Program-made: the position numbers and the translations under genes
Notes under the pieces: generated by a model
What the model saw: the letters and a program-made list of their open reading frames with translations, nothing else
What the model was told of the DNA's origin: nothing
Database searches by the model: none
IMG/VR virus record: IMGVR_UViG_3300020436_000025
Location: 1-40,165 of that record
DNA length: 40,165 nucleotides
Direction: 5' to 3' (one strand)
From: a virus
In this document: positions 1 through 40,165 of the stretch, in pieces
How positions within the stretch are numbered: the stretch's first letter is position 1
Layout: every line of letters starts with the position of its first letter

Positions 1-228
1 CCTGAAAAGGCGCAAGAGTTTGCTGTTCGCATGGTTAGCGGTGGCTCTATCAAGGGAAAAAATTGCCCCTCGCAAGTAGCGCGAAAGGTAATGATGAACA
101 CTGAAAACACGCAATGCCGTTCGGCATTTGTTGGCGAGTTCTCCAAACTACTATATTGCGCCAAGCAATATCTGGCTGGCAAAAAAGTTCAACGTGTTCG
201 CAGCATCAACAAGCTACGAGGAGCCTAA
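1..228 (+). CDS. Unknown protein, 5'-truncated by the window edge
   Basis: Frame 1 is open from the first base to TAA at 226-228, giving at least 75 residues. No start is visible, so the gene probably begins outside the window. The tail is basic (KKVQRVRSINKLRGA) with several cysteines, including TQCRS and LYCAKQ, but no motif is recognised. Its stop overlaps the next start as TAATG, and a GAGGAG ribosome-binding site lies inside its last codons. The two genes are therefore probably one translationally coupled unit. An ATG at 31 would also give a 65-residue protein. No function is proposed. Confidence 0.55.
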   Translation, partial: PEKAQEFAVRMVSGGSIKGKNCPSQVARKVMMNTENTQCRSAFVGEFSKLLYCAKQYLAGKKVQRVRSINKLRGA

Positions 229-653
229 TGGAAAGTTACCAAGTATATTCTGCTCTGTACTCTTGCAAGAATAAGCGTCTGCCTGTTTATGGTGTTAAGG
301 TGGGGCATTCTTTGAATAGCATTAAAAGAGCAAATCAGATTATGTCTTGCATGGAAATTCAGGACATATTCAGAATCAAAGACTTAACCAAGAGAGAGGC
401 TCTTTCGGTTGAGACTTCAACAAACAACCAACTTGATGAGCTTGCACAAAGTGGTGGCAGTAGCGAGTTCCACTTATTCCACTCTAGCCAGTGGGGAAAG
501 GCTTACAAGATACTGGTGAGTAACTTCGGGGAAACGATTGATTGGCAACCACACGCCAATGTGTTTTCGCACCTTTCGGTGTCTACCGTATTAGAATCAC
601 AATCTTGGCCCCGTTCAACAGAACTAAAAAGAAACTACCAACTTATAGCGTAG
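228..653 (+). CDS. Unknown protein, faint T5orf172/GIY-YIG-like start
   Basis: A 141-residue protein. ATG 228 is chosen because a strong GAGGAG site sits about 5 nt upstream and the start overlaps the previous stop as TAATG. The same frame is open back to an ATG at 114, but that extension would overlap the previous gene by more than 110 nt. Residues 1-60 contain VYGVKVGHSLNSIKRANQI followed by a short helical segment. This loosely recalls the KIG-(x)n-R pattern of the T5orf172/MUG113 branch of GIY-YIG-like domains, but the complete catalytic set is not seen. The gene ends just before a hairpin terminator. The family assignment is weak; the reading frame is fairly secure. Confidence 0.55.
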   Translation: MESYQVYSALYSCKNKRLPVYGVKVGHSLNSIKRANQIMSCMEIQDIFRIKDLTKREALSVETSTNNQLDELAQSGGSSEFHLFHSSQWGKAYKILVSNFGETIDWQPHANVFSHLSVSTVLESQSWPRSTELKRNYQLIA

Positions 654-659
654 TGCAAA

Positions 660-703
660 CGCGCCCCGTCGAGGTTTTGTCGTTGCCTTGGCGGGGCTTT
701 TTT
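660..703 (+). terminator. Rho-independent terminator
   Basis: GCCCCG at the left pairs with CGGGGC at the right, with an inner AGG/CCT pairing, followed by a run of six or seven T. It lies immediately after the 228-653 gene. Confidence 0.7.
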
Positions 704-720
704 ATACGTACACGTACTAT
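704..720. repeat. Solo ACGTAC element, copy 1
   Basis: ATACGTACACGTACTAT contains two abutting copies of ACGTAC. The same element recurs at 2391, 3028, 3791, 3835, 5015 and 5780, with inverted or degenerate partners in the later copies. Here it directly follows the terminator and has no second arm. Confidence 0.75.
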
Positions 721-827
721 CCCTGAAGCCCTCCCCCCCGCTAAAACTAATTAAAAAATTATTGCTATGAAGATGAAGTTTATGATAATCTTTTACCAGT
801 GCGAGAAACAACTGGAGATTATCAATT

Positions 828-1697
828 ATGAATAAAAGTACAACTTACGTATGGTTCGCAAAACCAAACTCTGACGAATACCGCGATACAAGTGAAAATT
901 ATCAAAAAAGAGATTGTTTTACTTTGTACGCGGGGATAACTGAAAGGTCAACGAACGAACGCTTTTCGGGTGGCTATAAATTTCGTTACAACACTGGTGT
1001 TGATTATGACCTTAATTGTCCAGTGGGTGGACAATACAAAATTAGAAAGCGGGAGATTAATTTAGTTAGCACTAACAAGGTAGATGGCGTTGGGACTTAT
1101 GAGTGTTCTTTCAAAGAGCAGCTTTATATAAACGCAGTCAGAGAAGCTGCTGTTTACCTAAAAAAACATAACATAAAAGTAAAGGTTGGAAATGTTTCCA
1201 ATCCTGTCAAAGAACACTTTTATGATTGGTTTATCAAAGACTGTAATAAAAACAATGGTGGCTGCACCTATGATAAAAAAGTTTGTAATAAAATCATTAA
1301 AGAGGTAATGGATTATCATAAAGATAATTTTCTAAAATCAGATGAACAAAACACAGCACAACTGTCAGAGGTTACTGAAAAGACTTATTGGTTGCAAAAA
1401 CACACCAATGCAGTCAATGCAATCGGCGAAACGATAGAGGAGTTAATAGAAGAAAACGATAGATTAAAATATGAAAACGAACAATTGAAACGCGAAAATA
1501 AAGCGTGGAAAGAAAAGTGTGAAGAAAAAGTAAAACAAATAAATGGAATACTCGGAAAGGTATTTAAACGTCTAGACGGAAAACAATCAGTAGAATTTAT
1601 TGCAAATGATGTTACATCTATATTCTTTCCGAAACGCCGCGAAGAAGTAATCCGCGCGATGATCCCCATCATGGAAGCCTTCAATGACAAGCAATAA
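828..1697 (+). CDS. Unknown coiled-coil protein, possible N-terminal GIY-YIG-like segment
   Basis: A 289-residue protein starting at ATG 828, with GGAG about 12 nt upstream. Residues 30-55 include FTLYAGITERSTNERFSGGY, which has the Y-x-G-I-T ... RF spacing seen in some GIY-YIG-like domains; this is suggestive only. Residues about 205-245 form a strong coiled coil (ENDRLKYENEQLKRENKAW). The C-terminal 40 residues look like a short folded module (VFKRLDGKQSVEFIANDV). The middle holds five cysteines (CNKNNGGCTYDKKVC and others) that could bind metal. No neighbour suggests a function. It could be a DNA-binding or anti-host early protein, but that is a guess. Confidence 0.6.
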   Translation: MNKSTTYVWFAKPNSDEYRDTSENYQKRDCFTLYAGITERSTNERFSGGYKFRYNTGVDYDLNCPVGGQYKIRKREINLVSTNKVDGVGTYECSFKEQLYINAVREAAVYLKKHNIKVKVGNVSNPVKEHFYDWFIKDCNKNNGGCTYDKKVCNKIIKEVMDYHKDNFLKSDEQNTAQLSEVTEKTYWLQKHTNAVNAIGETIEELIEENDRLKYENEQLKRENKAWKEKCEEKVKQINGILGKVFKRLDGKQSVEFIANDVTSIFFPKRREEVIRAMIPIMEAFNDKQ

Positions 1698-1716
1698 CTT
1701 TTTTTGATTTAGGGGC

Positions 1717-1744
1717 TTGCGTTTTTTAGCCAGTGTGATATTGT
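1717..1744 (+). promoter_or_regulatory. Short-leader sigma70-like promoter 1
   Basis: TTGCGT, 16 nt, TATTGT, then exactly 9 nt to ATG 1754. The promoter is weaker than its siblings downstream but has the same geometry. The 10 bases before the -10 also resemble those of the promoter at 3884 (CAGTGTGATA against TTGTGTGATA). Confidence 0.5.
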
Positions 1745-1753
1745 ATTTACATG

Positions 1754-1912
1754 ATGAACGACATAACGATCACAGACACCGGAGCCGCTCTAGTAGACGG
1801 CACAGAGTACCCGATCCACAGTTTCGACATGGACGGCAACGAAGCGATCACCATCCCCGCGCTGGATTTGATTTCCTACGATGACGGCGAAACATGGAGG
1901 GACATAGACTAA
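1754..1912 (+). CDS. Small acidic unknown protein (52 aa)
   Basis: A 52-residue ORF, MNDITITDTG...TWRDID, acidic and without recognised motifs. Two adjacent ATGs exist at 1751 and 1754. The second is chosen because it lies exactly 9 nt after the putative -10, as in the other genes of this region. It shares the opening Met-Asn-Asp with the next gene. There is no Shine-Dalgarno site, which fits a leaderless transcript. A long minus-strand ORF overlaps it but has no promoter or ribosome site. The ORF is short, so confidence is moderate. Confidence 0.5.
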   Translation: MNDITITDTGAALVDGTEYPIHSFDMDGNEAITIPALDLISYDDGETWRDID

Positions 1913-1931
1913 AAAAAGTTGAAAAAAACTG

Positions 1932-1960
1932 TTGACCTTAACCCGAATTTTTGAGACTAT
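1932..1960 (+). promoter_or_regulatory. Short-leader sigma70-like promoter 2
   Basis: TTGACC, 17 nt, GACTAT, 9 nt, ATG 1970. TATAAA three bases further on is an alternative -10, which would put the start codon at or before +1. No Shine-Dalgarno site is present. Confidence 0.55.
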
Positions 1961-1969
1961 AAACCCAAG

Positions 1970-2209
1970 ATGAACGACATGATGCCAACAATCGAAGAGA
2001 CCGCCACCCCTGCTGATCTCGCTCAGATCGAACACCAAAAGTGGGAGCGCGACAATGAAGAGCATAAACGTTGGGAAGCCATTGAGGCAATTTACAATGA
2101 AGGGGAGCCTCTTTTTACTCAACGCGAGTGGAGCCAGCACTGCGTTCATTATAATGAATACGTTGATTGGGTTGGTTCTGTTCACGCAGACTCATACACT
2201 ACTCCGTAA
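1970..2209 (+). CDS. Unknown small acidic protein (79 aa)
   Basis: Encodes 79 residues, MNDMMPTIEETATPADL. The middle is helical and rich in E, W and H (QKWERDNEEHKRWEAIEAIY), followed by FTQREWSQHCVHYNEY. It is preceded by a promoter whose -10 is 9 nt from the ATG and has no ribosome-binding site, so the mRNA is probably leaderless. A second ORF in another frame (2055-2243) lies inside it and is taken as a shadow because no start signal precedes it. No function is recognised. Confidence 0.6.
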   Translation: MNDMMPTIEETATPADLAQIEHQKWERDNEEHKRWEAIEAIYNEGEPLFTQREWSQHCVHYNEYVDWVGSVHADSYTTP

Positions 2210-2253
2210 CTGCCACAAAGGGAAACAAAAGGGAAACAAATAATAAACAAATA

Positions 2254-2391
2254 ATGAGCCAGATATCTAAATTATTTATTGTGGTATTTATATCTGCGTT
2301 TATTATACCTCTTTTGTTGTTTGAAATTTTCTTTTGGGTGGCGATTGCTTACCACTATTTTTTGCCCTACCTTCCCCTGATCAGACTTTAA
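2254..2391 (+). CDS. Small hydrophobic membrane protein (45 aa)
   Basis: A 45-residue protein, MSQISKLFIVV..., consisting almost entirely of one or two hydrophobic stretches (residues 7-25 and 26-40), so it should insert in the membrane. ATG 2254 is preferred over the upstream in-frame ATG at 2167, which would read through the preceding gene's end and prepend a polar segment. The ribosome site is weak (AAAGGGA, 14 nt upstream). Its stop overlaps the first base of an ACGTAC element. A holin-like or superinfection-type role is conceivable but not supported by sequence. Confidence 0.5.
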   Translation: MSQISKLFIVVFISAFIIPLLLFEIFFWVAIAYHYFLPYLPLIRL

Positions 2392-2407
2392 TACGCACAC
2401 GTACTAT
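2391..2407. repeat. Solo ACGTAC element, copy 2
   Basis: ATACGCACACGTACTAT, one base different from copy 1. It is followed at 2413-2426 by a small GC hairpin (AGGGG, loop TCGC, CCCCT) that could act as a weak terminator for the small membrane-protein gene, although it lacks a T-run. Confidence 0.65.
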
Positions 2408-2447
2408 TTTCTAGGGGTCGCCCCCTCGCGACTTATTAACATTTTAT

Positions 2448-2456
2448 TGTGAATAA
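2448..2456 (-). promoter_or_regulatory. TTATTCACA box (TGTGAATAA orientation)
   Basis: TGTGAATAA matches the reverse complement of the DnaA-box consensus TTATNCACA. It lies 8 nt before the -35 of the next promoter. The same arrangement, box followed by a TTGAC-type -35, recurs at 3867. Confidence 0.6.
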
Positions 2457-2464
2457 CTTAGGGG

Positions 2465-2492
2465 TTGACGTACCCCATTCATATGGTAAGCT
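2465..2492 (+). promoter_or_regulatory. Short-leader sigma70-like promoter 3
   Basis: TTGACG, 16 nt, TAAGCT, then the 9-nt GGAGGGGTT before ATG 2502. This is the only member whose 9-nt gap also contains a Shine-Dalgarno-like GGAGG. Confidence 0.65.
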
Positions 2493-2501
2493 GGAGGGGT
2501 T

Positions 2502-2903
2502 ATGATAAACGACGAAATGAAAAACATGAAAGAAGTGTTTGAGGAGTATTCAACCCTCTGCGATAACGTAGTCAAGTCTTGCGACAACTTCCATGAGATG
2601 GACATCAACACGAAAAACTATTATATAAAACTTCACGCCGTAGGTAGAAAAAACAAGCAAGGCTTTCAAGGCTTTGACGAGGCTAATGCTTACTTCAGTA
2701 CCAGCGCAAAGGTTGATTCAGTCGAATGGGAAGAATGTAAGATGGAAGCCGTTGACGAGTGCTGGAGTCAACAAAAACGTTGGTGGCAAGGCTATCGACT
2801 AGGCATAGTAAAAGTAGAAGTGGGGCAAGAGCCGGTTGACGTAATGTCCCCCGCTTATGATTACCACAAGGGCCGTAGTTTTCCTGTTTGGAAAAAGATA
2901 TAA
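2502..2903 (+). CDS. Unknown protein (133 aa)
   Basis: A 133-residue protein of mixed charge. The N-terminal half is helical and acidic (MKEVFEEYSTLCDNVVKSC). It is followed by a lysine-rich stretch (YIKLHAVGRKNKQGFQGF), a Trp-rich segment (CWSQQKRWWQGYRLG) and a short C-terminal tail ending SFPVWKKI. Both a consensus-like promoter and GGAGGGG lie in front of ATG 2502, making this the best-supported start in the left region. A perfect GAAA-capped hairpin follows within 10 nt, so the gene is a single-gene transcription unit. No homologous family is recognised. Confidence 0.7.
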   Translation: MINDEMKNMKEVFEEYSTLCDNVVKSCDNFHEMDINTKNYYIKLHAVGRKNKQGFQGFDEANAYFSTSAKVDSVEWEECKMEAVDECWSQQKRWWQGYRLGIVKVEVGQEPVDVMSPAYDYHKGRSFPVWKKI

Positions 2904-2909
2904 TCAACT

Positions 2910-2936
2910 GGAGGGGCGAAAGCCCCTCCTTATTTT
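2910..2936 (+). terminator. Rho-independent terminator with GAAA loop
   Basis: GGAGGGGC, GAAA, GCCCCTCC, then TTATTTT. The 8-bp perfect stem is placed right after the 2502-2903 gene. Confidence 0.85.
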
Positions 2937-2979
2937 GTCAAGAAAAACTTATTCACAATTTCCCAAAATCTGTTGATAA
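2936..2979. repeat. 44-bp exact direct repeat, copy A
   Basis: Identical to 3696-3739. It begins TGTCAAGAAAAACTTATTCA and ends TGTTGATAA. It includes a TTATTCACA box at 2949-2957 and a near-box TGTTGATAA at 2971-2979. A conserved GCTTGACAAATA follows in both copies after 5-6 unmatched bases. Confidence 0.85.
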
Positions 2980-3027
2980 TTAGTGCTTGACAAATAAAAA
3001 AAGCCCCAACCGCGAAGCGGGTAGATC

Positions 3028-3085
3028 ATACGTACACGTACTATCGCCGAAGGGGCGCGGTTTTCAAGATAGTACGCACACGTAC
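3028..3085. repeat. ACGTAC-bounded hairpin element A
   Basis: ATACGTACACGTACTATC on the left and GATAGTACGCACACGTAC on the right form a 9-bp inverted repeat (CGTACTATC/GATAGTACG). It encloses a GC-rich centre (GCCGAAGGGGCGCGG). It is preceded at 3009 by a small CCGCGAAGCGG hairpin, whose counterpart occurs before element B. Confidence 0.7.
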
Positions 3086-3118
3086 AATTATCAGAGCATT
3101 TCTTATGCCAATGCGAAT

Positions 3119-3155
3119 TGTCAAGAAAAACTTATTCACAATCGCCTGTGAATAA
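3119..3155. promoter_or_regulatory. Inverted pair of TTATTCACA boxes
   Basis: TTATTCACA at 3132-3140 and TGTGAATAA at 3147-3155 form a perfect 9-bp inverted repeat with a 6-nt spacer, 17 nt upstream of the -35. The left flank (3119-3143) repeats the 25-bp unit found at 2936, 3671 and 3696. This could be an operator or a DnaA-binding site. Confidence 0.65.
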
Positions 3156-3172
3156 CCTACCCAAAAAATACA

Positions 3173-3201
3173 TTGACGGTTTGCTCAGTTTTTACTATTC
3201 T
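3173..3201 (+). promoter_or_regulatory. Short-leader sigma70-like promoter 4
   Basis: TTGACG, 17 nt, TATTCT, 9 nt (GATCTCGTT), ATG 3211. CGTTATG is shared with the starts at 3921, 5200 and 5974. Confidence 0.65.
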
Positions 3202-3210
3202 GATCTCGTT

Positions 3211-3456
3211 ATGTTAAACAACGACACACCAAACGAAAAAAACATCGGCCAGATATGGTACGATATGACAAACAATGAGCCTATCCAATTAGAGCATAAT
3301 TTTCCTTGCATGGGGATGAGTGGATACAATGGAGATTTTTCCAATGAATTGGACGTGCTTCGATTCGACCAACTCCGCAAAGCTACTGGGGAAGAGGTTA
3401 TGCAATGGCGAATGATTCGCCGCGAATGGAAGGAGGAGAATCGTGATGACAGTTAA
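3211..3456 (+). CDS. Unknown protein (81 aa)
   Basis: An 81-residue protein, MLNNDTPNEKNIGQIWYDM, ending in a charged tail. The frame is open further upstream to ATG 3118, but that longer version would translate the inverted box repeat and the promoter. ATG 3211 lies exactly 9 nt after the -10 and is preferred. It overlaps the following gene by 11 nt, and that gene's GGAGGAG ribosome site is inside its 3' end, so the pair should be co-translated. No family is recognised. Confidence 0.6.
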   Translation: MLNNDTPNEKNIGQIWYDMTNNEPIQLEHNFPCMGMSGYNGDFSNELDVLRFDQLRKATGEEVMQWRMIRREWKEENRDDS

Positions 3457-3637
3457 AGAAATTAAGAAAGAACTTGATACAGTTCTTGATCGCACGAGCA
3501 AAGCCCTTTCCAAGGGAATTGACCGTAGCGAGATACTGAATGCATTAGCAGCAGACGTAATCTCGGTAAGATACGAAAATACCCCAACCCAGACGAAAAA
3601 AATACTAGAAGAAAATCTTCACCAAGGAGAATCATAA
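3446..3637 (+). CDS. Small helical unknown protein (63 aa)
   Basis: A 63-residue predicted all-helical protein, MTVKEIKKELDTVLDRTSKAL. A strong AAGGAGGAG site lies 7 nt before ATG 3446. A GTG at 3443 in the same frame is a possible but less well-spaced start. It is the second gene of a two-gene unit with 3211-3456 and ends 6 nt before a hairpin. No domain is recognised. The size and helical pattern would fit a small DNA- or protein-binding accessory protein, but this is not shown. Confidence 0.65.
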   Translation: MTVKEIKKELDTVLDRTSKALSKGIDRSEILNALAADVISVRYENTPTQTKKILEENLHQGES

Positions 3638-3643
3638 CAAAAG

Positions 3644-3670
3644 GGGGGAGCGAAAGCTCCCCCTCCTTCA
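3644..3670 (+). terminator. Terminator-like hairpin with GAAA loop
   Basis: GGGGGAGC, GAAA, GCTCCCCC: a perfect 8-bp stem. The downstream T-run is poor (TCCTTCAT). It has the same architecture as the hairpin at 2910. Confidence 0.7.
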
Positions 3671-3739
3671 TGTCAAGAAAAACTTATTCACAATCTGTCA
3701 AGAAAAACTTATTCACAATTTCCCAAAATCTGTTGATAA
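3671..3739. repeat. Tandem 25-bp repeat plus 44-bp repeat copy B
   Basis: The 25-bp unit at 3671-3695 is followed directly by a second copy, which begins the 44-bp repeat (3696-3739) identical to 2936-2979. It contains TTATTCACA boxes at 3684-3692 and 3709-3717 and TGTTGATAA at 3731-3739. Confidence 0.85.
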
Positions 3740-3790
3740 CTTTCGCTTGACAAATATTAAAAAATGACATCGCGAAGCGATATCGTAATC

Positions 3791-3851
3791 ATACGTACAC
3801 GTACTATCTCCGAGGGCGCGACCTCCACTGATTAGTACGTACACGTACTAT
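3791..3851. repeat. ACGTAC-bounded hairpin element B
   Basis: ATACGTACACGTACTATC on the left, GC-rich centre CCGAGGGCGCGACCTC, then TTAGTACGTACACGTACTAT on the right. The arms pair imperfectly, with one bulge. A small ATCGCGAAGCGAT hairpin precedes it at about 3774, parallel to element A. Confidence 0.7.
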
Positions 3852-3866
3852 ATCTGCGTTTTTAAT

Positions 3867-3875
3867 TGTGAATAA
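3867..3875 (-). promoter_or_regulatory. TTATTCACA box (TGTGAATAA orientation)
   Basis: TGTGAATAA followed by CTTGGGGC and the -35 TTGACT. The layout is the same as at 2448. Confidence 0.6.
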
Positions 3876-3883
3876 CTTGGGGC

Positions 3884-3911
3884 TTGACTTATGTTTGTTG
3901 TGTGATAATCT
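3884..3911 (+). promoter_or_regulatory. Short-leader sigma70-like promoter 5
   Basis: TTGACT, 16 nt, TAATCT, 9 nt (GAACCCGTT), ATG 3921. There is no Shine-Dalgarno site. Confidence 0.7.
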
Positions 3912-3920
3912 GAACCCGTT

Positions 3921-4259
3921 ATGAAAAAAGACTATACGACAGCAGAAGAACGCGAGAATCTAGACGGCCAAGAGTTGGCGCTGATCAATATTCGCAGACA
4001 CAATGAAGCTTTAAGAATTGAAATTGAGCTTAAAAAAAAGCGGATTGAAGAGCCTTTGCGTACTCTTGATAACCTTTACGACGATGGAACCATTAGCATG
4101 TCAGAATGGAAAATTCTGGTTGCTCCTATTCAGGCAGAGGTGAATCGACTATTGGCAGAGCTTGATCAAGGCTTAGATACCGCCTATGATTGCGCTCAAT
4201 CAATCGCAGCTTCTGATCCTACTGGACAAGACCTTGATCGCTTTTATGGCGACCATTAA
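3921..4259 (+). CDS. Unknown coiled-coil protein (112 aa)
   Basis: A 112-residue acidic protein. Residues 15-60 are strongly helical with heptad character (QELALINIRRHNEALRIEIE, then LKKKRIEEPLRTLDNLY). A second helical region runs from 68 to 98, and the tail is acidic and ends FYGDH. The ATG lies 9 nt after the -10 and lacks a ribosome-binding site, so translation is probably leaderless. It is the only gene between its promoter and that of the wall hydrolase. No family is recognised. Confidence 0.65.
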   Translation: MKKDYTTAEERENLDGQELALINIRRHNEALRIEIELKKKRIEEPLRTLDNLYDDGTISMSEWKILVAPIQAEVNRLLAELDQGLDTAYDCAQSIAASDPTGQDLDRFYGDH

Positions 4260-4265
4260 AAGTGT

Positions 4266-4294
4266 TTGACAATCTAACCAAAAACCTATTTACT
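4266..4294 (+). promoter_or_regulatory. Sigma70-like promoter of the wall hydrolase gene
   Basis: TTGACA with a 17-nt spacer to TTTACT, 10 nt from ATG 4305; an 18-nt spacer to TTACTT gives 9 nt. It lies directly after the stop of the preceding gene without the repeat block. Confidence 0.55.
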
Positions 4295-4304
4295 TACTCC
4301 CGAC

Positions 4305-4841
4305 ATGAAAACGACTAATCTTAAAAATCAAAATTCTCTTAAGCTCATTGACGGGGCCGTTGGCTTTATGCCTTTGGTGATTGTGCTTTGGGTATTGTTT
4401 GCCTTTGCCACTATGGCACAAGCGCAAGACTTAACACTTGGCCAACGCATTGTTGCTCAAACCATTCTTGGAGAGGCACGTGGCGAGGGGCAAGCTGGCA
4501 TGTACGGAGTCGCCTGTGTGATACAGGCACGTATCAAGTCAAAGCATTGGCCCAACAATGCGAAAGACGTTTGTTTTGAGAAGGGCCAGTTTGACGTTTG
4601 GACAGAGCGCAAGTTTGTAAAATGGGATGACGACAACCGCGCAGCAGTACGCCGCCACATGATGCAGAACACCAAGGCGGCACAGTATGCGAAACGCCTT
4701 GCCGTTAACCTTGACAACCTAGACTGTTCGTTCGTTGGATACGCCGACCACTACTGTACCAATGACACACACAACTATTGGACAAAGGGCCAGAAGGTAA
4801 CGAAGGTTATTAAAAACCATAAGTTTTTTAAGTTGCGTTAG
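4305..4841 (+). CDS. SleB-like cell wall hydrolase with N-terminal signal/anchor
   Basis: A 178-residue protein. Residues 22-41 are a hydrophobic segment ending in ATMAQAQ, a plausible signal peptide or signal-anchor. Residues 50-150 match the SleB/Hydrolase_2 family of peptidoglycan hydrolases: QTILGEARGEGQAGMYGVA (E57 in the expected catalytic position), CVIQARIKS, and a later AxHYCTNDTHNYW-like segment. The expected role is cleavage of host peptidoglycan at lysis, after export by the host secretion system. It lies in the cassette region with its own promoter and terminator, more than 15 kb from the holin-like gene. A structural or entry role is less likely given the signal sequence. Confidence 0.85.
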   Translation: MKTTNLKNQNSLKLIDGAVGFMPLVIVLWVLFAFATMAQAQDLTLGQRIVAQTILGEARGEGQAGMYGVACVIQARIKSKHWPNNAKDVCFEKGQFDVWTERKFVKWDDDNRAAVRRHMMQNTKAAQYAKRLAVNLDNLDCSFVGYADHYCTNDTHNYWTKGQKVTKVIKNHKFFKLR

Positions 4842-4860
4842 TCGTTACGCATCATAACAA

Positions 4861-4906
4861 AAGCGGCCAAGAGTTTTTTGTATTTTCGCTCTTGGTCGCT
4901 TTATTA
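4861..4906 (+). terminator. Long-stem terminator
   Basis: AGCGGCCAAGAG (4862-4873) pairs with CTCTTGGTCGCT (4889-4900), with one G-T pair, and is followed by TTATT. It ends the wall hydrolase unit. Confidence 0.75.
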
Positions 4907-5014
4907 ATTCAGAGGGAAATAAATACTTGACAAATATAAAAGGGAAAACTCTGCGAAGCAAATAAGTAAATAATTATTATTGTTATTATTATTTTATAGT
5001 AGGAATTATATATC

Positions 5015-5072
5015 GTACGTACACGTACTATCGGCGAGGGTGCGCACCCTCCGATATAGTACGTATACGTAT
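5015..5072. repeat. ACGTAC-bounded hairpin element C
   Basis: CGTACTATCGG-C-GAGGGTGC faces GCACCCTC-CGATATAGTACG. The centre is a perfect 16-bp palindrome (GAGGGTGCGCACCCTC) and the whole arm is about 20 bp with two small interruptions, making it the strongest of the four hairpins. ACGTACACGTAC and ACGTATACGTAT flank it. Confidence 0.8.
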
Positions 5073-5121
5073 TAAATTGATTTTCCAACAACAGCACGTC
5101 TTGTGCCAATCATCGCCTGAC

Positions 5122-5145
5122 TTATTCACAATTGCCTGTGAACAA
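5122..5145. promoter_or_regulatory. Inverted TTATTCACA / TGTGAACAA pair
   Basis: TTATTCACA at 5122 and TGTGAACAA at 5137, spaced 6 nt as at 3132-3155, 17 nt upstream of the -35. Confidence 0.6.
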
Positions 5146-5162
5146 CTGGGGTAAGAATTTTC

Positions 5163-5190
5163 TTGGCGTGGGCTGTGATTCTGCTAATCT
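5163..5190 (+). promoter_or_regulatory. Short-leader sigma70-like promoter 6
   Basis: TTGGCG, 16 nt, TAATCT, 9 nt (TGAGCCGTT), ATG 5200. It is almost identical to the promoter at 5937. Confidence 0.65.
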
Positions 5191-5199
5191 TGAGCCGTT

Positions 5200-5505
5200 A
5201 TGAAAAACACGACTAACTTAACTAACCTAATCGAACAACTCAGCCCTGAGTCATATAACAAGTTAAATGCAGCTATTAAAGCTGGCGCGAATGAAGCACA
5301 CTTTTGTTTTGCTGGTGGCTCACAGTTTTACCGCTACAGCATGGATGATATCAATCGCGGAATGAATGCGCACCGCACCCAGAAGTTAAGCTTGCGCTAT
5401 GTTATCACTGACCGTTTCAACAATGACAGATGGGAAGAAGTTAGCAAAGATTACTTTTGGAATAGCTTTGTTGATGATCGCGAAATGATTTATTACAGCC
5501 GATAA
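5200..5505 (+). CDS. Unknown protein (101 aa)
   Basis: A 101-residue protein, MKNTTNLTNLIEQLSPESYN, with a helical first third. The rest is mixed alpha/beta (EAHFCFAGGSQFYRYS, LRYVITDRFNNDRWEEV) and ends in IYYSR. It is read from ATG 5200, 9 nt after the -10, without a ribosome-binding site. It heads a two-gene unit with 5528-5740. No domain is recognised. Its promoter, but not its coding sequence, is duplicated in front of the 5974 gene. Confidence 0.65.
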   Translation: MKNTTNLTNLIEQLSPESYNKLNAAIKAGANEAHFCFAGGSQFYRYSMDDINRGMNAHRTQKLSLRYVITDRFNNDRWEEVSKDYFWNSFVDDREMIYYSR

Positions 5506-5527
5506 AAAATTAATCAGAGATATTATT

Positions 5528-5740
5528 ATGAACGTATTAACTAAAAGCTTTTTTCATTCAATCGCCGAAGATGTCTGCATGGTTACAAATCCTGCAGAGC
5601 GAAAAAAGCAAGCCATCAGCATTGGCAAAAAACTCGCCAAGCGAAACAATAAATTCAACCATGATAAATGGTTGAAAGCTTGCAACGTAAAACCCGAAAG
5701 CGGATTGGCCACCCACATTAATCCAGAGCTATGTGAATAA
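5528..5740 (+). CDS. Small basic unknown protein (70 aa)
   Basis: A 70-residue protein with a helical N-terminal half and a basic middle (ERKKQAISIGKKLAKRNNKF). It starts 22 nt after the previous stop with only a weak purine-rich site (AGAGA), and is probably cotranscribed with 5200-5505. Its last codons, TGT GAA TAA, are themselves a TGTGAATAA box, so coding sequence and repeat block are fused here. No function is recognised. The basic helix might bind nucleic acid, but this is unsupported. Confidence 0.6.
   Translation: MNVLTKSFFHSIAEDVCMVTNPAERKKQAISIGKKLAKRNNKFNHDKWLKACNVKPESGLATHINPELCE
5732..5740 (-). promoter_or_regulatory. TTATTCACA box inside a stop codon
   Basis: TGTGAATAA forms the last three codons of the 5528-5740 gene and is followed by CTTTATCTAAG. 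Confidence 0.45.
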
Positions 5741-5779
5741 CTTTATCTAAGATTGGCACACAAGCTGCTCTCAAAAGTA

Positions 5780-5837
5780 GTACGTACACGTACTATCGGC
5801 GAGGGCTCGCGCCTTCCGATATAGTACGTACACGTAT
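5780..5837. repeat. ACGTAC-bounded hairpin element D
   Basis: GTACGTACACGTACTATCGG-C-GAGGGC, loop TCGC, GCCTTC-CGATATAGTACGTACACGTAT. It is close to element C, but the central palindrome differs. Confidence 0.8.
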
Positions 5838-5895
5838 TAAATTTGGATCACCCAACAACAGCAAGTTTTGTGCCAAGTCAAAAGTCGAGCAAAAC

Positions 5896-5919
5896 TTATT
5901 CACAAAAAATTGTGAACAA
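5896..5919. promoter_or_regulatory. Inverted TTATTCACA / TGTGAACAA pair
   Basis: TTATTCACA at 5896-5904 and TGTGAACAA at 5911-5919, spaced 6 nt, 17 nt upstream of the -35 at 5937. Confidence 0.6.
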
Positions 5920-5936
5920 CTGAGGTACGAATTTTC

Positions 5937-5964
5937 TTGGCGTGGGCTATGATTCTGCTAATCT
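5937..5964 (+). promoter_or_regulatory. Short-leader sigma70-like promoter 7
   Basis: TTGGCG, 16 nt, TAATCT, 9 nt (TGAGACGTT), ATG 5974. Confidence 0.65.
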
Positions 5965-5973
5965 TGAGACGTT

Positions 5974-6480
5974 ATGAATGACGACAAACTAAAACAAAGA
6001 AAATTCACCCAAACCTTAACTCTGCTCCGCAAGTTGCGCGAACAAAAGGCTCACTTAGTAATAGTTGCCTCAACTGATATTAAGGTTAAACAAGGAACAA
6101 AAAACAAACCGTCCGCATTGCGTGGCGCAAAAATCCAAAGATTCTGGCATCAAAACGCCCGACTTGGCAACTATGCCGAAACGGTAGAACGGCGCACGGG
6201 TGAAACCATCGAACCAACTCCGCTGCGAGACAATCAATCATATGTGAACGGTTGCGATTCACTAGTTCAGACTGTCAAAAAAGACGGCACGGTTTCGACT
6301 CGCTTGCAATTCGAAAAGCTTGGCGGTAGTCAAACAGAGACCATTGCAATTGATGGTGAACCAGCAACACCAGAACAGATTGAATTAATTAATAGTCTGC
6401 TACCTGCGAGCGGTCAACCTAATCACGTTTGGGGATCGGTATTGGTTAAGAACATTCTGAATATTATTGAGGTCGAATAA
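5974..6480 (+). CDS. Unknown protein (168 aa)
   Basis: A 168-residue protein. The N-terminus is basic and helical (KLKQRKFTQTLTLLRKLREQ), followed by a beta-strand (HLVIVASTDI) and a basic stretch (KNKPSALRGAKIQRFWHQNA). The C-terminal half is more acidic and ends in a helix (VLVKNILNIIEVE). It starts 9 nt after the -10 without a ribosome-binding site and ends just before a strong terminator, forming the last single-gene unit of the cassette region. No family is recognised. Confidence 0.65.
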   Translation: MNDDKLKQRKFTQTLTLLRKLREQKAHLVIVASTDIKVKQGTKNKPSALRGAKIQRFWHQNARLGNYAETVERRTGETIEPTPLRDNQSYVNGCDSLVQTVKKDGTVSTRLQFEKLGGSQTETIAIDGEPATPEQIELINSLLPASGQPNHVWGSVLVKNILNIIEVE

Positions 6481-6494
6481 CATAACAACACAAT

Positions 6495-6523
6495 CCCCTA
6501 GCCGAAAGGCTAGGGTTTTTTTT
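6495..6523 (+). terminator. Rho-independent terminator with GAAA loop
   Basis: CCCTAGCC, GAAA, GGCTAGGG, eight T. This strong terminator closes the cassette region. Confidence 0.9.
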
Positions 6524-6814
6524 GTGCCTGTTATTATTTATAGATATATATCTAGTATTTATATTAGAGTATAAAATAGCAAACAGGGTACTTTTTGAAA
6601 AAAAATGACACTCAGACACGCCAATATGGGTGCGCGGGGGGTGATATGAGTCTCCCCGAAGAATGATAGCCTTCCGATATACAACCTTACCTATATACCC
6701 CCCTTTAAATAAATTTAAATTAATTTAAATATAAATGTTATTTGATTCGGGGGAAAAAATCCGGGGGGCACATGAAAAAACAAACGCTTGTCACATACCC
6801 CCCTTACGATATAC
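6524..6814. other. AT-rich gene-free switch region
   Basis: No credible ORF. It contains an AT-rich run with repeated TTTAAAT units (about 6706-6739) and two similar segments, ATACCCCCCTT at 6694 and 6795, near CGATATAC at 6676 and 6805. It also has a G-rich block (GCGCGGGGGGTGATATGAG). It separates the plus-strand cassettes from the minus-strand heat-shock gene, whose terminator would have to lie here, but no clear one is seen. Confidence 0.5.
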
Positions 6815-7150
6815 CTACGTTATTTCTATTTGGTGAGCTTTGTGTTCTTTCTTTTTGTGTATTGTTAAGGAAAGTAAACCATCTTCATACTTTGCTTTGA
6901 TTGATTTGGGGTTGTATGATTTGGGGATTGATAGTTTATATTTATTTTTTGGTGTTTCTAAAAGCAGATAGCCTTGCATTGATGATAGTTTTATGTCATC
7001 TTTTTTTGTACCTGCTAGGTTTAGTTTATAATTTAGTTCGTCATCGTTGTTTGTGTTATAAATTTTATGATCAGAATTAAAAAACGAGTCGAACAAACGA
7101 TTTGTAAGTATGCTATTCATAGGGTTACAGAAAAGCATTTGTTGTGCCAT
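6815..7150 (-). CDS. Small heat-shock protein (Hsp20/alpha-crystallin family)
   Basis: A 111-residue protein. Residues about 39-99 form an alpha-crystallin domain: the opening LNYKLNLAGTKKDDIKLS, the middle KYKLSIPKSYNPKSIKA and the signature AKYEDGLLSLTI, equivalent to A-x-x-x-n-G-v-L. A C-terminal I-x-I motif (IEI, 108-110), used for oligomer assembly in the family, is present. These proteins are ATP-independent holdases. Small Hsp20-like proteins are known from T4-like marine and cyanophages, where roles in virion folding or stress have been suggested. The gene is alone on the minus strand between plus-strand units. No late motif precedes it, and its promoter is unclear. Confidence 0.85.
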   Translation of the reverse strand: MAQQMLFCNPMNSILTNRLFDSFFNSDHKIYNTNNDDELNYKLNLAGTKKDDIKLSSMQGYLLLETPKNKYKLSIPKSYNPKSIKAKYEDGLLSLTIHKKKEHKAHQIEIT

Positions 7151-7256
7151 GCAATAATGTCACAATTTTGTGGGTTTTTATTTTTTATGTGAGACTGATG
7201 GGCCAGCGTGTCACATAAAGAAGGGTCAAAATGTTCTTTCTACTTTTATTAATTAA

Positions 7257-7265
7257 GTGTAAATA
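7257..7265 (+). promoter_or_regulatory. Late-promoter-like motif GTGTAAATA
   Basis: GTGTAAATA lies 21 nt before the phoH-like ATG 7287. It belongs to the recurrent GTGTAAT/A family and resembles the T4 late promoter TATAAATA. Confidence 0.55.
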
Positions 7266-7286
7266 AATGTAGGTTGGAAAAACATA

Positions 7287-8036
7287 ATGGCTAGAAGAAA
7301 TAATGCTTCTAAAAAGAAGCAAATCGAAGAAGAGTTGATGGATTCAATGTCGGGTAATGATTTTGAACCAATCAAGAGACAACTAAAAATTAATCAGTTT
7401 AAATGGACTGAAAAACAAAAAGAGTTTTTTAAACTTGCTTTACATCATGATACTAAGATAGTATTTGTAGATGGCCCTGCTGGGACATCTAAAACGCTTC
7501 TCTCGGTCTACTGTGCGCTTCAAATGCTCAATAGAAAAAGTATCGCTGAGATTATGTATCTAAGGTCAAGCGTAGAAGCTTCAGATCAAAAGCTTGGATA
7601 CCTTCCGGGCAGTGCTGATGAAAAGCTTGCCTTCTATAAAATACCTTTGTTAGAGAAACTTGACGAACTACTTCCTGAAACCACAACTGAACGTTTGGAA
7701 AAAGAAGAACGTATCAAAATGTTTCCTGTTAACTTTACTCGTGGGGTAAACTGGCGGAACAAGTGTGTGATCATTGACGAAGCTCAAAATTGCTCTTTAA
7801 AGGAATTAACTACTGTTTTAACTAGATTGGGAGAAGGAAGCGTTTGCTTTGTTTTGGCTGATCCGATGCAAACAGACTTACATGGGGCGAAAAGTGGTTT
7901 TACTAGAATGTTTAACCTTTTTACTGATCAAGAAAGTATGGCTAATGGTATTTATAACTTTGTTTTTGATGAAGATGATATTATGAGGTCAGAACTTGTT
8001 AAATTCCTTGTTAAAAAGCTAAAACATATAAATTAA
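7287..8036 (+). CDS. phoH: PhoH-like P-loop ATPase
   Basis: A 249-residue protein. Walker A is GPAGTSKT at 63-70 and Walker B is VIIDEAQN at 161-168. The region between them (YLRSSVEASDQKLGYLPGSA) and the later VLADPMQTDL are typical of the PhoH family. PhoH proteins are predicted RNA/DNA-associated ATPases, often annotated as phosphate-starvation inducible and very common in marine phages; their role in infection is unresolved. A weak AGG-type site lies 12-17 nt upstream. The gene has its own late-type motif and is followed by a very small ORF. Confidence 0.9.
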   Translation: MARRNNASKKKQIEEELMDSMSGNDFEPIKRQLKINQFKWTEKQKEFFKLALHHDTKIVFVDGPAGTSKTLLSVYCALQMLNRKSIAEIMYLRSSVEASDQKLGYLPGSADEKLAFYKIPLLEKLDELLPETTTERLEKEERIKMFPVNFTRGVNWRNKCVIIDEAQNCSLKELTTVLTRLGEGSVCFVLADPMQTDLHGAKSGFTRMFNLFTDQESMANGIYNFVFDEDDIMRSELVKFLVKKLKHIN

Positions 8037-8045
8037 TCATTTTTA

Positions 8046-8053
8046 GTGTAATA
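8046..8053 (+). promoter_or_regulatory. Late-promoter-like motif GTGTAATA
   Basis: GTGTAATACTTGGT, then ATG 8060: 7 nt from GTGTAAT to the ATG. The spacing and wording are nearly the same as at 21371 (GTGTAATTACTTGT, ATG). Confidence 0.5.
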
Positions 8054-8059
8054 CTTGGT

Positions 8060-8149
8060 ATGATTAGCTTATTAAGTACTATATGGAATTGGTTGAAATA
8101 TAATTGGAAATGTTATTGGAAAGCCTCTGTGTTTAAAGACAGAAGATAA
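8060..8149 (+). CDS. Tiny Trp-rich ORF (29 aa)
   Basis: Encodes a 29-residue peptide with four Trp and two Tyr (SLLSTIWNWLKYNWKCYWKA), basic and amphipathic. It is called because a late-type GTGTAAT motif sits 7 nt before the ATG, as for the 21385 gene, and because it fills the space up to the convergent minus-strand gene. It would be read from a leaderless or nearly leaderless mRNA. It could be a membrane-active peptide or simply a chance ORF; no homologue is known to me. Confidence 0.4.
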   Translation: MISLLSTIWNWLKYNWKCYWKASVFKDRR

Positions 8150-8150
8150 T

Positions 8151-8669
8151 TTATTTCGGGGGAATAAGTTTATATATCTTGATTATTTTGGTTTTTTTGC
8201 CAAAGTGGGTTTCAATATTCTTGTCCTTGGGAAAAGATACCCAATGATACTCAAAATTCATTCTATCCCCCAAAATTAAAATAATACCAACATCCCCCGC
8301 TTTTAATTCTGAAAAGTTATCAAGAACTTCCACACCATAACCATACCTGTTTAAAATCTTCTTGATTTCAGATGGCCATGTTATTTGCATCGCCTCGTAA
8401 TGAATCAAGGCTACTGCTTTTCTACTAGCGTTGCCTGTGGTTTGTATTTCACGACTAAGCTGCTTTCGGTTTACATCTTCACCAAAAGTCCTCAGAGCCT
8501 TTTCTAGGGCTAATGGGCCACACGCTGAGTAATGGTACACATAATAACCTTCTTTGTCTTTTTTAGCATATTCAGGATTAAGAACTATACAACCCTGACA
8601 CACCAATAAAATTATTAATAAAAAAATTGTTATTTTAATGTATTTATATATTTTTTCACATTTAGACAT
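8151..8669 (-). CDS. Membrane-anchored C39-like cysteine peptidase-like protein
   Basis: A 172-residue protein. Residues 10-27 are hydrophobic and end in VCQGC, an imperfect lipobox, so it is a lipoprotein or signal-anchored protein. The exported part starts with YHYSACGPLALEKALRTFG, matching the Q/A-x-CGP-x-A-L-x-x-a start of C39-type papain-like peptidases (Cys in SACGP). HYEAMQITW and a later EYHWVSF could supply the His. Such domains cut double-glycine leaders or degrade proteins and peptidoglycan-linked peptides; some are inactive. It is the last gene of a minus-strand trio and starts 5 nt after the previous stop. An envelope role such as exclusion is inferred only. Confidence 0.6.
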   Translation of the reverse strand: MSKCEKIYKYIKITIFLLIILLVCQGCIVLNPEYAKKDKEGYYVYHYSACGPLALEKALRTFGEDVNRKQLSREIQTTGNASRKAVALIHYEAMQITWPSEIKKILNRYGYGVEVLDNFSELKAGDVGIILILGDRMNFEYHWVSFPKDKNIETHFGKKTKIIKIYKLIPPK

Positions 8670-8674
8670 ATATA

Positions 8675-8833
8675 TTATTCGTTCAATAACTCATAAGTTT
8701 TCTTTGCTAACCTATTTAGTTTTTGATACTTTTTGGCTATTTCATTGTTATTGTCCGAGCATCCATCAACGGTTAGTTTACCGATTTCTTTGAATGCTGC
8801 TTTGGCAATTTCAATTTTTGTTTTTTCATTCAT
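8675..8833 (-). CDS. Small helical unknown protein (52 aa)
   Basis: A 52-residue helical protein, MNEKTKIEIAKAAFKEIGKL, ending KKTYELLNE. The start at 8833 is chosen because it overlaps the upstream stop as ATGA, the usual translational-coupling arrangement. An in-frame start at 8878 would overlap the upstream gene by nearly 50 nt. The single Cys is in the loop VDGCSDNNN. It sits between the metallopeptidase-like and C39-like genes, so the three may act together. No family is recognised. Confidence 0.6.
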   Translation of the reverse strand: MNEKTKIEIAKAAFKEIGKLTVDGCSDNNNEIAKKYQKLNRLAKKTYELLNE

Positions 8834-9162
8834 TTCTTTTTCTTTGATTTTTGAGATGACTGTTTTCTCCAATGGCACTCGTTATATAAAAACCGACTCA
8901 ATGCATTAGCATAAGCATATACATCTTTTTCGGATTTATCCCAGAAAAAAGCATGAGCAAATTCGTGAATGGCGGTGTTGAGCTCTCCCTGATCACACTG
9001 GTAGGGGTCGATAAGTATTTTAGGGTTTTTTTCATCTGGGTCATCGCAAATGCCCACTGCCCCATTATATATTTTTTTGTTGGGTTTATAAAACAATACC
9101 TCATATTCTACACCTTTGGTATTTTTAAAAGTAAAACCCGGTCTTTTTTTACCCCTTCTCAT
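8830..9162 (-). CDS. HExxH metallopeptidase-like protein
   Basis: A 110-residue protein. The centre contains LNTAIHEFAHAFFWDKSEKD, an HExxH zinc-binding motif with a hydrophobic helix and an acidic residue after it, typical of small zincin-fold phage proteins. The N-terminus (RRGKKRPGFTFKNTKGVEYE) and C-terminus (WRKQSSQKSKKKK) are basic. The late-type motif GTGTAAATAC lies 8 nt before its ATG on the minus strand, so it heads the trio 9162-8151. Substrate and location are unknown; there is no signal peptide. Confidence 0.65.
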   Translation of the reverse strand: MRRGKKRPGFTFKNTKGVEYEVLFYKPNKKIYNGAVGICDDPDEKNPKILIDPYQCDQGELNTAIHEFAHAFFWDKSEKDVYAYANALSRFLYNECHWRKQSSQKSKKKK

Positions 9163-9170
9163 ACCTATAG

Positions 9171-9180
9171 GTATTTACAC
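9171..9180 (-). promoter_or_regulatory. Late-promoter-like motif on the minus strand
   Basis: On the minus strand the bases read AAGTGTAAATACCTATAGGT, then ATG. Its near back-to-back placement with the plus-strand copy at 9222 marks a divergent promoter pair. Confidence 0.6.
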
Positions 9181-9221
9181 TTAAAAAATTATACGTTACG
9201 AGTAAATTTTTAGATTTTAAG

Positions 9222-9228
9222 GTGTAAT
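9222..9228 (+). promoter_or_regulatory. Late-promoter-like motif GTGTAAT
   Basis: GTGTAATATCTATATTATA, 29 nt before ATG 9258 of the terminase operon. Confidence 0.55.
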
Positions 9229-9257
9229 ATCTATATTATATTAATATAGCTATTATT

Positions 9258-9629
9258 ATGAAAACTTATTGCCCTGAGTGTGGACACAAAATGGAATATA
9301 TTGCAAAAAAGCCCAAATTTTGCAGTAATTGTGGTTATGCCTTTGCTGGTGTTTCAGCACCAAAACCAACTTACCAGAATTCAATTGAAACAGAAGAAGA
9401 GCCAGCTGCCCCTCTTCCTCAAATAAATGAACTAGATGTTGAAATTGAGGTAGACAAGCCCCAAGGCGTTCAGTTTGGTTCAATTATTGGAACTGCCTCT
9501 GCTCCCAAAGAGGGAGACTTCCTCAAGCCCGATCCTGAAACACAGGTTAATTCTGAACAATTTTTGTCTGATTTTTTGAAAGAAGCTGGGACACTAAGAA
9601 AAAATGATGCTCCAGATAAAAATAACTGA
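9258..9629 (+). CDS. Zinc-ribbon protein, first gene of the terminase operon
   Basis: A 123-residue protein. Residues 4-26 are a zinc ribbon with CPEC at 5-8 and CSNCG at 22-26. The rest is acidic, Pro/Glu-rich and probably disordered until a short C-terminal helix (SEQFLSDFLKEAGTL). Its stop overlaps the sigma-factor start as TGATG, so the two are translationally coupled. A role as a partner of the downstream sigma factor, or as an adaptor on RNA polymerase, would suit the position, but the sequence alone shows only a metal-binding protein. Confidence 0.7.
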   Translation: MKTYCPECGHKMEYIAKKPKFCSNCGYAFAGVSAPKPTYQNSIETEEEPAAPLPQINELDVEIEVDKPQGVQFGSIIGTASAPKEGDFLKPDPETQVNSEQFLSDFLKEAGTLRKNDAPDKNN

Positions 9630-10375
9630 TGCCCAGAGGACGACCACGTAAAAATTCAGAAAAATCGGAAAATCCCCAAAAAACGCAAAAAAATAAAAAA
9701 ACGAAAAAGCCCACTTTTGAAGAGAGTATCGACTTAATAAATGTCGAAATAAATAAAAGAAAAGGCAAGTGGAATCTTACAGTTTTAGCGTGGATGGATT
9801 TTTCAGATGTTTCTCAAATTCTTAGGATTCATATCTATAAGAAGTGGGAGTTGTATGATCCCAAAAAACCTCTGGCTCCTTGGATCAATAGAATTATATC
9901 CAATCAAATAAAAAACCTTATACGTAATAATTATGGCAATTATGCAAGACCATGTTTAAGGTGCGCTGCTGCAGAGTCCGATAGCCATTGTTATATTTAT
10001 AAAGAGCAATCTTCAGTGTGCCCCCTTTATGCTAATTGGGAAAAAACAAAAAAGAATGCTCATGACGCTAAACTTCCTGTTTCTTTAGAAGATCACCCCC
10101 AAGAAATTTTTACGTCTGGGCAAAGTTATTGTGATGTGGAAAAGACAGCTACTGTACTTCATGAAAAAATGAAAACGGTCTTAAAAGCAGTAGAATGGAA
10201 AGTTTATAACTATTTATACATAGAACATAAATCTGAAGAAGAGGTTGCTAAGTTAATGAATTATAAAACAAGTGAAAAAAATAGAGTTCCCGGATACAAA
10301 CAAATTAAAAATATAAAGAAATCCATAATTGAGAAAGTTAAAAAGGTTTTAGAAAAAGGAGAAATAGATTTATGA
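9629..10375 (+). CDS. Phage RNA polymerase sigma factor (gp55-like)
   Basis: A 248-residue protein. Residues about 57-108 look like sigma region 2: DFSDVSQILRIHIYKKWELY followed by PLAPWINRIISNQIKNLIRN. The pattern of an aromatic/basic helix, then PW-x-x-R-I-I-x-N-x-I, is typical of phage sigma factors. Directly after it come C109, C112, C121 and C131, a possible metal-bound insert. The N-terminus MPRGRPRK resembles an AT-hook. The C-terminal 60 residues (KAVEWKVYNYLYIEHKSEEE onward) look like a helix-turn-helix-type region 4. It probably directs host RNA polymerase to the GTGTAAT/A late promoters. The zinc-ribbon gene precedes it with an overlapping stop/start. Confidence 0.75.
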   Translation: MPRGRPRKNSEKSENPQKTQKNKKTKKPTFEESIDLINVEINKRKGKWNLTVLAWMDFSDVSQILRIHIYKKWELYDPKKPLAPWINRIISNQIKNLIRNNYGNYARPCLRCAAAESDSHCYIYKEQSSVCPLYANWEKTKKNAHDAKLPVSLEDHPQEIFTSGQSYCDVEKTATVLHEKMKTVLKAVEWKVYNYLYIEHKSEEEVAKLMNYKTSEKNRVPGYKQIKNIKKSIIEKVKKVLEKGEIDL

Positions 10376-11496
10376 GTGACTTTGTTCATGACGGTGTTTC
10401 TATCCCCGAAGATAAACAACAGCTTTTGCTGGCTGAGTGGGAATCAAGACCAAATAATCCACCCTCTTTAAAGGAGTCGGTCCAAATAGCTTTTCCTGAT
10501 ATAGAAGAAAAATTTCAAGATGGAAGAAGCAAATATGGAAAATGTGTAAAAGCCTTTCTAGCTTCCCAAGACATGAAGGCTAAACCATCTCATGAGTATC
10601 AAGGTAGAGATGATGTGTCTTTGTCTGATGAAATGAAAGAGTATATCAATAATAATGGTCATGCTATGAATGACTTAGATGTAGCAAAAATTATTTTTGA
10701 TGATAATACCTTAACTAACTTACATAAAGAAACAAGGCTTGTATCAGAATATCGTCAGTCGCAGGGTATTGAGCAAAGCTTGCTTACCCCAGCGCAAACA
10801 AATGATGTGCCTAATCAAGTTGAGTACAAACCGCCACGCACAATAAATTTAATAATAAGTAGAATAAATAAATATGTGCTTGATGGAATAAACAAAGACA
10901 AGCTAACTGCTAGGCAAAGAAAAGAAATAGAATCCTTAATTGGTTATTTACATACCTACAGATTTCTTCATCAAATCAATGGATATGATAGTCAGGTTGA
11001 TAGAGATTTATTTGAATCGAGTTTCATTCGCTATACTTATGATAAGGCAGACCTTACACAAGAGGAAGTTGATCAATATATTGTTTTAGCTTCTGAAGTG
11101 GTAATAGCCTCAAACATACAAAGGAGAGTCGAGCATTTACAGGGGTTGTTAGATGATGCTGCTAACGACACTGAGGGTAGAAGGATTTCAATGTCTTTGG
11201 TTGAAGCAATTGGAAAAGCTCAAAATGACTATCATCAATCGGTTGGACGACAAAATAAATTGCTCAATGACCTTAAAGAAAAAAGGTCAGACAGGCTTAA
11301 AAATCAAATCAAAGAAAATGCGAGTATAATCAATTTAGTTCAGTTGTGGAAAGAGGAAGAGTCTAGAAAGAAATTGATACAACTAGCAGAACTAAGAAAG
11401 CAAATTGTAAAAGATGAGATTAAAAATATTTCTTCAATGGATGAAGTAAAGGCTAGAATTTTAGGTATAAGTGAAGATGAGATTTTAGAGGGATGA
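10372..11496 (+). CDS. Unknown protein before terminase, possible small-terminase analogue
   Basis: A 374-residue mostly helical protein. Start and stop overlap its neighbours as ATGA. AAAAGGAG lies upstream of the ATG. Residues 1-75 (LLLAEWESRPNNPPSLKESV and after) could be a DNA-binding helical domain. The C-terminal 100 residues form a long charged coiled coil (KLLNDLKEKRSDRLKNQIKE, then WKEEESRKKLIQLAELRKQI). The position two genes ahead of the large terminase, the helical N-terminus and the coiled-coil oligomerisation region fit a terminase small subunit, but no family signature is recognised. Confidence 0.6.
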   Translation: MSDFVHDGVSIPEDKQQLLLAEWESRPNNPPSLKESVQIAFPDIEEKFQDGRSKYGKCVKAFLASQDMKAKPSHEYQGRDDVSLSDEMKEYINNNGHAMNDLDVAKIIFDDNTLTNLHKETRLVSEYRQSQGIEQSLLTPAQTNDVPNQVEYKPPRTINLIISRINKYVLDGINKDKLTARQRKEIESLIGYLHTYRFLHQINGYDSQVDRDLFESSFIRYTYDKADLTQEEVDQYIVLASEVVIASNIQRRVEHLQGLLDDAANDTEGRRISMSLVEAIGKAQNDYHQSVGRQNKLLNDLKEKRSDRLKNQIKENASIINLVQLWKEEESRKKLIQLAELRKQIVKDEIKNISSMDEVKARILGISEDEILEG

Positions 11497-12203
11497 TTTT
11501 AAAAAAAGAAAAAATTATTTATGTTCATATCAATAAAACTGCTGGTAGTAGTATTGAAATAGCATTTAATAATCAACAGCCCCCCAAACAACATTTAGCT
11601 TTTAGAAACTACTGCGAAAAATATGATGTTAAAAAATATTTTTCTTTTAGTTTTGTTAGAAACCCTTGGGATAGAATGGTCTCTTGGCATCTTTGGATAA
11701 ACAGGCAAAAGTTTTGGTATGACGGAATGCCCAAGTTCGATGGCATGGCGAACATACCAGAAAAAGGAGTTAACTTCGGTGGCCACCCAAGCGTAAATGA
11801 AAGTTGGTATTTACCTTTAAAAAAAGATTTTAAAACTTTTCTTAAAAAAATAGAAACATCAAAAAATTTAAATACTAGTAAAAATGATCATCTTTCAGTA
11901 GAAAATTATCACGAAGGAAGGTGGGTAGCTTCTCAAACTGAATGGCTAAAAAATGCAAGAGGCAAAGTTAGCTTAAGTTTTATCGGTAGATTTGAAAATC
12001 TACAAGAAGACTTTGATATTCTTTGCGATAAGATAGGCAAGAAAAAAATTAAATTACTGGAAGCTAAAAAACTAAACAAGCGGCCTCATTATTCGAGTTT
12101 TTATGATGATGAAAGTATAAGTATTATAGAAAGGTTATATAAAGATGACATCAAACGCTTCAACTACAAATATGAAGAAGCACCAGTGCAAAGTTTGCGG
12201 TAA
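11493..12203 (+). CDS. Sulfotransferase family protein
   Basis: A 236-residue protein. IYVHINKTAGSSIEIAF (KTAGSS at 15-20) matches the 5'-phosphosulfate-binding loop that grips PAPS. SFVRNPWDRMVSWH (54-66) matches the 3'-phosphate-binding segment of the Sulfotransfer_2-type family. A later FIGRFENLQEDF is also typical. These enzymes move a sulfate group from PAPS to sugars or other acceptors. There is no signal peptide, so it should act in the cytoplasm. It sits inside the terminase operon (ATGA overlap upstream, 59-nt overlap downstream), an unusual place for such an enzyme. The acceptor is unknown; modification of a host surface glycan or a virion component is possible. Confidence 0.8.
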   Translation: MILKKEKIIYVHINKTAGSSIEIAFNNQQPPKQHLAFRNYCEKYDVKKYFSFSFVRNPWDRMVSWHLWINRQKFWYDGMPKFDGMANIPEKGVNFGGHPSVNESWYLPLKKDFKTFLKKIETSKNLNTSKNDHLSVENYHEGRWVASQTEWLKNARGKVSLSFIGRFENLQEDFDILCDKIGKKKIKLLEAKKLNKRPHYSSFYDDESISIIERLYKDDIKRFNYKYEEAPVQSLR

Positions 12204-13119
12204 AAGCTTTGACACCGAAAGGCAACTTCACGCTCATCTTAAAGCGCATAAGATGAGGATGGCAGAATATTACCAAACCCATTACGCACGATATGATAGG
12301 TATGATGGTAAAATTATAAAATTTAAAAGTAAAGATTATTACTTTGAAAATGATTTTAACTCACGAACCAATTTAAGACTATGGCTTAAAGATCAAGAAA
12401 AAGAAGTGGCGCAAGAATACTGTAAAGGTTTACTTGAAACTCGAAAAGAAAAAAAGAACTTAATATTTGCCCCCACACAAGTTGAGCTTCGTACTCTCAT
12501 GATGCCAGCCATTCAAGTTTACGACGCTTTGTTTGGCAGTTACTATGACGTTTGTGAAGAAGTCGGTTTAATTAGTAAGTACCAAAAGCAAACATCTGAA
12601 TACGACTTTGAATTAAATTCTGACGCGATTAAAGATAGATTTAAGATATACATAGATACAAGAGAACAAAAGCCTCTCAAGTTTAATGTTAAAACTGAAA
12701 TTAAAAATTTAAAGTTTGGAGATTATGCTTTTAGTCATCCGGGGTATTCGCAAAACTGCTACATAGAAAGAAAGTCTGTTAGTGATTTTGTTGGAACTCT
12801 AAGCGGAGGATTCAAGAGGTTCGTTAATGAAATAGAAAGGGCTGGTGAAGCTGAAGCAAGTTTAATTGTTTTGGTTGAAGAGAATTTAAATAAGTGTCGA
12901 TCTTTTAATCACTTACCACAAGTATCTAGAAAGATCAAAGCAACACCAGAGTATATTTTTCACAATGTTAGGTATTTGATTCAGGCTTATCCTCACATAC
13001 AGTTTTTGTTTGTGAACACAAGACAAGATGCCTCAAGAATTATAGAAAAAATATTTTTAGGTGAAGCAAAACATAATATCATTGATTTACAGTATTGCTA
13101 CGATAATAAAATTTTGTAA
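12145..13119 (+). CDS. C2H2 zinc finger fused to an ERCC4-type nuclease
   Basis: A 324-residue protein. A classic C2H2 finger has C15, C18, H31 and H35 (CKVCGKSFDTERQLHAHLKAH region). Residues about 165-300 are an XPF/ERCC4 nuclease core: IYIDTREQKPLKF (D171, R173, E174), FGDYAF (191-196) and IERKSVSDF (207-215, carrying ERKxxxD). ERCC4 nucleases cut branched DNA or flaps. Immediately before terminase, it could resolve replication or packaging intermediates. The start is ATG 12145, overlapping the sulfotransferase by 59 nt; ATG 12172 is an alternative that keeps the finger. The stop overlaps the terminase start as TAATG. Confidence 0.85.
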   Translation: MTSNASTTNMKKHQCKVCGKSFDTERQLHAHLKAHKMRMAEYYQTHYARYDRYDGKIIKFKSKDYYFENDFNSRTNLRLWLKDQEKEVAQEYCKGLLETRKEKKNLIFAPTQVELRTLMMPAIQVYDALFGSYYDVCEEVGLISKYQKQTSEYDFELNSDAIKDRFKIYIDTREQKPLKFNVKTEIKNLKFGDYAFSHPGYSQNCYIERKSVSDFVGTLSGGFKRFVNEIERAGEAEASLIVLVEENLNKCRSFNHLPQVSRKIKATPEYIFHNVRYLIQAYPHIQFLFVNTRQDASRIIEKIFLGEAKHNIIDLQYCYDNKIL

Positions 13120-14930
13120 TGTGGTACGCTCCAGAAAATAAAAAAGTTGAACTACTCAACGAGCAGCTTCTCAGTCTCAAGGGAACACTTGAGAACAAAG
13201 AGGCCAAGATAAGCCTTGCTAAATTTCTAAGAGCCAACTTAGGCTTGACAGTTGACTTGATTGCTGGAATCAAGCTCGCACCCTTTCAAGAAATAACTCT
13301 GAAAGGAATGCTTAACAGAAACTTCTCTATGTGCGTGTGGGGTCGTGGTTGTGGCAAAACCTTTATTGCTTCTGTGTTTTGTTTTCTTCAATGTATATTT
13401 GAACCCGGCACTAAGATTCTTATAGCTGGCCCCACCTTTCGTACTGCTCGCTTTATATTTAATAACCTAGAAAAGATAGTAGAGTCTAAGGGGGCAGACC
13501 TTTTGGCTCAGGCTTTTGGTGCAAAAGCGAAAAGGAATGATCAATTTGAGTGGCAAATAAATGGAGGCTCAATAACAGCTATCCCACTTAACGGTGAAAA
13601 GATTCGTGGTTTCCGCGCAAACGTTTTGGTTCTTGACGAGTATCTTTTGTTGCCAGAAGACATTATTAATACAGTACTTATGCCCTTTCTGGTCGCTCCC
13701 CAAAACATGAAAGAGCGTTTAGAGATTAGAGAGGTTGAGGATAAGCTAATCAAAGAAGGGGTAATAGAAGAAAAAGATAGAATGGTTTTTGAAAACAATT
13801 CAAAAATGATTGCGCTATCCTCCGCAAGCTATACATTTGAAAATCTTTATAAAACCTATAAGGAATGGGTACAACATATTTACAGCAAAGAAGAAAAAGA
13901 CTCATCATATTTTGTGTCTCAGCTTGGGTATGAAGCTCTTCCTGAAGAGATGATTGACACAACTGTAATTGAAGAAGCTAAGAACGGGGGAACCTCTAGT
14001 GCGTCTTTCCAGCGTGAATACTGTGCTCAATTTACAGATGGAAGTGATTCTTACTTCAGTGCAAAGAAAATGCATGAGTGTACCATACCAGATGGGGAGT
14101 TACCGACAACTAGGGTTAAGGGTGACTCTGAATCAAAATACATTTGTGCAATTGACCCCAGCTTTTCTAATAGTCCGAGCTCTGACTACTTTGCGATGTC
14201 TGTTATAGAGTTGGATGAAGAAATGAAAACTGGAACTTTGGTTCACAGTTACGCGGTAGCTGGTGGAGATTTAAAAGATCACATACATTATTTTAATTAT
14301 TTATGTAATGCCTTCGATTTTGAAATGATATGCATTGATAATGCTGGTTTTCAATTTATAGATAGTTGCAATGAGTCTGAGTTGTTTACTAAGAATCTTA
14401 GTTTCTTTGATTTTAATAGTGACGCTGAAGGAGCAGACTACCAAAAAGAAATTAAAAAGATTAAAAACTTATATAATAAGCAAGACGGCAAAATCTGTTA
14501 CAAACAAATCTTTACGTCGAATTGGTTAAGAAAATCTAACGAGTATTTACAGGCTTGCATAGATCATAAAAGGATTTGGTTCGCTTCTAAAGCTACCGCT
14601 AACAATGAAGCCTTTAATAGAATGACAAATCAAAGTATTAATTTAAAATTTAATACTGGAGAAACAATATTGGATTTAATCGAAGAGCAAGATAATTTAG
14701 TTTATCAAACGAAGAAACAATGCTCGCTAATCGAAGTTAAAAGCACAGCCAAAGGAACGCAAACATTTGATTTACCACAACATTTAAAAAGAAATACATC
14801 TGTAAATCGAGCTAGACGAGATAATTATACCACACTTATGATTGGAACTTGGGCTATGAAATGCTATTATGATATGGTGTCAGCGGAAGATGTACAAGTT
14901 GATGATACTTTTACTCCCATGATGCTTTAA
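13119..14930 (+). CDS. terL: Terminase large subunit
   Basis: A 603-residue protein. The ATPase domain has Walker A GRGCGKT at 75-81, Walker B VLVLDE at 169-174 and a coupling-motif-like ALSSASYT around 232-239. The nuclease domain begins about residue 340 with YICAIDPSF (D346). These are the two activities that pump DNA into the prohead and cut the concatemer. Its length is in the usual range for large terminases. Its start overlaps the preceding stop as TAATG, and it is the last gene of the unit beginning at 9258. A late-type motif follows 4 nt after its stop. Confidence 0.95.
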   Translation: MWYAPENKKVELLNEQLLSLKGTLENKEAKISLAKFLRANLGLTVDLIAGIKLAPFQEITLKGMLNRNFSMCVWGRGCGKTFIASVFCFLQCIFEPGTKILIAGPTFRTARFIFNNLEKIVESKGADLLAQAFGAKAKRNDQFEWQINGGSITAIPLNGEKIRGFRANVLVLDEYLLLPEDIINTVLMPFLVAPQNMKERLEIREVEDKLIKEGVIEEKDRMVFENNSKMIALSSASYTFENLYKTYKEWVQHIYSKEEKDSSYFVSQLGYEALPEEMIDTTVIEEAKNGGTSSASFQREYCAQFTDGSDSYFSAKKMHECTIPDGELPTTRVKGDSESKYICAIDPSFSNSPSSDYFAMSVIELDEEMKTGTLVHSYAVAGGDLKDHIHYFNYLCNAFDFEMICIDNAGFQFIDSCNESELFTKNLSFFDFNSDAEGADYQKEIKKIKNLYNKQDGKICYKQIFTSNWLRKSNEYLQACIDHKRIWFASKATANNEAFNRMTNQSINLKFNTGETILDLIEEQDNLVYQTKKQCSLIEVKSTAKGTQTFDLPQHLKRNTSVNRARRDNYTTLMIGTWAMKCYYDMVSAEDVQVDDTFTPMML

Positions 14931-14933
14931 AAA

Positions 14934-14940
14934 GTGTAAT
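14934..14940 (+). promoter_or_regulatory. Late-promoter-like motif GTGTAAT
   Basis: GTGTAATTTTCAGTATAAAAT, ATG: 14 nt separate the 7-base motif from the portal start. Confidence 0.55.
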
Positions 14941-14954
14941 TTTCAGTATAAAAT

Positions 14955-16925
14955 ATGGAAAAAAAGCCTAAAACAGCTAAAACAGCAAAAAGTAGTCCAA
15001 AGACAGCCGCCAAAGCTTCGTCTTCGTCTGCTAAAAAAGCTGGTGTTAATGATTTAGAGCAATCTGTCGCAAGTAGCGCAACGCCGCTCACTGCTTTTGA
15101 ATCCGTAGCAGCTTCGCCCACCAGACGTAACAAGGCGGCAGACATACATAGAACAGATAGATTTAAAAACATTACTGATGGTGTTGTTCCTTTCAAATAC
15201 ACTTACGGTGTTCAAAACAAATCTAACCTTAACATTCGAGACACTGTAGTTCTCTGTCAAAAAGCTTATTACAATTTTGCTATATTTAGAAATACTATTG
15301 ATATGATGACAGAGTTTTCCTCTTCTGGTATTTTCCTTAGAGGGGGAAGTAGAAAGTCTAGAGACTTTTTTGATGCTTTATTTGAAAAGAATAATTTAAA
15401 AAGTTTTATGGATAAATTTTTTAGAGAATATTATCGCTCTGGAAATGTATTTATTTATCGTTTTGATGGCAAGGTTTCTAGAGAAGACATTAAAAGAATG
15501 ACTCAAACGTTTGGGTCTTCTGGATTGGGTGAAATTACATTGCCAGTTCAATATTCTGTTTTAAATCCAGCTGACATTCAAATACAGGGTGGTTTAAATT
15601 TTGCAACTGGTGTTTATTATAAGGTCTTGAGTGATTACGAGCTTGCTAGACTCAGGGAGCCAAGGACCGAAGAAGATCAAGAGGTTTTAAACAATCTACC
15701 TGAACAGACCAGAAAATTAATTCGTGATTCAAAAGGCAGCACGGTTCTTATGCCTTTGGACTCAGAACACATAAATGCTGTTTTTTATAAAAAGCAAGAC
15801 TACGAACCGTTCTCGGTTCCAATGGGGTATCCAGTTCTTGAAGATATAAACTGGAAAGCTGAGATGAAAAAAATGGACATGGCTGTTGCCAGAACTATGC
15901 AGCAAGCTATCCTTTTGGTAACTATGGGAACCGAACCCGAAAAGGGTGGCGTTAACCAAAAAAATCTTGCAGCAATGCAAGAGCTATTCCAAAATGAATC
16001 TGTCGGAAGAGTATTGATTGCTGACTATACAACTGATGCTAAGTTTGTAATTCCTAATATTGGTAATTTGCTTGGTCCTGAAAAATACGAAATTGTTGAC
16101 AGAGACATACAAATTGGTTTGCAAAATATTTTAGTCGGTGATGAAAAATTTGCCAACCAAGCGATCAAAACAGAAGTATTTTTAGCAAGACTTACTCAAG
16201 CTCGTGAATCATTTTTAAATGAGTTTTTAATTCCTGAAATAAAAAGAATTTCTAAATTAATGGGTTTTAAAAATTATCCGCTTCCTTATTTTAACGAATT
16301 TAGCCTTGGCAGTGATCCAACAAAATCTAGAGTATACGCTAGGCTTATGGAGCTTGGTATTTTAACGCCAGAAGAAGGAATTGATGCTCTCGAAACCGAC
16401 AAGCTCCCAGACAACGAAGAGTCTATAGAGTCTCAAAGAAAACTTCTCAACCTCAAAGACGAAGGTCTTTATCAACCAGTGATCGGCGGTAAAGGCGCTG
16501 GCGCAGCACCCACTGGCCGTCCTGCTGGTACAGGTACTCCTCAAGAAACAAAAAATGTTAGTCCGATTGGTCAGGGCGAACAAAGCAATGCGGATTATTA
16601 TAGCATCTCTAAAATTACCGACAACATGATCCACGCAAACGGCTTGACCAAGAAAGTTGAAGCTGGTTTGAGAAAGTTTCATAGTTTAAAACGTCTTAAT
16701 AAAAGACAAAAGGAAGTGGCCCAAGGAATTGTAGAAGTAATTATTTCAAACGAAAATCCATCTGATTGGAAGAAGGTAGTGGACGAATATGTTAAGAAAC
16801 CTGTGGATAAAAATGAAGACAGAGTTTCAGAAATTAGAGACATAGCTTGTCGTCATCAGATAGATTACTACTTGGCCAGTATCCTTTTTGCAAGCAAGAG
16901 CGAAAAGGAAACTAACGATGGCTAA
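14955..16925 (+). CDS. Portal protein
   Basis: A 656-residue protein directly after terminase. Residues 1-45 are low-complexity Lys/Ala/Ser (KAKTAK-like), followed by YTYGVQNKSNLNIRDTVVLC. The central part has the portal pattern AYYNFAIFRNTIDMMTEF, YYRSGNVFIYRFDG and QYSVLNPADIQIQGG. Portal proteins form the dodecameric ring at the capsid vertex through which DNA enters. The C-terminal third, after a Gly/Ala/Pro linker (GGKGAGAAPTGRPAGTGTP, about 513-535), is a separate helical domain. It lies 24 nt after terminase, and its stop overlaps the next start. Confidence 0.85.
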   Translation: MEKKPKTAKTAKSSPKTAAKASSSSAKKAGVNDLEQSVASSATPLTAFESVAASPTRRNKAADIHRTDRFKNITDGVVPFKYTYGVQNKSNLNIRDTVVLCQKAYYNFAIFRNTIDMMTEFSSSGIFLRGGSRKSRDFFDALFEKNNLKSFMDKFFREYYRSGNVFIYRFDGKVSREDIKRMTQTFGSSGLGEITLPVQYSVLNPADIQIQGGLNFATGVYYKVLSDYELARLREPRTEEDQEVLNNLPEQTRKLIRDSKGSTVLMPLDSEHINAVFYKKQDYEPFSVPMGYPVLEDINWKAEMKKMDMAVARTMQQAILLVTMGTEPEKGGVNQKNLAAMQELFQNESVGRVLIADYTTDAKFVIPNIGNLLGPEKYEIVDRDIQIGLQNILVGDEKFANQAIKTEVFLARLTQARESFLNEFLIPEIKRISKLMGFKNYPLPYFNEFSLGSDPTKSRVYARLMELGILTPEEGIDALETDKLPDNEESIESQRKLLNLKDEGLYQPVIGGKGAGAAPTGRPAGTGTPQETKNVSPIGQGEQSNADYYSISKITDNMIHANGLTKKVEAGLRKFHSLKRLNKRQKEVAQGIVEVIISNENPSDWKKVVDEYVKKPVDKNEDRVSEIRDIACRHQIDYYLASILFASKSEKETNDG

Positions 16926-18792
16926 GAATGTAATAACATACGGAGTTCAAGATTTATTCTTTGGAAACCCCGTAATAATGCCTCCGCACAAAGTGGCAAA
17001 TGCTGGGGGTGGATCATCAACCGTTTTTGGAAGCAAATGGTCTATAACAGGTTATACTGGTCAAAAAACAAATGGCGCAAATGATGGCCAAAAGTTCGAA
17101 GTACTTCAAAGAATCAACAAGGTTCAAAACTTTAATTATAGCATAGACCTTCCAAAAGAAAATATAAATTCTATTGGTTCAATTACCAATCGTGGTTCGT
17201 ATGTTTCTGGGCCTCCTTCGGTTAATTTAAATTTTAGTTATTACGTTGACGGAATCAATAACGAACAACGAATGGGATTTTCAACCCAAAATCAAACAGC
17301 AAACCTTCCGACATCGTTCGTAAGCGGTTTGATGGCAAAAGAAACTGACAGAAAAAATATTTATTTAGCAATTGACAACACTCTGGATGAAGCTCCTTTT
17401 TCGATTCGAACGCAAGACCCATCCGAGTACCCATCCCCACCAACTGGTCAGCCTTTTATGCCAGTAACAGGCGTTATAGACCCAAATGCTGGTTCTTATG
17501 ATTTTTTGGTTTTTGTTAATTCTTATATAAATAGTTACTCTGTGAATATGGGTGTTGGTGAGGTTCCAACTGTTAGTGTTGGTGCTGTCGCTGATAACGT
17601 ATTTTTTACAAAAGGTGTAGATACTGGTTTTGGAGTTCCGTATATAAACACTGAAAACGCAACCACGGGCTTTAGCGGTGTTAGTGTTGCTGTTCCAAAA
17701 AACTTTATAGATAATGTTAATACTTTTAATTATCCAAAAACTGTTTTTATGCCCGGAGACATAAAACTTTCTTTGAGCAGAACAAATCCTTTGAGTTATC
17801 AATCTGATTGGAGCAGTTCCACAGATGGATGGAGTAGCATCAGGATGGTTTCTTTAACTTCTGCATCGACAATAGATGGTGTGTCAGACGCATTAAGGGC
17901 AGCCGGTGATGGTTCGGAAAATACTCACTACATAGCTAGATCAAATTCTTTTACAATTGGTAAAAGATACAGGGTTAATGGAAGAGCTTATGTCAAACCC
18001 GATCCTTTGGGTTCTGTTTTGGGAGGGGTTTATTTGTATAATGGAAATGGATCAGAAAGCAATGAGATAAGATCATACGATACACTAAATGCTTGGTTTG
18101 ATTTTGGAGAGGAGTTTATTGCAACTAGCACTGATCTCAATTTTTTTGCTAGACACATTGCCGGTGGAACAACCGTTACGATGAAAACTAGTGATTCAAT
18201 TTATTTGAAAGATGTCACTATTGAAGAAATGAGAATTGATTTCGATCACGGAACAGTTCAAAGTTGTAATATAGATTTAGATTTGACTCGTGAAAACATC
18301 CAGTACATGGGCCATAAACTTCCTTGGGATAGGCCAGTCACTACACCAGTTGGTATAACAGCTGGATTCGATGTTGTTGTGTCGGGCGATACAAAAGGCA
18401 GCTTGATGGAAGACTTTGTTTATAATGGATTGTACAACCTAAACATTGACTTTATGACAGGAGATGTTTTGGCTATGAATTACAAGCTTTCTGGTCTAAG
18501 ATTAGATTCTGCACAGTATGATTCTAGTATCGGAAGCAATAAAACAGCTTCTTTATCATTTTCTTCTGACTTTAGTTTGGATGACAATTTTAATGAAATT
18601 ATAGAAGATAAAGGATTTTTTGTTAGTGGACGTGTAATACAAATTAAAGAAAGATTTTTATATTCTGGCATATCGACATCAAGTATGGGCGGAATAGGCA
18701 CTAACCAAATAGTTGACCTTAGAAGTGGTACAACAACAGGACAAGATTTAATAAAAGATGATCAAAATCAAAACCTTTTTCCAAGGTACTAA
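16918..18792 (+). CDS. Tail-tube-like structural protein with inserted carbohydrate-binding-like domain
   Basis: A 624-residue protein; ATG 16918 is supported by AAGGAAAC and overlaps the portal stop. The flanks align block by block with the 410-residue protein at 30822. Examples are LQRINKVQNFNYSID against LQRIQTANYSFNIT, SVNLNFSYYVDG against TVSLDFSYILGS, PGDIKLS against PGDITLS, and DSSIGSNKTASLSFS against SSDIGSNKSISLGFS. Between PGDIKLS and VQSCNID, residues about 293-445 are an insert absent from the paralogue. Its pattern is W-rich start, SFTIGKRYRVNGRAYV, WFDFGEEFIA and IYLKDVTIEE, resembling CBM_4_9-type jelly rolls. It is probably a tail-tube variant or decoration that displays a glycan-binding domain. 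Confidence 0.65.
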   Translation: MAKNVITYGVQDLFFGNPVIMPPHKVANAGGGSSTVFGSKWSITGYTGQKTNGANDGQKFEVLQRINKVQNFNYSIDLPKENINSIGSITNRGSYVSGPPSVNLNFSYYVDGINNEQRMGFSTQNQTANLPTSFVSGLMAKETDRKNIYLAIDNTLDEAPFSIRTQDPSEYPSPPTGQPFMPVTGVIDPNAGSYDFLVFVNSYINSYSVNMGVGEVPTVSVGAVADNVFFTKGVDTGFGVPYINTENATTGFSGVSVAVPKNFIDNVNTFNYPKTVFMPGDIKLSLSRTNPLSYQSDWSSSTDGWSSIRMVSLTSASTIDGVSDALRAAGDGSENTHYIARSNSFTIGKRYRVNGRAYVKPDPLGSVLGGVYLYNGNGSESNEIRSYDTLNAWFDFGEEFIATSTDLNFFARHIAGGTTVTMKTSDSIYLKDVTIEEMRIDFDHGTVQSCNIDLDLTRENIQYMGHKLPWDRPVTTPVGITAGFDVVVSGDTKGSLMEDFVYNGLYNLNIDFMTGDVLAMNYKLSGLRLDSAQYDSSIGSNKTASLSFSSDFSLDDNFNEIIEDKGFFVSGRVIQIKERFLYSGISTSSMGGIGTNQIVDLRSGTTTGQDLIKDDQNQNLFPRY

Positions 18793-18810
18793 TTAAAAAG
18801 GAATAAAAAA

Positions 18811-20448
18811 ATGTCAGACGTAAGATTAAGAGATTTAAATCCAGCAGAATTTGACTTCGGAGTAAATATAGCGGGGTCACTTGGCGTCGGGACGACTTCG
18901 CCAGAGGGCGATGTTGAGATTAAAAGCGATGGATCAGCTTCCACTGGAGCACATTTACGCTTAAGACACGCAAACAATAACTCTACCGACGTAATTTCTA
19001 CTATCAATTTTTCAAACAATGTTGGCTCTGTGGCAAAAATAGAATCTGGAACTACATCAGGAAATACTAATGGATACATTTCTTTTTACACAGACTCTGC
19101 AGGAACTAGTGCCGAGCGTATGCGAATATTGTCAGATGGCAAGGTTGGCGTGGGAACAGGCGCAACTGTGCTTACAAGACTTCACGTTAGAGGAAATTCA
19201 GATACAAGTGATCATGATTGTGCCATACGTATTGTAGATGCAGATGGAACATCTGGTTCTATAATTCCAAATCTTCAATTCTGGACCGACAGCCAGCAGA
19301 TTTATCAAATTCGAGCAAATGACACGATGGGTTTACAGTTTCGCAAGGCTGATGATGCCACTGTAGTTACTTTTGATGAAAATGGCCGCGTGGGAATCGG
19401 AGAAACCAATCCATCCAATGAGCTTCATGTTTCTGGAACTAGCACGGTACTGCAGCTTGAGTCTAGCACTTCGGCTGTATATTTACAGTTAAATAATTCG
19501 GGCGGCAATCTAAACTTTCTTGGCTCGACAGGTGAAAATTTGATTTTTCTTACGGACAATACCGAAAGAATGAGAATTTACAACAATGGCAATATCACTA
19601 TTGGAAATGTAAGCAGTGCCGCAGCAAAGCTACACGTAGAGTACGGAGTTGCTGGCACTTCGACTGTTGAGGTAGCAAGGTTTTTAAAAGGGGCAGTAAA
19701 CGGCGGTGGAGAAATCACTCTCGGAACCAACACAGTCATAGGCGGGATAGAAGCAAATAACGATGTTGCTTCTGGAGGAAGTTTACGTTTTAGCACTTTA
19801 ACATCGGGTGGTTCTCGGACAGAAAAAGTCAGAATAACACATGACGGCAAGGTGGGCATTAACACCACCAGTCCGGAAGAAGCCCTCCACGTTGTTGGAA
19901 ATTTAAAGGTTACAGGGTCCGTTTCAGTTGGAGAAAGCGGTTTCAATGTATCAACTGGGTGTGTGATTATTTGGGCTGGAGGAACCATTCCAAGCGGATT
20001 TCTTGAGTGTAATGGTGGAGAGGTTAGCCGTAGTACCTATTCTGATTTGTTTGCTGTTATTGGAACGACTTATGGAGCAGGTAACGGAAGCTCAACCTTT
20101 AATATTCCCGACTTGGCTGGGCGTGTAGTAGTGGGCGAAGGAGGAAACACTGCAGGAAGAACCCCAGCAGCCCTTGAATCCGTAAGTGACACTTCTGGAG
20201 AACAAAGCGTCAGTTTAAATGTAAATCAATTACCAGCACATAGTCACCCGGCTACCACAACATATCCGCATATGATGGGCAGTAACCCCAGAAGGGACAC
20301 TCGCAACAACAAGGGTATGAATGCTAGAAGCGAAAGATCGAGTGGCCGGGTCGAAGGTTTTGTTACCACCATCGGTGATACAGGGGAAAATGCGCCAATC
20401 AACAACATACAACCTTCAATGGTAATGAAATACATGATTAAAACTTGA
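18811..20448 (+). CDS. Tail fibre protein with collar domain
   Basis: A 545-residue protein with a good AAAAAGGAA site. Residues 20-380 contain five variants of the G-x-V-G-I-G-x-T-x-P-x-x-x-L-H-V repeat (GSLGVGTTSPEGD, GRVGIGETNPSNELHV, GKVGINTTSPEEALHV and others), typical of trimeric fibre shafts. The C-terminus, about 385-545, is a phage tail collar domain: GTIPSGFLECNGGEVSRSTY, TYGAGNGSSTFNIPDLAGRV, NQLPAHSH. It probably binds the host surface. It directly follows the glycan-binding-like tail-tube variant, so the two may form one adsorption unit. Confidence 0.85.
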   Translation: MSDVRLRDLNPAEFDFGVNIAGSLGVGTTSPEGDVEIKSDGSASTGAHLRLRHANNNSTDVISTINFSNNVGSVAKIESGTTSGNTNGYISFYTDSAGTSAERMRILSDGKVGVGTGATVLTRLHVRGNSDTSDHDCAIRIVDADGTSGSIIPNLQFWTDSQQIYQIRANDTMGLQFRKADDATVVTFDENGRVGIGETNPSNELHVSGTSTVLQLESSTSAVYLQLNNSGGNLNFLGSTGENLIFLTDNTERMRIYNNGNITIGNVSSAAAKLHVEYGVAGTSTVEVARFLKGAVNGGGEITLGTNTVIGGIEANNDVASGGSLRFSTLTSGGSRTEKVRITHDGKVGINTTSPEEALHVVGNLKVTGSVSVGESGFNVSTGCVIIWAGGTIPSGFLECNGGEVSRSTYSDLFAVIGTTYGAGNGSSTFNIPDLAGRVVVGEGGNTAGRTPAALESVSDTSGEQSVSLNVNQLPAHSHPATTTYPHMMGSNPRRDTRNNKGMNARSERSSGRVEGFVTTIGDTGENAPINNIQPSMVMKYMIKT

Positions 20449-20465
20449 TTTTTCGATATCTACCT

Positions 20466-20473
20466 GATATAAT
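20466..20473 (+). promoter_or_regulatory. Extended -10 promoter
   Basis: TG-A-TATAAT followed by 5 nt and ATG 20479. The mRNA would begin at or just inside the start codon. Confidence 0.5.
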
Positions 20474-20478
20474 AACAC

Positions 20479-20646
20479 ATGGAAGAAGAGAAAAAAATGT
20501 CACTCGATGACGCTTTTAACCTACTCGTAAACGCGGCTCGTCAACTCAAACTAAGCTACCAAGAACATCAAACTCTTGAACAAGCCGCTCAAATCGTGCT
20601 CGCTGAATTAAATAAAAAAGAAAACACAGAAGAAGAATCTGAATAA
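20479..20646 (+). CDS. Small helical unknown protein (55 aa)
   Basis: A 55-residue acidic protein, MEEEKKMSLDDAFNLLVNAA, predicted all-helical and ending in KKENTEEESE. It has an extended -10 sequence 5 nt before the ATG and no ribosome-binding site. A second Met at codon 7 lies after a purine-rich AGAGAAAAAA and is an alternative start. It lies between the fibre gene and the holin-like gene; a chaperone or lysis-control role cannot be told from the sequence. Confidence 0.55.
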   Translation: MEEEKKMSLDDAFNLLVNAARQLKLSYQEHQTLEQAAQIVLAELNKKENTEEESE

Positions 20647-20651
20647 AAAAT

Positions 20652-20680
20652 TTGACAGACTCTCTATAATACTCTAATAT
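20652..20680 (+). promoter_or_regulatory. Sigma70-like promoter of the lysis-like cluster
   Basis: TTGACA, 17 nt, TAATAT, then 12 nt to ATG 20693. TATAAT also occurs within the spacer. Confidence 0.65.
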
Positions 20681-20692
20681 ACAATACTTATT

Positions 20693-20905
20693 ATGGCTAC
20701 TACAAAGAAAAACGAAGTTAAACCCGGTTACAAAACTACAGAATTTTGGCTTACCGCTATTTGTGCGATTGGCTCTCTACTGTGGGGTGCTGGTGTGCTA
20801 AACCCTGAAGGTGCTGGAACTGCAAATCAAGTATTTGGATTTGTAGCATCTGCCCTGAGTGCTCTTGGCTACACTGTTTCTAGAGGTCTTGCTAAAAAGA
20901 ATTAA
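20693..20905 (+). CDS. Holin-like membrane protein
   Basis: A 70-residue protein. It has a short charged N-terminus (MATTKKNEVKPGYKTTEFW) and two hydrophobic segments, about 19-36 (LTAICAIGSLLWGAGVL) and 46-62 (VFGFVASALSALGYTVS), followed by a basic tail RGLAKKN. The size and layout fit small phage holins that set the time of lysis by opening the inner membrane. It has its own sigma70-type promoter and is followed within 4 nt by two overlapping small genes, one a lipoprotein. Confidence 0.65.
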   Translation: MATTKKNEVKPGYKTTEFWLTAICAIGSLLWGAGVLNPEGAGTANQVFGFVASALSALGYTVSRGLAKKN

Positions 20906-20908
20906 TCT

Positions 20909-21088
20909 ATGACTTGGGTCGCTTTAATCAAGGCCCTTCTGGATTGGCTCAAAGACGTAATCAGAGAAGACACTAAAGCTAGTGATAGTGATACTATACC
21001 CAAATCTCTGAAAGATAGATGGCGAGCAAGAATCGAAGAACAAGAAAATCAATCTAAGAATGAACAAGATTCTGATATTACTAGTTAG
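20909..21088 (+). CDS. Small amphipathic protein overlapping the lipoprotein gene (59 aa)
   Basis: A 59-residue protein, MTWVALIKALLDWLKDVIRE, with a hydrophobic/amphipathic first helix and a charged, polar tail ending in SKNEQDSDITS. It starts 4 nt after the holin-like stop and overlaps the next gene by 29 nt in another frame. A small inner-membrane-associated protein overlapped by a lipoprotein recalls Rz/Rz1 pairs, but it is shorter than known inner-membrane spanins and lacks a clear transmembrane helix followed by a coiled coil. Confidence 0.55.
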   Translation: MTWVALIKALLDWLKDVIREDTKASDSDTIPKSLKDRWRARIEEQENQSKNEQDSDITS

Positions 21089-21275
21089 CATTGCCTTTTT
21101 CACTGGGTGCGGATCAACAAGAGTTGTTTTTGTGGACACACAGGAAGCACTTGTGAGAATCGGGCCAAATGTTGAAGGAAAGGTTTACGTAATGAAGAAT
21201 GGTGAATGGGTACTTTCTAAGAATAAAGTCAAGCTGCCAGAAGGCTGGTATGCTGGCGGTTTACCCACAGAATAA
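21060..21275 (+). CDS. Small lipoprotein, spanin-like
   Basis: A 71-residue protein. Residues 4-16 are hydrophobic (ILILLVSIAFFTG), followed by C17, giving the lipobox FTGC. The mature part is about 55 residues: GSTRVVFVDTQEALVRIGP through WYAGGLPTE. In phages a short outer-membrane lipoprotein overlapping or following a small membrane gene after the holin is usually the outer spanin or an allied lysis protein. It is not proline-rich as many outer spanins are, so the role is inferred from position and signal. Confidence 0.65.
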   Translation: MNKILILLVSIAFFTGCGSTRVVFVDTQEALVRIGPNVEGKVYVMKNGEWVLSKNKVKLPEGWYAGGLPTE

Positions 21276-21319
21276 AAAATTATTCCATAGACCATAGCAA
21301 TATGGTCGCCCTGCTCAAA

Positions 21320-21350
21320 GGGGAGAGTCTTAATGGCTCTCCTCTTTTTT
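21320..21350 (+). terminator. Rho-independent terminator
   Basis: GGAGAG (21322-21327) pairs with CTCTCC (21337-21342) and is followed by TCTTTTTTT. Just upstream, GACCATAGCAATATGGTC forms another small hairpin. Confidence 0.8.
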
Positions 21351-21370
21351 TATTAATTTAATAATATATA

Positions 21371-21377
21371 GTGTAAT
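21371..21377 (+). promoter_or_regulatory. Late-promoter-like motif GTGTAAT
   Basis: GTGTAATTACTTGT followed by ATG 21385. The 7-nt gap from GTGTAAT predicts a leaderless message. Confidence 0.55.
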
Positions 21378-21384
21378 TACTTGT

Positions 21385-21732
21385 ATGAAAGCTTATATAA
21401 ATAAGTTAAAACAGTGGTGTAAAAAAATATTACAAAGCTATTTCTTTATAGGATTTATAGTTTCATCAAGTATTTACATGCCGTTTTTTCTTTATCATGA
21501 TTACAATCATAAGGTTGAAATAAACAATATGAGAAATGATGTTGAGGTGGTTTTAATCTCTAAAGATGGTGAATTAAAGGAAAAAATCTTTGAGCATCAA
21601 TTAGAAGTAAGATCAATGGGCACGGTTATTGAAGCCCAGCAACGAGCAATCCAAGAAGCCCGATCAATAATTAACGGCTTGGTTGAAGAATTAAACAAAC
21701 TAAGAAGTGGGAAAAATAGAACCGAGGCATAA
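21385..21732 (+). CDS. Membrane-anchored coiled-coil protein (115 aa)
   Basis: A 115-residue protein. It has a short basic N-terminus, one transmembrane segment at about 19-38 (YFFIGFIVSSSIYMPFFLYH), then about 75 residues of coiled coil (EHQLEVRSMGTVIEAQQRAI...). A membrane anchor followed by a long external coiled coil is the layout of inner-membrane spanins, so this is an alternative partner for the lipoprotein at 21060. It could also be an unrelated membrane protein. It has its own late-type motif and is followed by another membrane protein after 2 nt. Confidence 0.6.
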   Translation: MKAYINKLKQWCKKILQSYFFIGFIVSSSIYMPFFLYHDYNHKVEINNMRNDVEVVLISKDGELKEKIFEHQLEVRSMGTVIEAQQRAIQEARSIINGLVEELNKLRSGKNRTEA

Positions 21733-21734
21733 AA

Positions 21735-21989
21735 ATGAAAAAAACAAGGTTGAAAGAATATAAGAATGGAACTTGGATAACTGAAACATATGATTGTGAT
21801 ATATGTGAAAAATCCGAGGAAATAATAAAAAAAAGAAAACAAAAGGAAAATCTAAAAAGTAAAGCTTCTGGCTACAACAATGCAGATACATGGATAATGT
21901 GTTTCTTTGGTGTTGCGCTGGCCACAAGCGTTGCTTTGAACGTGTATCAATACGTATTGATGAGGTCTTTTTTACAAATGATAAAATAA
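21735..21989 (+). CDS. Small membrane protein with a CxxC motif (84 aa)
   Basis: An 84-residue protein. It has a basic, charged N-terminal half with CDIC at 21-24 and a run of lysines (EEIIKKRKQKENLKS). One transmembrane segment spans about 53-74 (TWIMCFFGVALATSVALNVY). It starts 2 nt after the previous stop, with no strong ribosome site beyond AGG-like bases, and is cotranscribed with 21385-21732. No family is recognised. Confidence 0.6.
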   Translation: MKKTRLKEYKNGTWITETYDCDICEKSEEIIKKRKQKENLKSKASGYNNADTWIMCFFGVALATSVALNVYQYVLMRSFLQMIK

Positions 21990-22010
21990 TTCCCAAATAC
22001 ATATTTTTTG

Positions 22011-22020
22011 GTGTATTTAC
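22011..22020 (+). promoter_or_regulatory. Late-promoter-like motif GTGTATTTAC
   Basis: A degenerate member (GTGTAT rather than GTGTAA), 23 nt before ATG 22044 of the head gene cluster. Confidence 0.45.
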
Positions 22021-22043
22021 TACTGAAAAAGGCTTTTTTATAA

Positions 22044-22664
22044 ATGGATGACAAATTTGGCTTTGAAGAGATAGAGGTGTCTGGCGCTAAACGGCCCGGA
22101 CGTAAATCTGGTGCTCAAACACCAGCCAAACCTTCAGAGCGAAAAAAGGGTTCATCCAAGAACAAACCCGGAAGTGCTGGCAAGGGTGGCTCTGCAATAA
22201 CTTTTTCTGCAAAAGTTGTTGAAGCCTTAAAGAATAAAGTAAAAGAACACAACAAAAAACATCCCACTAAAAAGGTTACTCTTTCTCAGTTAAAGAAGGT
22301 TTATCGTCGTGGTGCTGGTGCTTTTTCACAAAGTCACCGCCCCGGAATGAGCCGTGGTGGTTGGGCTATGGCTCGTGTTAATATGTTTCTAAAAATGAAG
22401 CGCGGTGGTAAAGTAAAAGACTCTTACCGTAAAGCTGATCAAGATGTAGCTTCTATTAAATTTGACGAGCTTAAGTTTGAAGATCAAAATATTGAAGTTA
22501 ATAATTCTAACATCTTTGATCTTACCGATGATATGATTCCTTCTGATGAAGATTTTGCACAAGCTGCTATTGACGTTGATCTTTATAAATTAGATTATGA
22601 TTTTCAAAATGTAGATGAATTATATTTAGATGACTACCAACCACTAGGATTTGAATGGGAATAA
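22044..22664 (+). CDS. DUF5824-like phage structural-region protein
   Basis: A 206-residue protein. The N-terminus is basic and low-complexity (KRPGRKSGAQTPAKPSERKK). Residues 65-130 contain LSQLKKVYRRGAGAFSQSHR and PGMSRGGWAMARVNMFL, a recurring phage sequence that I associate with the DUF5824 group; the function is unknown. The C-terminal 75 residues are very acidic (DDMIPSDEDFAQAAIDVDLY and on). The strong split between basic and acidic halves may suit a head-assembly core or DNA-associated protein. It is first in a head-gene cluster and overlaps or abuts the next gene. Confidence 0.6.
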   Translation: MDDKFGFEEIEVSGAKRPGRKSGAQTPAKPSERKKGSSKNKPGSAGKGGSAITFSAKVVEALKNKVKEHNKKHPTKKVTLSQLKKVYRRGAGAFSQSHRPGMSRGGWAMARVNMFLKMKRGGKVKDSYRKADQDVASIKFDELKFEDQNIEVNNSNIFDLTDDMIPSDEDFAQAAIDVDLYKLDYDFQNVDELYLDDYQPLGFEWE

Positions 22665-22666
22665 AA

Positions 22667-23821
22667 ATGAGTGACTTTGAATTTGATATAACACCAAAAA
22701 TTATTGAAGCCAAAGAAGGCAAAACTTTAAACAAACCTTTTAGGACTCCAAAGGGGCCTAAAAAGTTTTCTGTTTATGTCAAAAATGAAAAAGGTAATGT
22801 TGTAAAAGTAAATTTTGGTGATCCCAATATGGAAATAAAAAGGGATGACCCAAATAGAAGAAAAAACTTTCGCGCCCGTCACAACTGCGATAATCCGGGT
22901 CCGAAAACAAAAGCTCGTTATTGGTCGTGTAAAATGTGGGAGGCTCGCAAGTCTGTCTCAGATTACACCAAAGGCTCTCAAGATTGGGATGGCCAAACCT
23001 TTGCTGATCAAGACGAGCTACTTAAAATTTATCCTGAATTAAAAAACGTAGAAGAAATCACAGAAGCTGATTGCGGATGTCAAAATAAAGAATGTGGCTG
23101 CTGCGACAATAACGATTCGGGCTGTGACTGTAAGAAAACTGATGATTCTGAGTCTAACGCCGCACATGAAGATCACGAAATAAGCATGGCTGAAACTCAA
23201 CTGATGAAAATCGCAGTTCAGTCTGCTCAACTCGTGGAATTAATGAGAACCATGCGTGATGGCTCTGACATAATGGCTTGGGCTCAAGATAAAATTTCAA
23301 AAGCAGAACATTTTGTTGAAGCCGTACATGACTACATGATGTATAGCAATTCAAACGCTGCTTTAACAGAAAAGCAAAAGAAACTTCCACCCGCTCTTCA
23401 AAAAGCAATTCTAAAAAAACAAGGCAAAAAACCCGAAAAAGAAGAAGAAAAGGAAGACGATAAGAAAGACAAAGACGAGGAAGAAGATAAGAAAGAAAAC
23501 AAAAACCAAAAAGGTTTAACAGAAAAGCAAAAGAAACTTCCTCCAGCTTTGCAAAAGGCTATTTTGAAAAAGCAGTCTAAAGCAGGTTACGCAAGCTTGT
23601 GGAAGAACATCCACGAAAAACGTGAAAGAATCAAAAGGGGTTCTGGAGAAAAAATGAGAAAAAAAGGTGAAAAAGGTGCGCCAACTCCAGAGCAGCTTAA
23701 AAAAGCCAAAGACAAAAGTAAAGCTAAAGATTTAGAAGATCATATTGCATTGCCCGTTTTGAAACAGAAGCGTATTGCTAGTGATTACTCTGAGTTGTGG
23801 AAAAAAATTAACGAAAAATAA
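22667..23821 (+). CDS. Head-region protein with Cys-rich cluster and duplicated KLPPALQKAI motif
   Basis: A 384-residue protein read from ATG 22667; an in-frame ATG at 22655 would overlap the previous gene. Residues about 30-95 include FSVYVKNEKGNVVKVNFGD and RKNFRARHNCDNPGPKTKAR, a conserved phage motif of unknown role. At about 130-150 lies DCGCQNKECGCCDNNDSGCD, nine or ten Cys in 22 residues, strongly suggesting metal binding. The C-terminal third is highly charged and contains two copies of LTEKQKKLPPALQKAILKKQ. It also has two related tails, YASLWKNIHEK and YSELWKKINEK. It sits just before the head genes. A prohead core or scaffold-associated role is plausible. Confidence 0.6.
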   Translation: MSDFEFDITPKIIEAKEGKTLNKPFRTPKGPKKFSVYVKNEKGNVVKVNFGDPNMEIKRDDPNRRKNFRARHNCDNPGPKTKARYWSCKMWEARKSVSDYTKGSQDWDGQTFADQDELLKIYPELKNVEEITEADCGCQNKECGCCDNNDSGCDCKKTDDSESNAAHEDHEISMAETQLMKIAVQSAQLVELMRTMRDGSDIMAWAQDKISKAEHFVEAVHDYMMYSNSNAALTEKQKKLPPALQKAILKKQGKKPEKEEEKEDDKKDKDEEEDKKENKNQKGLTEKQKKLPPALQKAILKKQSKAGYASLWKNIHEKRERIKRGSGEKMRKKGEKGAPTPEQLKKAKDKSKAKDLEDHIALPVLKQKRIASDYSELWKKINEK

Positions 23822-23833
23822 AAAGGAATTAAA

Positions 23834-24103
23834 ATGTTACAACAATTTTCAAATTATATAGCTAATAATGGAACTGCAAAAATCTCAGGAGATGCTACTC
23901 TTCAGCCCATTAATATTTATGTTACCGCTGTAACCAATGGAAATGCTGCTGCAAAAACACTTACCTTTGCTGATGATGCTAACTTGGGGGTTTTGGAGGT
24001 TCCGCCTAGTTCAACTTTAAATTTAAGTAGCCCAATCAAATGTGCGAGTTTTACTCCAAATTCTACCGATATTTCTGTAGCTTACTTTGTATCTAGTATC
24101 TAA
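23834..24103 (+). CDS. Small beta-rich head-region protein (89 aa)
   Basis: An 89-residue protein with little charge and a beta-strand pattern: TAKISGDATLQPINIYVTAV, KTLTFADDANLGVLEVPPSS and CASFTPNSTDISVAYFVSSI. AAAAGGAATTAAA precedes ATG 23834. It lies between the Cys-rich protein and the protease-scaffold gene. The composition fits a capsid decoration or head-fibre protein, but no family is recognised. Confidence 0.6.
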   Translation: MLQQFSNYIANNGTAKISGDATLQPINIYVTAVTNGNAAAKTLTFADDANLGVLEVPPSSTLNLSSPIKCASFTPNSTDISVAYFVSSI

Positions 24104-24106
24104 ATT

Positions 24107-25609
24107 ATGAAAGATTTTAAATATACTACCAGTTTTAGTTCCGTAATCAAACCACTGGTTTCGGAAGAAAAAGATAAATATTTGGCATTAGCTAGTCATG
24201 TTGACATTGGTGATTTCGTTCCAGATGTTAACACCGACAAGAACATTGATCTTTTGCCAATTGCCTTTAATGCCTTTGTAACCAATCGGGTTAACAAAAA
24301 TGGTGACGCAGTAGACACTGACACTGCTATTGCCATGTACAAAGATTTTATTAATAAACCCATTAACATTGAACACAACAGAGAAAGAGTCATTGGGACT
24401 ATTTTAACTGCTGGTTTTAGTGAGTTTGGAACAGACAAGCCCCTAACTGAAGAACAGGTCAAAGAGAAAAATGAACCCTTCAACGTTACTCTTGGTGGGG
24501 TTGTTTGGAAAGTTGTAAATAGCGATCTTGCAGACTTAATTGAAAATTCAACTGACCCAGACGGGGATTCGTATCAAAGAATCTCTGCTAGTTGGGAGTT
24601 AGGTTTTTCCGAGTATAATTTAGCTTTAATCGAAGGGGAAAGCAAAAACCTTGAAGATGCAGAGATTATTTCCGCTACTCAAGAAGTTGATGAGCTAAAG
24701 AGCAATTTAAAAAGTTTTGGCGGAACTGGGACTACCGAAGACGGTAGAAGCATTTACCGAAAAGTCATAAATAATGTAATCCCCTTGGGGATTGGTTTGA
24801 CTGAAACACCCGCTGCCGAGGTAAAAGGTGTTCATACCAAAAAGGAAAAAGAACCCGAAGTGGTTGCCACTGAGGAGGAAATTTCAGAAATCGAAGAAAA
24901 AGTTGAAATTAAAGAAGAAAAAATTTCACAAACTACTAATAATAATGTAAAAAAGGATACGAGTATAGCTATGAAAATTACTAATATTCAAGATATTACT
25001 GACGAGAACCTCAAGTTACTTGAGGCTTCTGCTGTTAGTGAATTCATTGAAGATGAGCTTAAGACCGCCTCGGAAAAATTTGCAGCAGAAAAAGCTTCTG
25101 TTGAAAATGCTCTCGCAGAGGCTACTGAAAAGCATGAGTCTTTGTTGAAGGAGCACGGCGAAGCCAAGGAGCAACTTGAGAAAGTACAAGCGCAACTTGG
25201 TGAGCTTTTGGCTGAAAAAGCCCAACGCGAAGCTGAAGAGCGTTTCAACACAAACATGGCCACGATTGATGAAGAGTTCGCCCTCGAAGATGAGGAGCGT
25301 AATTTAATTGCTTCTGATATTAAAGACATGGATGATGAGGCTTTCTCTGCTTATGCCGCAAAGCTTGATGTTCTTCTAAAGAGCAGAAAGCGTGAGGTTG
25401 TTGAAGCCGAAGAAAGAAAACAAGCTGAAGAAGCCGAAGCTTCCAAAAAGGAAGAAGAAGTAGCTTCTGCTCAAGAAGTAGTTGAAGAGGCTGTTGAGAA
25501 CGCTGAAGTGCAAGCTTCTGAAGTTCCTAACTCCACCGATGCTACTGAACCAACCATTTTCGAAAAATACAAATCTGCCTTTTCAGTAGATGGATTTGAA
25601 ATCAAATAA
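24107..25609 (+). CDS. Prohead protease fused to scaffold
   Basis: A 500-residue protein. The N-terminal part looks like an S78/U9-type prohead protease: NKPINIEHNRERVIGTI with H90, and later SYQRISASWELGF with S160 or S162 as candidate nucleophile. After LTETPAA (about 235) comes an acidic linker. The last 210 residues are a long Glu/Lys/Ala coiled coil (AEKASVENALAEATEKHESL...), the usual composition of scaffolds. An internal in-frame ATG at 24971 (Met289) has AAGGA 13 nt upstream and would give the scaffold part alone, as in lambda C/Nu3. It lies two genes ahead of the major capsid gene. Confidence 0.75.
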   Translation: MKDFKYTTSFSSVIKPLVSEEKDKYLALASHVDIGDFVPDVNTDKNIDLLPIAFNAFVTNRVNKNGDAVDTDTAIAMYKDFINKPINIEHNRERVIGTILTAGFSEFGTDKPLTEEQVKEKNEPFNVTLGGVVWKVVNSDLADLIENSTDPDGDSYQRISASWELGFSEYNLALIEGESKNLEDAEIISATQEVDELKSNLKSFGGTGTTEDGRSIYRKVINNVIPLGIGLTETPAAEVKGVHTKKEKEPEVVATEEEISEIEEKVEIKEEKISQTTNNNVKKDTSIAMKITNIQDITDENLKLLEASAVSEFIEDELKTASEKFAAEKASVENALAEATEKHESLLKEHGEAKEQLEKVQAQLGELLAEKAQREAEERFNTNMATIDEEFALEDEERNLIASDIKDMDDEAFSAYAAKLDVLLKSRKREVVEAEERKQAEEAEASKKEEEVASAQEVVEEAVENAEVQASEVPNSTDATEPTIFEKYKSAFSVDGFEIK

Positions 25610-25638
25610 TTAAACATATAAAATAGGAATTATTTATT

Positions 25639-26211
25639 ATGCCTACACTAAGACCATTAAGAGATTATGATGAGCACGATGTCATCAACCTTTTCTCTTG
25701 GAGCGGCGCAGTACCAGCGTTCAAAGGAACTATGGTAAAGATTGCAAGTCCTTCTGGATTTGTAAACTCTGACGACGAACCAGTTGAAATGTTTGGTGCT
25801 GTCGGAAATGCTTATGCAAACACGGTGTCCCAAAGATATCGCACCTCTGCTCAGGTGACCACTTGTACTAGTGGTTCTGGCGGAACTAAAGATATCCCAT
25901 TGGGTATGCTTTTATATGATGTGCGTGAAGAAGACGAAAACGGCGAGAAGTTGATCTTTAATCCCCGCAAAGCTGCGGAAAATGATTTTGTGATCAGTGG
26001 ACAAGCTGTTCCTGTTCTTACACGCGGAATTGTTCTTTACAGCGGAGCTACTTTAGCTGCTGATACTTTCTCCCCCGGAGATACTGTTTATGCTGCTGCT
26101 GCTGGTGAGCTTGCGAAGGATGCAGACCACGTTTCCAAAGCCCCTGCCGTTGGTAAGGCTCTTGGAGCGTTGGATGCAAATAACCACGTTCTCCTTAAAA
26201 TCGAGCTCTAA
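25639..26211 (+). CDS. Capsid decoration-like protein
   Basis: A 190-residue protein between the scaffold and the major capsid gene, with an AGGA-type site upstream. It is rich in small and beta-forming residues: GAVPAFKGTMVKIASPSGFV, ISGQAVPVLTRGIVLYSGAT and FSPGDTVYAAAAGELAK. The last segment resembles the GD-x-V-Y-a-a-x-x-G-x-l pattern seen in phage head decoration proteins that trimerise on the capsid surface. Position and composition support decoration or stabilisation; there is no precise family assignment. Confidence 0.65.
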   Translation: MPTLRPLRDYDEHDVINLFSWSGAVPAFKGTMVKIASPSGFVNSDDEPVEMFGAVGNAYANTVSQRYRTSAQVTTCTSGSGGTKDIPLGMLLYDVREEDENGEKLIFNPRKAAENDFVISGQAVPVLTRGIVLYSGATLAADTFSPGDTVYAAAAGELAKDADHVSKAPAVGKALGALDANNHVLLKIEL

Positions 26212-26236
26212 ACCTTAAAATATAGGAGTTTATATA

Positions 26237-27343
26237 ATGAAATTAAAATTAAAAGAAACCCCAGAACAGATTGAGTTAATCAAGGCTTTGGGCTCGAAGA
26301 GTCCTGCCGAAGCTGCTCAAGCTGCAGAGGCTTTCGCTGCTTTTATTGCGCCTGTCGCTCAAAAAGTATTGGCTCAAGCTGGCACTGCTGGTTTGATTTA
26401 TCGCGACAGCCTTTATGATGAGGACGACAGTCCCAGCATCCCGCTAGACCTTTATTACGATGAAGGCGCAGACTATGTCAGCGTTTGGTCTCAGGGTATG
26501 GCTGGTGGTCTTCCTTCTAGTCAGGTAAGTGGTCTTCAGGAAATGAAGATTGCCACTTATCGTTTGGATAGTGCTGTTAGCTTCCTAAAACGCTACGCTC
26601 GCCGTGGTCGTTTGGACATAGTAAGCAAAGCTGTAGAAAGAATGTCTCAAGAAGTTCTTGTTAAACAAGAGCGTAATGCTTGGGCTGTTATTCTTAAGGC
26701 TCTTGCCGAAGCTACTACTAATAGCCTTGCTCACGTTATTTCCTCTGATTCAGCTAATATATTTAGCGTTAATGATTTGAGTGATTTAATGACCCTAACT
26801 AAGAGAATTAACACTTCTTTTGCTAATGGTACTCCTGCTAATTTTGATAGCAAGGGCTTGACGGACTTGTTCGTTGACCCTGAGACTATGGCTAACGTTC
26901 GTGGTTTTGCCTATAACCCAGTGAACAACATTGGCTCAGTGAGCACTGGCCCTGTTGCTCTACCGGATAATATCCGTCAGGAAATCTTCCGTAGTGCTGG
27001 AATGAGCGAAATCTTTGGCGTTGTTCTTCACGAGCTCATCGAGCTTGGTGATGGCAAGAAGTACAACACCCTGTTCACCGAATTGGCTGCTGCTTCTAGC
27101 GTGACCATTCCCGGTGGTGGTGGCGGAACATTTGATTCTGCTGACAAGATTCTTGTTGGTGTTGATTTGTCCCGTGAAGCATTCATTCGTCCGGTTGCTC
27201 GTCAAGCGGATGGTGGTGGAACATTTACCGCACTTCCTGATGACCAGTTTGTTGCCCGTCAAGAAAAGACTGGCTTCTATGGTTACTTGGAAGAGGGTCG
27301 TGTTTGTATTGACGCTCGTGCCGTTGTCGGTATCGCTGTGTAA
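26237..27343 (+). CDS. Major capsid protein
   Basis: A 368-residue protein with a clear TAGGAG site. It follows protease-scaffold and decoration genes. HK97-type features include the acidic loop LYDEDDSPSIPLDLYYDEGA (consistent with an E-loop), the helix FLKRYARRGRLDIVSKAVER and the domain DLFVDPETMANVRGFAYNPV, with C-terminal strands (KTGFYGYLEEGRVCIDARAV). GC-richer, optimised-looking codons relative to the flanks suggest high expression. It is the last gene before a strong terminator, as expected for the most abundant virion protein. Confidence 0.85.
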   Translation: MKLKLKETPEQIELIKALGSKSPAEAAQAAEAFAAFIAPVAQKVLAQAGTAGLIYRDSLYDEDDSPSIPLDLYYDEGADYVSVWSQGMAGGLPSSQVSGLQEMKIATYRLDSAVSFLKRYARRGRLDIVSKAVERMSQEVLVKQERNAWAVILKALAEATTNSLAHVISSDSANIFSVNDLSDLMTLTKRINTSFANGTPANFDSKGLTDLFVDPETMANVRGFAYNPVNNIGSVSTGPVALPDNIRQEIFRSAGMSEIFGVVLHELIELGDGKKYNTLFTELAAASSVTIPGGGGGTFDSADKILVGVDLSREAFIRPVARQADGGGTFTALPDDQFVARQEKTGFYGYLEEGRVCIDARAVVGIAV

Positions 27344-27370
27344 TCAAACTAGTAATAGCTCATATAAAAT

Positions 27371-27400
27371 TGACTCAGCCGAAAGGCTGAGTCTTTTTTT
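27371..27400 (+). terminator. Rho-independent terminator after the capsid gene
   Basis: GACTCAGCC, GAAA, GGCTGAGTC, seven T: a perfect 9-bp stem. Confidence 0.95.
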
Positions 27401-27421
27401 GTTCCCATATAGACCCCTAGC

Positions 27422-27428
27422 GTGTAAG
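27422..27428 (+). promoter_or_regulatory. Late-promoter-like motif GTGTAAG
   Basis: GCGTGTAAGCCCTTTTAAGG, about 20 nt before ATG 27450. Confidence 0.45.
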
Positions 27429-27449
27429 CCCTTTTAAGGAAAAAGGATT

Positions 27450-27830
27450 ATGCCAAGAAAAAAAGCTAGTAAAACCACCGCCAAAAAAACAGCTTCTAAG
27501 AAAGTTAATGAATTAAATCAGGCTCATGGTAAAGTAGAAGGTCCAGAGCCAACTACTTTAGATCAAATCTGGGGAGACAGTGGCTTAAGTAAGTATAGAA
27601 CTCTTGATGCTAATGAATATGAGATTTATCTAAAACAACTTAACAAGAGTGATTTACAACGCCATGCAGCTGAAATGGGTATTGTACCAGTAGATAGCCG
27701 AGAAATGCTCTCTAACAGGCTTCTGAAGGAGTTTAATCGCTACGTAGCAAGTTATAAGATGCCTTCTGCAAACAAGCCAAAACAGCCAATATCTGATGAG
27801 ATGAAAAGAATCTTATCTGAAGGCAGGTAA
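27450..27830 (+). CDS. Unknown head-neck region protein (126 aa)
   Basis: A 126-residue protein. The N-terminus is very basic (MPRKKASKTTAKKTASKKVN). Residues 45-95 are helical with LKQLNKSDLQRHAAEMGIVP, similar in shape to SAP or Rho-N-like helix-extension-helix DNA-binding folds. The C-terminus ends in PISDEMKRILSEGR. AAGGAAAAAGG precedes the ATG. It is a single-gene unit between two terminators. It might be a DNA-binding head-completion protein; this is inferred. Confidence 0.6.
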   Translation: MPRKKASKTTAKKTASKKVNELNQAHGKVEGPEPTTLDQIWGDSGLSKYRTLDANEYEIYLKQLNKSDLQRHAAEMGIVPVDSREMLSNRLLKEFNRYVASYKMPSANKPKQPISDEMKRILSEGR

Positions 27831-27855
27831 TTAAAAAACATAAAAAAATTATTAA

Positions 27856-27886
27856 AAGGGCTAGACTTAATCTAGTCCTTTTTTCT
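27856..27886 (+). terminator. Rho-independent terminator
   Basis: AAGGGCTAGA, loop CTTAA, TCTAGTCCTT, then TTTT: a 10-bp stem with one G-T pair. Confidence 0.85.
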
Positions 27887-27907
27887 TATCTTTTATGTGA
27901 AATATTT

Positions 27908-27914
27908 GTGTAAT
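27908..27914 (+). promoter_or_regulatory. Late-promoter-like motif GTGTAAT
   Basis: GTGTAATATAATATATATTATATGG. The motif is 14 nt before ATG 27929; the AT-rich stretch could also hold TATAAT-type -10 sequences. Confidence 0.5.
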
Positions 27915-27928
27915 ATAATATATATTAT

Positions 27929-28270
27929 ATGGCTAACTCGTACGACATAACTTTATCAGCAGGAACAGACTTTTATCACCGCTTCAGTGTGACAGGATCG
28001 GGTGGAGGCGTTTTTGATTTAAGTAATTATTTAGTTAGCGGAATCGTGCGTCCTACTTATGGGTCTACTGGCACTATTTTGGACCTTGCTCCAGTTACGG
28101 GGTCACCCACGAGTGGACACATTGATATAAATTTAAGTGGTACAAACACAACAGGTTTAGCATCTACGCAAGGTATATATGATATACAAGTTATTGACAA
28201 AGCAACCCATACCAGCAGAATAAAACTGGTAGAGGGTTATTTTAATATTAATCCAACAATACGTTTTTAA
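27929..28270 (+). CDS. Beta-rich neck/tail-region protein (113 aa)
   Basis: A 113-residue beta-rich protein: YDITLSAGTDFYHRFSVTGS, GIVRPTYGSTGTILDLAPVT, GIYDIQVIDKATHTSRIKLV. It is the first gene of a six-gene joining/tail unit that starts at a late-type motif. The TLSAGTDF opening and overall strand pattern resemble small phage structural proteins placed at the head-tail boundary. Its precise role is not recognised. Confidence 0.6.
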   Translation: MANSYDITLSAGTDFYHRFSVTGSGGGVFDLSNYLVSGIVRPTYGSTGTILDLAPVTGSPTSGHIDINLSGTNTTGLASTQGIYDIQVIDKATHTSRIKLVEGYFNINPTIRF

Positions 28271-28282
28271 GAAAGAAAAAAT

Positions 28283-28783
28283 ATGGTAAAAATTGTTTCA
28301 ATTGCAGACGAAGCTTATAGAGAGTTGGCAAGCCCATCAGACTTGTCAATTGCTGCTATATCTTTTTGGTTAAGAACTAATCTTGGTCAACTCAATAATT
28401 TGATTGACACTAGCTACACCTTGAATGCTGACACTCAAGAACTAGAAACGGGACTTGAAATAGAAGAAGCGGTTATATTTAAAAAGTTGTATTTTGTTCA
28501 TTATTATGATCTTAAGATTAGGGCCACTCTTGGAGCGGCTTCGAATGATTCTGTCGTAGAAGTCTCCTCAGATGGTGCTCGCGTCAGAAAGATTAATAAA
28601 AACGAATTAAGTAAAACATGGATGTCTGCTAGAAACTTAGAAAGAGAGGAATTAACAAGATTAGTAACATCTTATAAACTTACTGGAAGTAGCCCCCGCC
28701 AAGTTGCTGGTGATGACACGATTAGCGAAAAGAACAATACCCGCATTGATGATAATCTACTCAGAACTAGAAACTATCTTTAA
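28283..28783 (+). CDS. Head-tail connector-like protein
   Basis: A 166-residue mainly helical protein: DLSIAAISFWLRTNLGQLNN, LETGLEIEEAVIFKKLYFVH, VRKINKNELSKTWMSARNLE. Helical proteins of this size right after the capsid genes are usually the adaptor that sits under the portal (gp6/gp15-like families). Its stop overlaps the next start as TAATG. The assignment rests mainly on position and secondary-structure pattern. Confidence 0.6.
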   Translation: MVKIVSIADEAYRELASPSDLSIAAISFWLRTNLGQLNNLIDTSYTLNADTQELETGLEIEEAVIFKKLYFVHYYDLKIRATLGAASNDSVVEVSSDGARVRKINKNELSKTWMSARNLEREELTRLVTSYKLTGSSPRQVAGDDTISEKNNTRIDDNLLRTRNYL

Positions 28784-29232
28784 TGGCTAACCTGATTACA
28801 ACTGGAGACGCATTTTCCCTAACTGGAACTCTTAGGGATCATTTTGATACTTTTAAAAGAGAAATTGTGGTTGTTAAAGAGCCACAAAGAGTAGTCGCAA
28901 ATACAATTTCTAACAACTCTTATGCTGGATATGGAGCTTCTTCTAACCCAACAGAATATACTTATGTTCCAGTTTCTGGTGTTTTCTCTGGCATAGTTAA
29001 TTATACTAATAACCAAGAAAGTGAGCTTGGCGAGGAACTAGGCAACATAACGATAGGAAAAGGTGTTGTAAGAATAAAAGTTGAGCAAGACGCAAGAGAC
29101 TATATACTTGATGGCTCGAAAACAGAAGTTATCCACGTTGACGGAAGCTCTTTTAATAAAATTACTGACGACAAAGTTCAAGATTATATAGGTCTTAAAT
29201 ATTACATTTTTTATCTAGAGAAAACTGATTAA
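28783..29232 (+). CDS. Head-closure/neck-like protein (149 aa)
   Basis: A 149-residue protein, mostly beta-strand after residue 20 (FKREIVVVKEPQRVVANTIS, YVPVSGVFSGIVNYTN, KGVVRIKVEQDARDYILDGS). It follows the connector-like gene with TAATG overlap and precedes a tail-completion-like gene with another TAATG overlap. In this order phages usually encode the head-closure protein. Sequence identity to a family is not visible to me. Confidence 0.55.
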   Translation: MANLITTGDAFSLTGTLRDHFDTFKREIVVVKEPQRVVANTISNNSYAGYGASSNPTEYTYVPVSGVFSGIVNYTNNQESELGEELGNITIGKGVVRIKVEQDARDYILDGSKTEVIHVDGSSFNKITDDKVQDYIGLKYYIFYLEKTD

Positions 29233-29888
29233 TGCGATTTAGTATAAAAAACGTCAAAGTTAATGCGAATGCTCTCAAGAAGAATCTTCAAAGAGAGATT
29301 GGTAAGTCTGTAGGGATAAGACAAGAGTCGTTCAAGGTTGCCGAACAAAGAGCTAAAGAAGCCAAGGAAGAAATGTTAAAAAACTTTGAAGCAAGTTTAA
29401 TAACTAAAGAGCTTGAAGCTGGCTCAGAAAATACTGTTAATTTTAGTGGAAATTTAAACGGAATTGCTTTTGGAGAAGGCTCTCTTTTTGGCTTCATCGG
29501 CTTTAATGAAAACGATAAACCAATTGATTTAGTAAGAGCTTATCTGCAAATGTCTGGAAAAATTTTAAAAACACCAAAAAAAATAGTTTCTGGTGGTAAG
29601 ACATTTTATCAATATAAAGTTAGAGTACCAACGATGCAAGAACTACAGTCAATAACACCAATGCCTTGGGAAGCTGGAAGAAGTTGGGTAAGAGCAATTG
29701 AAAAAGGCATATCTGGACTTGGTTATTACTTACTTAGTAATTCTGAAAAAAGTAGATCAGGTCAAGGTATTCAAGCGTCTAAAAAACTTAGGGGGGCTGC
29801 TTACAGACCTTCAAAATATATGTCATCTATCATAAATAGTTATTTAAAACAATTACAAACCGGAAAAACTCAAAGATTTAAAAAATGA
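29232..29888 (+). CDS. Tail-completion-like protein (218 aa)
   Basis: A 218-residue basic protein. It begins with alternating helix (FKVAEQRAKEAKEEMLKNFE), then the loop and strands YQYKVRVPTMQELQSITPMP, PWEAGRSWVRAIEKGISGLG, and a basic C-terminus. The size, basic charge and position between neck and tail genes resemble HK97 gp10-type or tail-completion proteins. Start and stop overlap both neighbours (TAATG, ATGA). Confidence 0.55.
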   Translation: MRFSIKNVKVNANALKKNLQREIGKSVGIRQESFKVAEQRAKEAKEEMLKNFEASLITKELEAGSENTVNFSGNLNGIAFGEGSLFGFIGFNENDKPIDLVRAYLQMSGKILKTPKKIVSGGKTFYQYKVRVPTMQELQSITPMPWEAGRSWVRAIEKGISGLGYYLLSNSEKSRSGQGIQASKKLRGAAYRPSKYMSSIINSYLKQLQTGKTQRFKK

Positions 29889-30757
29889 TACCACAATTTG
29901 ACAACACAGTTATGTCGAGCTTTTACTTGTGGGTCGATCACACCCTCTTAAAAAAAGGGCAAGCTTTTACAAATTATGGCTCTTTATTCTATCCTGTTAA
30001 CAATCTATATCAAGGCTATCACACTTATGGCTCACCATTCAGACAATTTGTTGCTGATAGTTCTGTTACTGGCGATGGTTTTGGAGCTAATATAATTAAT
30101 GAGATTTACTTGAATGGGGTAGAAAAAGAAAGAACTGAGTCAAATTTTACTGGAATTAATTATGGGCAGGGCCAAGTTTATTTTACGAGTAGCGTGGACA
30201 CGGCATCTACTCCAATAAGTGGTGATTATGCAATTAAAGATTTTAATATATTTTTAACTAACGAAACTGAAGAAAGGCTTTTATTTGAAACTCAATTTAC
30301 GGTTTCTAATAAAATAGGCGTTTCAGCCACTGGTTTGCCGCCTGATTCATTAACCTATCCAGCTATTTTCTTAAAAAATATGGGAGGCACTAATGAGCCA
30401 TTTGCTTTTGGCGGGGAAGAACAAACAGACGTACGAACTAGAGCAATAGTTATAGCAGATAATCAATTTATGTTAGACGCTGCTTGTTCAATATTTAGAG
30501 ACACAAGCAAGGACTATATTGGTCTTTTATCTGCTTCTGAAATGCCTTTCAATAATTTAGGGGATTTTACTAATTATAGTAACTATAATTACACTGGGAT
30601 CACAGACTCTAAAATTGGCACAAATGACTCAATTTTTATAGATAATGTAAATATTAGCAAAATTGGAGGTGCTTCATTTGCTGGGATAAACAATGTAAAC
30701 CCTAATATTTATAGTGCTTTAATTGATTTTGAACTTAAAAAAATAAGAACCCCATAA
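29885..30757 (+). CDS. Tail-region protein, possible tail terminator (290 aa)
   Basis: A 290-residue protein with many aromatic and Asn/Gly residues: SSFYLWVDHTLLKKGQAFTN, INEIYLNGVEKERTESNFTG, YAIKDFNIFLTNETEERLLF. It starts in an ATGA overlap with the previous gene and ends before the tail-tube-like gene. That place is normally held by a tail-terminator or tail-sheath-like protein. It is too short for a contractile sheath, and no sheath signature is seen. Confidence 0.55.
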   Translation: MIPQFDNTVMSSFYLWVDHTLLKKGQAFTNYGSLFYPVNNLYQGYHTYGSPFRQFVADSSVTGDGFGANIINEIYLNGVEKERTESNFTGINYGQGQVYFTSSVDTASTPISGDYAIKDFNIFLTNETEERLLFETQFTVSNKIGVSATGLPPDSLTYPAIFLKNMGGTNEPFAFGGEEQTDVRTRAIVIADNQFMLDAACSIFRDTSKDYIGLLSASEMPFNNLGDFTNYSNYNYTGITDSKIGTNDSIFIDNVNISKIGGASFAGINNVNPNIYSALIDFELKKIRTP

Positions 30758-30786
30758 TAAAAAAACTTCCCATTTAGTAAAAAAAA

Positions 30787-30793
30787 TTGTAAT
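30787..30793 (+). promoter_or_regulatory. Degenerate late-promoter-like motif TTGTAAT
   Basis: TTGTAATTAAAGACATATAG, 28 nt before ATG 30822; GTTAAGGA provides a ribosome site. Confidence 0.4.
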
Positions 30794-30821
30794 TAAAGAC
30801 ATATAGTTAAGGATTTTACCT

Positions 30822-32054
30822 ATGGCAAAAAATAGAATTATTTATCAAAGTGAGGCTTTGTATGCTGGACCTGCACCGGCAACTGGATTCCACTTGGGCC
30901 AAAGATCACTAGCCACAATCGCTGCTACAGGAGTAGATTCGGTTGGGGCTGGTCTCATGGGCGTAAGTTTTGTGAATCAACTACAAAGAATACAAACTGC
31001 TAACTACAGTTTCAACATTACCAGACAGGACGTTAACCAGTTTGGTGAATTGGCTGCTATTGACCGCGTTATCCTAGAGTCGCCCACTGTTTCTTTGGAC
31101 TTCTCCTATATTCTGGGTAGTTTGGTTAATGAGCATAACCTTGGTTTTTACGTTACCCCATCTGGCTCTGCTGACCGCAGGTCTGCTCTTTCGGGTATCT
31201 TGAATAAAACCGAGGACGAAAGAAATTACTTTATTAAAACTGTTGCAGAGGGTAGTGATGCTCTTGCTGACAGTAATGTTGCAACAACTTCACCACCTAG
31301 CGTGATTGGAATTGGTAATGGATTTATTACTTCCTACTCGACTGAAGGTGCTGTTGGCGACTTCCCAACTGCTTCTGTGAGTGTTGAGGCTCTCAACATG
31401 GACTTTGTTGCTGGTGTTTCTGGTAACTTTATTCCTGCTGTTGACCCCGCCAACGGAACTAAGGATGCAACTAGAAAATACGCATTGCCTTCTGGTATGT
31501 CTGATGCTGGCACGAACCCAGATACAGCCGGACCGCATCCGTTACCCAACAAATCTGGTGTTAGCGCATTGCGTCCGGGCGATATTACTCTAAGCTGGTA
31601 TCCGAACGAAAGCGCAACCGAATTAAGCCAGTTGACTGGTGTTGTTCTTACTGATGCTAAGATTCAAAGCTACACAATGAGCTTTGACCTTTCCCGTGAC
31701 CCGCTTCAAAAGCTTGGTTCGAAATTCGCGTTTGCTCGTGAAATTTCCTTCCCAGTTACCGTGTCGCTCTCTGTTGATGCAAACCTTGGAGATGTTGCCG
31801 ATGGTAGTTTGGCTGACGTTATTGACTCTGATGCTGCTATGGATGTAGACATTGAATTGTTTGCTCCGGGTGCTGGCACAGCCACACAAACTCAGCGGAT
31901 GGCAATGTACACCCTCAAGAAGTGTAAGATCGACAGTCAAGAGTATAGCTCAGACATTGGTTCTAACAAGTCTATATCGCTTGGTTTCTCCGCTCAAGTT
32001 GGTGGACCTGCCCAGCAAGATGTTGGCTTCTTTATGAGCGGTATCTACGTCTAA
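30822..32054 (+). CDS. Tail-tube-like protein
   Basis: A 410-residue protein directly upstream of candidate tail chaperones and the tape-measure gene, the usual place of the tail-tube gene. It is beta-rich (LQRIQTANYSFNITRQDVNQ, SPTVSLDFSYILGSLVNEHN, RPGDITLSWYPNESATELSQ, SSDIGSNKSISLGFSAQVGG). Like the capsid gene it has GC-richer codon use, fitting abundant expression. The protein at 16918 shares all its conserved blocks but carries an extra domain of about 150 residues after the PGDI block. A strong terminator follows. Confidence 0.7.
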   Translation: MAKNRIIYQSEALYAGPAPATGFHLGQRSLATIAATGVDSVGAGLMGVSFVNQLQRIQTANYSFNITRQDVNQFGELAAIDRVILESPTVSLDFSYILGSLVNEHNLGFYVTPSGSADRRSALSGILNKTEDERNYFIKTVAEGSDALADSNVATTSPPSVIGIGNGFITSYSTEGAVGDFPTASVSVEALNMDFVAGVSGNFIPAVDPANGTKDATRKYALPSGMSDAGTNPDTAGPHPLPNKSGVSALRPGDITLSWYPNESATELSQLTGVVLTDAKIQSYTMSFDLSRDPLQKLGSKFAFAREISFPVTVSLSVDANLGDVADGSLADVIDSDAAMDVDIELFAPGAGTATQTQRMAMYTLKKCKIDSQEYSSDIGSNKSISLGFSAQVGGPAQQDVGFFMSGIYV

Positions 32055-32087
32055 AACTTAACTAACATTTGATAAATATTAAATAAT

Positions 32088-32117
32088 AAAAGCACCCCTT
32101 CGGGGGTGCTTTTTTTG
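32088..32117 (+). terminator. Rho-independent terminator with TTCG loop
   Basis: AGCACCCC, TTCG, GGGGTGCT, seven T. Confidence 0.95.
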
Positions 32118-32136
32118 TTCTCTTGTTTTTAAAATC

Positions 32137-32143
32137 GTGTAAA
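32137..32143 (+). promoter_or_regulatory. Late-promoter-like motif GTGTAAA
   Basis: TCGTGTAAATCTTTATAAGG, 21 nt before ATG 32165. Confidence 0.55.
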
Positions 32144-32164
32144 TCTTTATAAGGTAAAAGGTTT

Positions 32165-32389
32165 ATGAAAGGGGAAAAGGAAAAGGAATTTCTTCAATTC
32201 CAAGTACAACGTAAAGTCGTGTCTCTTTACAAATCTTTCCTATTTATTTTAGAAGATTTAAAAGCTCAAGGCTATGATATTGATGAAGACATGTATCAAA
32301 GATGTCGTAAAAGGGTTTTAGATCAAGGCAATGATACAATAAGGGAAATCGAAGATTATTTAAATAATTTTGATATCAGGTTAAAGTAA
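32165..32389 (+). CDS. Small helical tail-region protein (74 aa)
   Basis: A 74-residue charged helical protein: EKEFLQFQVQRKVVSLYKSF, LEDLKAQGYDIDEDMYQRCR, ending YLNNFDIRLK. AAGGTAAAAGG precedes the ATG. It heads the unit that leads to the larger chaperone-like protein. Its size and place between tube and tape measure suit a tail-assembly accessory protein, without a recognised family. Confidence 0.6.
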   Translation: MKGEKEKEFLQFQVQRKVVSLYKSFLFILEDLKAQGYDIDEDMYQRCRKRVLDQGNDTIREIEDYLNNFDIRLK

Positions 32390-32397
32390 AGGTATAT

Positions 32398-33315
32398 ATG
32401 AAGAAGTTATATAAGTTTACAGTTTCAGAGACTGTAACGAAAAAGGTAGAAGAGAAATCAAAGGATAAAGACGGAAACGAGGTTACTGTAACTAAGGATT
32501 CTGTTGAATGTGTTGATCGCTCTATATTTTTAAAAAAGCCCACTCGCTCTATGTTCGACGAAGCAGAGCTTTATTACGGCGTACAATTATCTGAAGGTAT
32601 CAAGGCTGGGCTTCTTACTCGTGCTCTTCTAGCCAAAAGGTTTTCTAATGATGGCGGTGTAATGAGTAACCCTGACAAGGAAGAATACGCTGATCTTTAT
32701 GTAAAGCTTTTTGAAAATCAAAACGCCATTGAAAGAGCTTCGGCCAAAAAAGAAAAAGACAGAACTGATGCTGAAAAAGAGGAAATGGCAAATTTGCTAA
32801 GTGAGAATGGGGTTATTAAAAGAGAAATTCAAGAATTTGAGATGGCCCAAGCAAGCCTGTTTGATCAGACCGCTGAAAACAGAGCGAGAAACAAAACGAT
32901 TCTGTGGTGGGTTCTTAATATGTCCTATTATGGAAACCCAGAAGATAATAGCACTGTTAAGCCAATTTTTGAAGGAGAAAATTATAATCAAAAACTAGCT
33001 GCTTACGATGCAATTGAAGAAGATGGTACTGAATTTCAAGAAGAAGTTATTAAGAAATTAGTTTATTACGTTAGTTATTGGTACGTCGGCCAAGCGCAAA
33101 CAGAAGAAGAGTTTGGCGAAGTATTAAAAGCCCTTGAGGAAACAGGGGCTGCTGACGAAGCTCAGTTGGCCATTGACGAAGCAGTTGATAAACAAAAACA
33201 AGAGAAAACAAAAGCTCCGCGTAAGAAGAGAGCTTCTAAGAAAGCAAAACAAGAATCCAAAACAGAAAGCCCCGAAGTCGAGGCAGAGGTTGTGGAAGAA
33301 TCTAATAATGCCTAG
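32398..33315 (+). CDS. Candidate tail assembly chaperone 1
   Basis: A 305-residue, very charged helical protein. The start (KLYKFTVSETVTKKVEEKSK) forms a small beta segment, then FLKKPTRSMFDEAELYYGVQ and helices. The C-terminal 60 residues are Lys/Glu-rich and disordered (KAPRKKRASKKAKQESKTES). The position between the tube-like gene and tape measure points to the chaperone that coats the tape measure during tail assembly. No frameshift-type overlap with the next gene is seen, unlike lambda G/GT; a terminator separates them. A reading frame inside its 3' end is a shadow. Confidence 0.6.
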   Translation: MKKLYKFTVSETVTKKVEEKSKDKDGNEVTVTKDSVECVDRSIFLKKPTRSMFDEAELYYGVQLSEGIKAGLLTRALLAKRFSNDGGVMSNPDKEEYADLYVKLFENQNAIERASAKKEKDRTDAEKEEMANLLSENGVIKREIQEFEMAQASLFDQTAENRARNKTILWWVLNMSYYGNPEDNSTVKPIFEGENYNQKLAAYDAIEEDGTEFQEEVIKKLVYYVSYWYVGQAQTEEEFGEVLKALEETGAADEAQLAIDEAVDKQKQEKTKAPRKKRASKKAKQESKTESPEVEAEVVEESNNA

Positions 33316-33335
33316 GTTAGAACTATAACCCACCT

Positions 33336-33361
33336 AAGCCCCTTAATTGGGGCTTTTTTTA
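33336..33361 (+). terminator. Rho-independent terminator
   Basis: AAGCCCC, loop TTAATT, GGGGCTT, T-run: a 7-bp stem. Confidence 0.85.
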
Positions 33362-33366
33362 TACAA

Positions 33367-34374
33367 ATGGCTAAACTAGAAAAACATCTATTAAGAAGAG
33401 TGTATATGGATATTCTACGTGGATATTCTAAGGTATATAATTCTTCATATGGTGATTTTTATGTCAAGCACCTTGACATTTTTGATTCTGAAGAAATTGA
33501 TGAAAAAGCAGAAGAATACAAGAATCATGCAATCAAACAAGGCTTGCCATCCACAAAGGAAAAGTTAGAACAACTCAAACAAGATGAATCATGGACAGAT
33601 GAAGAAGATCGTAAGATTAGTGATTTAGAAAAGATGATAACTAATTTGCAAATTACTAAATCTAAAACCTTATTAAAAGCTCAAATTGATCAGGTTAAAC
33701 AACAAATACAAGACACCGAAAAAGAGCTTCAGACACTTAAGCTAGAAAAGGCCAATTTGATTGGATACACATCAGATGTATATGCTAATAAAAAAATTAA
33801 CGAATACTATGTTTTAACCACATCTTATAAAGATAAAAAATTTAAAAAAAGATTATTTAAAAAAGAAGAATTTGAAGAATTACAAGAGAAAGATATTACT
33901 CTGTTAATTAAGTATTTTAATGATGTTTCTGAAAGAACTGGAGAAGAAAACATAAAAAGAATAGCATTATCTGGTTTCTTTTTAAATAGTTTTTATTTAT
34001 GTGAAGACAATCCTCAAACTTACTATGGCAAACCTGTTATTGAATTGACATATAACCAAGGCGAACTATTTAGTTATGGTAAATATTTCAAGCATATTCT
34101 ATCTGAGATGAAAAACAAGCCTCATCCAGATGTCATGGATGATCCTGATAAATTGATAGAATTGTACAACGTGGGTCAAAATGCAGATAAGCTAAAAGAA
34201 TCCATGGAAAACGCTGACGCTACTACCGTTGTCGGTGCAACGGAAGAAGATTTACAAAGAATGGGCTTAAAAGCTCCTTCAGATGAGCCAAAGCAAGGAA
34301 TAAGTCTAACTGCCGAAGCTGCCAAAAAAGGCGGCAAATTATCTATGGAAGACCTTATGAATTTACACTCATAG
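33367..34374 (+). CDS. Candidate tail assembly chaperone 2
   Basis: A 335-residue protein. The N-terminus LLRRVYMDILRGYSKVYNSS, then FYVKHLDIFDSEEIDEKAEE, is followed by a long coiled coil (about 65-140: KLEQLKQDESWTDEEDRKIS, QVKQQIQDTEKELQTLKLEK). A folded C-terminal half (ISLTAEAAKKGGKLSMEDLM near the end) completes it. It begins 6 nt after the terminator T-run, so it probably depends on read-through or an unseen promoter. The position before the tape-measure gene suggests a tail-assembly role; no family is recognised. Confidence 0.55.
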   Translation: MAKLEKHLLRRVYMDILRGYSKVYNSSYGDFYVKHLDIFDSEEIDEKAEEYKNHAIKQGLPSTKEKLEQLKQDESWTDEEDRKISDLEKMITNLQITKSKTLLKAQIDQVKQQIQDTEKELQTLKLEKANLIGYTSDVYANKKINEYYVLTTSYKDKKFKKRLFKKEEFEELQEKDITLLIKYFNDVSERTGEENIKRIALSGFFLNSFYLCEDNPQTYYGKPVIELTYNQGELFSYGKYFKHILSEMKNKPHPDVMDDPDKLIELYNVGQNADKLKESMENADATTVVGATEEDLQRMGLKAPSDEPKQGISLTAEAAKKGGKLSMEDLMNLHS

Positions 34375-34385
34375 TGCTTTTTTAA

Positions 34386-34392
34386 GTGTAAT
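34386..34392 (+). promoter_or_regulatory. Late-promoter-like motif GTGTAAT
   Basis: AAGTGTAATATAGGTTGG, 28 nt before the tape-measure ATG 34421; ACAAGGAT supplies a ribosome site. Confidence 0.55.
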
Positions 34393-34420
34393 ATAGGTTG
34401 GTACAAGGATTTAATAATAA

Positions 34421-37400
34421 ATGGCTATAGGTGGAAATTCAGCTGAATTAAAGGTAAATTTAACCTTTGATAACTCTAAGGCGGCGGCAGCTTTACAAGC
34501 TTCGCTGTCTGGATTGACGCGCCAAACCCAAAACTTCAATAAAAACCCAATTATTGCCAAAAACTTTACCCAGCCTTTGGGTAGAATAACGGGTGCAGCC
34601 GATGAATTTACTAAATCTCTTGAAGCTTCTAATGCTCGTGTTTTAGCGTTCGGTGCTTCTGCTGGTGCTATTTTCGCCGTTCAAAAGGCAATGTCAGAAC
34701 TTGTCAAAACTACAATTGATGTTGAACAAAAACTAACTGACATAAATGCGCTTTTAAACAAAAGTGATAAAGAGTTTAAAAAATTTAGTGATGGACTTTT
34801 TCAAATAGCTAGACGAACTGGGACTGCATTTAATGAGGTCGCAGACTCTGCAAATGAATTTGCTCGTCAAGGTTTGGGTGTTCCAGAGACACTAGAAAGA
34901 ACAAATGCTGCCTTATCTCTTGCTAGACTTGGCATGATGGATTCAGTTAACGCTACTGAATCTCTGACCGCAGCACTTAATACCTTTAAGGGCGAAGTTG
35001 ATAGTGCTAATTTGGTAGTAAATAAACTGGCTCAAGTAGATGCTGAATTTGCCGTAAGCTCAAAAGACCTTGCTGAAGCCATAAAAAGAACTGGTTCATC
35101 AGCAAAAGATGCCTCTGTTAGTTTTGATGAGCTTCTAGCCATCGTAACAGTTACTCAAGAAAGAACTGCTCGTGGTGGTGCTGTTATTGGTAATGCATTT
35201 AAAACAATCTTTACAAGAATTCAAAGACCAGAAGTTTTAAATCAGCTAGAACAGATTGGGATTGTTGTAAGAGATAATGTTTCTGGAGAAATATTACCAG
35301 CTATACAAATACTAAAGCAGTATGGTGCTGCATATGGCTCTTTAACGCCAGCAGTAAGATCAAACACAGCACAGCTTATAGCTGGTGGTCGTCAGATAAA
35401 CATCCTTAAATCTTTGCTTCCTGAACTGGCGGATGGTACAGGAAAATTTGATAAAGCTTTAAAAACAGCAAATGAAACAACCACAGAAGCTACTGACCGT
35501 TTAAAGATTTTAACTTCTACGACGCAGGGCACTTTAAATGCCGTTCAAGTTAACTTGACTAAAGTTGCTTCTGAAATTGGCAGTCTTTCAATTAAACCTG
35601 CAATTGATAATATATTAAAAGCTTTAGATACAGTTACTACTTTAGTTGGTCCTTCTAACTTTTTTGGCTTAGGCGAAACCATTGGTAAAGGTGTTTATGA
35701 AGGTATAGGTAAAGTTTTAAGTGGTCCCGGTATTATTCTTCTAGCAACCGTATTAGCAAAGCTTGGTGCAAATTTGTTAAGCTTTGTAAAAACGTCTGGC
35801 GCACAATTTTTAGGATTAAATAAACAAGCAGAAGAACAAGCTCGGACACAAACAATCATCGGGAACATTCTTGCCCAAAGACCTGAAGTTATGCAAAGAA
35901 TACTTTCTGGTCAACTTAGCACAAATGATGCTGCAAAAGTATTTAGTAATGAGCTTCAACGCGCAGAAGTTCATTACGCAAACCTTAATAAACTTGCTAG
36001 TCAGTTAGCTGCTAAACAATCACTTTTTCAAGGTCCAAGCAGAAAAAGAGGTCTTGCTGCGGGTCTGATTCCTAATTTTGTTCCAAACTTTGCAGCAGAT
36101 GATGTTGAGGCAGAAAGAAAACTAGCAACGCAGGGTGGATATCGTGCTGGTCAAATTCGTAGAATGAACATGCCCGGTATGGGGCCTGTTACGTACAATG
36201 GTAAGGAAAAAGTAAAACAGTTTCCGGGGATGGAGCAACCAGCAATCATGCCACCAGCTTTGTCTAGTGCTGGCAAAGACTATAGAAAACAATTCAAAAG
36301 TGTTATAGGCTTTGATCCTTATAACGAAGGGGCAGCTTTCGGTTTTGTTCCTAACTTTTCTACTAAAGGACTTGGAAGATCAACCCATTACCAATTTTTA
36401 ACACCCGCTGAAAAAAAGAACCTTGACTCAAGACGTGGACCATTTCAAAGAGAATTTTGGTCGGGGTTATCCCCAGAGAGAAAAGCAGAACTGATGGCAC
36501 AGTCAGGGGGCACAACTGTTGGTGACCTTAAGGGTCGAGAAAAAGCTTTAAGACAAGCTGCTGCTAAAGGTGGAACTGTTGACACACAGCAAAAAATTGG
36601 AATATTAGCACTACTTGGCTCTAACAACCCTAAAGCTAAAACTTCTACATCATTGGGTAAATTGTCTGTATTTAATAATATCTTAAACGACAGAAAATCT
36701 TTAAATAACAAAGAAAGAAAAATTTTATCAAAAACTCCAGTAACATTTGAAAATGTGCAAGTAAGGTCTTTAACCGATGCTTCTGACGACCTCGGAAGAG
36801 GCAAGGATCATCGAAGATTTAGAAGTTTTAAAACAACTTTACAAGAAAATATGCTTCCCCTTGTTGCAAATCTTGCATCATCTACTTTTGGAAATCTTTT
36901 AGGGGATCAAGGTCCAAAACCGGCTGAAATAGAAAAAACCTTAAAAGGAGTAGATATAATTCCCGCAAGCACAGAGGGTGAACTTTTTGAAACTGCGGCT
37001 AGATTTGCAACAAGAAGTCCAGAGAACTTTAAAAAAGCTGTTGGAGGAGATTTAAATGCACCTTTTGATTTTGAAGAAGGTGGAGTACCTGCAAGCGTAT
37101 TTAAAAATGCTTTTTTTGGAAAAGATGCTGGATTTAATGCTGCAGCTTTAGTAAGAGCAGACGCAAAAAGAACTGGGTCTCCTGACCAAGTTCGATCTGT
37201 GATTAACAAATCGTTCAACAGGCAAGTTGCAAATATGGCTCAAAAAACTAAATCTGAAGTTTTAGATGATTTAGGTTTGCCATTTTTAGGAGGCGACATA
37301 AGCGTTGTAGGTCCAAAGGGTGAAGAAGTAACTTACAAGGGCAGAAAAAAACTCAATAATCCAATAGCAGAAAATAGAAAAAAAGCCGCAAAAGAAGCAG

Positions 37401-40165
37401 CAGCCCTTGCATTGGGTTTTACTCCTAACTTCTCACTCAAAGGAATAAGCGATGCAATCAAACGAGAAGATCGCGCTGGCATTCGTCGTGATAAAATTAG
37501 AGTAGGCTATGATCGTCGTCTCAAAGATTCTGGCGGTCTCGGCGTTTACAATACTGACGAGGGTTCTTTGGGTAACGCCATCAACATGCACATGGCGGCG
37601 GGAAGAAATAAATCTCAGATTCAAAAACAAGGTAAAGCTGAAGGATTTATTCCTAACTTCGCGAAAGGAAGAAGAAAAGGAGGAAGTTTAGGAGGAACAA
37701 ATACTGAAGCTTTGATGGGTATTTCAAATGCGGCAACAAAAGCTTCAGCAGCACTCAATGAAAATGCCAACAGTGTAGGCGAAGAAACTGCTCAAAGAGA
37801 TCGGGGCATAGGTAGTTTGGCTGGAATGATTATAGTTGGCGGTCAACTTTCTGCTTTTGGAGACAGACTTAAAGAAAGCGAAAGTGCTTTATCACAATAC
37901 ACAGGTAGTGCTCTTGCTCTTGGTGGTAGTCTTGCGATGTATGTTCCGACAGTTGAAACTGCCTTAGATGTTTTCACTGGCAGCACTAAAACAATAGGTG
38001 AGCGTCTTATTGGTCTTAAAGATACTTTCGTAAAACTTAAAGATGCTATTGGGATATCAATTGCTGCCATAAGAGCAGAAGGTGTTGCTAGAACACTAAA
38101 CACATTCACGCTAGGAAGAGGTAATACGCTTGGCGGCACAGTAGGTCGTTTCAGAGCAGGATTTAGATCGGGCAGTAGTCGGTCAGGTCAGGCTAATTCT
38201 TTCTTTCTTGGCTTACAAAAAGGTTTTGAAAATGTTGTTAAAAAAGGGGGGACTGTAATTAAGTACCTTGGCAACTTCGTTAAGTTACTTGGTAGAGTCG
38301 GTACAGCCGTCACTAGAGTTGCTGGACCAATAGGCATAGTAACTACTGCGCTTTATGGGCTCTATAAAGTACTTGAAGCCACTGGAATTGTAAGCAAAAA
38401 GGATGCAGAGGCAAAGAAAAAAGCAGAACAAGCAACTAAAGATTTAGTAACTAGAATGAAGCGTACTGACGAGGAGTATAGCAGAAATTCAACAGCTTTA
38501 GATAATTTAAAGAGAATACAAAGTGCTTATACACAAGCTTTAAAAGATGAAAACAAAGTAAAACAAGAAATCTTAAAACAGGAATATGCCGCAGAACTAG
38601 CAAACAGCACGTTGGGCAGAGATACGAGAAGGCAACTTCTTGCTAATATGGAATCGGGAGACCCTAAACTAATAGAAGATGCGATTAGAACACTTAATGA
38701 AAATAGAAGAACAGAAAAAGCAGAAGAAGATTTTGTAAGTGCTATTTCACGAATTTCTGAATTTGCAGATGATCGAGATACTGATGATTTTAGAAAAGCA
38801 GTAGCTGATTTCCAAAGAGCAACTACTATACTAGCGGCAGGATTGAGTCCAGAATCATTAGAGGCATTAAGTGGAGCAAGATTCACTAACCCTGATAGAG
38901 GTTTTGCTAGAAATCTTTTTGCAAGTGACCTAACAAAAAATCGTACATCACTAATGGAGTTTGCTGATGCCTTAAATCCAATACTTGCGAGGTTAGGTGA
39001 TATAAACCAAGATTCAGCTTTAGCTATTTTAAATGGACTCAAGGAAAGTAGAGACTTAGATAATGCGAAAACTATTTTTGGGTTGCAGGATGTTATAAAT
39101 AGGGCTGGCGTTAGACTTGCTGAACAGCAAGGCGGCGTAGCAGAAAAAAGTAAAGATGCCGATGCAGAACGTGAAGAATCAATGAGAAGGCTAAAACAAT
39201 TACAGGGTTCTCTGATAGCTTACAACAAAGGATTAAGAGAGCAAGAAAAAGTGCTTTCATTAAATGAAAAAATTATTGCACAAACTTTAAAGTTTGAAGA
39301 AGAAAGATTAAAACTCATACAAAAAGCAAACGTTGACAGCCTTAAAAAGATAAGGTCTGAAATTGCTGTTTCGGATGTAGAGTTACAAAATCAACTATCG
39401 CAAAATGAAACATCATACAGAAGAGAGAGAGTAGCAGCAGAAACAAAAGCTCAACAAGAAATAAGACAGGCTGCAAACGCGGTAATTGATAAACAAATAA
39501 AAGAACTTGAAAAGGGTACTGGAAAAGAAATATCTACAGCAAATATACAAGAAATATTAAAACCATTAAACGAACAACTAAAACTAGCTCTTAGAAGCGG
39601 GGGCGCATCAAGCCCAAATGATTTAACGCGTATAATACAAGAGTTTAGAGATAACGCTACTAAAACGAATCAATCTGGTACTGTAGAAGGCGGTGGAGTA
39701 CTGCTTCGTAAAATTTTTGATGATTTAGAAGAGAGTGTTAGAAATTCTTCTAATGAACTTGTGGAATCTTTAAAACTGCTCGAAGGCGAAGAAAAAAATC
39801 AAACAGACTTGATAAGGCTAAGAAACAAGCAATTAAAAGAGCAAATAGCCCTTGAACAAAAATTAAACTTTGGCGGAAAAGCGGCCAGTTCCCCTGAGTC
39901 ATTCATAGATCAAATCAGACAAGCAAGAATAGATGTTTTCCAAGGAGGAAGGCGCGGCCAAGCAGACAGACGAACTGCAGGTCTTGAAACTCTTGCGAAA
40001 CAGTTCCAAGGACTTAGCTTAGGAGGCGTAAACCCCGGAGAACAATTTTTAGGAGGTCTTACAAATCAATATGCTTCTAATTTAGAAAAAGCATCTTCAG
40101 AGTTGTTGGGTAGAGCCTTAAGCTCTAAAGAACTTGAAGAGGTTAAAGAAATTGCCAAATTAAAA
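34421..40165 (+). CDS. Tape-measure protein with PNF-bounded modules, 3'-truncated
   Basis: Open from ATG 34421 to the window edge: at least 1915 residues. Residues 1-400 are typical tape-measure helices (AIFAVQKAMSELVKTTIDVE, RTGTAFNEVADSANEFARQG, RTARGGAVIGNAFKTIFTRI). Residues 548-1081 carry four G-[FL]-x-P-N-F motifs, at 548 (doubled, GLIPNFVPNF), 641, 999 and 1075, enclosing inserts of about 83, 352 and 70 residues. The rest returns to membrane-like helices (VGRVGTAVTRVAGPIGIVT region) and coiled coils. Tape measures set tail length, leave the virion first and often carry enzymatic domains. The largest insert contains E857, D883 and DAK (914-916), a possible PD-(D/E)xK set. Confidence 0.85.
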   Translation, partial: MAIGGNSAELKVNLTFDNSKAAAALQASLSGLTRQTQNFNKNPIIAKNFTQPLGRITGAADEFTKSLEASNARVLAFGASAGAIFAVQKAMSELVKTTIDVEQKLTDINALLNKSDKEFKKFSDGLFQIARRTGTAFNEVADSANEFARQGLGVPETLERTNAALSLARLGMMDSVNATESLTAALNTFKGEVDSANLVVNKLAQVDAEFAVSSKDLAEAIKRTGSSAKDASVSFDELLAIVTVTQERTARGGAVIGNAFKTIFTRIQRPEVLNQLEQIGIVVRDNVSGEILPAIQILKQYGAAYGSLTPAVRSNTAQLIAGGRQINILKSLLPELADGTGKFDKALKTANETTTEATDRLKILTSTTQGTLNAVQVNLTKVASEIGSLSIKPAIDNILKALDTVTTLVGPSNFFGLGETIGKGVYEGIGKVLSGPGIILLATVLAKLGANLLSFVKTSGAQFLGLNKQAEEQARTQTIIGNILAQRPEVMQRILSGQLSTNDAAKVFSNELQRAEVHYANLNKLASQLAAKQSLFQGPSRKRGLAAGLIPNFVPNFAADDVEAERKLATQGGYRAGQIRRMNMPGMGPVTYNGKEKVKQFPGMEQPAIMPPALSSAGKDYRKQFKSVIGFDPYNEGAAFGFVPNFSTKGLGRSTHYQFLTPAEKKNLDSRRGPFQREFWSGLSPERKAELMAQSGGTTVGDLKGREKALRQAAAKGGTVDTQQKIGILALLGSNNPKAKTSTSLGKLSVFNNILNDRKSLNNKERKILSKTPVTFENVQVRSLTDASDDLGRGKDHRRFRSFKTTLQENMLPLVANLASSTFGNLLGDQGPKPAEIEKTLKGVDIIPASTEGELFETAARFATRSPENFKKAVGGDLNAPFDFEEGGVPASVFKNAFFGKDAGFNAAALVRADAKRTGSPDQVRSVINKSFNRQVANMAQKTKSEVLDDLGLPFLGGDISVVGPKGEEVTYKGRKKLNNPIAENRKKAAKEAAALALGFTPNFSLKGISDAIKREDRAGIRRDKIRVGYDRRLKDSGGLGVYNTDEGSLGNAINMHMAAGRNKSQIQKQGKAEGFIPNFAKGRRKGGSLGGTNTEALMGISNAATKASAALNENANSVGEETAQRDRGIGSLAGMIIVGGQLSAFGDRLKESESALSQYTGSALALGGSLAMYVPTVETALDVFTGSTKTIGERLIGLKDTFVKLKDAIGISIAAIRAEGVARTLNTFTLGRGNTLGGTVGRFRAGFRSGSSRSGQANSFFLGLQKGFENVVKKGGTVIKYLGNFVKLLGRVGTAVTRVAGPIGIVTTALYGLYKVLEATGIVSKKDAEAKKKAEQATKDLVTRMKRTDEEYSRNSTALDNLKRIQSAYTQALKDENKVKQEILKQEYAAELANSTLGRDTRRQLLANMESGDPKLIEDAIRTLNENRRTEKAEEDFVSAISRISEFADDRDTDDFRKAVADFQRATTILAAGLSPESLEALSGARFTNPDRGFARNLFASDLTKNRTSLMEFADALNPILARLGDINQDSALAILNGLKESRDLDNAKTIFGLQDVINRAGVRLAEQQGGVAEKSKDADAEREESMRRLKQLQGSLIAYNKGLREQEKVLSLNEKIIAQTLKFEEERLKLIQKANVDSLKKIRSEIAVSDVELQNQLSQNETSYRRERVAAETKAQQEIRQAANAVIDKQIKELEKGTGKEISTANIQEILKPLNEQLKLALRSGGASSPNDLTRIIQEFRDNATKTNQSGTVEGGGVLLRKIFDDLEESVRNSSNELVESLKLLEGEEKNQTDLIRLRNKQLKEQIALEQKLNFGGKAASSPESFIDQIRQARIDVFQGGRRGQADRRTAGLETLAKQFQGLSLGGVNPGEQFLGGLTNQYASNLEKASSELLGRALSSKELEEVKEIAKLK

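Follow-up and report, generated by a model that had tools for sequence, protein, structure and literature searches.

Mycobacteriophage stoperators are lineage-specific repeated sites in intergenic regions, with a preferred orientation. In T4-type phages, PeSL (promoter-early stem-loop) cassettes are characterised by stem-loops that act as terminators and by spacers that give mini-circles. They were reportedly described by Arbiol and colleagues in 2010 and by Comeau and colleagues in 2014. A passage in PMC4503421 presents PeSLs as promoter/stem-loop spacers that lie between small variable genes of T4-type phages.

The DNA analysed here (the window) is 40,165 bases of virus sequence that represent part of a tailed phage genome; the other records used for comparison are also fragments. 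The phoH-like gene of the window lies at 7287 and its terminase, which has a T4-type N-terminal domain, at 13119. The region of interest is upstream of phoH. PeSLs are among the closest known systems: small composite spacers of terminator and promoter, near-identical within each genome and flanked by unrelated genes, separate small variable genes while the rest of the genome is conserved, with mosaic differences between relatives near the spacers. Each spacer joins a stem-loop to a strong sigma-70-type promoter. The first-pass annotation had drawn the parallel with T4 promoter-plus-stem-loop cassettes, and the composite spacers bear it out. Here, however, the carrier is an unrelated phage clade (not T4-type, as far as searches show, yet with the T4-type N-terminal Pfam domain in its terminase), and its spacers add a phased upstream motif, near-leaderless starts, and hairpins bracketed by ACGT palindromes, with a hairpin sequence specific to the lineage. 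Integron cassettes (attC) also have imperfect palindromes separating small genes, but the units described here carry their own promoter and terminator; they are not promoterless cassettes, and the spacers are full regulatory regions. An integron integrase was not noticed among the features of the window. We think it reasonably probable that this is a PeSL-like hyperplastic region in an uncultured phage clade unrelated to the T4-type phages, composed of self-contained units with a phased motif and recombining blocks.

Anatomy of the intergenic blocks

Five intergenic blocks, from about 2389 to 5973, are near copies of one another, and a further fragment lies at 705. An earlier description of this array, as four ordered parts within 2391-5974, holds for the repeats, but the array extends to 705, some blocks are incomplete, and terminator hairpins had been missed. 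Features of the region are listed by position in the window.

685-740 (+): terminator of the preceding gene, then a lone ACGT site at 705-720; partial block
2389-2501 (+): block 1, with ACGT site 2392-2407, GC hairpin at about 2415-2434, and paired boxes 2433-2441 and 2448-2456; promoter (sequence read directly) with -35 TTGACG at 2465 (gap 8), -10 TAAGCT at 2487, and ATG at 2502
2502-2903 (+): cassette gene, 133 aa, with homologs in other lineages and without a Pfam match
2910-2957 (+): terminator hairpin 2910-2929 with T-rich tail, TGTCAAG, inverted box 2949-2957
2971-3018 (-): box variant at 2971, TTGACAAATA at 2987, CGCGAAGCG hairpin; readable as a leftward terminator (hairpin 3018-3003 plus T tract)
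3029-3088 (+): ACGT-site pair (3029, 3073) with GC hairpin between
3132-3210 (+): inverted box pair 3132/3147 (6-bp spacer), -35 TTGACG at 3173 (gap 17), -10 TATTCT at 3196, ATG at 3211
3211-3456 (+): cassette gene, 81 aa; homolog in G005, in a different order
3443-3637 (+): small overlapping gene, 64 aa, in the cassette of the 3211 gene
3644-3717 (+): terminator-type hairpin 3644-3663 and two tandem TGTCAAG-N6-TTATTCACA units
3731-3784 (-): box variant, TTGACAAATATT, leftward terminator hairpin 3784-3766
3792-3851 (+): ACGT-site pair (3792, 3836) with GC hairpin between
3867-3920 (+): box 3867 (gap 8), -35 TTGACT at 3884, -10 TAATCT at 3906, ATG at 3921
3921-4259 (+): cassette gene, 112 aa, no assigned function
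4305-4841 (+): cell wall hydrolase (Hydrolase_2), endolysin-like
4860-4903 (+): 15-pair stem with T-rich tail, terminator-like
5013-5078 (+): ACGT-site pair and hairpin, z -4.9
5122-5199 (+): inverted box pair 5122/5137, -35 TTGGCG at 5163 (gap 17), -10 TAATCT at 5185, ATG at 5200 (sequence read directly)
5200-5505 (+): cassette gene, 101 aa, family f9, which several lineages have elsewhere in the order
5528-5740 (+): small gene, 70 aa, whose 3' end overlaps box 5732
5778-5843 (+): ACGT-site pair with hairpin (z -5.2), which matches the block at 5015 at 92% over 64 nt
5896-5973 (+): inverted box pair 5896/5911, -35 TTGGCG at 5937 (gap 17), -10 TAATCT at 5959, ATG at 5974 (sequence read directly)
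5974-6480 (+): last cassette gene, 168 aa; terminator 6496-6515
7287-8036 (+): phoH-like gene, conserved, at which the variable region ends on the right

Read from left to right, a full block consists of the preceding gene's terminator-type hairpin, TGTCAAG-N6-TTATTCACA, a box variant followed by TTGACAAATA and the CGCGAAGCG hairpin, two ACGT sites around a GC hairpin, a box (often as two inverted copies with 6 bp between them), and a sigma-70-type promoter, though not every block has every part. Each preceding gene's rightward terminator-type hairpin (at 2910-2929, 3644-3663, and about 4860-4903) is part of the block that follows, and terminator-like sites number 13 against 5.9 expected. Searches of 600-7300 for known RNA families found none.

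The spacers fall into families that reach 85-92% identity over 64-85 nt; the promoter segment at 5896-5973, for instance, is 89% identical to 5120-5204 (85 nt). All-against-all blastp found no homology among the genes between them. The claim that near-copy spacers alternate with unrelated genes is thereby confirmed, with repeats far above chance. Recent tandem duplication of gene plus spacer, with the genes then diverged beyond recognition and no shuffling, would account for similar spacers succeeding one another in the same direction. We regard it as highly improbable, given that genes without similarity lie between spacers up to 92% identical and that orthologs of the cassette genes occupy other positions in other lineages.

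The ACGT motif, TACGTACACGTACTAT, occurs 16 times with up to three mismatches, compared with 0.19 expected from shuffles. The site spans 16 bp, with a near-palindromic 20-bp form, ATAGTACGT-NN-ACGTACTAT, and mostly has one orientation relative to transcription. Pairs of sites stand 44 bp apart around each of four GC hairpins (3029/3073, 3792/3836, 5016/5060, 5781/5825). These four complete hairpins have folding z-scores of -3.4 to -5.2, and their covariation (n=4) is no better than in shuffled sequence; the block at 2392, which is missing its second ACGT site, folds weakly (z -1.5). Because the ACGT-bracketed hairpins have no T tract, a role for them in termination is only putative.

Repeated, mostly co-oriented palindromes with a constant pair spacing in the window could also be lineage-specific operators of a repressor or other regulator, in which case the blocks would serve regulation and not shuffling. 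Stoperators are comparable in being repeated, lineage-specific sites between genes with a preferred orientation, and different palindromes occupy the same place in other lineages. The sites here, however, are palindromic and coupled to hairpins and promoters. Most of those in the window lie far upstream of the promoter (about 60-150 bp), flanking a stable hairpin. No regulator gene was identified, no repressor or immunity gene is known, and none of the window genes that were searched was recognisable as a lysogeny gene. We consider the operator explanation unlikely.

At two places, 3018-3003 and 3784-3766, the TTGACAAATA plus CGCGAAGCG segment was scored as an intrinsic terminator pointing leftward, and on the minus strand the CGCGAAGCG hairpin is followed by a T tract. 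The segment is probably a leftward terminator, with TTGACAAATA as its tail and not a promoter.

A box motif phased with the promoters

The sequence TTATNCACA, the DnaA box consensus, occurs 12 times in the window against 2.0 expected, and 10 of these occurrences fall within 2448-5904. The conserved motif is longer, at 12-13 nt: TGTGAATAACTT(T). The C, T, and T beyond the 9-mer carry about 1.5-1.6 bits each, as conserved as the core, and motif positions 10-12 lay outside the search string used to find the boxes.

In a non-redundant set of 34 promoters with a recognisable -10, the gap from box to TTGAC is 8 (n=8), 17-19 (n=20), or 27-29 (n=6) and takes no other value, with all 34 boxes in one orientation. 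The phasing is strong (Rayleigh R 0.935 at 10 bp; 0/5000 uniform nulls), although promoters within one clade are related and the counts overstate their independence. We also selected 88 promoters blind to the box, using only the -35, the -10, a near-leaderless ATG, and an open frame. Among strong same-strand matches in that set, 21/23 have gaps of 8, 17, 18, or 27; matches in the opposite orientation are scattered. The five window promoters, by sequence reading, have gaps of 8, 17, 8, 17, and 17 from box end to -35, three of them confirmed computationally.

The starts, predicted from the -10 positions, are near-leaderless, with 4-10 nt between -10 and ATG (mode 6). The 88-promoter set was chosen for this property. 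The 34 promoters were not chosen for it, and the ATG follows the -10 by 2-9 nt in 25 of the 31 that have an ATG. For the five window promoters the distance is 9 nt in every case. With a generic sigma-70 scan alone, the promoters do not stand out from shuffled sequence (16 found against 16 expected); the signal emerges only when box, spacing, and start codon are combined.

Phasing of the box to the -35 by single helical turns implies the geometry of an activator bound to one face of the helix. Judging from this arrangement, TGTGAATAACTT(T) is most likely an activator site, bound by an activator that touches RNA polymerase.

The boxes had been called DnaA-like, and they might be true host DnaA boxes, with DnaA either activating early phage promoters or being titrated away from the host origin. 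The core TTATTCACA fits TTATNCACA, and inverted pairs with a 6-bp spacer do occur. DnaA domain IV, the DNA-binding domain, was absent from the 12 phage records tested, so any acting protein would have to be the host's. Conservation nevertheless extends 3-4 bases past the 9-mer, the base left free in a DnaA box (the fifth) is A in 24/26 aligned motifs and nearly fixed, and the boxes are in phase with the promoters, not just clustered. These features make the DnaA label doubtful, and we hold the host DnaA explanation to be possible but not the likelier one. The strict paired-box pattern, TTATNNACA-N6-TGTNNATAA, was found in just 3/20 relatives, which indicates that the general unit is the single phased box and not the pair.

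A second set of boxes has the form box-7-TTGACA, without a -10 and with a hairpin after it.

One genome, G006, has tandem 15-bp ACGT repeats adjoining many boxes, and iteron-like repeats beside DnaA-like boxes could mark a phage replication origin. Most genomes, however, spread the blocks over several kb, one for each small gene or pair and each tied to a promoter, and we judge an origin to be very unlikely. An activator site within a composite spacer remains our preferred reading of the box.

Relatives, gene order, and hairpin types

Relatives were gathered with a terminase search; from its 451 loci we retained the 80 best. No cultured relative appeared: the phage collection gave no DNA or capsid match, and its terminase and phoH matches were distant only. 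The ACGT motif lies upstream of phoH in G001, G003, G004, G005, G006, G007, and G008, all of which carry phoH or terminase relatives. Exact ACGT 16-mers are present in 21 stretches, and most viral contigs with a single 16-mer match are likely chance matches. A host origin of the motif was also considered and rejected: 84,980 bacterial and archaeal genomes gave five matches, about chance level by our estimate, which indicates that the motif is phage-borne.

Across relatives with terminases 71-84% identical, the core from phoH to terminase is collinear. Upstream of phoH, gene content changes and the order is partly scrambled, with repeated blocks in most lineages examined. Going towards phoH, G005 has the endolysin first, then the 5200 family and then the 3211 family, whereas the window runs 3211, endolysin, 5200. 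Seventy-one families are common to at least two of 26 regions, and pairwise agreement in order ranges from complete to none. Stable gene runs adjoin phoH in several lineages.

The hairpins differ by lineage, and more distant members of the clade have repeated types of their own. L139 has an 84-nt repeated hairpin unit in 11 copies at the same place as the ACGT hairpins, and other repeated types are found in L156 (GGGGGGCAGCCCCCC), L165 (GCACTTGGCACGAATC...GATTCATGCCAAGTGC), L147 (TTGGCACGGG...CGTGCCAA), and L176 (...TTGGCCAATGACGCGGGGGTC). Identity within a lineage is partly circular (segments were chosen as repeats), and we use only the comparison between types, where identity is near chance. 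Within the ACGT group, copies are as similar between genomes as they are inside the window. Gene families such as f2 and f12 carry different upstream hairpins in different lineages, which shows that the hairpin belongs to the lineage and not to the gene, and which contradicts the idea that spacers simply travel with genes across lineages. Such lineage-bound hairpins suggest homogenisation within each lineage, by conversion or by repeated copying.

Proposed recombination between blocks

Gene gain and shuffling through the spacers had been proposed. Differences in gene content and order among relatives agree with this, but only spacer replacement and mosaic identity are seen directly. Downstream of the blocks that they share, G001 and G003 have the same gene order. 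One of their spacers is 98% identical, next to gene segments that are 62-78% identical. In the other, the stretch that begins at the ACGT site and stops just short of the promoter has been replaced, beyond which the promoter and gene start are again nearly identical. This pattern is spacer replacement, probably by conversion, and not a full unit swap, and among close-relative pairs we found no case of a whole unit swapped exactly between two blocks. Near-copy blocks in one genome offer substrates for homologous recombination, and we infer that cassette shuffling proceeds by this route.

Implications

In the arrangement we propose, each small gene or gene pair would be a self-contained transcription unit, preceded by a block with the previous unit's terminator, at least one further hairpin, and a host-type sigma-70 promoter. 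Transcription would start at the ATG or a few bases from it. Standing upstream of the -35 by one, two, or three turns of the helix, the motif TGTGAATAACTT(T) would bind an activator contacting RNA polymerase, and the hairpins may insulate or terminate. Homologous recombination between blocks would convert spacers and add, drop, or reorder units while leaving expression intact. The control blocks (stop signal, hairpin, start signal) probably keep the genes separately expressible and let them be shuffled. More speculatively, a single phased motif and a single activator, from host or phage, might switch on the whole near-leaderless early gene set, with lineage hairpins confining recombination to each lineage's own cassette pool, a kind of sequence-tagged shuffling.

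The clade carrying these spacers has no close relative in the cultured phage collection, and our results suggest that promoter-terminator spacers, which give a phage's accessory region its modularity, had an origin or a spread outside the T4 group. From the helical phasing we predict an activator for the cassette genes, and this prediction is concrete and testable. That each lineage has its own hairpins points to concerted evolution of the spacers, a process relevant to how small genes are gained and exchanged among phages.

Promoter classes

The related viral records contain a further, very regular promoter class, in which the palindrome GGTRGGACTRCGGATGTCCYACC is followed by 8 nt, TATACT, mostly 6 nt, and then ATG (e.g. 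L165:4151, L121:2194, and L027:2249). These promoters have no -35 hexamer, and the palindrome looks like an activator site in place of the -35. With near-duplicates removed, the class numbers about forty-five copies in the relatives and none in the window.

The box, a 12–13-nt motif found upstream of the -35 in the main promoter class, also occurs in units that lack a -10. Here the gap from box to TTGACA is 7 nt, not 8, and a hairpin follows directly. Such units are present in relatives L019, L027, L007, and L122, and on the minus strand of the window at the near-copy spacer blocks.

Genes and tandem repeats

Two genes of the window encode:
a coiled-coil protein of 289 aa (828-1697)
next to phoH, a small heat-shock protein, HSP20-like (6815-7150 on the minus strand)

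The 289-aa protein has a weak, below-cut-off match to YabA, which probably reflects the coiled coil alone. Among the cassette genes of the relatives, family f17 (L147:575, L165:117, L121:557) encodes a small basic protein; the C-terminus of the L147 member matches ArfA, a ribosome-rescue factor, under the Pfam cut-off.

ACGT repeats of 15 bp stand in tandem in relative L021 (3598-3660; also L110, record G006), where they adjoin a box cluster. The repeats are iteron-like.
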